IMG/VR virus record: IMGVR_UViG_3300003894_000003 | Coordinates: 1-28,487 of that record | Source: a virus | Length of the DNA stretch: 28,487 nucleotides | Direction: 5' to 3' (one strand) | In this document: piece after piece, positions 1 to 28,487 of the stretch | Layout of the letters: every line of letters begins with the position of its first letter | Position numbering within the stretch: the stretch's first letter is position 1 | Position numbers and translations under genes: made by a program | Notes under the pieces: model-generated | Seen by the model: the letters and a program-made list of their open reading frames with translations, nothing else | What the model was told of the DNA's origin: nothing | Database searches by the model: none

Positions 1-100
1 CGATATGGCCCAAAATGAAGGAATCGCGCTAAACGTGGAGTTGGTAGGTATCAAAAATCTCAAAACAACCCACACATGGCGATTGGAGTTCGATGTGTAC
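1..100. repeat. Terminal direct repeat (circular overlap), left copy
   Basis: The first 100 bases are identical to bases 28388-28487. Gene reading frames run straight through the join, with the gene starting at 28383 continuing into base 181, so this is best read as assembly overlap of a circular or circularly permuted genome of about 28,387 bp. It lies inside coding sequence, which argues against a true packaged terminal repeat. Confidence 0.95.
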
Positions 101-181
101 GAAATCGACTCACCTAAAGTAAAAGACCTCATGGATAAAGTAGATAAACCTTTAGTAATGGCTTTGGTGGACAATGGCTAA
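5..181 (+). CDS. Small conserved-looking phage protein upstream of terminase
   Basis: This 58-residue product (from the ATG at 5) has no family I recognise; it is mixed alpha/beta in appearance, with a segment around TTHTWRLEFDVYEI and a charged C-terminal half. On the circular genome the frame extends upstream to an ATG at 28383, giving three extra residues and an overlap with the zinc-ribbon gene that ends at 28405. Its stop overlaps the ATG of the small-terminase-like gene (ATGGCTAA), so the genes are probably translationally coupled. Its place directly before terminase suggests a packaging or late-expression accessory, but that is inference only. Confidence 0.75.
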   Translation: MAQNEGIALNVELVGIKNLKTTHTWRLEFDVYEIDSPKVKDLMDKVDKPLVMALVDNG

Positions 182-488
182 AACGACGGCGAATCGACGG
201 AGTAATGGGCAGTTTGCCAAAGGAAATTCGGCGGGGGTACAGTTCAAGCCCGGCAACAATGCCAATCCAAACGGTAGGCACGGTGCGATGGCAGATGTAT
301 TCAGAGAACTTGCTGAAGCAAAAGACGATCAGGGCAGGACCAGAAAAGAAAAGATTTTAGATAAGATTTTACGCATGGCAGAGAATGGGTCGCTCAAGGC
401 TGCCGAAATATACATGAACCGAGTGGAAGGCAAACCAAGAGAATATGTCGAGCAACGTATTAGGAAGGACGAAATTATCATTGAGTGA
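174..488 (+). CDS. terS: Terminase small subunit-like protein
   Basis: This 104-residue protein probably recognises phage DNA for packaging and hands it to the large terminase. The N-terminus is basic and polar, with the motif FKPGNNANPNGRHG at about 24-37. That resembles the FxPGxSGNPxGR signature of DUF5681-type proteins often found beside phage terminases. The C-terminal half is helical (KILRMAENGSLKAAEIYMNR), like small-subunit oligomerisation regions. The gene lies directly before the large terminase and overlaps its GTG start by four bases. The assignment rests on motif and position; no HTH is obvious. Confidence 0.7.
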   Translation: MAKTTANRRSNGQFAKGNSAGVQFKPGNNANPNGRHGAMADVFRELAEAKDDQGRTRKEKILDKILRMAENGSLKAAEIYMNRVEGKPREYVEQRIRKDEIIIE

Positions 489-1705
489 AGTTCCGAATAA
501 AAAAAGACAATATGCTCAAACATCAACGGCAATTCTGGGATATGCCCAATCGAATTGTCCTATTGGTCGGGGGATACGGATCGGGAAAGACGTATATCGG
601 AGCATTGAAATCCCTGTACATGAGTTATTTAAACAGTCCTGTACCGGGGATGTATATATCGCCTTCACACCAGTTGGCCACCAAGACAATCATAATAACG
701 CTCAAGGAGTTGTGTGACCGTGCCGGGATTGATTATACATACAACCAACAACGAAGCGAGTTCATCTTCCATAATTGGGGTGGCAAACTATGGCTTGGAT
801 CTGGAGATAAACCCGATTCCTTGCGTGGGCCGAATATTGGATGGGCGGTTATAGATGAACCATTTATACAAAAACGTGAAGTGTTTGAACAAATGATTGC
901 TCGTGTACGCCACCCGGAAGCAACTAAATCACAGATATTCCTGACAGGAACGCCGGAGCAACTGAATTGGGGCTTCACGTTAGCCAATGATCCCGACCTC
1001 GATATAGGTATCATACAGGCTTCCACATTAGACAATCCACATTTACCAGACGATTATAAGCAGAGTTTATTACAGGCGTATTCAGAAGAACAGATTGAAG
1101 CCTATGTGCATGGGAAGTTCGTTAATCTTACGCAAGGCCGGGTGTATAAAGACTTCGACAGAGAAAAGCACGTTATTGAACGGCCAGACCTGAAGAACGA
1201 AAACCTTCCCATTGGTATTGCGATGGACTTCAACGTGGATGCCATGAGTTCGGAAATCTTTTATATAGGCCCGAATTGGATTCATGTATTCGATGAGATA
1301 AGACTAAAGAACGCAACAACGTATGACATGGTCGAAGAATTGATTAAGAGATACCCGGAAGCCAAGATTTTTCCGGATAGTTCCGGATCGGCGAGGCGTT
1401 CTTCCGCAGTGGCGAGCGATCATCAAATCATTAGGTCGCACCCAGGTTATACTATATCAGCACCGAAAGCCAATCCGCCTGTTCGTGAACGTGTTAATTC
1501 AGTTAATAAATTGATACGCGACGGAAACTTTTCATGCGAGAACTGCCCGAATCTCATCATGGACTTTGAGCGAAACGTGTGGAAAGGAAATGACATCGAC
1601 AAGACTTCTGATAAGGAACAGTCACATAGTAGCGATGCAATCGGTTATGGGATCAATCGGCTTTTCCCGGCACGAAGAAGGATTGCGGTATCTCAGGCAT
1701 GGTAG
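485..1705 (+). CDS. terL: Terminase large subunit (ATPase/nuclease)
   Basis: This is the packaging motor that pumps DNA into proheads and cuts it. The 406-residue protein has a Walker A loop GGYGSGKT at 29-36, a Walker B strand WAVIDEP at 120-126 with acidic D124/E125, and a coupling motif LTGTPE at 153-158. The C-terminal RNase H-like nuclease is marked by AMDFNVD (D248), FDE (D270/E271), FPDSSG (D298) and SSDAIGY (D384). Length is typical of small siphophage TerL. The GTG at 485 overlaps the upstream stop; an alternative ATG lies at 512, still ahead of Walker A. The family call is secure, but the packaging mode (cos or headful) cannot be read from it here. Confidence 0.95.
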   Translation: MKFRIKKDNMLKHQRQFWDMPNRIVLLVGGYGSGKTYIGALKSLYMSYLNSPVPGMYISPSHQLATKTIIITLKELCDRAGIDYTYNQQRSEFIFHNWGGKLWLGSGDKPDSLRGPNIGWAVIDEPFIQKREVFEQMIARVRHPEATKSQIFLTGTPEQLNWGFTLANDPDLDIGIIQASTLDNPHLPDDYKQSLLQAYSEEQIEAYVHGKFVNLTQGRVYKDFDREKHVIERPDLKNENLPIGIAMDFNVDAMSSEIFYIGPNWIHVFDEIRLKNATTYDMVEELIKRYPEAKIFPDSSGSARRSSAVASDHQIIRSHPGYTISAPKANPPVRERVNSVNKLIRDGNFSCENCPNLIMDFERNVWKGNDIDKTSDKEQSHSSDAIGYGINRLFPARRRIAVSQAW

Positions 1706-1866
1706 GATTCATTCTCGGTATTAGTCTTGCGTTTAACTTGGTTTTTATAGGGCTATGGGTATATGGAATAATGATACAGAAACGCATCAAAAAAGATGTG
1801 AAAAAGATTTTAGGCAGCACCAAACTGCCAACTGAATTTTATAAAGATTGGATGTATGAAGCATGA
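1699..1866 (+). CDS. Small single-pass membrane protein between terminase and portal
   Basis: A 55-residue ORF fills the space between terminase and portal. Its N-terminal 25 residues are strongly hydrophobic (VGFILGISLAFNLVFIGLWV), predicting one membrane segment, followed by a basic stretch (QKRIKKDVKKIL). The ATG overlaps the end of terminase and the stop overlaps the portal ATG (ATGA), a tight packing that supports a real gene. I do not recognise a family. It could be a membrane-anchored accessory, for example in lysis or exclusion, but nothing in the sequence shows which. Confidence 0.65.
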   Translation: MVGFILGISLAFNLVFIGLWVYGIMIQKRIKKDVKKILGSTKLPTEFYKDWMYEA

Positions 1867-3200
1867 CAGTAAATGACGTTGTACTGCCGGACTTATCCGA
1901 GCAGATCGTACTTGATACAATTCGCAAAGCACAAAGCGGACTAAAGGCTCAGGAGGATGCGGAACGTGCTACCGCTTTAGATTTTTATTATCACAGGAAC
2001 GTGGATAAACATATCGAACAGTGGTTTTCCGCTTCGACCTTACAGCAAGTTCCCACATTCCCGCAGAAGGTTGTTCCCCGCTATGCTCGTGCAAGAAACA
2101 TGATGTATAAGAACGCACCCAAGCGCATGATCAACGGAGAACAGGCGGATGATTATATGGCCATGGCGCACCACCTGGATTCAGTCGCAAGGGAGTTCAG
2201 CGAAACATCGTGGCTCACAGGCTGTATGGCCTTGAGAAGTAAGTGGGGGAAGGATCGTCTGGAATATGACATCATCCCTTTCTTTAAGCGGTACTATTTG
2301 GAAGGTGAATCTGAACCCTTTGCTGTGTCCTATGAGGTAGGGCGTGACCACAAGAACAACCGCATATTCGTCTATTGGTCTGAAGAACGTGATGGCGTAC
2401 CGGGAAAACACTTTAAGTACGATCAGGCGGGCCGGGTGATGCAAGTAAACGAGGATAATATCAATCCCTATGGGATCATTCCTGTCACTTTCGCTGAATA
2501 CAGTTCGTCTGCTTCTGATGTAGTTCGGGCTGCGGTGCAGATTGGTATTGCCAATACAGAGATCGCCCTTGCCACACGATTCGCTTTTGGTCAGCCTGTG
2601 GCCACAGGAATCGAAGAAGCGACCCAAATGAAACTGGGTATAGATCGGGTGCTGTTATTGCCGGAAGGTGCATCCTTCTCGTTTGTAGGGAATCCCGGAT
2701 CGCTTCAGGATATGATGCAGGCGGTGAAAGGATTTGCCAATCAGACGGCTATCAATAACCATTTGCGAATCAAGTGGGACGAATCGGGGGATGCCCCAAG
2801 CGGTGCAGCCTTGCGGATAATGGAGATGGAGAATTTAGAGTCGCGCATTTCAGACATCCCCAAATGGAGAGATTGGGAACATGAAAGATATGAAGTGGAT
2901 CGCCAGATTATCCGTGTGCATACGGGTAAAGATATGGGCGATAATTATGCGGTGGATTTCGCCGAGATAGAATTTCCGACTGACCAAGCCCAGGAGTTTG
3001 CACGTCTTGAATTTATGATGGACAAGGGATTAATGGACAGATCAGACCTGATCCGCCATTTTAATCCGGACATATCCGATGAAGATTTAAAACAACTCAT
3101 GGAAAGAGTGGATGAGGGCAAGAAGGCCGAAGCAGAAGCACAGCAACCGGACCAACCATTATTTGAAGGATTAAAGAGACTTGGCACAGTTGGTTCTTAA
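1863..3200 (+). CDS. Portal protein
   Basis: The portal forms the dodecameric ring at one capsid vertex through which DNA enters and leaves. This 445-residue protein follows terminase, has the usual portal length, and shows portal-like features: an N-terminal helical region, a central domain with PYGIIPVTFAEY (about 202-213), a long helical segment with DAPSGAALRIMEMENLESR (about 312-330) resembling the portal clip/stem region, and an acidic charged tail (EGKKAEAEAQQ). The ATG is coupled to the preceding small gene by an ATGA overlap. No single catalytic motif exists for portals, so the call combines length, composition and position. Confidence 0.88.
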   Translation: MTVNDVVLPDLSEQIVLDTIRKAQSGLKAQEDAERATALDFYYHRNVDKHIEQWFSASTLQQVPTFPQKVVPRYARARNMMYKNAPKRMINGEQADDYMAMAHHLDSVAREFSETSWLTGCMALRSKWGKDRLEYDIIPFFKRYYLEGESEPFAVSYEVGRDHKNNRIFVYWSEERDGVPGKHFKYDQAGRVMQVNEDNINPYGIIPVTFAEYSSSASDVVRAAVQIGIANTEIALATRFAFGQPVATGIEEATQMKLGIDRVLLLPEGASFSFVGNPGSLQDMMQAVKGFANQTAINNHLRIKWDESGDAPSGAALRIMEMENLESRISDIPKWRDWEHERYEVDRQIIRVHTGKDMGDNYAVDFAEIEFPTDQAQEFARLEFMMDKGLMDRSDLIRHFNPDISDEDLKQLMERVDEGKKAEAEAQQPDQPLFEGLKRLGTVGS

Positions 3201-3414
3201 TCATATCGCAAAGATTGATAAGCTTCAGGATGAGGTGATTCAGAACGCCGATAATATCCTGCCGTCAATAGATATTGATGAATTATTGAAAGACACAGAG
3301 GGGTATCTGTTAAGTCTTGGATTATCATTCCTGAACGAACATATAGACGAAATAGAAAAGGGCGCAAAAGAAGGCGAAAGATTTGCTAAAGAGGTGCTAA
3401 AGAAAAGTGGCTGA
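3181..3414 (+). CDS. Small helical head-module protein
   Basis: This 77-residue, mostly helical and acidic protein begins at a TTG inside the portal C-terminus and ends overlapping the GTG of the next gene. I do not recognise a family. The pattern of regularly spaced leucines and isoleucines (DIDELLKDTEGYLLSLGLSF) suggests a helical bundle. Start choice is uncertain because TTG is weak, but the frame is open and the spacing on both sides fits an operon of coupled genes. A role in head assembly is inferred only from location. Confidence 0.6.
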   Translation: MAQLVLNHIAKIDKLQDEVIQNADNILPSIDIDELLKDTEGYLLSLGLSFLNEHIDEIEKGAKEGERFAKEVLKKSG

Positions 3415-3967
3415 ACGCGCAATTACAGTTACAAAGAATTTTGATCTGAATAAGATTACACTGGATTTGACCAAAGAGTTGAATCTGGCAGGTGGAATGG
3501 TTATAAAAGATATTGTAAAAAAGAACCAAAGCGGTCTGGATATTAATGGGAATACGATTAAACCATTAAGTCCAAACACGATTGCGGCAAAAAGCGGGAG
3601 TGATCCTTCACGTGCCTTATATGATACAGGCCGGATGATTGGACGAGGTTCGGTCAAAGGTGTTGGCGGGCGTGGGCCTTATCTCTCAAAAAAAGCGAAG
3701 AAAACAAATCAAGAAACGATTATTTCAGTAGCAAAAGACAGGGAATCCATTGGTGTTTATCACAATGAAGGAACAAAACCATACACCATCACACCAAAAA
3801 AGGCAAAAAAATTAAGTTTTGTTACAAAAGACGGATGGGTTAGTGCGTCCAGCGTGGATCATCCCGGACTGCCGAAGCGTGAATGGTTTGGTATCAGTAA
3901 AGATGCTATCAGAGATATTATGAGAATGGTTGAATTAAGAATAGAGGATCGAATTAAACGTGCCTGA
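3407..3967 (+). CDS. Phage virion morphogenesis protein (Mu gpG / tail-completion like)
   Basis: The 186-residue product resembles the phage virion morphogenesis family (Mu gpG, P2 gpS type), which helps complete head-tail joining. Supporting marks are an N-terminal region with GGMVIKDIVKKNQSGLDING, a central segment with YDTGRMIGRGSV (similar to the family's LxDTGxL element), YHNEGTKPYTI, and the C-terminal PGLPKREWFGISKDA, like the usual iPaRpFlG motif. It starts at a GTG overlapping the preceding stop and its own stop overlaps the GTG of the next gene. The family assignment is fairly secure; the exact assembly step is inferred. Confidence 0.78.
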   Translation: MAERAITVTKNFDLNKITLDLTKELNLAGGMVIKDIVKKNQSGLDINGNTIKPLSPNTIAAKSGSDPSRALYDTGRMIGRGSVKGVGGRGPYLSKKAKKTNQETIISVAKDRESIGVYHNEGTKPYTITPKKAKKLSFVTKDGWVSASSVDHPGLPKREWFGISKDAIRDIMRMVELRIEDRIKRA

Positions 3968-4433
3968 CCTTCAAATTACAGTTGCCAATCAAATCACTAC
4001 ATCCGCAGCGATAACCGCATTAACGATTGAAGAAGCAATCGTCAATATGAGACTTGCGGGGATGTCGGAAGATGCGATTAAGCAAACGCTTCTGAGTGAT
4101 TTAAAAGAAGGTGGAATACTTTTCGGTACTTTTAGAAATAAAATTAAAAATAACGTGAAAAATGCGATCAAACTTTCATCTAATGGAAGTGTGAACGGCC
4201 AATTTAAAGAAGCCGGAGTAGATAGATTTCAATGGGTATCAGTAGGGGGCGACAAATCCTGTCCAGATTGTGAAAGCAGACATGGTGAAACAGGCACGAT
4301 GGAGTTCTTTGAACTATTGGGATTACCTGGTTCTGGATTCAGTTTATGTGGCACGAATTGCGACTGCGAATTATTACCTATTGATTATAACGATGAGAAT
4401 TTTGATAAACCGTTAATAAAGCAAAAGAATTAA
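3960..4433 (+). CDS. Minor head protein, Mu F / SPP1 gp7-like C-terminal domain
   Basis: The 157-residue protein carries in its C-terminal half the cysteine pattern of SPP1 gp7/Mu gpF head morphogenesis proteins: a tryptophan, then KSCPDCESRHGETG, then a leucine/glycine stretch (LPGSGFSLC) and CGTNCDCELLP. These cysteines probably bind a metal. Full-length family members have a longer N-terminal domain, so this is a short version. It is a GTG start overlapping the previous gene. The protein probably sits at the portal vertex or inside the capsid. The domain call is good; the specific function is inferred. Confidence 0.78.
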   Translation: MPDLQITVANQITTSAAITALTIEEAIVNMRLAGMSEDAIKQTLLSDLKEGGILFGTFRNKIKNNVKNAIKLSSNGSVNGQFKEAGVDRFQWVSVGGDKSCPDCESRHGETGTMEFFELLGLPGSGFSLCGTNCDCELLPIDYNDENFDKPLIKQKN

Positions 4434-4455
4434 TGAACAACAACAGGAGACAGTA

Positions 4456-5013
4456 ATGTCAGAAGCACAAGATAAAGTGCAAGATACGACCCGGAATGAG
4501 GGACAAGAGGTGGCTTCTCAAAGCCAGACCACACCCGACACATCCGGACAGTCGGAGTTATTGCACGAAGTAATGGCGAAAAAGGAAAAGATCAGAAGTC
4601 TTGAATCCAAAGTCGCTGAAATGGAAGCAAAAGAAGAAAAACGGAGACAGGAACGCATGGCGGCAGACGGACAAAAAGACGAATTGATCGCCGAACTGCA
4701 AGGTAAGATCGACCACCTATCACCGTTTAAAGAACGTCTGGAAACTTACGAGGATAATCGCCGTCAGGCTTTGCTTGAGCGATTACCTGAAACGAAACAA
4801 GAAAAATTCAAGGGACATCCACTCGATGTTCTGGAAGATTTGGCACAGGAGTATTCCCAACCCGGCATAAAGGTGAAGGTTGATAACCAACCTCCCGGTG
4901 CGTATGGTGGGTATGCTTCGATGGCAGAGTGGGCGGCTCAAGACCCGAAAGGGTACAAGGCCAACAACAAAGCCACTTCAGGAATTACGGTAGGCTATGG
5001 GCCAAAAATATAA
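4456..5013 (+). CDS. Capsid scaffolding protein
   Basis: This 185-residue, highly charged protein has a disordered N-terminus rich in Q, S and T, a long coiled coil at roughly 38-105 (KEKIRSLESKVAEMEAKEEK), and a less regular C-terminus. That composition and its place just before the capsid gene are typical of scaffolding proteins that guide prohead assembly and then leave or are cleaved. A clear ribosome site (caggaga) precedes the ATG. No protease gene is visible nearby, so the scaffold may exit intact rather than be digested; that point is inference. Confidence 0.8.
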   Translation: MSEAQDKVQDTTRNEGQEVASQSQTTPDTSGQSELLHEVMAKKEKIRSLESKVAEMEAKEEKRRQERMAADGQKDELIAELQGKIDHLSPFKERLETYEDNRRQALLERLPETKQEKFKGHPLDVLEDLAQEYSQPGIKVKVDNQPPGAYGGYASMAEWAAQDPKGYKANNKATSGITVGYGPKI

Positions 5014-5224
5014 ACCGTTTGGAGTTGATCTCGACCCGAAAGGGGAATTGTCCGAAAGGAATCTTCCCGATGGGGATATACACGCCGAAATCAAAGGCGA
5101 AACTGTGTCGTATGACACTATGATCGACGAATTAGAAGAACGTGCCAATAATGCGGCTCGTGGCAAACGAGTTTCTTCCAGAAAATACTTTTCAGGGTGG
5201 ACTCCCCCGAATAAGGACAAATAA
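4997..5224 (+). CDS. Small head protein preceding the capsid gene
   Basis: A 75-residue protein starting inside the scaffold C-terminus and ending two bases before the capsid ATG. It is polar, with DPKGELSERNLPDGD, an acidic helix (DTMIDELEERANNAARGKR) and a basic, aromatic C-terminus (SRKYFSGWTPP). I do not recognise a family. Small ORFs in this position commonly encode head decoration or assembly helpers, but this is positional inference only. The tight overlap and short spacing support it being translated. Confidence 0.6.
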   Translation: MGQKYKPFGVDLDPKGELSERNLPDGDIHAEIKGETVSYDTMIDELEERANNAARGKRVSSRKYFSGWTPPNKDK

Positions 5225-5226
5225 TT

Positions 5227-6360
5227 ATGGCTGAAACTGATACCGGTGTAGCCCAGGGTGGTCTTGATAAAGTCATTGGCGATGCAATCATCGCGTTCAA
5301 TGAAGTAAATGTCATGTATCCTCTGGTCTCCGCCAAACAATGCCCTCCCGGTGCAATCACAGTCCAGTGGCCGGAATATACCGCCGTCGCTTCCTCCTCA
5401 GTAGGTGCAGCTACGGATGGTGCGGATTACACCTCTGTGACATCTGTGACAACCACAGCAAGGTCAGCAACCGTATCTGAACACGTTATTCGTGCAGACG
5501 TTACGGACTTGGCAGTAATGGGAAACGCCGATGACATCTCTGGTAATACAGGGGCGATCCTCGGAAATGCCGTCGCTACGGTACAAGTGGCGTTTGCGTA
5601 AGCGATTATGCAGATTATTATCGAAGTATTAAGCGGGAAACCTAAATGCGAAAGCACAAGGCAATCCGAACCGAAGGCTGTTCAAAGAGCAGTCAGGGGC
5701 AGAGCATAGGCGATGAAAAGATATAATTCGCCCACGAGACTTCGACAACTCAAGTTAGTTGAAAAGATATGCCGATACTCCATTGAAAAGTGGAGATCAA
5801 GGATAAAAAACCTTGTGAAACAAATGGCTAAACTCGACGCTGATCTTACAGCACTTGGAACTGGATTCTCACAAACAGAGTGCGGTGCAGGTACAGCTCT
5901 TACACTTGATCACATCTTTGGTGGTTTAAGACAGTTAAGAGCAGCAAATGCCCCCGCCCCTTACAACCTACTAATGAGCGATAAGGGTATATGGGGTAGC
6001 AAAGGTCTGCAAGGTTTACTTGTGGATGTAGCTGTTACAGGATCGAACGCTAAACCGGGTTCACTGTTAGGTGAGCAGGGACAGGAAATGCTGTCTCGCG
6101 GATTTGTGACCTCCATCGGTGGAATCGACGTGTATTTCTCAAATGAGATTAATGACGACGTTGGTTCCGGTGGGGACTCCGCAAGTTTCATGTTCTCTAA
6201 AGGAGCGATGGGACTCGCAGTTGGACCGGAAGGTCTATTCAGAATCGAAACGGAACGTAATGCTTCATTCAGAAGCACAGAATACGTTGCCACAGGATTC
6301 TGGGGTGAAGTGGAAACTAAAGACGCTTTCGGCGTCTATATCCTTCACGACGTCAGTTAA
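5227..6360 (+). CDS. Major capsid protein, gene split by a group I intron
   Basis: Two open frames encode the two halves of one HK97-fold-like capsid protein. Exon 1 (5227-5593) gives residues 1-122; exon 2 (5816-6360) gives the rest, with the junction reading QVA-L-KQMAKLDADL. Removing bases 5594-5815 restores one frame of 304 codons, or 303 residues, the usual size for this capsid class. Unspliced, exon 1 runs into a stop at 5599-5601, and the downstream frame has no plausible start until the ATG at 5824. The join reconstructs a continuous helix (DISGNTGAILGNAVATVQVA then KQMAKLDADLTAL), as seen in capsid proteins of this type. Without splicing the phage would lack an intact major capsid protein. 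Confidence 0.85.
5594..5815 (+). ncRNA. ORF-less group I self-splicing intron in the capsid gene
   Basis: The 222-nt insert folds by eye into a group I core. P1 pairs 5591-5595 with 5600-5604 and places the conserved U-G wobble (U5593, G5602) at the 5' splice site. P3 is 5618-5623 with 5711-5716. P4 is 5634-5637 with 5665-5668. P5 is 5641-5643 with 5659-5661, capped by a GAAA tetraloop hairpin at 5647-5656. P6a is 5676-5683 with 5687-5694. P7 is 5704-5708 with 5768-5772. P8 is 5746-5750 with 5757-5761, and P9 is 5778-5782 with 5791-5795. The intron ends in G5815. No homing endonuclease is encoded within it. P10 is not clear. Subgroup not assigned. Confidence 0.85.
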
Positions 6361-6370
6361 AAACTGATTT

Positions 6371-6400
6371 GGTTCGGGGTGGGTAGCCCTGCCCCGATCC
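6371..6400 (+). promoter_or_regulatory. GC-rich hairpin after the capsid gene
   Basis: Directly after the capsid stop, CGGGG and GGG pair with CCC and CCCCG around a TAG loop, with further outer pairs, forming a strong stem. There is no following run of T, so it is not a standard intrinsic terminator. A role in mRNA stability or in partial attenuation after the heavily expressed capsid gene is plausible. Confidence 0.55.
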
Positions 6401-6418
6401 GCTAAAATTGGAGTAATT

Positions 6419-6556
6419 ATGTACTTTAAAAGACCAAATGGCGATGTAATCGAATACGACAAAGATCGTCATAATCTGGAATCGTTCAAGGCACGTTTCG
6501 AAGAATGTGATAAGGACGGCAATCCGGTAAAGAAAAAAAAGAAAAAGGCTAAATAA
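6419..6556 (+). CDS. Small lysine-tailed protein downstream of capsid
   Basis: A 45-residue ORF starting with MYFKRPNGDVIEYD and ending in a lysine-rich tail (KKKKKKAK) encoded by an A-rich tract with eight consecutive A. A ribosome site (ggag) lies before the ATG. Its stop overlaps the next ATG (TAATG). Similar short proteins with a KRPDG-like start occur after capsid genes in other phages; I know of no function. The A8 tract could be prone to slippage. Confidence 0.65.
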   Translation: MYFKRPNGDVIEYDKDRHNLESFKARFEECDKDGNPVKKKKKKAK

Positions 6557-6903
6557 TGGCCCTGGGATCAAAAACACATATTAATTCCCTGTTAAAAGAA
6601 TACTGGCTTGACGTAGCCGGAACAACCACCGCCAAGTCTTTAAACGATGCCATGCGGGCAGGTTTAACGGCTCTGGGGTTTTCCGGGTCGCTGAATAAGA
6701 TGCTCAAGGCATGGGCCAACGATCAGGCCGGCACATCCAACGCTTCTATTTCGGTGGCGTTGAAAAACGCTATGGCGGACATGGTGGGTGAAACCGTTTC
6801 GGATGTCACCGCAGGATTGAAGGAATATGTGGGGAAAATCAACTGGAACGCCATCTTGGTCAAATTTGAAGATGAAGATCGGCAGTGGTCTTACATCGAC
6901 TAA
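6556..6903 (+). CDS. Head-module protein of unknown function
   Basis: This 115-residue protein is small, alanine-rich and largely helical (TTAKSLNDAMRAGLTALGFS, SISVALKNAMADMVGE). It is coupled to the previous gene by a TAATG overlap and followed by a short untranslated space before the fibre-like gene. I do not recognise a family. Repeated residues of similar type (LNDAMRAGL, LKNAMADM) hint at an internal duplication of a helical unit. A structural or decoration role is possible from position. Confidence 0.65.
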   Translation: MALGSKTHINSLLKEYWLDVAGTTTAKSLNDAMRAGLTALGFSGSLNKMLKAWANDQAGTSNASISVALKNAMADMVGETVSDVTAGLKEYVGKINWNAILVKFEDEDRQWSYID

Positions 6904-6951
6904 ACCGCACGGAACAGCCGTGCAAATAATCTCATGGAAAGGAGATAAAAC

Positions 6952-7716
6952 ATGGCAGCTTTAGGCTCACAAAGTATCGCCTCATCATACGAACAGCTTT
7001 TACACGTTGATCGGGATGGCGGCGGTGATGGAACAAACCTCGTATCAGTAAAGGACGGGGATAATGAAACGACGTTTGATATTCAGCTATCGTCCAATTC
7101 AACCAATTTTCAAACCGATTTTCAAATCGGCGGAACGGCAGTAACCTCAACAGCGGCGGAGTTAAACCTATTAGACGGATCATCCGACGCAAATTCAACC
7201 GTAAGCAAAGCGGTAATTTTAAATAGTTCAGGCAATATCGCCTTGCCAGATGGTAAGGGCATTGATTTTAGTGCTGCAAGCGGTGATGCCGGTGGAATGA
7301 CAAGCGAACTTCTCGATGATTATGAGGAAGGGACTTGGACGGGTGTGGTTTCTGATGGTACAAATAATATGACAATGGCTAATGATGATGGGTACTACAC
7401 CAAAGTTGGGAATTTGGTTACTGTCTCTGGATATTTTACTACCTCTTCTGCCGGGTCTGCCAGCGGAGCAATTAGAATAACAGGCCTACCGTTCACCGTT
7501 AATAGTAACAATGCGGCTTATTCCGGTGGAGGTGCTGCGTTTGGGAACGGTCTCGCTATCACAGCAGGACATTCAGTTTCCTGTTATGGGAACCTTAATT
7601 CTACCTATGCACACTTACAAGTCTGGGATGCTACGGCAGGCTCAACAGCTATGCAAGCGTCTGAATGGTCGGCTGATGGGCAAATTATAATTAGTCTCTC
7701 TTATAGAGTAGCATAA
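6952..7716 (+). CDS. Fibre- or decoration-type virion protein
   Basis: The 254-residue protein has an N-terminal attachment-like part followed by the element TSTAAELNLLDGSS (about 64-77), common in phage fibre and stalk proteins. After a linker (MTSELLDDYEEGTWTGV) comes a beta-rich C-terminal domain with YYTKVGNLVTVSGYFTTS and ITGLPFTVNSNNAAYSGG, a pattern seen in C-terminal domains of marine phage tail and surface proteins. A strong ribosome site (aaaggaga) precedes the ATG. It lies beside head genes rather than at the end of the tail operon, so it may decorate the capsid, or be a fibre encoded out of usual order. Confidence 0.7.
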   Translation: MAALGSQSIASSYEQLLHVDRDGGGDGTNLVSVKDGDNETTFDIQLSSNSTNFQTDFQIGGTAVTSTAAELNLLDGSSDANSTVSKAVILNSSGNIALPDGKGIDFSAASGDAGGMTSELLDDYEEGTWTGVVSDGTNNMTMANDDGYYTKVGNLVTVSGYFTTSSAGSASGAIRITGLPFTVNSNNAAYSGGGAAFGNGLAITAGHSVSCYGNLNSTYAHLQVWDATAGSTAMQASEWSADGQIIISLSYRVA

Positions 7717-7770
7717 TTCAATACTATATGGATATATAGTTGGAAACGAAATAACAACAAGGAGTGAATA

Positions 7771-8019
7771 ATGGCTTTAAGTAAAAAAGTCTCTTACGAT
7801 TACGAAATCCGTAGTGAATACAAACATATTCAGGAACGGGAAAAAACAGCAATCATGGAAGATGGTAAAGAACTATCATCCTCTTATCACCGGCGGGTAT
7901 TGACCCCTGACATGGATGTATCGTCTGAATCTGATGAAATCAAAGGTATGGCAGATGCACTTTGGACAGATGAAGTAAAAGCGGCTTGGGCTGAAAAGCA
8001 AGCTGCGGATTCGGAGTAA
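7771..8019 (+). CDS. Hypothetical protein, small charged
   Basis: This 82-residue hydrophilic protein follows a good ribosome site (aaggagtgaata). It contains SYDYEIRSEYKHIQERE, a TAIMEDGKELSSSYHRRVL segment, and an acidic alanine-rich C-terminal helix (TDEVKAAWAEKQAADSE). I recognise no family. Comparable small proteins occur next to fibre-like genes in marine phages. Function unknown. Confidence 0.65.
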   Translation: MALSKKVSYDYEIRSEYKHIQEREKTAIMEDGKELSSSYHRRVLTPDMDVSSESDEIKGMADALWTDEVKAAWAEKQAADSE

Positions 8020-8024
8020 TCAAA

Positions 8025-8186
8025 ATGGGAGGCGAACAATTTGAACAACGGCTTGAACAGTTGAAAGCAGAACGAAAAAACCTTGATATGAGAATGGCGG
8101 AAATCAATTTTCTCATCAATGGGTATGAAACGGCCATCAAGGAAGAAAAGAAAAAAGAAGAAACGGATGAACAAACCGCAGATTGA
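8025..8186 (+). CDS. Small coiled-coil protein before the lysis genes
   Basis: A 53-residue protein with a heptad-patterned coiled coil (EQFEQRLEQLKAERKNLDMR) and a charged tail. It starts five bases after the previous stop and overlaps the start of the following TM protein at 8167. No family recognised. Its spacing and overlap fit an operon of short genes with linked translation. Confidence 0.65.
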   Translation: MGGEQFEQRLEQLKAERKNLDMRMAEINFLINGYETAIKEEKKKEETDEQTAD

Positions 8187-8403
8187 CGAATATCGGATTG
8201 ATGTAGTGGATCGGTTGGCCCGGATAGAACAGACCCTAAAGTCCATCCATAAAGAAGCACGGGACACGAAACTGGAAGTGCAGATACAGAATGGCCGGGT
8301 CAGGAAATTGGAGGGTGGTATGGCTGCCATTCAAGGGATCGGATCGGTTTTGAGCATTGTTTTTGGCGGTTTTATAGCATACTTATTCAAAGGGAGAATG
8401 TAA
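8167..8403 (+). CDS. XhlA-like coiled-coil/membrane protein, possible holin partner
   Basis: The 78-residue product has an N-terminal coiled coil (DVVDRLARIEQTLKSIHKEA) and a C-terminal transmembrane segment (IGSVLSIVFGGFIAYLF). This is the layout of the XhlA haemolysin family found with phage holins. The ATG at 8167 was chosen over one at 8119 because the extra residues would be an unnatural poly-basic stretch overlapping a neighbouring gene. It is followed immediately by another membrane protein and an endolysin, so a lysis role is likely; membership of XhlA is tentative. Confidence 0.7.
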   Translation: MNKPQIDEYRIDVVDRLARIEQTLKSIHKEARDTKLEVQIQNGRVRKLEGGMAAIQGIGSVLSIVFGGFIAYLFKGRM

Positions 8404-8637
8404 ATGAGCGATTGGTTTAATTGGACAAATTTCTTTTACCTGGCAGGATTAATCCTTGCCGGTGGTGCGACTTTTGTGGGCTTGAAATACAAGAAACTGG
8501 TGGATGAAATGAAGGAAGTGTTCAAGGTACTTCAGGAAGCGTATGAAGATGGCAAATTGTCTAACGAAGAACGGAAGCAGATTATGAAGGAAATTCTGGA
8601 TGTGTTTTCGGCTCTATTAAAGATAGCCTGGAAGTGA
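8404..8637 (+). CDS. Putative holin
   Basis: This 77-residue protein has one N-terminal transmembrane segment (NFFYLAGLILAGGATFVGL) followed by a charged helix (EDGKLSNEERKQIMKEILDV), similar to small phage holins with a single membrane span and cytoplasmic helix. It starts directly after the previous stop and its stop overlaps the GTG of the endolysin gene. Holins permeabilise the inner membrane to time lysis. The assignment depends on size, topology and position next to the endolysin. Confidence 0.7.
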   Translation: MSDWFNWTNFFYLAGLILAGGATFVGLKYKKLVDEMKEVFKVLQEAYEDGKLSNEERKQIMKEILDVFSALLKIAWK

Positions 8638-9119
8638 TTAGTTCTACACAGATTAAGTCCCTCATCAAATCCACTTGTGAAAAGATGGGGGACAAATTTG
8701 CTTCGGAAGATGCTATCACATTGGTACACGAAACGGGTCTTGTGGAATCGGGATATAAATATCTGCGACAGTTAGGAGATGGTCCGGCGGTTTCGTTTTG
8801 GCAAGTCGAACCCCAAAGCGGTATTGATAATCTTCAGCACTATTTAAAGCACCGCAAATCCTTGATGGGGAGGTGTGCAGATGCGAGTATGGTGGACTTA
8901 AAACATTGGCAGAATTATGACGAAAAACTATGGGGTGAAATCCTTGAAAAGAATATCGCAGCCGGGATTGTTCATTGTCGTTTGAAGTATTGGAGAGTGC
9001 CGAAGAAAATGCCAAACACTCTTGAAGGGCGGGCAAATTATTGGAAGAAATATTATAACACAGATCAGGGTAAAGGTACGGAAGAAAAATACATAGACAC
9101 GGTGAAGGAATATCTATGA
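8634..9119 (+). CDS. Endolysin, lysozyme/transglycosylase-like
   Basis: The 161-residue protein resembles a phage endolysin family with the pattern ETGLVESGYKYLRQLGDGPA followed by SFWQVEP. The glutamate in the VES element (E38) is the likely catalytic acid, and Q56/E58 follow in the WQVEP element. No signal peptide is present, so it would need the holin to reach peptidoglycan. A GTG start overlaps the preceding putative holin. The family resemblance is from memory of marine phage endolysins; bond specificity is not shown by the sequence. Confidence 0.75.
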   Translation: MISSTQIKSLIKSTCEKMGDKFASEDAITLVHETGLVESGYKYLRQLGDGPAVSFWQVEPQSGIDNLQHYLKHRKSLMGRCADASMVDLKHWQNYDEKLWGEILEKNIAAGIVHCRLKYWRVPKKMPNTLEGRANYWKKYYNTDQGKGTEEKYIDTVKEYL

Positions 9120-9301
9120 CACTTGGGAAATCAATTCGACTCATAAAAGATAAAGCCGAAAAAATAGACTTGAATGGTTTATATGAGAATCCGTCTTGCT
9201 ATTTTGACGATTTGGTTATCCTTCTTCACGCGATCAAAGAATTGGAAGAACCGACCCGGATTAATTTAAAAGATTTAAAAGATAAGGTGCATCAAGCATG
9301 A
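9116..9301 (+). CDS. Hypothetical protein between lysis and tail genes
   Basis: A 61-residue ORF overlapping the endolysin stop (ATGA) and the next gene's ATG. Mostly helical: KSIRLIKDKAEKIDLNGLYE and DDLVILLHAIKELEEP. No recognised family. Overlaps on both sides support expression as part of the operon. Confidence 0.6.
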   Translation: MTLGKSIRLIKDKAEKIDLNGLYENPSCYFDDLVILLHAIKELEEPTRINLKDLKDKVHQA

Positions 9302-10284
9302 GTACATACGAAGCCACCTATTGCGACACCAATACAGATTTACAATATATCGTGCCGGATATTAACAACTACAATTTGAGGCGGGTATTGCCCGGTGATT
9401 GGGTTGCATCCGGAACGACTGATTTATACTATCTTTATTCGGCGGGATATGTGACACAACTGTTTTACAACGGTGAGGAAATGACATCGGTGTCAGATAC
9501 GCCGAACTCAAATAACGAATTTAATTATGCAACCGGAACGGGATTGCTGAGTTTTTACAAAACATCCTCATCCACGACGCTGTTAAACAGCGCGGTGATA
9601 GAAGCAGGCCGTGATTGGTATGATACAAAGGTCGAAGCAGTGAGGAAGGCGAGCGATTTCGTCAGGAATGTTTTGCCTGTTCCCATCTATCCCCGGAAAG
9701 GCGTGGGGATGGCTTCCGCTACCGGGAACGATTGGCCTGAAATTATTGTCAGAAGCACGGCAATTATCGCTTGTGCTGATCTGGTCCGACCTTTTGACAA
9801 AGAAAAAGGCGATGAATTGATGGCGATGGCCATGAACCCGGAAGGGACGGGATACCTCGATATGATCCGTAAAGGTGAGATCGCCCTATCCCAGGATGAA
9901 GGCTTGGCCAAGCATGGAGGGGTATTGCGTGAAGTATCCATCGCGGCGAACACCACCGGATCTATTATAGATGTGAAAGGAACGCCATCGGTGGATTGGG
10001 ATGTGATTAAAATTATCATTGATACCACAGGAACGTTCACCGCCGGATCGGCTTCCGGTGTAAAGTTTGATTCGTTTGTAAGTGACGACACCGGATTAAA
10101 AACAACCAAGATTGCCGATGCAGTTACGATTGACGGATCGTTTCAGGATGTAGGACACGGTATGGCCGTAAGATTCAGCCCTGGAGTTTATAATTCAACG
10201 TCAGATGAATGGGAATTGGAAGTGTCCGGGGTATTGGACTCAAGGACAATGGCAGTCAAATACGCAACGGCAGATAGAACCTGA
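9298..10284 (+). CDS. Putative head-tail connector or adaptor protein
   Basis: The 328-residue protein opens the tail module. Its N-terminal part (about 1-110) is beta-rich; a helical middle (GRDWYDTKVEAVRKASDFVRN to DKEKGDELMAMAMNPEGTG) resembles gp6-type connector helices, and the C-terminal part (about 215-328) looks like a beta-sandwich. Its place between head/lysis genes and the tail terminator-like gene suits an adaptor between portal and tail. No decisive motif is visible, so this is a positional and compositional call. Confidence 0.55.
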   Translation: MSTYEATYCDTNTDLQYIVPDINNYNLRRVLPGDWVASGTTDLYYLYSAGYVTQLFYNGEEMTSVSDTPNSNNEFNYATGTGLLSFYKTSSSTTLLNSAVIEAGRDWYDTKVEAVRKASDFVRNVLPVPIYPRKGVGMASATGNDWPEIIVRSTAIIACADLVRPFDKEKGDELMAMAMNPEGTGYLDMIRKGEIALSQDEGLAKHGGVLREVSIAANTTGSIIDVKGTPSVDWDVIKIIIDTTGTFTAGSASGVKFDSFVSDDTGLKTTKIADAVTIDGSFQDVGHGMAVRFSPGVYNSTSDEWELEVSGVLDSRTMAVKYATADRT

Positions 10285-10796
10285 TGGCAACAACAATTCA
10301 ATCACCTTTCTGGGCGGAGAATCACAACCTATGGTCTGCCGAATCGAATACATGGGACTATGGATCAGGTGATTCAGATAGCTATGCGAATGTCATCTAT
10401 GAAAATGTCGTTGAATCCCTGCAAGATTTAATAAAAAATGAATTTGAAATTCCTGTATTTGACGAACACAGAGGGAATCAGTCTTTTGTACTCGAACCTA
10501 TCGAAGATACGTTAATCGAAATGATTTCGTCTGGTCAATCAAGGAATTATGAAGTTGATATAATCTATACCTTGATGAAAGGTGGCGGATTTAGGGCAGT
10601 GAAAACCCAATTAACAAGCACCGCCGAACACTTAAAAAGGTTAGTGCATAATAACACAAGTTATTCACCGTCGGGTGTTTATAAATATCACGATGGACGA
10701 ATTGAATCAGTTGCTTATGAACAAGATGAGGAGAATCTCGATTTATGGAGAGCAAATTTATCTTTCCAATGTACGGTGACTGAAATATTCACATAA
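10284..10796 (+). CDS. Putative tail terminator / tail completion protein
   Basis: This 170-residue protein lies between the connector-like gene and the major tail gene, the usual slot for the tail terminator that stops tube growth. It has mixed alpha/beta make-up with a helix (NVIYENVVESLQDLIKNEF), strands around FEIPVFDEHRGNQSFVLEP, and a C-terminal WRANLSFQCTV strand, consistent with that fold. No signature residue proves it. The ATG overlaps the previous stop (TGATGG). Confidence 0.6.
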   Translation: MATTIQSPFWAENHNLWSAESNTWDYGSGDSDSYANVIYENVVESLQDLIKNEFEIPVFDEHRGNQSFVLEPIEDTLIEMISSGQSRNYEVDIIYTLMKGGGFRAVKTQLTSTAEHLKRLVHNNTSYSPSGVYKYHDGRIESVAYEQDEENLDLWRANLSFQCTVTEIFT

Positions 10797-10797
10797 A

Positions 10798-10812
10798 ATG
10801 ATGATACATCAT
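10798..10812. repeat. ATGATG-ATA-CATCAT inverted repeat before the tail tube gene
   Basis: A perfect 6-bp inverted repeat with a three-base spacer sits in the 39-base gap between the tail terminator-like gene and the tube gene. The right half with its flank (ATACATCATAAT) matches the operator-like sequence at 20494-20505 in 11 of 12 bases. It may be a chance similarity or a protein-binding site; it is too short-looped and not followed by T for a terminator. Confidence 0.4.
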
Positions 10813-10835
10813 AATCATAAAAAGGAAAACAGATA

Positions 10836-11825
10836 ATGGCAAGTTTAGACAAAACAGTTTATTCCGGTAAGCAATTTGAATCCTATGTGTCGATTCAATC
10901 AGATGCTTTGGGGACGAATGATGTATCGGGTACACTGTATAAAATAAGAACTCCGGAGGTCAATGACATTGATTTCTCTGCCGGCTCACAGTTTGCAGAT
11001 GTAATCAGATCGGGCCAAAGAGTTCAAAGGCCGGATGATCATATTGCGATATACAAGGGTGGAACATTCACCTGGTCATTCAGCGATTACGTTATTGAAA
11101 ATGAAGCGGCTTTACAAATGCTGCTTCAATTAGCGACTGAAGATTCAAGCCCCGCAGTTTCGGCACAAATGACAGGGAATCAAGCCACTGTCGCTTATGA
11201 AGAAGGCGCAACGACAGGCCAATATGCCTGTGTGGTAATATCTTCTCCAGATACGGATGAAGATAAATTAATGTTTTCGTCGATTTTAGAAGAATTGACG
11301 TTAAGCATGGATGCCACAGCAAACGGTGGTCGCCTTACGGCATCGGGTAGATTTTGGTCGGGTTATCAGCCGGTAATAGGATCAGAGGGAACATCGGCAA
11401 ATGCGACTGCGGTGAATTATACCAAAGGATTCTTTGACTGTACGACAATGAGTATAGGTGGCGACGATGTGGTATTGAACAAATTTGACATTACAATATC
11501 CAATCCGGCAGCAAGGGTCGGGTATTCAACGGTCAATTCCATATCTCATGAACCTTCCGCCTATATGCGTGGTGGAATGATTGATATAACGGGAAATGTC
11601 AGTGCGAAATTGGATGACAACGTCACAGATACGATTCAAGACTTCAGATCCGGAGCTTCCGTCAATATTAGTGTTGGAGATGGATCAACCATTGATTTTG
11701 ATATACCGACTGCTAAATATACAGGCTACACTCACACAAATACTGACAGCGGAGTATTTATTGACCTACCGTTTAAAGCGACGGCAGATGGGTCAAACGC
11801 TCTGGTCACAATTATAGCGACTTAA
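10836..11825 (+). CDS. Major tail tube protein
   Basis: The 329-residue protein is rich in beta strands, Ser, Thr, Gly and Asp, with alternating hydrophobic patterns expected of tail tube proteins. Segments such as FDITISNPAARVGYS and GGMIDITGNVSAKLDD are typical of tube-fold beta-sandwiches, and the C-terminus (GVFIDLPFKATADGS) resembles the last strands of tube proteins. It has a strong ribosome site (aaaggaaaa) and its own upstream gap, as expected for a highly expressed gene, and precedes the frameshifted chaperone pair. That order is standard for siphophages. Confidence 0.78.
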   Translation: MASLDKTVYSGKQFESYVSIQSDALGTNDVSGTLYKIRTPEVNDIDFSAGSQFADVIRSGQRVQRPDDHIAIYKGGTFTWSFSDYVIENEAALQMLLQLATEDSSPAVSAQMTGNQATVAYEEGATTGQYACVVISSPDTDEDKLMFSSILEELTLSMDATANGGRLTASGRFWSGYQPVIGSEGTSANATAVNYTKGFFDCTTMSIGGDDVVLNKFDITISNPAARVGYSTVNSISHEPSAYMRGGMIDITGNVSAKLDDNVTDTIQDFRSGASVNISVGDGSTIDFDIPTAKYTGYTHTNTDSGVFIDLPFKATADGSNALVTIIAT

Positions 11826-11842
11826 TTAATAACGGAGGCAAA

Positions 11843-12115
11843 ATGATCGTTAAGGTCAATAAAAAAGAATGGGACGTAAATGACTGCACTTATGCACAAA
11901 GACGCGAACTGCACAAACTTAATGCAAAAGTCTGGTGGGATGGCAAAATGGATGTGGAGTCCTATTATGAAGTCCTTGAAAAAGTAGGTGCAATCGCCGG
12001 TCTGGGTGAAAATGATTTTAAAGATATGGATATGCCCGAAGTGGATGCTGTACTGCAAGCCATATTTTTAGAATATCTGGGGATTGAACCGGCAAAAAAA
12101 GATTCCGGGGGTTGA
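11843..12115 (+). CDS. Tail assembly chaperone, short form (G-like)
   Basis: This 90-residue protein matches lambda gpG-type chaperones in position (between tube and tape measure) and in having an overlapping second frame. It is acidic with an N-terminal KVNKKEWDVNDCTYAQRRE and ends EPAKKDSGG. Near the end lies a run of seven A (12094-12100) in the right phase for a -1 shift, which would add the downstream frame to make a longer fused product. Such proteins coat the tape measure during tail assembly and are usually absent from virions. Confidence 0.82.
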   Translation: MIVKVNKKEWDVNDCTYAQRRELHKLNAKVWWDGKMDVESYYEVLEKVGAIAGLGENDFKDMDMPEVDAVLQAIFLEYLGIEPAKKDSGG

Positions 12116-12153
12116 GCCTTGCGGTTTGGTGTTGGCAATTTGGCTTCCCCGAA
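12094..12153 (+). promoter_or_regulatory. Programmed -1 ribosomal frameshift site with stimulatory stem-loop
   Basis: The heptamer A-AAA-AAA in phase with the upstream frame (GCA AAA AAA GAT) allows a -1 slip at 12094-12100. After the slip the reading is AGA TTC CGG GGG TTG and continues in the 12112-12519 frame with no stop. Six bases on begins a long hairpin: 12106-12110 pairs with 12147-12151 (CGGGG/CCCCG), 12114-12118 with 12142-12146, and 12119-12122 with 12135-12138; outer TT/AA pairs extend it. This is the classic layout for tail chaperone frameshifting. Confidence 0.8.
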
Positions 12154-12519
12154 CCTCGTGATATATATAGAAGCCTCCCCTATACAGTGGCGAAACTCCC
12201 GGTTACTTACAAACACGATCCGGTGAGGGTACAGACCGTAGAAGATATATGGAATATCATAGATGAAATATGCGAACCAAGTGAACAATTTACAGATGGA
12301 CAAATATTATACCATTCTGTCCCTTTCTTTGCAGACTGCAATCAAATTGTCGAACCCTGGATGATGGATATGATTAACGAATACAACTATGTGACCCGGT
12401 TTAATATATCAATGGGTGAATTAGATAATGTTCCTGCACACCGGTTGGATTGTTTCACAATTATAGATCGGGAAATAAACGCTTCAATGAAAGAAAAAGC
12501 AAAGCAAGATAATGGCTGA
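12112..12519 (+). CDS. Tail assembly chaperone, frameshift extension (T-like)
   Basis: This frame supplies the second part of the G-T type fusion. It is open upstream of its nominal TTG to the slip site, and the joined product reads EPAKK-RFRG-LSLAVWCWQF, giving about 228 residues. It contains SLAVWCWQFGFPEPRDIYRS and several aromatic, acidic segments. Independent initiation at TTG 12112 is possible but not needed. Its end overlaps the ATG of the tape measure gene. The functional form is most likely the fused protein that binds the tape measure. Confidence 0.78.
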   Translation: MSLAVWCWQFGFPEPRDIYRSLPYTVAKLPVTYKHDPVRVQTVEDIWNIIDEICEPSEQFTDGQILYHSVPFFADCNQIVEPWMMDMINEYNYVTRFNISMGELDNVPAHRLDCFTIIDREINASMKEKAKQDNG

Positions 12520-13888
12520 TAAACGATTAAATATTAAAGTCCGCACCGACGGCGCAAAACGATCCAAAAAAGAATTAAAGGGTGTCGAAGGTGGTATAAA
12601 ATCTTTAGGTGTAGCCGCTTTAAAGACAGGAGCAACATTTTTCGGTGCGGCAGGGCTGATTACCGCCATGAAATCTTTTATCAAATTGGCGGCAGAACAG
12701 GAATTAGCTGAAAAAAAATTAGAAACTGCTTTAGGCCGGGTCTCTCAATCATTACTTGATCACGCAAGCGCACTGCAAAAGCAAAGTATGTTTGGTGATG
12801 AAGCAATTATCATACAACAAGCCTTTCTTGCTTCGTTAAAATTTACTGAAGAACAAATAAGAACCATCATCCCGGTTGCCATTGACCTTGCTGCCGCTAC
12901 GGGAATATCGCTTGAATCTGCTGTAAGGAATACCGCCAAAACCTTTAGCGGTCTGGCCGGTGAATTGGGTGAATTAATCCCGCAGCTTCGAGATTTAACT
13001 GCCGAAGAAATGAAAGCCGGGGAAGCGGTCAAAATCATGGCCGATTTATTTGGCGGTCAAGGCAAAGAGCAGACCGAGACTTTGGCGGGATCAATTCGAC
13101 AATTAGAAATGGCTGTGGGTGATGCCGGGGAAGCGTTTGGTGAATTGATGGCGAAAAACGTGGAAAAAACAGCAACCAGTTTGACCACACTCGCCGAAGT
13201 TTTACAAGATGAATCTATACAAAATTTTTTCAGCAAAACCTTACCGCTTGCGATTAAAGAGACCAATCCTTCGCTTAAAATTTTTAATGATTTATTAGAT
13301 AAACTAAATAAGGGTCTTGAACGTCGTAAAGAACAACAAGAAGAAGCGGCTCAGATTGGCGTTGGTGAACAATTAGACATAAGTCTTTTGACGACCCAAC
13401 AACAATTAGAAATGGGATTAATTGATTTAGAAGCAGAATCCCTCCAAATTAGACGTGAAGGTTTTGTGCTAATGGAGGCCCAAGAAGTGACATATAAAGA
13501 GATTAATTCTAACGCAGAAAAAATAAAAAATTGGACTGAAGCAACGGCTTCCTCATTAATGACCTCTGCAATTATGGGTGATAATGTGGCAGAAGCCTTA
13601 AAACGAGCCGTCCTTCAAATGATTATCATGGTGGCACAGGCTAAGCTTTACGATCACTTTATGACATCCGCCACAGGCGGGACGAATAAGTTATTTGCTG
13701 CCATTGGCAATTTCCTTTTTGGCGCATCACCAACACAGGCATCCCCATCACCAAATGGCCCAGGTGCAAAAATTACAATTAACCAGAATTTCGGAGGTAT
13801 GGGTGTCATTGATCACAATTTCGCTGCCAATAGTATTATACCGGCCATAAACAAGGCCATCAATACGGGACAGGCGAGGATTGGGTAG
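12512..13888 (+). CDS. Tape measure protein
   Basis: The 458-residue protein is a compact tape measure: helical throughout, with a hydrophobic stretch near the N-terminus (LGVAALKTGATFFGAAGLIT), long alanine/lysine/glutamate-rich helices, and repeated Q, E and A patterns. It also has a second hydrophobic region (ALKRAVLQMIIMVAQAKLY, about 362-380). The C-terminus has ITINQNFGGMG and a helix ending at the stop. By the usual rule of about 0.15 nm per residue, a tail near 70 nm is expected. Position after the frameshifted chaperones fits exactly. Confidence 0.85.
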   Translation: MADKRLNIKVRTDGAKRSKKELKGVEGGIKSLGVAALKTGATFFGAAGLITAMKSFIKLAAEQELAEKKLETALGRVSQSLLDHASALQKQSMFGDEAIIIQQAFLASLKFTEEQIRTIIPVAIDLAAATGISLESAVRNTAKTFSGLAGELGELIPQLRDLTAEEMKAGEAVKIMADLFGGQGKEQTETLAGSIRQLEMAVGDAGEAFGELMAKNVEKTATSLTTLAEVLQDESIQNFFSKTLPLAIKETNPSLKIFNDLLDKLNKGLERRKEQQEEAAQIGVGEQLDISLLTTQQQLEMGLIDLEAESLQIRREGFVLMEAQEVTYKEINSNAEKIKNWTEATASSLMTSAIMGDNVAEALKRAVLQMIIMVAQAKLYDHFMTSATGGTNKLFAAIGNFLFGASPTQASPSPNGPGAKITINQNFGGMGVIDHNFAANSIIPAINKAINTGQARIG

Positions 13889-16264
13889 ATGCTATCATTC
13901 GACTCCGGCCTTACCAACGCCCTTAAAAATGCAAATACGACGGCGTTTTGGGTACTTAAGCTTTATTACAATGATGAATCGGCTTTTATTGGTGTAAGCG
14001 ACCGCCATCGCCAAGATGGTTCTGACATATATTATGGATTGGTAACGTCTTGGGGAACATACCGCCAATCATTAGACTTCTTTAATTTTACCACATCAAT
14101 CGGCAACATGAGCATCACGCTGATTAATGCCGAAAAATCCATTCAGGGCAAACGATTCTCCGATCTATTGGCTGATTATAACTTCGCCAATCGCAAATGG
14201 GAATTATTTTTAAACACAAACGAAACGTCCACACTTGACACCTCTGCTCGGATGATTGCTTCCGGTGTTATCTCCGGGGAAATTGATTACGATTCCAATA
14301 ATTTAACTCTCACTTTACTTGACTATTCATCCCGCCGGCATAAGGTTGTGCCTGTAAATACAGTGGATTCTACATATCCTAACGCTCCGGAAAACAATAA
14401 GGGTAAACCGATCCCGATGGCTTATGGGGATTTTTCCGTAGATAGCAACGCCCCCACAAGCACAACAGAATTTGACAGACACTTCACTAAAGGAAAATTT
14501 CCTGCGATTATATCTGATGAATGGGATGCTACAAATGCGAGAGTCGAGGCGGTCGTGGATAAACAGACTATTCACACTCTAAGCACAAAAAATATATACG
14601 GGTATAAGAATAAATTTTACTTCCCTGTGGATGATGCTAATGCTACCGAAACAGAAACAGGACCGGCTACCATATCATTCAAAGGAAGTACATGGTATGT
14701 TTATATCCCTCTAAAAAAGCACAATACTTATGATTCGGGTAATTATGCCAATGAATTAGATGGAGATTTCACCACATACGGAGATTTGTTAAATGCCCCA
14801 TACACAGATTCAAGTCCGAGGGGTTATCGTGTCCCAAAAATTCAGAAACTGGGTGCGTACACATCTATAAACTTACTCATTGATTTCAAATCACAAATTG
14901 GCACACCAAATCCCGGCTTATACGTTTCCAATAGTGTTGGAGACAACGATATATCCGTAACGTGGAACGGCGCAGATCAGGCCGTGAACCTTGAGACATT
15001 ATATTCATCACCGCAGAGAACGAATTGGGATTTTGAAAGTGACATATTTTTAGAATTGAATAACTCATCTGCCGGATCAGGAATTGTATCTTTTGATTTA
15101 TATCAAATTGGGATTGAAATTGGATTCACTCCCGACACAGATAAAATTTTCACCCAATACATCGAAGAACTGACTGAAGCCATCCGCCCGGCCACAAGGG
15201 GGCATGGATTGGAGGCAAATGTATGGGATGGTGGCGAACAGAAATACACCATCACCAAAACAAGGACAGAAAATACTCCCGCTATTCTTGATTTTGCCTA
15301 TTGCAGTGGAAAGGGAAGAAAATATGGTGCATGGATTGACACTATTATTTCGGGGGGACATGGCTCAAACGATAGAAATGACCAAAATGGTGATGCGGTT
15401 GATCCAGGTTATGATGAAAACGACTTGATCGAAAATCCGGTCTATATGATTGAAGATATTTTGAGGACTGAATTATCCCTTGATCCATCCACCACCGGGG
15501 CAGATATTGATATATCCACATTCGACTATTCCGGCAATATCACTGACGGATATTTAGGTGACATCTATGAAGATGCTGTGGGCGATGTAAAATTCGCTTT
15601 TTCTCAATATAAATTTATCAATTCAAAAGACCTTCTGAACCGATTAGCCCGCCTTTGTTTTTCTTATGTATTTATCGGTGGTGATGGAAAATTTAAAATT
15701 AAAACATTGAGGCGAGCAGACGATTATTCTTCTGCAAATCAAACCATCGACTTCGGGGATATTGACGTGGGGCGAATCGGAAAAACATCTTTAGGAGCTG
15801 TTAAAAATTCAATCGTTGCGAAATATGATCACGATTATGCAGCAAAACAAAATAAGGAAGAAGCCACCGCGTCTGATTCCACTTCTCAAGGAACGACGGT
15901 AAGCGGATACAATCAAACCATGAAGCTCGAATTGGATGCTGCTGAAATATTGGATTCGACCACCGCAACGAAATTGGCAGAAGCCTATCTTTATTTGATG
16001 AAGGACAGAAAGGACACGGTTGATTTCACTTGTGTCCGCCCTAAATACAATCACCTTGAGATTGGGGATATAATTAATTTTTCAAATTGGCCCACAGACT
16101 TGAAGGTCTATGGTCAAACAATGGGAGGATCGTGGGATTCCACCACAGACACATTTTCATCGGTCACAACCACCTGGGATAATATGGCTGCCGGGTATTT
16201 CATTGTGGCTGATATTACCAAGACAGTTACAGGCTGTTCAATTAAAGCAATAAAGGTATCATAA
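13889..16264 (+). CDS. Large tail-tip / baseplate hub-like protein
   Basis: At 791 residues this is the biggest protein of the phage. Its N-terminal region (about 1-160) with TAFWVLKLYYNDESAFIGVS and GVISGEIDYDSNNLTLTLLD resembles tail-tip hub domains; the middle contains beta-rich insertions; the C-terminal third (about 560-790) has VFIGGDGKFKIKTLRRADD and IVAKYDHDYAAKQNKEEA, with a final LEIGDIINFSNWP, a layout reminiscent of gp27-like hub proteins. It directly follows the tape measure and overlaps the next tail gene by one base. The precise role, hub or receptor tip, is inferred. Confidence 0.68.
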   Translation: MLSFDSGLTNALKNANTTAFWVLKLYYNDESAFIGVSDRHRQDGSDIYYGLVTSWGTYRQSLDFFNFTTSIGNMSITLINAEKSIQGKRFSDLLADYNFANRKWELFLNTNETSTLDTSARMIASGVISGEIDYDSNNLTLTLLDYSSRRHKVVPVNTVDSTYPNAPENNKGKPIPMAYGDFSVDSNAPTSTTEFDRHFTKGKFPAIISDEWDATNARVEAVVDKQTIHTLSTKNIYGYKNKFYFPVDDANATETETGPATISFKGSTWYVYIPLKKHNTYDSGNYANELDGDFTTYGDLLNAPYTDSSPRGYRVPKIQKLGAYTSINLLIDFKSQIGTPNPGLYVSNSVGDNDISVTWNGADQAVNLETLYSSPQRTNWDFESDIFLELNNSSAGSGIVSFDLYQIGIEIGFTPDTDKIFTQYIEELTEAIRPATRGHGLEANVWDGGEQKYTITKTRTENTPAILDFAYCSGKGRKYGAWIDTIISGGHGSNDRNDQNGDAVDPGYDENDLIENPVYMIEDILRTELSLDPSTTGADIDISTFDYSGNITDGYLGDIYEDAVGDVKFAFSQYKFINSKDLLNRLARLCFSYVFIGGDGKFKIKTLRRADDYSSANQTIDFGDIDVGRIGKTSLGAVKNSIVAKYDHDYAAKQNKEEATASDSTSQGTTVSGYNQTMKLELDAAEILDSTTATKLAEAYLYLMKDRKDTVDFTCVRPKYNHLEIGDIINFSNWPTDLKVYGQTMGGSWDSTTDTFSSVTTTWDNMAAGYFIVADITKTVTGCSIKAIKVS

Positions 16265-17286
16265 TGGCAAACATGAATATCGGTACACCCCGCTTTTATA
16301 CCGATCACATTAATTTTTTGATGAGCCGGGGCATCGGGCAGGATGGCAACTTCGATGTCATCACAGGATCAAATTTAATCGGCATACAGACCGGAAGCGA
16401 AGCGGAATTGTTTGATATGCGACCATTGAATAAGGTGGATTTCAATACCAGTGCTGCAACCTCAGATCATGTCCTTATCAATATTGACACGCAAAGCGCA
16501 ACATCAAAAAAGTCTTATGTGGCCATTCTTAATCATAACTGTAATTCCGCCAATGCGAAAATAAGGATTCGTGGAAGTGATACGGAATCTCATGTCAGCG
16601 TTGCAGATATGGCAAGCGCAAACTATCCAACTTTAAAAGAAATTGTGAATGGGGATACGATTAGCACATCCATTGTGACGCCGGCAACTGATGGATCAAC
16701 TATTGTGTCGTGGACAGGTGGAGAGCAAACATATAGATACTGGGGGATTCAGTTTGAAGGGGATTCGACTTTTGATAGTGGCACGGATCTATTTGTGGGC
16801 TGCATTATGATTGGCGAATATTATGAAATGCCACACGCCCCTGATCTGGCTGTGACCCGGATGATCTCATACAACCGCATGAATGACTTGCAGGAATCCT
16901 TTGGCGGACAGCGCTTTAGTAATCTTAAGTCATACGGCAGAACCGCAGGTAGCACATCAAAATCGCCATTCACGACTGCATCCAACGGACATGATAGTCA
17001 GGGCGGGCGATTAATATATGATATGAGTTTCAGTTTTATCGACTCGACCGATCTTATGCCAAACGAATACGATATAGTTGCAGATGATGACAATTTCGTA
17101 GATGATGTGTGGAATAGGACCAACGGAAACCACATCCCTTTTATCTTTTCGATTGATAAAGATTCGGAAGGCCCTAATGCAGAATCGGAACATATTTTTG
17201 GCCGGTTTGCCAACAATTCTTTAGACATGGCCCAGGTCGCCCCGAATGTTTATAATATAAAATTGACAGTAGAAGAAGAATTTTGA
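16264..17286 (+). CDS. Tail protein, distal/tip component
   Basis: This 340-residue beta-rich protein starts at an ATG overlapping the previous stop (TAATGG). It has an N-terminal MNIGTPRFYTDHINFLMSRG, a central region that looks like a carbohydrate-binding or jelly-roll module (AKIRIRGSDTESHVSVADMA, YRYWGIQFEGDS), and a C-terminal segment IPFIFSIDKDSEG. I do not know a named family. Its location at the end of the tail operon suggests a tip or receptor-facing protein. Confidence 0.6.
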   Translation: MANMNIGTPRFYTDHINFLMSRGIGQDGNFDVITGSNLIGIQTGSEAELFDMRPLNKVDFNTSAATSDHVLINIDTQSATSKKSYVAILNHNCNSANAKIRIRGSDTESHVSVADMASANYPTLKEIVNGDTISTSIVTPATDGSTIVSWTGGEQTYRYWGIQFEGDSTFDSGTDLFVGCIMIGEYYEMPHAPDLAVTRMISYNRMNDLQESFGGQRFSNLKSYGRTAGSTSKSPFTTASNGHDSQGGRLIYDMSFSFIDSTDLMPNEYDIVADDDNFVDDVWNRTNGNHIPFIFSIDKDSEGPNAESEHIFGRFANNSLDMAQVAPNVYNIKLTVEEEF

Positions 17287-17504
17287 TAACCTGCAATCCT
17301 ACGCAAATGGGTAGTAAGACTAACCACAAGGACGAGAATGATATTTGCTACATCACTGTCCCCGAATATATGCGTAAAGAATTGAATTGGGAAATGGAAG
17401 ATAAGATTCGATTCGATGAAACAGAGATATGTACGGACGACGGGGAATATAATTCACTTGTACTTGTAAACGAGTCCCTTGAAGAACGGATGGAAGGTGA
17501 GTAG
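17283..17504 (+). CDS. Small AbrB/SpoVT-like protein
   Basis: The 73-residue protein contains ICYITVPEYMRKELNWEMED then KIRFDET, a beta-strand/helix/strand arrangement that resembles the swapped-hairpin DNA-binding fold of AbrB-type proteins. The C-terminal part is acidic (LVNESLEERMEGE). The TTG start at 17283 overlaps the previous stop; an ATG at 17310 is an alternative that keeps the whole domain. A regulator or antitoxin-like role would fit the fold, but no toxin gene is visible beside it. Confidence 0.5.
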   Translation: MITCNPTQMGSKTNHKDENDICYITVPEYMRKELNWEMEDKIRFDETEICTDDGEYNSLVLVNESLEERMEGE

Positions 17505-17534
17505 TAAATTACGCAAGCGGGTAATATAGTACGC

Positions 17535-17687
17535 ATGAGAAAATTCGCCACATTAATCTTCGCAGTGCTGTTTATTGCCTCAAGTTGCAGCGATGATATA
17601 TATGTTGGTGGGTATAACAAGAACTTGGAACATATTGATTCAACCTTTTATGAGAAATCAAGAAAGATAAATACAGGATATGAATAA
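17535..17687 (+). CDS. Small lipoprotein, possible outer-membrane spanin
   Basis: A 50-residue ORF begins with a basic residue pair and hydrophobic core (MRKFATLIFAVLFIASSC), ending in an ASSC lipobox, so the mature protein is about 34 residues anchored by a lipid. The body is polar (SDDIYVGGYNKNLEHIDS). Short lipoproteins are typical outer-membrane spanin (Rz1-like) subunits in Gram-negative phages. It overlaps the ATG of the following TM/coiled-coil protein, the usual arrangement of spanin pairs. No clear ribosome site is seen. A general moron lipoprotein is the alternative. Confidence 0.65.
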   Translation: MRKFATLIFAVLFIASSCSDDIYVGGYNKNLEHIDSTFYEKSRKINTGYE

Positions 17688-17952
17688 GCCAATCGGACAA
17701 GATTCATCACTTAACATCAGTCTTCCTATGCTCTTGCAAGCCGTCGGATTTATTGGTGCGATGGTGTGGGGATACGGACAGTTGAATACAAGAATATCCT
17801 TCCTTGAACACCAAGCGAATACCAATGAGCGTTCCATTGAGGAAATGAAGGCGATGCAGGATTTACCAATTCCAAGTGATGTAAGGCAAGATGAAAAAAT
17901 TAAAAGAATTGAGCAAGAGATTATGAGATTGAGAGATGCCCAAAGGAATTAG
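17680..17952 (+). CDS. Membrane/coiled-coil protein 1, possible inner spanin
   Basis: This 90-residue protein has one transmembrane segment (ISLPMLLQAVGFIGAMVWGY) and then a long periplasmic or cytoplasmic coiled coil (NTRISFLEHQANTNERSIEE, EKIKRIEQEIMRLRDAQ). Single-span plus coiled coil is the topology of inner-membrane spanins (Rz-like), and it follows a lipoprotein. The start overlaps the lipoprotein stop. Its N-terminal layout is similar to that of the next protein (SSLNIS versus SQIHIS before the span), suggesting duplication. Confidence 0.6.
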   Translation: MNKPIGQDSSLNISLPMLLQAVGFIGAMVWGYGQLNTRISFLEHQANTNERSIEEMKAMQDLPIPSDVRQDEKIKRIEQEIMRLRDAQRN

Positions 17953-18205
17953 CACAGATTCACAGATTCATATTTCGGTCATTTTTTTGGTGAAAATTCT
18001 GATCGGAATTAGTGCCTTGATCGCCGGATACTACAATATCCAAAACAAATTTGCGAGCATTGACAGAAGCATCGGTGATCTGCATGAAGAAGTGGTGATA
18101 TTGACATCGAAAGTATCAGCGATGGAACAGGAGCATATAGAGGAATTAGAAGAAACTATTATTGAGCAGAAATCACTATTGCAAAGGATGGGACTTAAAA
18201 AATAA
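17936..18205 (+). CDS. Membrane/coiled-coil protein 2
   Basis: The 89-residue product repeats the topology of its neighbour: a short polar N-terminus (STDSQIHIS), a transmembrane segment (FLVKILIGISALIAGYYNI), then coiled coil (IDRSIGDLHEEVVILTSKVS, MEQEHIEELEETIIEQKS). It overlaps the preceding gene by 17 bases and shares the last stop base with the next start. It may be a paralogue of the first. Function unknown; lysis, superinfection control or membrane scaffolding are all possible. Confidence 0.6.
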   Translation: MPKGISTDSQIHISVIFLVKILIGISALIAGYYNIQNKFASIDRSIGDLHEEVVILTSKVSAMEQEHIEELEETIIEQKSLLQRMGLKK

Positions 18206-18501
18206 TGAATATTTACGCTGAATATGGTGCGATCGGTGTCATTGTAAGTCTATTTGTAATGATGATCACCAATTTAATCAAAAGCCAAAAACTTCAAAAT
18301 GAGGACTTGGATCAGATTCGCCAAATCAATGCGAAGTTGGAAACCAAAATGGCAAACGTAGAATCCATCGTTCTCAAAATGCTTGATAGATGGAATCGGT
18401 CAGATGAAACCTCCCAAAGGCACCGTGAGGATATTGTAAAAGAATTAAATGATGTGACAGATGACCTTGCATATTTGAAAGGCAGAATCAACGGTAAGTG
18501 A
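18205..18501 (+). CDS. Membrane/coiled-coil protein 3
   Basis: This 98-residue protein has an N-terminal membrane span (GAIGVIVSLFVMMITNLI) and a long helical part (QIRQINAKLETKMANVESIV, SQRHREDIVKELNDVTDDLA), again the single-span coiled-coil plan. It is the last gene of the plus-strand late operon before the attP region. Whether it pairs with the two preceding proteins or acts as a holin-like or spanin-like element is unknown. Confidence 0.6.
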   Translation: MNIYAEYGAIGVIVSLFVMMITNLIKSQKLQNEDLDQIRQINAKLETKMANVESIVLKMLDRWNRSDETSQRHREDIVKELNDVTDDLAYLKGRINGK

Positions 18502-18528
18502 TAGACCTTCGGCTTTTTGTCCGAATAT

Positions 18529-18543
18529 TGTCTTAATTTTGTC
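18529..18543. repeat. attP arm-type repeat, left copy
   Basis: TGTCTTAATTTTGTC here matches TGTCCTAATTTTGTC at 18728-18742 with one mismatch in 15. The two copies flank the tRNA-derived attP core on either side, which is where lambda-type integrase arm sites are found. The first half of the motif, TGTCYTAATT, occurs again at 18739-18748. Confidence 0.6.
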
Positions 18544-18595
18544 ACATACAATAGCGCATTATAAAGCATTATAGAATATTATAAGATATAATAAA

Positions 18596-18637
18596 AAGGC
18601 TCACTTCAAATCATTTTACTGACGAGAAATGAGCCTT
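18596..18637. terminator. Inverted repeat between convergent operons (possible bidirectional terminator)
   Basis: AAGGCTCA at 18596-18603 pairs perfectly with TGAGCCTT at 18630-18637, preceded by AAAAA and followed by TTATT. A competing stem pairs TCATTT (18611-18616) with AAATGA (18627-18632). The element lies between the end of the late operon (18501) and the end of the opposing integrase gene (18732), where a two-way terminator is expected. The 26-base loop is long, so an attP regulatory role is an alternative. Confidence 0.5.
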
Positions 18638-18646
18638 ATTGAGAAG

Positions 18647-18693
18647 CGGGACTGACGAGACTTGAACTCGCGACCTCCGGCTTGACAGGCCGA
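18647..18693 (-). other. attP: attP core: 3' part of tRNA-Asp(GUC)
   Basis: Read on the minus strand, this is a tRNA from the anticodon arm onward: a five-pair anticodon stem around loop CTGTCAA with anticodon GUC, variable region AGGTC, a T arm with TTCAAGT, the acceptor 3' strand CAGTCCC and discriminator G. No CCA follows. The 5' half (acceptor 5' strand and D arm) is absent. Such partial tRNAs beside an integrase gene mark the phage attachment site, allowing the host tRNA to be rebuilt on integration. The host site is therefore predicted to be a tRNA-Asp gene whose acceptor begins GGGACTG. Confidence 0.88.
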
Positions 18694-18727
18694 ATTTCCT
18701 ATTGATATTGTTGAACTTACAGGAAAC

Positions 18728-18742
18728 TGTCCTAATTTTGTC
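18728..18742. repeat. attP arm-type repeat, right copy
   Basis: TGTCCTAATTTTGTC overlaps the last codons of the integrase gene and matches the copy at 18529-18543 except for one base. A shorter third copy of the ten-base half (TGTCCTAATT) starts at 18739, so this side carries two close repeats. Together with the left copy they flank the tRNA core like integrase arm sites. Confidence 0.55.
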
Positions 18743-19682
18743 CTAATTGTTCAATGTTATTTTTGACCATTTCTAACTGTTTAGTCGTATAATGAGCCGT
18801 CATTTTCTCCGATGTATGGCCAACCGCAACCTTAATATCTTGAGTCCCCAGACCAATATCATGCAAATGTGAGATGAATGAAGCCCGCAAATTCTTAATT
18901 GATCCATGAATATGATATTTTTTCAATTCTCTTTTTAAAAGTTTAGATGACCAATTTCTGCTGTTTTTGTTATCCATGATATTAATTATATTAAAATCAA
19001 GCTTGGAGTGCAGCGGAATCTGAACCGGGACATCTGACTTATCCCTTTCTAATTGAATCACACCATTTTTAACAGCGTTTTTTGAAAGCGTCCCCGCATC
19101 ACCAGAGTCCAGTCCGGTATAATAGCATAACATCCAAAATCTCCGGTGTTTTAATTCTATTTTTTCATTGGAAAATATCTCAAATAATATGTCTTTTGGA
19201 ATCGCCCGAAAACGGCGTCTTTCCTTCGCTATCGGTAGCTGGGCTGACTTCATAGGATTGCGGTCGATATACCCGCAAGAAACGGCAAATTGAAGCATCT
19301 GACGGATCGGTTTAAGATAGTTTAATACAGTATTCGGAGCATGGCCACTTTTTAAGCCACCAATATATTGATTTAGGTCGCGGGATTGAATTGATGAAAC
19401 TGGCCTGTCCTGGTATTTATTTACAAATTTTTGAATCTTTGGAAGATTGTTTTGAAACCAAGAATCGGATTTATCATCTTTGATGAACTGCATCCACTCG
19501 ATTGACAATTCATGGATGGTTCGGATCGCGGGTGAATATATACCGAAGGCTTCTAATTCATATTTTTCATCAAGTTTTGTTTTAATCTGTTTGGCGATTG
19601 CCAGATTTTCTGTTTTTAAACTAAAAAATATATATCCACGACGATAATACCATTTTTTATCTCTTTTATATAATACACTCAC
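18732..19682 (-). CDS. int: Tyrosine site-specific integrase (atypical catalytic site)
   Basis: The 316-residue protein should insert and, with a helper, excise the phage at tRNA-Asp. It has an N-terminal arm-binding-like part, a core-binding SAM-like domain (about 55-140) and a catalytic domain (about 155-316). Recognisable residues are K215 (RDKSDVPVQIPL), R266 (KNLRASF), H289 (VAVGHTSEKM) and nucleophile Y298 (AHYTTKQ). The usual Arg-I in TGLRxGE is replaced: here the segment is TGLDSGDAGTL with D192. The usual HxLR histidine is K263. The gene converges on the late operon and ends next to attP. The family is certain, activity less so because of the missing Arg-I. Confidence 0.88.
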   Translation of the reverse strand: MSVLYKRDKKWYYRRGYIFFSLKTENLAIAKQIKTKLDEKYELEAFGIYSPAIRTIHELSIEWMQFIKDDKSDSWFQNNLPKIQKFVNKYQDRPVSSIQSRDLNQYIGGLKSGHAPNTVLNYLKPIRQMLQFAVSCGYIDRNPMKSAQLPIAKERRRFRAIPKDILFEIFSNEKIELKHRRFWMLCYYTGLDSGDAGTLSKNAVKNGVIQLERDKSDVPVQIPLHSKLDFNIINIMDNKNSRNWSSKLLKRELKKYHIHGSIKNLRASFISHLHDIGLGTQDIKVAVGHTSEKMTAHYTTKQLEMVKNNIEQLGQN

Positions 19683-19703
19683 GCCGCACCTTATCGCAGA
19701 AGA

Positions 19704-20462
19704 TCACGTGCAGTCGGGACAATCTTTTTCAATACACTCTATTAAAGCAAGATTGTACTGATTATCTACACTCCCGAATGATTTAGACCTACATCGCACT
19801 TCGCAATATTTCCCATTTTTCTTCAGGACTCTGCATTTACTTTCACTGTCAGAGTTTTTCATAATTGCACATCCATCCGCATCGTCGGGATGAATGAAGT
19901 TTGTCAATAATTTGCCCATCATATCTAATTTTTCATAACCGAATTGTCGCAGAAATTCATTATTGACACTTCTTATGATATTATTGCCTCTCAGTACAGC
20001 AAGCGGGTGGTGCATATTATCAAACACATAGTCCCATTGTCGGGATTTGATATTAAGATTCTCAGCAATCTCTTTAAAGGTTGAACTCGCATCCAATTCC
20101 CGTGCGAAGGATTCAACGCTTCCCTGCGATGATTCGTATGCCCTGACCTGATTCGTGAGTTCTATGTTTAATGCTTTGAGCGATTCAATTTCGTCGAGGA
20201 GATATTTTTGAAGTCTATTGTCCATCGGCGCGTCACCTTTCTTTTCTATTCCTGTATCAAGTTTGATTTCCTCGTTGTTTAACCATTTAATTTTTTGCTT
20301 CTCTAATTCCGCCAGTTTATTCACGTGATGTTTCTGGGGGCGATTCTCCCCAGATTTCCATTTATAGACTGCACCGATAGAAACTCCAAGCTTATCGGCA
20401 ATAGTCTTGACCGAAAAATTCGTTTTTCGCAACAAATCTTGAAAATAATCATTGTAAATCAT
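19704..20462 (-). CDS. Lysogeny regulator: HTH plus PAS-domain repressor
   Basis: This 252-residue protein is the likely repressor. An N-terminal HTH_3/Cro-type motif covers roughly residues 5-45 (FSVKTIADKLGVSIGAVYKW). A coiled coil follows at about 80-110 (LLDEIESLKALNIELTNQV). A PAS domain covers about 143-245 (WDYVFDNMHHPLAVLRGNNI, FLRQFGYEKLDMMGKLLTNF, FIHPDDADG, VLKKNGKYCEVRC). There is no LexA/CI-type Ser-Lys peptidase. Seven cysteines lie in the PAS part and the C-terminus ends CPDC-T. I chose the ATG at 20462 over one at 20489 because a TATAAT at 20491-20496 puts the transcription start inside the longer N-terminus. It is divergent from the early operon. Confidence 0.75.
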   Translation of the reverse strand: MIYNDYFQDLLRKTNFSVKTIADKLGVSIGAVYKWKSGENRPQKHHVNKLAELEKQKIKWLNNEEIKLDTGIEKKGDAPMDNRLQKYLLDEIESLKALNIELTNQVRAYESSQGSVESFARELDASSTFKEIAENLNIKSRQWDYVFDNMHHPLAVLRGNNIIRSVNNEFLRQFGYEKLDMMGKLLTNFIHPDDADGCAIMKNSDSESKCRVLKKNGKYCEVRCRSKSFGSVDNQYNLALIECIEKDCPDCT

Positions 20463-20489
20463 GGTGTAATATAAGGCAAAATATTTCAT

Positions 20490-20576
20490 TATTATACATC
20501 ATTATGATATAAATGTTTGTATTTAAATTATATTATTGTATATTTGGGTCGTAATATAGATATAGAAAAAGGAAAT
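20490..20576. promoter_or_regulatory. Divergent lysogeny/early promoter-operator region
   Basis: This AT-rich gap separates the repressor gene from the rightward early genes. For the minus strand, TATAAT lies at 20496-20491 and the transcript would start near 20484. Next to it is the near-palindrome ATCAT-T-ATGAT at 20498-20508, a good candidate operator. For the plus strand only weak promoter matches are visible: TTGTAT at 20536-20541 and TAGATAT-like sequence near 20557. A ribosome site AAAGGAA precedes the first early gene at 20577. Confidence 0.6.
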
Positions 20577-20750
20577 ATGACTGAAAAATTCTACAAACCG
20601 GATGAGGTGGCAAAAAAGTTAGGTGTTTCGACATCGACGGTTCGCTCCCTTATAGGAAGAAAAAAATTGAAATCATTGAGACTTGGTTTTCGCACTCAAA
20701 GAGTTTCGGAATCCGCCCTTAATCATTTCATTCATACAAATACAAAATGA
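20577..20750 (+). CDS. Small HTH DNA-binding protein, excisionase/Cro-like
   Basis: A 57-residue protein with a MerR/excisionase-type helix-turn-helix: FYKPDEVAKKLGVSTSTVRS followed by LIGRKKLKSLRLGFRTQRVS. This is the HTH_17 pattern typical of phage excisionases and small regulators. The ATG at 20577 has a clear AAAGGAA ribosome site; an upstream ATG at 20517 would lie in the promoter region and is unlikely. As the first gene of the early operon opposite the repressor, it may act as excisionase or anti-repressor; the sequence does not decide which. Confidence 0.75.
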   Translation: MTEKFYKPDEVAKKLGVSTSTVRSLIGRKKLKSLRLGFRTQRVSESALNHFIHTNTK

Positions 20751-20764
20751 ATAGAGGAAAATCT

Positions 20765-20839
20765 ATGACCGTCCCGAAAGTTGATTCCTCGCTTTTTCCC
20801 GCCGACCATCGGGCGGGGCGGTCTCAAAATGAGGAATAA
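20765..20839 (+). CDS. Possible 24-residue leader or micro-gene
   Basis: An ATG with a good ribosome site (GAGGAAAA) opens a short frame, MTVPKVDSSLFPADHRAGRS and four more residues, ending just before the start of the next gene, whose ribosome site overlaps its last codons. Within it is a strong GC-rich hairpin, CCCGCC at 20798-20803 with GGCGGG at 20812-20817. It may be a coupled leader peptide or a minor protein. No homology is evident. Confidence 0.35.
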   Translation: MTVPKVDSSLFPADHRAGRSQNEE

Positions 20840-20843
20840 AACT

Positions 20844-21023
20844 ATGAGCAGAACATCTGAAGGACTCGAACCGCACCTTTATTTTCCTGTTTTCGGTGTG
20901 AATCGAGAAATACCACCGGACGAACCCGAAATGGAATGTCCACACAAAACTGTCATAATGACCAATCTAAACGATGAATCAATCTTGGTATGTGAAGATT
21001 GCGGCGAGGAGGTGGAGATATAA
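20844..21023 (+). CDS. Small zinc-finger-like early protein
   Basis: The 59-residue product ends in a C2-type zinc knuckle: ECPHKTVIM near the middle and VCEDCGEEVEI at the end. The ATG at 20844 has a ribosome site (GAGG) eight bases upstream and is favoured over earlier frames that would run through a GC-rich hairpin. No family name can be given. Small zinc proteins of this kind are common in early phage operons and often take over host transcription or replication, but this is only inference. Confidence 0.65.
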   Translation: MSRTSEGLEPHLYFPVFGVNREIPPDEPEMECPHKTVIMTNLNDESILVCEDCGEEVEI

Positions 21024-21024
21024 G

Positions 21025-21576
21025 ATGAGTAAAATGGGAGATTACTATCAAGAACAATCAGAATTAAATGATTGGGACAAGGTGGATAGATTTTATTTGG
21101 AAAAAGAAGATAAAATAAAACTAAAAATAGAATTAGTACCAAAAACAGCATGGTATAAGAATGTAAGAAGTGCAGTAAAAAAAGAAACATGGGATATAAT
21201 TCGCAAGGATTGCTATAAGCGTGCCAATTATAAATGCGAAATATGTAACGGGGTTGGAGAAAATCATCCGGTAGAGTGTCATGAAATTTGGAATTATAAT
21301 GATTCGCAAAAAATACAAAAATTAATAGGGCTTATTGCTTTATGCCCTAATTGCCATAAAACTAAACATCCCGGACTTGCCAATATAAAAGGTGAGTTAA
21401 ATATAGTTATAAATCAACTTATGAGGGTTAATGGTATGAGTAAAATTGAAGCAAGGAAGTATATTAAAGATGCTTTTGATATATGGAAAGATAGAAGCCG
21501 GTATTTTTGGAAGTGTGATATTACTTATTTAGAAAATTATAAACGATCAAAGGCGACAGATGAAGATGTTTTTTAG
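21025..21576 (+). CDS. HNH endonuclease-family protein
   Basis: This 183-residue protein carries an HNH-type nuclease motif: CEICNG at about 72-77, VECHEIWNYND (H residues) at about 85-95, LIALCPNCHKTKHPG at about 105-119. The flanking C-x2-C pairs bind a structural metal while the histidines and asparagine form the active site. The N-terminus is charged and the C-terminus helical. Starting at the ATG at 21025 avoids 17 residues that overlap the preceding gene. It may act as a homing or DNA-processing enzyme and could in principle mobilise the intron in the capsid gene, but no evidence links them. Confidence 0.75.
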   Translation: MSKMGDYYQEQSELNDWDKVDRFYLEKEDKIKLKIELVPKTAWYKNVRSAVKKETWDIIRKDCYKRANYKCEICNGVGENHPVECHEIWNYNDSQKIQKLIGLIALCPNCHKTKHPGLANIKGELNIVINQLMRVNGMSKIEARKYIKDAFDIWKDRSRYFWKCDITYLENYKRSKATDEDVF

Positions 21577-21796
21577 AGCCGAAATCGAATGTACGGATGA
21601 TCAGGGCAATCCACACGGCAAAAGCGTTTGGGCCTTCACCATCTATGATTTGGTCGATAAAATTGCAAAGCTTGGCGATATGTGGACCATAAACCACGCT
21701 CACAAACTTAACAATAATCAAGAGGTGGTTAAACACTTCACCAACACCGCCAGGACATTACTTAAAGAAAAGAGGAGTACAAATTATGCCAGTTAA
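21560..21796 (+). CDS. Hypothetical early protein
   Basis: A 78-residue protein starting inside the end of the HNH gene. It contains FRAEIECTDDQGNPHGKSVW and a helix (IYDLVDKIAKLGDMW), with a basic C-terminal stretch (NTARTLLKEKRSTN). No recognised family. It overlaps the next gene's start by 11 bases, so translation is probably linked. Confidence 0.6.
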   Translation: MKMFFRAEIECTDDQGNPHGKSVWAFTIYDLVDKIAKLGDMWTINHAHKLNNNQEVVKHFTNTARTLLKEKRSTNYAS

Positions 21797-22355
21797 AATA
21801 CATGGGAAAGAATATAAGACTGTGGCCGAAAGGGTTGCAGAAGCCCACAAAAAACATAAGAATAATATTGAAATACAAACCGAACTCGTCTCATGGGAAG
21901 ATGGTGTAATAATTATGAAAGCCCATGTCATCATCCATGATGGCGATAATGTCCGGCATTTTACTGATTATGCTTATGAAAGGGAGGGTTCATCCCAAAT
22001 TAATAAAACCTCCGCTTTGGAAAACTGTGCAACGAGTTCAATCGGCCGCGCACTCAGTGCCGCGTCATTTGGCGGAAGTGAATACGCATCTGCCGATGAG
22101 GTGGCCAACGCCGTTCATCAGCAAGGCGCACCAACACCGCGAAAATCCATCCACCAACAGGATAAACGCAACGCCCCGATGACAATGAAGCAACAGGGCC
22201 TGATCCTTAAACTCATGAAATCATCGCTCATCACCGATGAAGAACGGTTGAAGATTGAAGGATTTGTTCACGATCCCAACGCAACCATAAGTGTCGCCTC
22301 GGATACTATCGACACATTACAGAAGTGGATTGATGAACGGGAATTGGCGGAGTAA
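21786..22355 (+). CDS. Putative single-strand annealing / ERF- or Rad52-like recombination protein
   Basis: The 189-residue protein shares the pattern of phage recombination proteins where a first beta-rich domain (NIEIQTELVSWEDGVIIMKA) leads into INKTSALENCATSSIGRALS then FGGSEYASADEVANAV at about 74-108, similar to the NxTSALENAETSAIGRAL signature of ERF-like and related annealing proteins. The C-terminal part is a separate helical module (MKQQGLILKLMKSSLITDEE). A clear AGGAG ribosome site precedes the ATG. It most likely binds ssDNA in phage recombination or replication. The family call is a best match from memory. Confidence 0.65.
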   Translation: MPVKIHGKEYKTVAERVAEAHKKHKNNIEIQTELVSWEDGVIIMKAHVIIHDGDNVRHFTDYAYEREGSSQINKTSALENCATSSIGRALSAASFGGSEYASADEVANAVHQQGAPTPRKSIHQQDKRNAPMTMKQQGLILKLMKSSLITDEERLKIEGFVHDPNATISVASDTIDTLQKWIDERELAE

Positions 22356-22358
22356 AGA

Positions 22359-22646
22359 ATGGCAAAAACTGATACAAAAGTTCGCCATCGCCCAAAGCTT
22401 AATGGGAGTGAACGCGACATTACGGGTCAAGCAGAGACTTTTCGGGGATATACCGAGCGTGAATTATTTATCTGTTCGGCAGATGATGCGACTGTTAGCC
22501 GAATTGCGGAAGATTTGGCACGAATCCGAAAAGAACTCAAAAACAACTTCAACGCCATGAATCGAACACTCGACAATATGGCAACACAGATCACAGATAC
22601 AAAGGAATCCATTGATCAAACGAGAGCGCAGATAAGAGAACTGTGA
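22359..22646 (+). CDS. Coiled-coil early protein of unknown function
   Basis: This 95-residue protein has a basic N-terminus (MAKTDTKVRHRPKLNGSERD), a short middle (YTERELFICSADDATVSRI), and a long C-terminal coiled coil (LARIRKELKNNFNAMNRTLD, NMATQITDTKESIDQTRAQI). No family is recognised. It follows the annealing-like protein with a three-base gap, so both may work in the same DNA-handling complex. Confidence 0.6.
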   Translation: MAKTDTKVRHRPKLNGSERDITGQAETFRGYTERELFICSADDATVSRIAEDLARIRKELKNNFNAMNRTLDNMATQITDTKESIDQTRAQIREL

Positions 22647-22676
22647 TCTACCCAAACCACAACCACAACCAAGCCA

Positions 22677-22934
22677 ATGATGAATCCTGAAGCGGATGGG
22701 GGCGACAAGCGGAACGCCCCCCAATACCGCACTTACTATTTCTACCCACCATTCGACGGCGACCCCATCGCCATCATTATACCGGAAGATCAAGTGGAAT
22801 ACCACGATGGTCACTTCACCAAACTGTACCGCCGTTACGAATCAAAAAACTGGCGGATTGAGGAAATTAAACCAAAGGAAAAAGTGTATGAAACTCCACA
22901 GATACACCCACAAACAGGCAGACCCATTGGATAA
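22677..22934 (+). CDS. Hypothetical early protein
   Basis: An 85-residue protein with aromatic and acidic stretches (TYYFYPPFDGDPIAIIIPED, VEYHDGHFTKLYRRYESKNW) and a proline-rich end. An alternative ATG at 22680 lies one codon on. No family recognised. It overlaps the small membrane protein gene at its 3' end. Confidence 0.55.
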   Translation: MMNPEADGGDKRNAPQYRTYYFYPPFDGDPIAIIIPEDQVEYHDGHFTKLYRRYESKNWRIEEIKPKEKVYETPQIHPQTGRPIG

Positions 22935-23016
22935 ATACATCGCCAAATTTGCGTTTGTAGTCTGCGTATATATGATGCTGCAATTAATGAGAGCGATACT
23001 GAACGGCTGGATGTAG
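22888..23016 (+). CDS. Tiny membrane protein
   Basis: A 42-residue ORF with an AAAGGAAAAAG ribosome site encodes MKLHRYTHKQADPLDKYIAK then a transmembrane segment (FAFVVCVYMMLQLMRAIL). Its stop shares a base with the GTG of the replication protein (TAGTG), which points to translational coupling. The frame overlaps the previous gene's 3' end. Function unknown; single-span micro-proteins of phages can affect the membrane or superinfection. Confidence 0.6.
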   Translation: MKLHRYTHKQADPLDKYIAKFAFVVCVYMMLQLMRAILNGWM

Positions 23017-23777
23017 TGGCCAAGCGATTCACAGAAACGGGTAAATGGAAGAAAAAATGGATCCGTGAATTGAATCCGGACATGAAATTATTTTGGTTTT
23101 ACTTATTAGATAACTGTGATCATGCCGGGGTGTGGGAAGTGGATATTGACCTTGCATCGTTTCAGATCGGCGTCAAACTGGATGAAGCCAGAATTTTAAA
23201 AGTGTTCAATCGCAAAATTGTACCTTTTAAAGATGGAAAATGGTTCATCCCAAAATTCATTGATTATCAATATGGCGAACTGAATGAAAAAGTCAATGCT
23301 CACAAATCTGTTATAAAGTTATTAACAAAATATGGCTTATATGTGGAAAACCAACAGTTGGGCAACAGTTGGGCAACTGTTAAAGTAAATACTTTAACTG
23401 TTAAGGACAAAGATATATACAAAGATAAGGATAAAGATAAAAGAGAGGGGAAATTTGAATCTATTGAAAAATCTTTAGATGATTTACAGGCTCAATTTAA
23501 AAACCGAAATGTGAAATCTGAATTTCAGCATTTCAAGGATTACTGCGAAGCCAACGGAAAGAAGTATAAAAACCATCTTGCCGCATTTAGAAATTGGCTC
23601 AGAAATGACAGTTACCGGTCCAAAGATGAACCGGTGAAACAGACTAAAATCACCCTATCCTGCCCCAAAGGCCATCATAAGCGACAAGTCAATCGTGGTG
23701 TAAGTGGTGTATGCCCGGAATGTTATGAGCAACTTGTGCCGATTGAACAAATCCAGATCAAAAGGGCGATTGCATGA
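23016..23777 (+). CDS. Replication initiator/organiser protein (DnaD-like phage type)
   Basis: The 253-residue protein resembles phage replication organisers that begin with WKKKWIRELNPDMKLFWFYL and LDNCDHAGVWEVDIDLASFQ, a winged-helix DNA-binding domain (about 10-115). A low-complexity linker with KDKDIYKDKDKDKRE follows (about 130-145), then a helical primosome-type part (EFQHFKDYCEANGKKYKNHL) and a C-terminal zinc motif (LSCPKGHHKRQV, GVCPECYEQ). The GTG start is coupled to the previous gene. DNA repeats inside the gene at 23352-23404 look like an origin, as in lambda O. The role is to bind the origin and recruit helicase; this part is inferred. Confidence 0.75.
   Translation: MAKRFTETGKWKKKWIRELNPDMKLFWFYLLDNCDHAGVWEVDIDLASFQIGVKLDEARILKVFNRKIVPFKDGKWFIPKFIDYQYGELNEKVNAHKSVIKLLTKYGLYVENQQLGNSWATVKVNTLTVKDKDIYKDKDKDKREGKFESIEKSLDDLQAQFKNRNVKSEFQHFKDYCEANGKKYKNHLAAFRNWLRNDSYRSKDEPVKQTKITLSCPKGHHKRQVNRGVSGVCPECYEQLVPIEQIQIKRAIA
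23352..23440. other. Candidate replication origin: phased iterons plus A-rich tract
   Basis: Within the replication gene the 7-mer AACAGTT occurs at 23353 and 23364 in one orientation, and its complement AACTGTT at 23375 and 23396, so spacings are 11, 11 and 21 bases, about one, one and two helical turns. An 11-bp unit (CAACAGTTGGG) is tandemly repeated at 23352-23373 and codes for different residues in its two copies, so selection is on DNA, not protein. A purine-rich, A/T-rich tract with GATAA and AAAGATA repeats follows (23405-23440), a likely unwinding element. Confidence 0.6.
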
Positions 23778-24013
23778 ACATACTGGAAGCCATATATGCC
23801 GGGGAAAAATGTGGGTATAACGGTCAAGCCAGAATACACAAATCACGCAAGAACACTTATGCCTGGGATATGGCTGACGGACAGATTTACGTCTGCCCGG
23901 ACTGTAATATCGCATGGCAGAATCCCATCACGGGCAACGGTGAGCATTGGTATTACGAAGATTTCCCAACCTACGGCAAACGGAGGAAACAATGTCCGAA
24001 ATGCAAACCTTGA
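23774..24013 (+). CDS. Small zinc-ribbon protein
   Basis: A 79-residue protein whose C-terminal half has a two-CxxC zinc ribbon: YVCPDCNIAW and QCPKCKP. The N-terminus contains EKCGYNGQARIHKSRKNTYA. It overlaps the replication gene's stop (ATGA) and the next start. No family name is given. Small zinc ribbons beside phage replication genes may be nucleic-acid binding. Confidence 0.6.
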   Translation: MNILEAIYAGEKCGYNGQARIHKSRKNTYAWDMADGQIYVCPDCNIAWQNPITGNGEHWYYEDFPTYGKRRKQCPKCKP

Positions 24014-24180
24014 GATGGATCTGTGATGAGCGCAGAAAACAATGGCTGCGGGCCATCCGCACAGGGGAATCAGAATGGACGATTCGCCAAAAGAAAAAAC
24101 TTTATTACAAAGCATTAGAAAAGGCATTGAAAAAGAAAAATGACACACGGCAGTCTATTCAGCGGCATCGGGGGGATTGA
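23992..24180 (+). CDS. Small basic helical protein before methyltransferase
   Basis: A 62-residue protein with strong ribosome site (GGAGGAAAC) before the ATG at 23992. It is basic and helical (RWICDERRKQWLRAIRTGES, RQKKKLYYKALEKALKKKND). It overlaps the methyltransferase start by 41 bases. No family recognised; a nucleic-acid-binding role is suggested by composition. Confidence 0.6.
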   Translation: MSEMQTLRWICDERRKQWLRAIRTGESEWTIRQKKKLYYKALEKALKKKNDTRQSIQRHRGD

Positions 24181-24901
24181 TCTTGGATTTGAGTGGGCCG
24201 GTATCGAAACCAAATGGCAAGTGGAAATTGATCCATATTGCCGGGAACTCTTGGGTAAACGCTTTCCCAATGCAAAACAATTTGAAGATGTTAAAACAGT
24301 TGGCAGCCACAATCTTGAAAAAGTGGATATTGTTTCCGGGGGATTCCCCTGCCAGGACATTTCCATCGCCGGGAAGGGGAAGGGATTAGCGGGTGAAAGG
24401 TCCGGTCTTTGGTCAGAGTTGCACCGCATTATTGGCGAGTTACGACCCCGATTTGCGTTCATTGAGAACGTCCCAATGCTCACTATTCGGGGGGGGGTCA
24501 GAGTTATTGCTGACCTTGCCGAAATCGGGTATGACGCAGAATGGACGACTTTATCAGCTTCAAATGTCGGTGCTAACCACAAAAGGGAAAGGCTCTGGAT
24601 TGTTGCCTACCCCGAGAGCCAGCGATTACAAACGAATAAAATTCAAGAAAGAGAGTTTGGAGAAGGTGATAAAAAAGAACCAAAACAATGGAAACAATTT
24701 CTCACTATCAATGCCGGAAATTATTACATGGAAAATTGGGAAGCCTTTGAATCTGAACTTTGTGGAACTGATTATGGGGTTCCCGGAGAACTGGACAGAC
24801 TTAAAGGCCTCGGTAACGCCGTCGTGCCGCATATCCCCTATATCATCGGAAAGCGACTCAAAGAATTATGCCAAAAAAACCAAGCCGAAAAACCCTCGTA
24901 A
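24140..24901 (+). CDS. DNA (cytosine-5) methyltransferase, orphan
   Basis: This 253-residue enzyme adds a methyl group to cytosine C5 in DNA. Motif I is FSGIGGIDLGFE (7-18), motif IV GGFPCQDIS with catalytic C71, motif VI ENV (109-111), motif VIII KRERLW (148-153) and motif X GLGNAVVP (223-230). The variable target region between VIII and IX is short (about 160-215), so the protein is near the lower size limit. No restriction gene is visible, so it probably protects phage DNA or marks it. A run of nine G at 24489-24497 lies between motifs VI and VIII, and a second open frame overlaps the 3' two thirds. The domain call is firm; the target sequence is unknown. Confidence 0.92.
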   Translation: MTHGSLFSGIGGIDLGFEWAGIETKWQVEIDPYCRELLGKRFPNAKQFEDVKTVGSHNLEKVDIVSGGFPCQDISIAGKGKGLAGERSGLWSELHRIIGELRPRFAFIENVPMLTIRGGVRVIADLAEIGYDAEWTTLSASNVGANHKRERLWIVAYPESQRLQTNKIQEREFGEGDKKEPKQWKQFLTINAGNYYMENWEAFESELCGTDYGVPGELDRLKGLGNAVVPHIPYIIGKRLKELCQKNQAEKPS

Positions 24902-24911
24902 GAAACCTTGA
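24393..24911 (+). CDS. Second reading frame nested in the methyltransferase gene
   Basis: A 172-residue frame in +1 register overlaps residues 85-253 of the methyltransferase and extends past its stop. It begins with a GTG preceded by a purine-rich ribosome-like site (AAGGG, eight bases away). It contains ASYDPDLRSLRTSQCSLF, LPKSGMTQNGRLYQ, LLPTPRASDYKR and LNLNFVELIMGFPENWTDL. I recall phage proteins with the same order of motifs, so this may be a genuinely translated overprinted gene. The alternative is that conservation of the methyltransferase forces these motifs in frame +1. Its last 44 bases overlap a third frame, the start of the NinG-like gene. Confidence 0.5.
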   Translation: MKGPVFGQSCTALLASYDPDLRSLRTSQCSLFGGGSELLLTLPKSGMTQNGRLYQLQMSVLTTKGKGSGLLPTPRASDYKRIKFKKESLEKVIKKNQNNGNNFSLSMPEIITWKIGKPLNLNFVELIMGFPENWTDLKASVTPSCRISPISSESDSKNYAKKTKPKNPRKKP

Positions 24912-25233
24912 TAAAGCCGTATCACAATATATCAGAAACCGGGACAAATGCTGCGTCCAGTGCGGCTCTACGGAACGCCTCACGAATGGTCATATCTTCA
25001 CCCGGAAAAACTATTCAACACGGTGGGACATATCCCATGACGGCAACTGTCATACACAATGCTGGCCGTGTAATTATAAACATGGCTCTGACCAATGGCC
25101 TTATTTCCGGTGGTACATCGACAAATTCGGTCAAGAAAAATTCGACGAACTGCGAAGGCGGCACAAAACAATCAGAAAATTTAAAAACTATGACCTGGAA
25201 GAATTGTTAGAGAAGACTCGTGAGTTACTATAA
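24868..25233 (+). CDS. ninG: NinG/Rap-like recombination nuclease
   Basis: The 121-residue protein has a basic N-terminus, then a zinc-binding HNH-type core: CCVQCGSTERLTNGHIFTRK (28-47, metal C and H residues), NCHTQCWPCNYKHG (60-73). It is followed by DQWPYFRWYIDKFGQEKFDE (75-94). This arrangement matches lambda NinG/Rap family proteins that process recombination intermediates. The ATG overlaps the methyltransferase stop region. The family call is good, though length is shorter than in lambda (about 200). Confidence 0.8.
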   Translation: MPKKPSRKTLVRNLDKAVSQYIRNRDKCCVQCGSTERLTNGHIFTRKNYSTRWDISHDGNCHTQCWPCNYKHGSDQWPYFRWYIDKFGQEKFDELRRRHKTIRKFKNYDLEELLEKTRELL

Positions 25234-25528
25234 CACAACCCACCTCACCGGATTTGAATTAAAAGAATCCCGCCGAAAAGCCAACACTCAAGAAGATCGG
25301 ATTCTTACCTTTTTTGAAAAGAACGCCGACAAAGCATTTTCCCCGGAAGAAATACAGACATACTGCATGATGGCCAACAGACCTTTAACCTCGGTGCGCC
25401 GGGCTATCACCAATCTCACAAAAGAGGGGTATTTGCGGAAAACCCCTCACATGAAACCGGGGAACTACAGCAAGCCTGTTCATACATGGCAGTTTAAACA
25501 ATCCACACCACAGGAAGAATTGTGGTAA
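25220..25528 (+). CDS. Winged-helix regulatory-like protein
   Basis: This 102-residue protein has a winged-helix pattern: TQEDRILTFFEKNADKAFSP, EEIQTYCMMANRPLTSVRRA and ITNLTKEGYLRKTPHMKPG. Such MarR/PadR-type or plain wHTH modules occur as small phage DNA-binding proteins. The GTG at 25220 overlaps the previous stop. The last part (HTWQFKQSTPQEELW) is a tail. It may regulate the early operon, but no partner is shown. Confidence 0.65.
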   Translation: MSYYNTTHLTGFELKESRRKANTQEDRILTFFEKNADKAFSPEEIQTYCMMANRPLTSVRRAITNLTKEGYLRKTPHMKPGNYSKPVHTWQFKQSTPQEELW

Positions 25529-25549
25529 ACACATACCAAAGGAAAGCCT

Positions 25550-26473
25550 ATGCGAGCCATCTGCCCTGACTGCGGATCGACCCATACCAAAAAGAAAGCA
25601 ATACGCCTAACCAAAAGCGGTGAATCCAGACGAAGGTGGGAATGTAAAGAGTGCGGTCGAAGATTCACAACCAACTGGCAGACGTTTGAAAACATCGACA
25701 AATCTCACCTCCCCCGGATACTATTATTCGATATTGAAACAACGCCTATGACCGTTCATGTGTGGGGACTGTATAAACAGCGCATCCCCCATACCAATAT
25801 CGTGAAAGAGTGGAATATTTTATCCTGGGCGGCGAAATGGCTCTATGATGATGAAATCCACAGTGATATTTTAACATCTGAAGAAGCGAAAGCCGGGGAT
25901 GATAAAAGGATCATAGAATCCATCTGGAAACTGTTGGATGAAGCCAATATCGTGATCGCTCATAATGGGGATCGCTTTGATCTGCGGAAATTAAATGCCC
26001 GCTTTATAGACAATCAGTTAGACCCGCCTTCTCCCTACAAGTCCATTGACACCTTAAAAGTGGCCCGCCGGGAGTTCGCTTTTACATCTTATAAACAGGA
26101 TTACCTTACCAAGCATTTCAAACTTGAGCAAAAATTGGACACGAATTTTCAACTCTGGCTTGATTGCATGGATGGGAAACAGGATGCTTTGGACAAGATG
26201 GCCGAATACAACCGCCACGATGTAATGGGATTGGAAGATGTCTATTTAAAACTCCGCCCCTATATCCACAACCATCCCAATCTGGGTGTATTGATGGATC
26301 AGGATGTTTGCCCGAATTGCGGCTCAGATCACTTAATCGAAACGGAAGCAGTCTATCTTACCACCGCCAATGTGTTCCCGGTCTTCAGATGCGGGGACTG
26401 TAAAACGCCTTACATCCGCCATAAGAAAAACAATAATCTGATTAAAACATCCTTCCGGAGTGTGGCCAGATGA
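25550..26473 (+). CDS. DEDDy-type 3'-5' exonuclease with N- and C-terminal zinc ribbons
   Basis: The 307-residue protein has three parts. An N-terminal zinc ribbon (C5, C8, C32, C35) sits beside a basic stretch, like InsA-type ribbons. A DnaQ/YprB-like exonuclease follows with Exo I FDIETTP (D61, E63), Exo II IAHNGDRFDL (D141 or D144) and Exo III YNRHD (Y220, D224). A C-terminal zinc ribbon has C254/C257 and C281/C284. It would degrade single-stranded DNA or RNA 3' to 5'. The ribbons at both ends are unusual for a simple exonuclease and may give it a nucleic-acid target. Confidence 0.85.
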   Translation: MRAICPDCGSTHTKKKAIRLTKSGESRRRWECKECGRRFTTNWQTFENIDKSHLPRILLFDIETTPMTVHVWGLYKQRIPHTNIVKEWNILSWAAKWLYDDEIHSDILTSEEAKAGDDKRIIESIWKLLDEANIVIAHNGDRFDLRKLNARFIDNQLDPPSPYKSIDTLKVARREFAFTSYKQDYLTKHFKLEQKLDTNFQLWLDCMDGKQDALDKMAEYNRHDVMGLEDVYLKLRPYIHNHPNLGVLMDQDVCPNCGSDHLIETEAVYLTTANVFPVFRCGDCKTPYIRHKKNNNLIKTSFRSVAR

Positions 26474-26652
26474 AAAAAGTAAAAATCGTCCCCCAAATAT
26501 GCAAGCACCATTCCTGCCTTGACTTGGCTGAATATGAATTTACGGATGTGCGGAAGGGTAAGACCGTCACGTTGGCCTATGCTTGCCATGAGCATATCGA
26601 AAAGGTGCGAAAACTATTGGAATCAATCTATGCCAAAGAAGAAATACATTAA
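26470..26652 (+). CDS. Small cysteine/histidine-rich protein
   Basis: A 60-residue protein with ICKHHSCLDLAEYEFTDV and YACHEHIEKVRKLLESI; the spaced Cys and His residues look like a zinc-binding motif. It starts four bases within the end of the exonuclease gene (ATGA). No family name. It probably binds nucleic acid or a host protein; the sequence does not say which. Confidence 0.6.
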   Translation: MKKVKIVPQICKHHSCLDLAEYEFTDVRKGKTVTLAYACHEHIEKVRKLLESIYAKEEIH

Positions 26653-26788
26653 ACGTCCATTCCCGCGAAAGGGTGTGGATTGGTCAAAATTGAGGCCGAA
26701 AGTGCTGACAAATCGAAAACAAGGAATTGATTTGGTTGAGGTTGCCCCGGAGGAAGCTGCCCCGGCCTCGAAAAATTATGCCAAATAA
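26630..26788 (+). CDS. Small basic protein
   Basis: A 52-residue ORF from the ATG at 26630 (MPKKKYIKRPFPRKGVDWSK) overlaps the 3' end of the previous gene and the start of the next. The N-terminal half is strongly basic, the C-terminal half acidic and proline-rich. No recognised family. Confidence 0.5.
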   Translation: MPKKKYIKRPFPRKGVDWSKLRPKVLTNRKQGIDLVEVAPEEAAPASKNYAK

Positions 26789-26903
26789 AAAAGCAAAAAA
26801 CAGGAAAAGAGCAAAGATGCTTAAACGAAAAAGCATCGCTGAGTATAAAGCCAAGAAACGAAGGGAACGAAAAGATGCCAGACGTTCAGCTGAACCCGAT
26901 TAA
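26778..26903 (+). CDS. 41-residue arginine/lysine-rich micro-protein
   Basis: The ORF begins at the ATG at 26778, overlapping the end of the previous gene. Nineteen of 41 residues are Lys or Arg (MPNKKAKNRKRAKMLKRKSI, EYKAKKRRERKDARRSAEPD), an extreme value consistent with nucleic-acid binding. It ends just before a ribosome site (AAAGGAAAA) for the next gene. It is too short for confident homology. Confidence 0.5.
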   Translation: MPNKKAKNRKRAKMLKRKSIAEYKAKKRRERKDARRSAEPD

Positions 26904-26917
26904 AAAGGAAAAATAAC

Positions 26918-27103
26918 ATGAAAGCAAGTCAAATAATTGAAGAATTGCAAATCTTAATAGACAGATTCGGTGATAAGCTGGTCTATGTTATTGATGAAGA
27001 TGATGAAGAAACAGAATCAGCAAGAGTAAGGTTTTTAACTGAAAGTGACGGTGATGGTGAATTTATAGAAGATTTACCAGACCGATTTTACATTGGAGGA
27101 TAA
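26918..27103 (+). CDS. Small acidic hypothetical protein
   Basis: A 61-residue acidic protein (IDEDDEETESARVRFLTESD) with a ribosome site (AAAGGAAAA) upstream. Charge and size resemble small phage regulators or DNA mimics, but there is no diagnostic motif. It is the last clearly coding gene before the structured gap at 27104-27272. Confidence 0.6.
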   Translation: MKASQIIEELQILIDRFGDKLVYVIDEDDEETESARVRFLTESDGDGEFIEDLPDRFYIGG

Positions 27104-27272
27104 TATGCACTGGTTAAGGAAGAATTAAATTGATTGTTATATGCTTTTGGCGGTTTATACAGGCTTCGGACACGGTGTACAACGTATAAATAAGAGCCGA
27201 TTAGATTACTTGGAGTATAACGACCGCCAATTGCATTATAAAACGTCTTGATAAACCTAAAGGAGAAATAAA
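27104..27272 (+). other. Structured region with a long-range stem and only tiny ORFs
   Basis: No solid gene occupies this 169-base stretch. TTGGCGGT (27147-27154) and TTATAC (27155-27160) pair with GTATAA (27215-27220) and ACCGCCAA (27223-27230), with a two-base bulge, closing a 54-base loop; within it GGCT (27162-27165) pairs with AGCC (27195-27198). Tiny ORFs exist (a 7-codon one at 27112-27131, a 36-codon one from 27141), but none has a good ribosome site. It may be a small RNA or leader ahead of the gene at 27273. Confidence 0.5.
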
Positions 27273-27428
27273 ATGAAAGATTTAAGTGAGATAATAGATT
27301 TTCACGGATTGGATAATTACATCACTGGCAACTATGGTGAAAACGTGGTGAAAAGTGGTGAAAACGTGGTGAAAAGTGGTGAGCATATTGGCATCTATGA
27401 CCTGATTAAGGAAGAAATGTCAGAATGA
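27273..27428 (+). CDS. Small protein with tandem heptapeptide repeats
   Basis: A 51-residue ORF with a strong ribosome site (AAAGGAGA) encodes MKDLSEIIDFHGLDNYITGN, then two perfect copies of the heptapeptide GENVVKS (27336-27377), then EHIGIYDLIKEEMSE. The DNA repeat unit is GGTGAAAACGT/GGTGAAAAGT, 21 bases, and its smaller subunit repeats about 4.5 times. Slippage in such repeats often changes copy number. Function unknown. Confidence 0.6.
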   Translation: MKDLSEIIDFHGLDNYITGNYGENVVKSGENVVKSGEHIGIYDLIKEEMSE

Positions 27429-27444
27429 ATGATGGAAAAAGAAT

Positions 27445-27678
27445 ATGAAAGTACCCGATGACTTAAGAATATCATTGTCATGCGAGATGGCACACGCTAT
27501 GCTAATGATAGCCTTTGAATTAGATCCCATAGAGAATGAAATAAGTCCAATTATATCAAATGGTGAGGGTGGTTACAATGAAAAGGCTCAAGAAATATTT
27601 AATACTTATTATGATTATGTAGAAAACATAATTGTAAGCCATTTCAATTCTTATATAAAGGAGATGAATAATGATTGA
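27445..27678 (+). CDS. Hypothetical protein
   Basis: A 77-residue acidic, mainly helical protein (SLSCEMAHAMLMIAFELDPI, EKAQEIFNTYYDYVENIIVS). It overlaps the next start by eight bases (ATGAATAATGATTG). No recognised family. Position in the early operon suggests an accessory role. Confidence 0.6.
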   Translation: MKVPDDLRISLSCEMAHAMLMIAFELDPIENEISPIISNGEGGYNEKAQEIFNTYYDYVENIIVSHFNSYIKEMNND

Positions 27679-27799
27679 TGCAATCGTCAAAATAGCCGGG
27701 TCTATCCTTGTTATGGGCGTAGGCTTGGCCTTATTCGCCCTCGGATTGGTAGTATTAAGCGCATTTTGTACTGAAGTCTATACGAAATTATTTAAATGA
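27671..27799 (+). CDS. Small single-pass membrane protein
   Basis: A 42-residue ORF (MIDAIVKIAGSILVMGVGLA then LFALGLVVLSAF) has one long hydrophobic segment, so it should lie in the inner membrane. Its stop overlaps the ATG of the sigma-like protein (ATGA), supporting translation. Function unknown. Confidence 0.6.
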   Translation: MIDAIVKIAGSILVMGVGLALFALGLVVLSAFCTEVYTKLFK

Positions 27800-28101
27800 C
27801 TGAACAGGGCTACAACGAAGAAGCGGCAGAACTCGCACAAAAAGCACTTAAAAGATTAAACGTTTTTAAGTTGGCCGTAGAATATTTATATCACCGGAGT
27901 CAATACGATACAGATGAAATGAATTTCGCTAAAGCCACCGAGTCCGCATGGCCCGAACTATCTGATTTACAGAGAGATATAGTATATATGCACACCATCC
28001 AGGGCTTTTCTTTTACCGGGATAGCCGACTTGAAAGGTATATCCCCCCAAGCCGCATCACAAGCCTTCCACCGGGCTTGTAAGCACTTCCAGACCGTTTA
28101 A
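27796..28101 (+). CDS. Sigma-70 region-4-like late transcription regulator (ArpU-like)
   Basis: The 101-residue protein has an N-terminal helical part and a C-terminal helix-turn-helix at about 55-97 with LSDLQRDIVYMHTIQGFSFT, GIADLKGISPQAASQAFHRA: the signature of sigma-70 region 4, also seen in phage late regulators such as ArpU. It ends six bases before a TATAAT hexamer, and is the last early gene before packaging genes. It probably turns on late transcription by binding promoter DNA. The domain call is secure; the target promoter is inferred. Confidence 0.8.
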   Translation: MTEQGYNEEAAELAQKALKRLNVFKLAVEYLYHRSQYDTDEMNFAKATESAWPELSDLQRDIVYMHTIQGFSFTGIADLKGISPQAASQAFHRACKHFQTV

Positions 28102-28106
28102 ATTAC

Positions 28107-28112
28107 TATAAT
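28107..28112 (+). promoter_or_regulatory. Candidate late promoter (-10 TATAAT)
   Basis: A perfect TATAAT lies directly after the sigma-like gene with no good -35 at 16-18 bases upstream (CACTTC or similar). The start would be near 28119. Lack of a -35 is what an activator-dependent phage late promoter shows, so the sigma-like protein could supply upstream contact. It would drive packaging and head genes across the circular join. Confidence 0.55.
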
Positions 28113-28205
28113 AGGGTAGAGGGGTGTCTCGCCGCCCTACCCGGATCGTCTGCATAACAGACTTCACTTGCCGGTAAACAGGAATGGCGGGCGTACCTCT
28201 AACCG
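28113..28205 (+). ncRNA. Hairpin-rich late leader RNA
   Basis: About 95 bases between the candidate promoter and the next gene fold into three stems. GGGTAG (28114-28119) pairs with CTACCC (28137-28142). GTCTG pairs with CAGAC around CATAA (28148-28162). CCGGT (28171-28175) pairs with ACCGG (28202-28206), with an AGGAATGG segment in its loop. No ORF of size fits. It could be a leader, a regulatory RNA or a protein-binding site for late expression or packaging. No known family is recognised. Confidence 0.5.
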
Positions 28206-28210
28206 GTTAG

Positions 28211-28405
28211 ATGATACGATACGACTACAAATGCAATCATTGTCTGTGGGTATGGGAAACACTCCGCCCAATGGACGACGAATCAGACGAACAATGCCCG
28301 AAATGTGATTCATTCCGCACACGGAAAATAATTACAACGGCCAATTTTATTCTCAAAGGGGAGGGATTCCACGATACCGATTATGACCGATATGGCCCAA
28401 AATGA
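28211..28405 (+). CDS. FmdB-family zinc-ribbon protein
   Basis: This 64-residue protein is like FmdB-type small zinc ribbons: MIRYDYKCNHCLWVWETLRP at the N-terminus (C8, C11), EQCPKCDSFRTRKI (C29, C32), and the conserved ending FILKGEGFHDTDYDRYGPK. Family members are thought to bind nucleic acid or proteins as small regulators. It is the first gene of the late operon and overlaps the gene that crosses the circular join. No ribosome site is obvious close to the ATG. Confidence 0.8.
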   Translation: MIRYDYKCNHCLWVWETLRPMDDESDEQCPKCDSFRTRKIITTANFILKGEGFHDTDYDRYGPK

Positions 28406-28487
28406 AGGAATCGCGCTAAACGTGGAGTTGGTAGGTATCAAAAATCTCAAAACAACCCACACATGGCGATTGGAGTTCGATGTGTAC
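28383..28487 (+). CDS. Start of the gene that crosses the circular join (second copy)
   Basis: In the right-hand copy of the 100-base overlap, the frame begins at the ATG at 28383 (MTDMAQ) and is cut by the end of the window; it continues at bases 1-181 in the circular genome, where the full description is given. It overlaps the zinc-ribbon gene by 23 bases. The gene would be 61 residues from this start or 58 from the internal ATG. Confidence 0.75.
   Translation, partial: MTDMAQNEGIALNVELVGIKNLKTTHTWRLEFDVY
28388..28487. repeat. Terminal direct repeat (circular overlap), right copy
   Basis: These 100 bases match bases 1-100 exactly, so the sequence closes on itself. The unique genome is 28,387 bp if the overlap is removed. 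Confidence 0.95.

Follow-up and report, generated by a model that had tools for sequence, protein, structure and literature searches.

We found that the major capsid gene in a virus record from IMG/VR (IMGVR_UViG_3300003894_000003; the 28,487-nucleotide stretch analyzed here is called the window) is interrupted at positions 5578–5826 by what appears to be a self-splicing group I intron of the IA type. Removal of this insert is predicted to restore a capsid protein of 294 residues, and the insert seems to belong to a lineage of introns that lack an open reading frame (ORF) and change their insertion sites – a reading to which, judging from sequence, we assign a probability of about 0.94. A preliminary description of this DNA had already proposed that a minimal, ORF-less group I intron splits the capsid frame, and covariation over 52 relatives bears this out. 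The borders, the P1 helix, and the protein product proposed at that time need correction.

The corrected borders come from intronless alleles. A search of IMG/VR with the capsid protein yielded 44 loci with capsid relatives (4 of them intron-bearing), and we aligned 10 intronless relatives, 64–95% identical, with both halves of the capsid protein. The intronless relatives read ...GNAVA followed directly by AKLDAD... (or equivalent) in a protein of ~294 amino acids, and in the DNA of the closest ones GGAAATGCCGTTGCC is followed immediately by GCTAAACT. Protein and DNA alignment with these relatives place the join at U5577^G5827 and the insert at 5578–5826 (249 nt). The insert is preceded by U, its last base is G5826, and the join with intronless alleles is exact and without overlap ambiguity: because the bases at its two edges differ, the insert cannot be shifted either way. 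A search of IMG/VR for the exact ligated junction sequence returned no record; intronless alleles come no closer than 95% identity.

The preliminary description had instead placed the intron at 5594–5815 (222 nt), giving a 303-residue product, and had suggested comparing intronless relatives for a join at 5593/5816; that comparison finds the join at 5577/5827. An open frame and a stable hairpin near the 5' end speak for the earlier borders, but these would retain nine residues (TVQVALKQM) that are absent from all 10 aligned intronless relatives. Moreover, in the hairpin used, the partner of the exon-end base U5593 is A rather than G, and the P1 identified by covariation lies upstream. We therefore give the 222-nt intron almost no credence. 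The two joins also differ in their predicted tryptic peptides – ADVTDLAVMGNADDISGNTGAILGNAVAAK spans the U5577^G5827 join, while the 5593/5816 join would give ...GNAVATVQVALK.

Table 1. Parts of the interrupted capsid gene and of its predicted intron, in window positions.
Feature	Position	Strand	Details and evidence
Major capsid gene exon 1	5227–5577	+	117 codons, ends ...GNAVA, last base U5577; alignment with intronless relatives
Group I (IA-like) intron, predicted	5578–5826	+	249 nt, without ORF, last base G5826; exact insert relative to relatives, structure counts
Major capsid gene exon 2	5827–6360	+	AKLDAD...HDVS, stop; alignment with relatives, spliced protein matches phrog_544
P1	5574–5592	+	CGCU 5574–5577 with internal guide (IGS) GGCG 5589–5592; U5577·G5589 wobble at 5' splice site; exon/IGS complementarity in 64 of 65 related introns
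P2 hairpin	5593–5615	+	Fold and position relative to mapped 5' splice site; in-frame stop 5599–5601 inside
P3 5' strand	5621–5627	+	Pairs with 5739–5745; 7 bp, compensatory changes at 6 of 7
P4-P5-P5a (GAAA loop)-P6-P6a domain	5634–5698	+	P6 pair 5672–5696 occurs as C-G, U-A, and A-U
P7 5' strand	5702–5708	+	Bulged A5703; pairs with 5768–5773; G5704–C5772 is the guanosine-binding pair; paired in 100% of cells; compensated at 5706–5770 (A-U to G-C)
P7.1 hairpin	5709–5732	+	100% paired, 4 of 5 pairs compensated
P3 3' strand and P8 hairpin	5739–5761	+	P3 5739–5745; P8 5746–5761; structure counts
P7 3' strand	5768–5773	+	J8/7 AAAAGA (5762–5767) just before
P9 and P9.1	5778–5815	+	P9 with GAAA loop 5778–5795; P9.1 5798–5815; 10 of 12 pairs compensated

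Even as a single sequence the insert folds better than chance (z = −3.65), and it contains a complete group I core with P3, P4, P5 carrying a GAAA loop, P6/P6a, P7, P7.1, P8, and P9 (Table 1). All of the core helices named in the preliminary description (P3, P4, P5 with GAAA loop, P6a, P7, P8, and P9) are present and supported by covariation; the helix that it called P1 (5592–5615) is actually P2, and the true P1 has the U5577·G5589 pair. Reading from the sequence, a P10 of 3 bp is possible between A5586–U5588 and G5827–U5829. P7.1 is typical of IA introns, and its position between the 5' strand of P7 and the 3' strand of P3 points to an IA-type intron. Longer family members have room for a second hairpin beyond P7.1 (the IA feature P7.2), and we classify the predicted window core as IA-like. 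The 249-nt insert has no ORF of its own and hence no intron-encoded homing endonuclease.

Covariation provides the main test of this structure. We scanned IMG/VR with two DNA patterns taken from the core, which collected at least 119 and 87 partly overlapping stretches, and aligned 52 non-redundant cores that were scored against a hand-made structure including the pseudoknot. Standard pairs occupy 97.9% of 2809 cells, and both sides of the pair change at 35 of 55 pairs. Cells with double changes number 584, as compared to 152 in shuffles and 38–67 when the partners are slid. Compensation is seen at six of the seven P3 pairs, at A5706–U5770 in P7, and at 5672–5696 in P6. The collecting pattern left P3, P5a, P6a, P7.1, P8, P9, and P9.1 free but fixed part of P7, so the invariance of G5704–C5772 and A5703 in the 52 introns is partly a product of selection by the pattern.

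Consistent with the corrected P1, the related introns carry guides that match their own sites. Just inside the 5' end, 65 of the 69 mapped introns have a G-N-C-G guide, and in 64 of these 65 the N is complementary to the second-last exon base (exon/guide GGU/GCC in 39, GCU/GGC in 16, GAU/GUC in 5, and GUU/GAC in 4). When distinct combinations of site, exon, and guide are counted, 26 of 27 are complementary versus 11.0 in shuffles, and 0 of 10,000 shuffles are as high. The 5' sites were picked by protein alignment with a U required, and complementarity played no part; because of this, the guide match tests both P1 and the corrected border independently.

The preliminary description had looked to Rfam for a decision, holding that the group I model should score above threshold. 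It does not: Intron_gpI (RF00028) has no match at the gathering threshold in the window or in 17 family loci, and searching 601 bases against Rfam at E ≤ 10 returned nothing relevant. A weak SAM_alpha match in the Rfam search (12 bits, E 5) is a chance hit. Yet in a control stretch of phage T4 searched with the same library, the nrdB intron reached 35.7 bits (cut-off 50; L293:2509–2749) and the td intron was absent at E ≤ 0.1. Because the same model fails on both T4 introns, its silence does not refute a group I intron here. The gathering threshold of RF00028 is a database threshold rather than a biological criterion, and a 2025 study of phage introns called the Rfam model incomplete (PMC11878797).

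We propose that the intron would leave the late capsid mRNA by two guanosine-started transesterifications, with U5577 joined to G5827. An in-frame stop (TAA, 5599–5601) located 22 nt into the intron would halt ribosomes before they reach the catalytic core and should allow folding; such in-frame stops have been viewed as shielding the fold from ribosomes (PMC3984707). Of 57 mapped introns, 54 place a stop in the reading frame that enters from upstream, and only 25 have a length divisible by three, so read-through cannot stand in for splicing.

A different possibility is that the insert is a sign of a dead gene or of faulty assembly, in which case the capsid would be produced as two proteins or would not be produced. 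An ATG-started ORF (5713–6360) does run from the insert into exon 2, and a related contig (L043) jumps between introns and may be an assembly collapse. However, independent contigs have the same type of insert at exactly the same site, and its structure is under selection. Furthermore, the spliced 294-residue product matches the PHROG major head protein phrog_544 (E = 5.6e-5), whereas neither unspliced half alone has a match in PHROGs or Pfam. We consider a dead or misassembled gene extremely improbable.

To place the intron among its relatives, we built a covariance model (R1) from the 52 cores and ran it over the fetched loci. The model scores the window intron at 240 bits (by construction) and identifies it as the only R1 intron in the window. 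Among the matches listed, the exons of 72 of 149 non-redundant introns cluster together as major capsid genes of two families – MCP-A, which includes the window gene, and MCP-B, which matches phrog_267. The remaining introns were mostly lower-scoring matches to the looser of the two patterns; their host genes include topoisomerase II, dUTPase-like, major tail, and tape-measure-like genes (dUTPase and tape-measure being putative labels from sequence). The capsid gene is the main host of this intron lineage and houses most of the window intron's close relatives, although capsid introns had served as seeds for the search patterns, so its share may be overstated.

Comparison with intronless capsid proteins gave exact sites, with 24 site labels over 69 introns among the matches listed. 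MCP-A accounts for 5 of these labels (one of them known from a lone contig that may be chimeric) and MCP-B for 19. Introns occur in 4 of 44 MCP-A loci and 14 of 80 MCP-B loci, and the 57 mapped capsid introns are 229–266 nt long and ORF-less. Several capsid genes have multiple copies. L043, L098, and L180 contain three cores each, and L114 and L200 contain four core matches each; the fourth in L114 and two of those in L200 lack a clean join and were excluded from the mapped sites. Also excluded were divergent, 45-bit intron-like matches ~100 nt from the first intron of the same capsid gene (L051:2350–2567, L055:3256–3473, and L063:1383–1600). Close family introns were additionally observed in a gene of a putative third, different major capsid family (L202:5511–5719) and in a small gene that looks DNA-binding and may encode a terminase small subunit (L162:784–984).

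Neither the family core pattern nor the capsid protein had a match in a collection of 84,980 bacterial and archaeal genomes, and the relatives of the capsid protein among named phages are all distant, at ~30% identity (Pelagibacter phages and Phage DSL-LC06). The window also encodes an integrase and a PAS/helix-turn-helix regulator on the minus strand (18732–19682 and 19704–20489), which suggests a temperate lifestyle; the same genome collection yielded no related prophage.

The distribution of the introns also bears on whether they could be retained as regulators, with slow or conditional splicing timing or limiting capsid synthesis. Their concentration in late capsid genes, the presence of several introns per gene, and the strong conservation of their structure would all fit such a role. 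However, the introns are dispensable, since 40 of 44 MCP-A and 66 of 80 MCP-B loci do without one, their sites vary widely between phages, and no aptamer-like addition was seen. A regulatory role therefore strikes us as decidedly unlikely.

We next examined how the introns spread. On a tree of 69 cores, the distribution of site labels requires 31 changes, against a minimum of 23 and 54.4 in shuffles, and that of capsid families requires 6. These counts indicate that introns mostly stay at their site but that moves between sites and between families are required. The L043 capsid gene carries an intron at the same site as the window intron (site A), with a differing core, along with further introns. 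The first 34 nt and the last 56 nt of the window intron are identical to this site-A intron, while its core is identical at 141 of 150 positions to another L043 intron. This mosaic implies that recombination swaps cores while the site-matched ends stay. In the L043 contig, which is shared with L204, a 5' exon ends ...TSIGG, the 3' exon starts VYILHDVS, and ~70 capsid codons are missing between them (L043:2291–2536). The assembly may have collapsed two near-identical introns, or recombination between introns may truly have deleted this segment.

The picture is one of a lineage of ORF-less marine phage introns that reside mainly in major capsid genes, at many sites, where the guide of each copy fits the exon end at its own site (nearly always G-N-U). 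According to the tree, sites are for the most part inherited or retained through allelic conversion, with an occasional move to a new one, and, as the window copy shows, recombination between introns swaps cores. The broader proposition that this group IA lineage is specialized on major capsid genes – with at least 20 sites, two families, and multiple copies in a gene – and relocates by adapting its three-base guide (G-N'-C) to new G-N-U exon ends, aided by inter-intron recombination and without an endonuclease of its own, seems to us somewhat better than an even bet.

How new sites are reached is a separate question. Reverse splicing theoretically needs only 4–6 complementary bases, and it has been proposed for ectopic moves but is unproven for them (PMC3984707). 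Our first guess, at about even odds, is that new sites were reached by reverse splicing rather than with an endonuclease acting in trans. Homing in trans with a free-standing endonuclease – an explanation that concerns spread, not splicing – has a phage precedent in the collaborative homing of ORF-less introns (PMC3984707), and Exiguobacterium phage vB_EauM-23 has, downstream of its terminase gene, a related intron that contains an HNH ORF. The window itself encodes a free-standing HNH endonuclease (20974–21576; phrog_5200, 3e-61), which the preliminary description had speculated might act in trans. We found no support for this: 15 kb separate the gene from the intron, it is related to ordinary HNH genes of phages, and it has no homologue in the other intron-bearing loci fetched, most of which cover only part of a genome. 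One enzyme, moreover, could hardly cut 24 different sites, and we regard trans homing as unlikely.

Individual features of this lineage have precedents. Capsid introns are known from mycobacteriophage LittleE (PMC3706429) and, as cited in the same paper, from lactococcal phage Tuc2009. The earlier view of capsid genes as unusual hosts is thus only partly fair, given these cases and the status of capsid genes as the main host in this lineage. The LittleE insert resembles the window intron in being a probable group I intron in a major capsid gene, with an exon that ends in U and an intron that ends in G, but it is 819 bp long with an endonuclease ORF and occurs in other phages, and no lineage of capsid sites was described (PMC3706429). 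The introns of BAKA/Optimus share the terminal U and G and are ORF-less like the window intron (265 bp in BAKA), but they lie in a tail gene (PMC3706429). Splicing was shown by RT-PCR for LittleE and BAKA/Optimus (PMC3706429).

Over half of viral group I introns are IA2 (PMC11835236). Several similar introns in one gene are found in orf142 of Staphylococcus phage Twort, which has three of the IA2 type; this is a different gene in one phage, and exon skipping was shown there (work cited in PMC10136302). Jug phages likewise have many small group I introns (~206 nt on average), with metatranscriptome support for splicing in 37 of 76 tested, but in these huge gut phages the introns are distributed over many genes (terL, nrdD) and were detected with subtype-specific models, and the available text of that study reports no capsid preference for the small introns (PMC12363816). 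The T4 td and nrdB introns are annotated as group IA and, like the window intron, are located in phage protein genes and poorly seen by Rfam; they differ in having homing endonuclease genes and in interrupting replication/nucleotide genes. Model R1 has no match to td or nrdB, which places the lineage on a separate branch from those introns. The nearest named match is the insert in Exiguobacterium phage vB_EauM-23 (MH844558; L292:2965–3846), an unannotated family relative that scores 84 bits with R1, with a further 21 bits for a 3' half. It differs in that an annotated HNH endonuclease gene splits the two halves and in its location right after terL. Capsid introns, ORF-less introns, and multi-intron genes all being precedented, what is unusual here is the gene preference.

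These results have practical and biological consequences. Anyone working on this phage should take the 294-residue join, and neither ORF alone, as the correct capsid sequence. Standard annotation hides such introns – Rfam was blind to every family locus tested, so marine phage capsid genes look like broken halves – and many phage introns will escape annotation with RF00028. An apparently capsid-preferring, ORF-less lineage of marine phage introns with site-matched guides, albeit one recovered by a search seeded with capsid introns, is an added finding that is worth following. It offers a natural experiment, in which dozens of similar ribozymes lie at different sites of one gene class with site-matched guides and with intronless alleles at hand. 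The lineage thereby makes testable how ORF-less group I introns reach new sites, be it by reverse splicing, trans homing, or recombination.

Follow-up and report, generated by a model that had tools for sequence, protein, structure and literature searches.

An uncultured phage encodes, next to its integrase, a regulator in which a Cro/CI-type HTH is followed by a PAS domain. We read this protein as a CI-type lysogeny repressor that dimerises and takes its input through the PAS domain, is not inactivated by self-cleavage, and carries an exchangeable tail; the probability of this reading as a whole is put at about 0.62. Phages with non-SOS sensory inputs and cellular XRE-PAS regulators are already known. 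What is new here is that the same slot holds, in sister phages, either the same HTH with another tail or an HTH-S24 protein.

The window analysed is one whole IMG/VR virus record of 28,487 bases. Its two 100-base ends (1-100 and 28388-28487) are identical, which fits a complete genome, either circular or with terminal repeats, and the 28.5-kb record is therefore probably the entire phage genome. A terminase is clearly recognised, its nearest cultured counterparts being those of Vibrio phages at only about 41% identity; two other large structural genes found no match among cultured phages. The host was not found (scanning genomes with the integrase gave no match), and the window holds no tRNA. 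Elsewhere in the genome lie an apparently short C5 cytosine methyltransferase gene (24140-24901, matching only profile positions 2-186 of 324) with a NinG-like gene after it, an RNase H-like/exonuclease protein gene (25550-26473) with an N-terminal zinc-ribbon match and weak zinc-ribbon matches near its C-terminal end, and a gene whose small product contains a domain resembling sigma-70 region 4 (27796-28101), a possible late regulator.

The HTH-PAS gene and its neighbourhood

Profile searches confirmed, at the level of sequence, that the protein has an N-terminal Cro/CI-type HTH and a C-terminal PAS domain, with a predicted helical linker in between, and its sequence bears out the seven cysteines and terminal CPDC that a sequence-only reading of this DNA had pointed out. 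The PAS part scores above the curated cut-off of PF00989 (30.2 bits against 22.6, profile positions 6-101 of 113) and above those of the NCBIfam profile TIGR00229 (31.8 against 22.9), PAS_3 (27.0 against 25.6) and PAS_8 (23.1 against 21.8). The HTH matches several phage repressor PHROGs at E values between 1e-6 and 1e-5 (phrog_8, 1e-6; phrog_2328, 7e-6) and, weakly, RstR and DicA; against HTH_3 it reaches 22.8 bits, just below the cut-off of 23. An alternative start is open at 20489 and would give a protein of 261 aa. AlphaFold2, run on the single sequence without an alignment, returned a fair HTH (helices at residues 2-13, 18-25, 29-36 and 44-63; pLDDT up to about 80) and a PAS part with pLDDT mostly below 50. 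Of the coiled coil proposed from the sequence, a long predicted helix stands, and this only in a low-confidence model.

The integrase gene lies 21 bp downstream in the same direction, and the excisionase-type gene begins 114 bases upstream on the opposite strand (Table 1). Lysogeny modules are usually arranged in this way, and the position, adjoining the integrase and divergent from an early or excisionase gene, is that of a lysogeny repressor. It supports the earlier description of the protein as a lysogeny regulator and makes it the probable master switch of the phage. No second CI-type gene was present among the window proteins scanned, which were part of the proteome; the HTH-PAS protein could itself be a second regulator. 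A search for operators in the divergent, AT-rich region resolved none and yielded only weak repeats, and promoter-like sites did not exceed chance expectation there. The failure to find an operator and the HTH_3 score just below cut-off count against the repressor reading, and the failure of structure prediction to confirm the PAS fold counts against the reading as a whole.

Table 1. Features of the lysogeny module in the window, and S24 repressors of sister phages.
Feature	Coordinates	Strand	Basis or remark
Tyrosine integrase	18732..19682	-	PF00589 E 9.3e-9, phrog_1 E 6.4e-30
Exchanged C-terminal module	19687..20255	-	DNA comparison; homology to L002 not detectable, flanks 86-89% identical
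HTH-PAS gene, probable repressor, 252 aa	19704..20462	-	ORF and profile matches
C-terminal CPDC, residues 248-251 (protein end CPDCT)	19710..19721	-	Sequence; L002 ends in CVC
PAS domain, residues 142-246	19725..20039	-	PF00989 E 4.8e-7, TIGR00229 E 1.3e-7
Long linker helix (predicted), possible coiled coil, residues 82-110	20133..20219	-	Low-confidence model
Block 88.8% identical to L002 (second HTH half and linker start)	20256..20379	-	DNA comparison
Cro/CI-type HTH, residues 13-52	20307..20426	-	HTH_3 E 9.7e-5, PHROG repressors, helices in model
Divergent AT-rich intergenic putative switch region	20463..20576	.	One weak inverted repeat, 20504-20512 / 20528-20536
Small excisionase-type HTH protein, 57 aa, divergent	20577..20750	+	TIGR01764 E 5.1e-10 (above cut-off), PF12728 E 1.9e-8
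S24 repressors of sister phages	L003:2-538; L004:5408-5998; L005:5417-5998; L017:4739-5329(-)		Ala at catalytic Lys

The repressor slot in sister phages

Scanning with the integrase identified six loci, with sister integrases 66-90% identical to that of the window; two of the contigs (L006 and L007) end inside the integrase. The closest, L002, has an integrase 90% identical to the window's; the part of its repressor that is known at the N-terminal end shares 62% identity with the window protein over 78 residues, the contig stopping at window position 20379. Past the block shared in the HTH and linker, DNA homology is lost, and it resumes at 19686 with 86.0% identity that continues through the integrase. 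Breakpoints this sharp point to a clean recombinational exchange of the C-terminal domain, and the pattern of homology is the trace expected from such an event.

The tail of the L002 repressor differs from the window PAS. It scores 19.0 bits against PAS_3, below the cut-off of 25.6 (E 0.0017), which is only suggestive of a PAS-like domain. When the tails were compared with each other, one sequence against one, just nine residues around an HPD motif aligned, a match that is not significant, and a scan with the L002 tail found nothing except L002 itself. The AlphaFold2 models of both PAS-type proteins were of poor quality.

In L003, L004 and L005, whose integrases are 77, 73 and 67% identical to the window's, the slot is occupied by an HTH-S24 repressor, and a repressor of the same kind adjoins a different integrase in L017. 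These proteins resemble the window repressor in slot, two-domain build and position before the integrase; they differ from it in HTH sequence, in the S24 fold and in a Lys to Ala change. The window protein shows no Peptidase_S24 among its Pfam matches listed up to E 1 and does not qualify as a self-cleaving LexA/CI repressor, a type marked by an S24 domain with a Ser-Lys dyad and an Ala-Gly cleavage site. Since sister phages carry S24 repressors in the same slot, the earlier proposal of a PAS domain in place of a peptidase holds as a real replacement.

Cleavage of LexA and CI requires a Ser-Lys dyad. When the S24 domains were aligned with LexA, lambda CI and the repressor of Vibrio phage K242, the Ser and the Ala-Gly cleavage site proved to be kept, and the column of the catalytic Lys (VTVKRL in LexA, FTFKKL in CI, VMVKVL in K242) held Ala in all four sisters (KLVAEW, RLVAEW, RLIAEW and KLVAEW). 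A more distant relative, L124, has the Lys (VMIKRI). Because Ala replaces the catalytic Lys, the sisters have probably lost canonical autocleavage of the LexA type. The contrast with a RecA-cleaved repressor that had been drawn from the window sequence is thereby blunted, the nearest kin having S24 domains without the lysine. For the majority of prophages studied, DNA damage is the route to induction. With tails that are either PAS-like or S24 without the catalytic Lys in close relatives, the phages of this clade probably leave dormancy without the classic self-cleavage response to such damage.

The module as a whole appears to be missing from some relatives. In L018 the genes that flank it in the window sit close together, with small ORFs alone and no repressor between them, and the contig shows no integrase, S24 or PAS match. 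The 29.9-kb L020 contig likewise has none of these matches, its locus stopping before a complete flank. With neither integrase nor repressor between the flanking genes of L018, the lysogeny module looks like a cassette that is either present or absent. L018 and L020, close relatives, are possibly strictly lytic sisters.

PAS domains appear to be rare in phage collections, as indicated by searches of limited sensitivity. At the sensitivities used, no relative of the full protein was found in phage records, plasmids, IMG/VR (L002 excepted) or GTDB (one genome per species), and a tblastn search of 50,697 phage records gave no match. The PAS domain of E. coli DosP, used as query, matched one phage record and, in PHROGs, two families that do not carry a regulator's name; for the window PAS part, no match stood among the best 25 listed. 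Scanning 49 related contigs with PF00989 brought up no additional case and missed the weak L002 match as well. Two candidate relatives, L009 and L010, were rejected, their matches being confined to the linker region and, in L009, lying inside a helicase-like protein.

Proposed induction without self-cleavage

In the mechanism we propose, the HTH would bind operators within 20463-20576 and keep the rightward early genes silent; the dimer that operator binding would require would be formed by the PAS domain together with the linker helix. Induction would not proceed through RecA-stimulated self-cleavage; rather, the dimer or its hold on DNA would be weakened by an effect on the PAS domain, whether from a small ligand, from a small partner protein or from a change in redox state. 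The C-terminal module would be exchangeable, with lysogeny slot and integrase kept and the tail being PAS, another PAS-like domain or S24 without catalytic Lys. A bolder form of the proposal, in which a single protein is master repressor and sensor, its PAS domain itself detecting a host metabolite or the redox state, and the clade has given up self-cleavage and exchanges its sensor tail as a module, we advance as tentative.

The PAS domain might instead dimerise the repressor and sense nothing, with induction falling to a phage or host antirepressor, possibly under LexA control. Dimerisation is common among PAS domains (PMC3406030, PMC8284805), L002 does not conserve the PAS sequence, and the non-cleavable Gifsy repressors are relieved by antirepressors (PMC3121763); moreover, the sister S24 domains appear non-catalytic, so that the whole clade may use an inducer acting in trans. 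However, no antirepressor gene was identified, and a purely dimerising tail would offer little reason for exchanging PAS, PAS-like and S24 modules. We regard this explanation as possible, though doubtful.

A narrower alternative makes the cysteine-rich PAS domain a redox sensor that binds Fe-S, heme, flavin or zinc or forms disulfides, oxidation inducing the prophage. All seven cysteines (198, 210, 220, 224, 243, 248 and 251) fall within the final 55 residues, far above the phage background: at the 0.96% Cys of other phage proteins, the binomial chance is about 1e-6 for this stretch, which was picked after inspection, and 0.01 across the whole protein. The L002 tail also ends in a Cys pair, CVC; yet these are its only two cysteines, other proteins of the window phage are also Cys-rich, and the evidence includes no cofactor motif. 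The redox or metabolic cue suggested by the sequence-only reading is not supported, with all cysteines but the C-terminal pair absent from L002, the only relative that has the same HTH, and the redox sensor seems improbable. Least probable is that the phage carries the gene to regulate its host's genes in an accessory role: cellular XRE-PAS regulators do exist (MltR/MmyB, PMC3406030), but the gene occupies the slot of the sisters' CI-like HTH-S24 repressors, with the integrase directly after it and an excisionase-type gene diverging from it.

For a repressor with input through its PAS tail, the sister phages form a natural set in which the input domain differs amid nearly identical neighbouring DNA, and this would allow a direct test of how the induction cue depends on the sensor domain.

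Comparison with known systems

The design had been called unusual. In the literature searched, no PAS-bearing phage master repressor was described; repressors without self-cleavage are not in themselves unusual, as Gifsy and N15 illustrate (PMC3121763, PMC10432266), and SOS-independent induction modules exist in phages (PMC10432266). The Gifsy prophage repressors GfoR and GtgR are non-cleavable, with known antirepressors, and share with the proposed system an induction that bypasses repressor self-cleavage; unlike the window protein, they have no reported PAS domain (PMC3121763). In MltR, an Xre-type HTH is followed by a PAS-related domain at the C-terminal end, and this domain contains a fatty-acid-like ligand (PMC3406030). 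MltR/MmyB-like proteins match the window protein in having an N-terminal Xre/HTH_3 domain and a C-terminal PAS-related, ligand-binding domain; they differ in being cellular and in having a larger PAS-like domain with extra helices (PMC3406030). The MmyB ligand-binding domain was not among the 25 Pfam matches listed for the window protein up to E 1.

VqmA of vibriophage VP882 joins PAS and HTH in DPO quorum sensing, its PAS domain being needed for dimerisation and DNA binding (PMC8284805). Its domains stand in the opposite order to those of the window protein (PAS N-terminal, HTH C-terminal), and it activates the antirepressor gene qtip rather than being the master repressor (PMC8284805), a role filled in VP882 by an autoproteolytic protein (PMC10432266). 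Like the window protein as proposed here, VqmA is a PAS-containing transcription factor that a phage encodes and that decides between lysis and lysogeny. By analogy with VqmA and MltR, the repressor would dimerise through its PAS tail, and this tail could receive an input.

Follow-up and report, generated by a model that had tools for sequence, protein, structure and literature searches.

Two overlapping reading frames of a phage gene very probably encode the halves of a split C5 cytosine DNA methyltransferase

The DNA analysed here (the window, a viral stretch of 28,487 nucleotides corresponding to IMG/VR record IMGVR_UViG_3300003894_000003) carries the gene of a C5 cytosine DNA methyltransferase subunit, alpha, and a second gene, beta, which lies over it in the +1 frame (Table 1). 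A previous sequence-only reading had described a 172-codon +1 frame inside the methyltransferase gene, preceded by a purine-rich site. Both features are present: the frame runs from the GTG at 24393 to a stop at 24911, the methyltransferase gene occupies 24140-24901, the two overlap by 509 nt in different frames and the G/A-rich stretch GGGAAGGGGAAGGGA precedes the GTG. Because of the in-frame TAG located immediately upstream, beta cannot start further 5'. The three motif correspondences between the frames that this reading had pointed out proved exact by coordinates: in beta, SLRTSQ (24459-24476) sits over alpha ENV (24464-24472), LPKSGMTQNGR (24516-24548) over AEIGYDAEW (24518-24544) and MGFPENWTDL (24774-24803) over GVPGELDRLKGLG (24776-24814). 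The recognition and motif-IX-like part of beta has the signature LNxNFVExxMGFPxxWTDL. No restriction gene was seen beside the pair within the window. At the 3' end, the first 34 bases of a NinG-like gene (24868-24901) overlap the ends of both alpha and beta, so that all three forward frames are coding, and a similar arrangement is kept in L006, L007 and L302.

Table 1. Features of the alpha/beta locus (positions in the window)
Feature	Position	Strand	Basis
Alpha, C5 cytosine DNA methyltransferase large (catalytic) subunit, frame 0, 253 aa	24140-24901	+	PF00145, phrog_363, AF2
Alpha motif I SLFSGIGG, SAM binding	24152-24175	+	Sequence; columns near-invariant
Alpha motif IV PCQ, catalytic Cys71	24347-24355	+	Sequence; P70 and C71 invariant
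G/A-rich ribosome-binding-like site GGGAAGGGGAAGGGA before beta, coded by the alpha AGKGKG loop	24371-24385	+	Sequence; anti-SD test
TAG stop in the +1 frame, just 5' of beta	24387-24389	+	Sequence
Beta, +1-frame protein, 172 aa, GTG start	24393-24911	+	phrog_1008 match
Beta N-terminal part (LASYDPDLRSLRTSQ, LPKSGMTQNG), overprinted on alpha motifs VI-VIII	24393-24599	+	Both frames constrained
Alpha motif VI ENV	24464-24472	+	Sequence; E109 and N110 invariant
Alpha motif VIII HKRER	24578-24592	+	Sequence; R149 and R151 invariant
Beta presumed target-recognition region, starting LLPTPRASD	24600-24746	+	dSN/dNS 0.60 [0.44-0.79]
Alpha residues 170-220, low-confidence, weakly constrained linker beneath the beta recognition and IX segments	24647-24799	+	AF2, rates
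Beta motif-IX-like segment LNLNFVELIMGFPENWTDL	24747-24803	+	dSN/dNS 0.35 [0.24-0.49]; type 2 alphas; L302-L305
Alpha motif X RLKGLGNAVVPHIPYIIG	24797-24850	+	Sequence; G225 and V229 invariant; stretch after beta end, dSN/dNS 3.7
NinG-like gene	24868-25233	+	PF05766, E=5e-13

Alpha is recognized by the methyltransferase profile PF00145 (E=2.7e-44), although the match covers only profile positions 2-186 of 324, by TIGR00675 above its cut-off and by phrog_363 (E=3.1e-75). It possesses motifs I, IV (PC), VI (ENV) and VIII and the large-domain fold of single-chain C5 methyltransferases, along with a motif X (GNxVxP) at its C-terminus, RLKGLGNAVVPHIPYIIG. A motif-pattern search found no motif IX in the alpha of the window, which thus does not combine a recognition domain and motif IX with the catalytic motifs in one chain. 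In enzymes of the M.HhaI type, motif IX and the recognition domain are part of a small domain facing the DNA major groove (PMC3404938). AlphaFold models were run on 45 alphas. For alpha, block pLDDT values are 83-98 over residues 1-160 and 44-60 over residues 170-220, the large domain and the C-terminal helix being modeled with confidence and helix 231-249 being ordered. M.HhaI is the best solved-structure match (Z 25.5, rmsd 2.2 over 202 residues), and alpha is ordered like this enzyme apart from residues 170-220. This low-confidence stretch coincides exactly with the variable region of beta and LNLNFVELIMGFPENWTDL. Alpha therefore holds motifs I-VIII and X and, judging from the profile match and these models, no usable recognition domain.

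Beta matches phrog_1008 (E=3.6e-17), as do 58/58 aligned relatives. Profile searches of Pfam, NCBIfam and the PDB gave no methyltransferase match, the PDB matches being at chance level, and beta contains no named domain of Pfam or NCBIfam. Modeled alone, it yields a poor AF2 structure (pLDDT 64, pTM 0.25), with which Foldseek returned only two matches under E 0.001, both viral, and from which no fold can be read. The families phrog_363 and phrog_1008, direct sequence relatives of alpha and beta respectively, are both labelled 'DNA methyltransferase' and are listed apart; no statement was seen that they represent two frames of one locus or the halves of one enzyme. Both coding sequences have been deposited by annotators in some phages, notably Paenibacillus phage Redbud, whose beta is recorded as REDBUD_51 'g50 internal gene', and Streptomyces phage Samy. 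The record of Streptomyces phage phiBT1 (L005, 1351-2280) has no annotation of the beta ORF, and the partner, 9.1, bears the remark 'DNA methylase may be inactive'.

The first reading had left open whether both frames are translated and selected or whether the second is a by-product, its recurring motifs merely mirroring, under biased codon use, those of the methyltransferase. Considered by itself, the open +1 frame of the window is only mildly unusual: recodings of alpha that draw on its own codon usage leave 167 or more consecutive codons open in 1.2% of trials, which is not astronomically rare and to this extent favors an untranslated frame. Comparison with other loci contradicts it. Relatives were collected from viral contigs with the alpha protein only, as a guard against bias, and in 81/81 of these loci, the window included, the +1 frame has no stop between motifs VI and VIII. 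Among 115 non-redundant relatives, recoding predicts 10.9 in which the tested stretch is open, and 112 are observed; among the three others, one insertion and one stop upstream of the conserved part are effects of the stretch chosen, and the third locus (L037) has a single internal TAG. Likewise, the +1 frame scores 1.55 BLOSUM units per column versus 0.15 after recoding. The N-terminal part of these genes, taken as a control, gives 0.03 versus -0.02 per column. Since this control is nearly flat, ancestry shared at silent sites does not explain the likeness of the +1 proteins. Wobble identity at conserved fourfold codons, for which 0.255 is expected, is 0.27-0.33 over alpha codons 1-90 and 0.34-0.67 over codons 91-160, the drop in synonymous variation of frame 0 being confined to the overlap.

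A further control is provided by 12 bacterial genomes which also carry an alpha/beta pair. In these genomes, 13/13 C5 methyltransferases matching all or most of PF00145 have one to five +1 stops over motifs VI-VIII, while partial enzymes (profile about 1-168) with the beta signature have none. The partial enzyme of L287/L300 is open in the +1 frame over the same motifs and has no beta signature. A weak mirror effect is nevertheless real: +1 frames of full-length streptococcal enzymes (phages MM1 and 5093) contain SGMMWNGK-like stretches and score 12.8-14.5 bits against the beta profile. C5 methyltransferase ORFs which overlap completely in different frames have indeed been reported in Streptococcus phages (PMC5601072). 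In contrast to the window, frame 0 of MM1 and 5093 is full-length and has its own motifs IX and X, and their internal ORFs look like by-products belonging to a different system. In phage MM1 (L309, 7480-8637 and 7631-8056), ORF14, annotated 'DNA methyltransferase', represents the +1 frame over a full-length enzyme that has motifs IX and X of its own, and this annotation is probably a by-product. The suspicion that annotators had been misled by such frames fits ORF14, which scores 12.8 bits over a full-length, monomer-like methyltransferase, and does not apply to the window.

Which frame is selected where was examined from the substitutions that distinguish related loci in 28 disjoint pairs, sorted by their effect on each frame with a simple counting scheme (not OLGenie). 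The ratio dSN/dNS relates changes silent in frame 0 and altering the +1 frame to changes altering frame 0 and silent in the +1 frame. From 5.3 in the N-terminus before beta, it falls to 1.8 over motifs VI-VIII, to 0.60 [0.44-0.79] across the variable region and to 0.35 [0.24-0.49] within the motif IX segment, then rises to 3.7 past the end of beta; two divergence classes give the same picture. Over motifs VI-VIII, dNN/dNS of the +1 frame is 0.32 [0.25-0.40] and dNN/dSN of frame 0 is 0.18 [0.14-0.22]; in the motif IX segment, the +1 value is 0.23 [0.14-0.32], and in the variable region, the frame 0 value reaches 0.79. From these ratios, it follows that selection acts on alpha alone on either side of beta and on both frames over motifs VI-VIII, and that from motif VIII to motif IX beta is under stronger constraint than alpha.

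As judged by comparison of related loci, both frames are thus protein-coding and under selection, which supports dual coding as the answer to the alternative raised by the first reading: the stop-free loci, the synonymous constraint limited to the overlap and the +1 dNN/dNS values all agree, and neither the frequent +1 stops nor the neutrality conditioned on frame 0 which had been named as counter-evidence was seen. With a dSN/dNS below 1 after motif VIII, stops in every full-length enzyme of the same genomes and the recoding and wobble results, an untranslated by-product is rejected for the window and is, in our estimation, extremely improbable. Constraint at the nucleotide level, such as an RNA structure or a regulatory site conserving the overlap instead of a second protein, has a negligible probability. 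We found no positive evidence for it, conservation tracks the +1 codon phase, synonymous +1 changes are tolerated (dNS being well above dNN) and stops are absent over long stretches across phyla.

Regarding the way beta is produced, the best start candidates are located 24-26 codons 5' of ENV in 49/111 loci, and the G/A-rich stretch preceding them is coded by the AGKGxG loop of alpha. The anti-Shine-Dalgarno energy at the beta start (-5.49) has a slight advantage over that of recoded genes (-4.86, p=0.003). This modest support suggests that beta is most likely initiated independently, at GTG 24393. Alternatively, beta could be made exclusively by a programmed +1 frameshift from alpha, giving a single fused chain with motifs I-VIII, the recognition region and motif IX. 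Such a chain would suit the type 3 loci described below (Streptomyces phages, L029 and L030), in which alpha ends just after motif VIII and beta goes on with the recognition region and motifs IX and X. However, constraint on the +1 frame begins about 70 codons 5' of a useful shift point, start codons with G/A-rich sites upstream cluster at one place, and a single shift would lose motif X where it lies in frame 0. As sole source of beta, programmed frameshifting is therefore unlikely, and we accord it a low probability.

The location of motif IX among relatives gives further indications on the function of beta. With a strict motif pattern, motif IX was found in beta in 185 loci, in alpha in 9 and in both frames in 0/267; a looser pattern gave 14 'both frames' loci, whose alpha matches look like chance by eye. 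Three types of loci can be distinguished. In type 1, motif X remains in frame 0. In type 2 (L015, L021, L023-L026 and L028), an IX-like segment, LNPVFVEYMMGLPMGW, immediately precedes motif X in the alpha frame. These loci retain beta despite alpha having its own motif IX, which implies that beta must do more than supply this motif. In type 3 (Streptomyces phages Samora, Samy and phiBT1, L029 and L030), the truncated alpha is accompanied by a beta which contains the recognition region, motif IX and motif X altogether (L002, L003, L005, L029 and L030).

Four additional loci, L302-L305, have the same two-frame arrangement with a different, DNMT3-like core. Their +1 frame, which includes YSPTIRT, reads YSPTIRTPKGGGHQPLKLKK...LTPEELEKIMGFPQGWTD and gives a weak PDB match to DNMT3A/3B (E=0.017), 25/27 matches being to DNMT3. 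After motif VIII, it is nearly invariant (dSN/dNS 0-0.1) while frame 0 changes. Though weak by E-value, this is the best sequence link of MGFPxxWTD to motif IX, to which position and pattern add. In the window, the beta segment is apparently motif IX, as suggested by short motifs, position, exclusivity between frames and these relatives. In L302-L305, as also in L008 and L125, the DNMT3-like core replaces the central portion of the gene, PC through motif IX, the window-like ends and the frame split being kept.

In one genome scan, performed with a narrow beta alignment since 18 diverse betas aligned together proved too divergent, alpha and beta were in +1 overlap at 79/80 loci from many phyla, the exception being at a contig end. 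Neither a stand-alone beta nor an in-frame alpha-beta fusion was found at the 80 genome loci, and beta was never found without alpha among the loci examined. Pieces of the other profile occur in one ORF in L198, L231 and L245 only, where motif IX, or a frame switch, lies in the alpha frame. Comparison of the loci examined shows that alpha lacks what beta has and that neither is present without the other. The recognition region is apparently in beta, as suggested by the constraint on this frame and by the structure model of alpha. A translated beta could have a function unrelated to DNA methylation, for instance anti-defence, and be simply parked on the methyltransferase gene; its lack of a named domain and the failure to find relatives of its N-terminal half outside these loci are in keeping with such a role. 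That beta is never without alpha in the loci examined, that motif IX occurs in either frame and never in both, and that alpha has no recognition domain argue to the contrary, and we regard an unrelated function as improbable.

Collectively, alpha and beta very probably constitute a split C5 methyltransferase, one locus giving two proteins that form a heterodimer. This function of the second protein is a proposal of the present analysis and was absent from the first reading. What we infer for the pair, namely separate initiation, complex formation, catalysis, target site and biological use, can be outlined as follows. Alpha, with motifs I-VIII, a linker and then motif X, would bind SAM and hold the catalytic cysteine. 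Beta would comprise the N-terminal part overprinted on motifs VI-VIII and, C-terminal to it, the target-recognition region and the motif IX that alpha is without. Most likely, the two assemble into one active heterodimeric methyltransferase, in which beta would lie across the DNA major groove, pick the site and complete the DNA cleft, with alpha flipping and methylating the cytosine. Because no restriction gene was seen beside the locus, the locus would likely serve to methylate phage (or host) DNA and so shield it from restriction.

Among known systems, the pair is best read as closest to M.EcoHK31I, likened by motif layout and not by sequence; the beta polypeptide of this system is reportedly similar in size to that of the window and encoded inside the alpha gene in another frame. 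M.EcoHK31I is a two-polypeptide C5 methyltransferase recognizing YGGCCR (Lee et al. 1995, as described in PMC3404938), whose large subunit has motifs I-VIII, motif X and a predicted recognition domain, the small polypeptide containing motif IX only (PMC3404938). The alpha of the window similarly has motifs I-VIII and X without IX, which is in the small polypeptide. In contrast to M.EcoHK31I, whose predicted recognition domain is in the large subunit, the corresponding region of the window is placed in beta (dSN/dNS 0.60, low-confidence alpha linker), and the pair belongs to a phage without a restriction gene seen adjacent. The window DNA has no match in E. coli genomes. M.AquI, another two-polypeptide C5 methyltransferase, is split in the variable region (PMC3404938), between motifs VIII and IX, the two pieces forming one enzyme. 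Type 3 loci resemble it, having motifs IX and X in the second protein; the window differs in that its motif X is in alpha and its genes overlap in different frames. Finally, in the ShiLan case, an out-of-frame HNH homing endonuclease is inserted in phage methylase genes (PMC11855218). There too, a phage methylase gene conceals a second protein in another frame, but by insertion, whereas the overlap of the window falls on the methylase core itself. No HNH family was among the Pfam and PHROGs matches of beta, and a hidden element of this type was rejected on this basis. In a literature search that was incomplete, we found neither a published selection test on both frames nor a claim of two enzyme halves.

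As to its origin, we lean slightly towards an ancient case of overprinting, retained by bacterial phyla and their phages, in which the first ~70 residues of beta arose de novo over motifs VI-VIII, the recognition half of the methyltransferase having slipped into the +1 frame, and the boundary between motifs IX and X shifted between frames by lineage (types 1, 2 and 3). An enzyme core that ranks among the most conserved would in this case encode its own partner subunit. In the window, one stretch of DNA very probably specifies, in two frames, the catalytic and the DNA-recognition halves of one cytosine methyltransferase. Annotators usually overlook or misname this arrangement, which occurs in phages and in bacteria belonging to many phyla. 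Long same-strand overlaps with both frames shown to be selected are rare, and the recurrence of this one over many phyla amounts to hundreds of natural replicates in which the evolution of two proteins on a single DNA can be followed. In addition, a protein widely annotated as 'hypothetical protein' or as a second 'DNA methyltransferase' becomes the object of a testable claim, that of a missing recognition subunit. If alpha is cloned or assayed alone, or recoded for expression, beta is silently destroyed and the enzyme could seem inactive; similarly, gene callers which forbid nested genes lose one half.

Minor variations of the arrangement were also observed. In L144 and L145, beta stops before motif IX while alpha retains motif X, possibly through a frameshift or a sequence error. 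In L263, the beta frame appears to contain motifs IX and X in one piece (LMGFPPGVDRRRALGNAVVP), as though motif X had been brought into beta by an indel at the boundary of the two.
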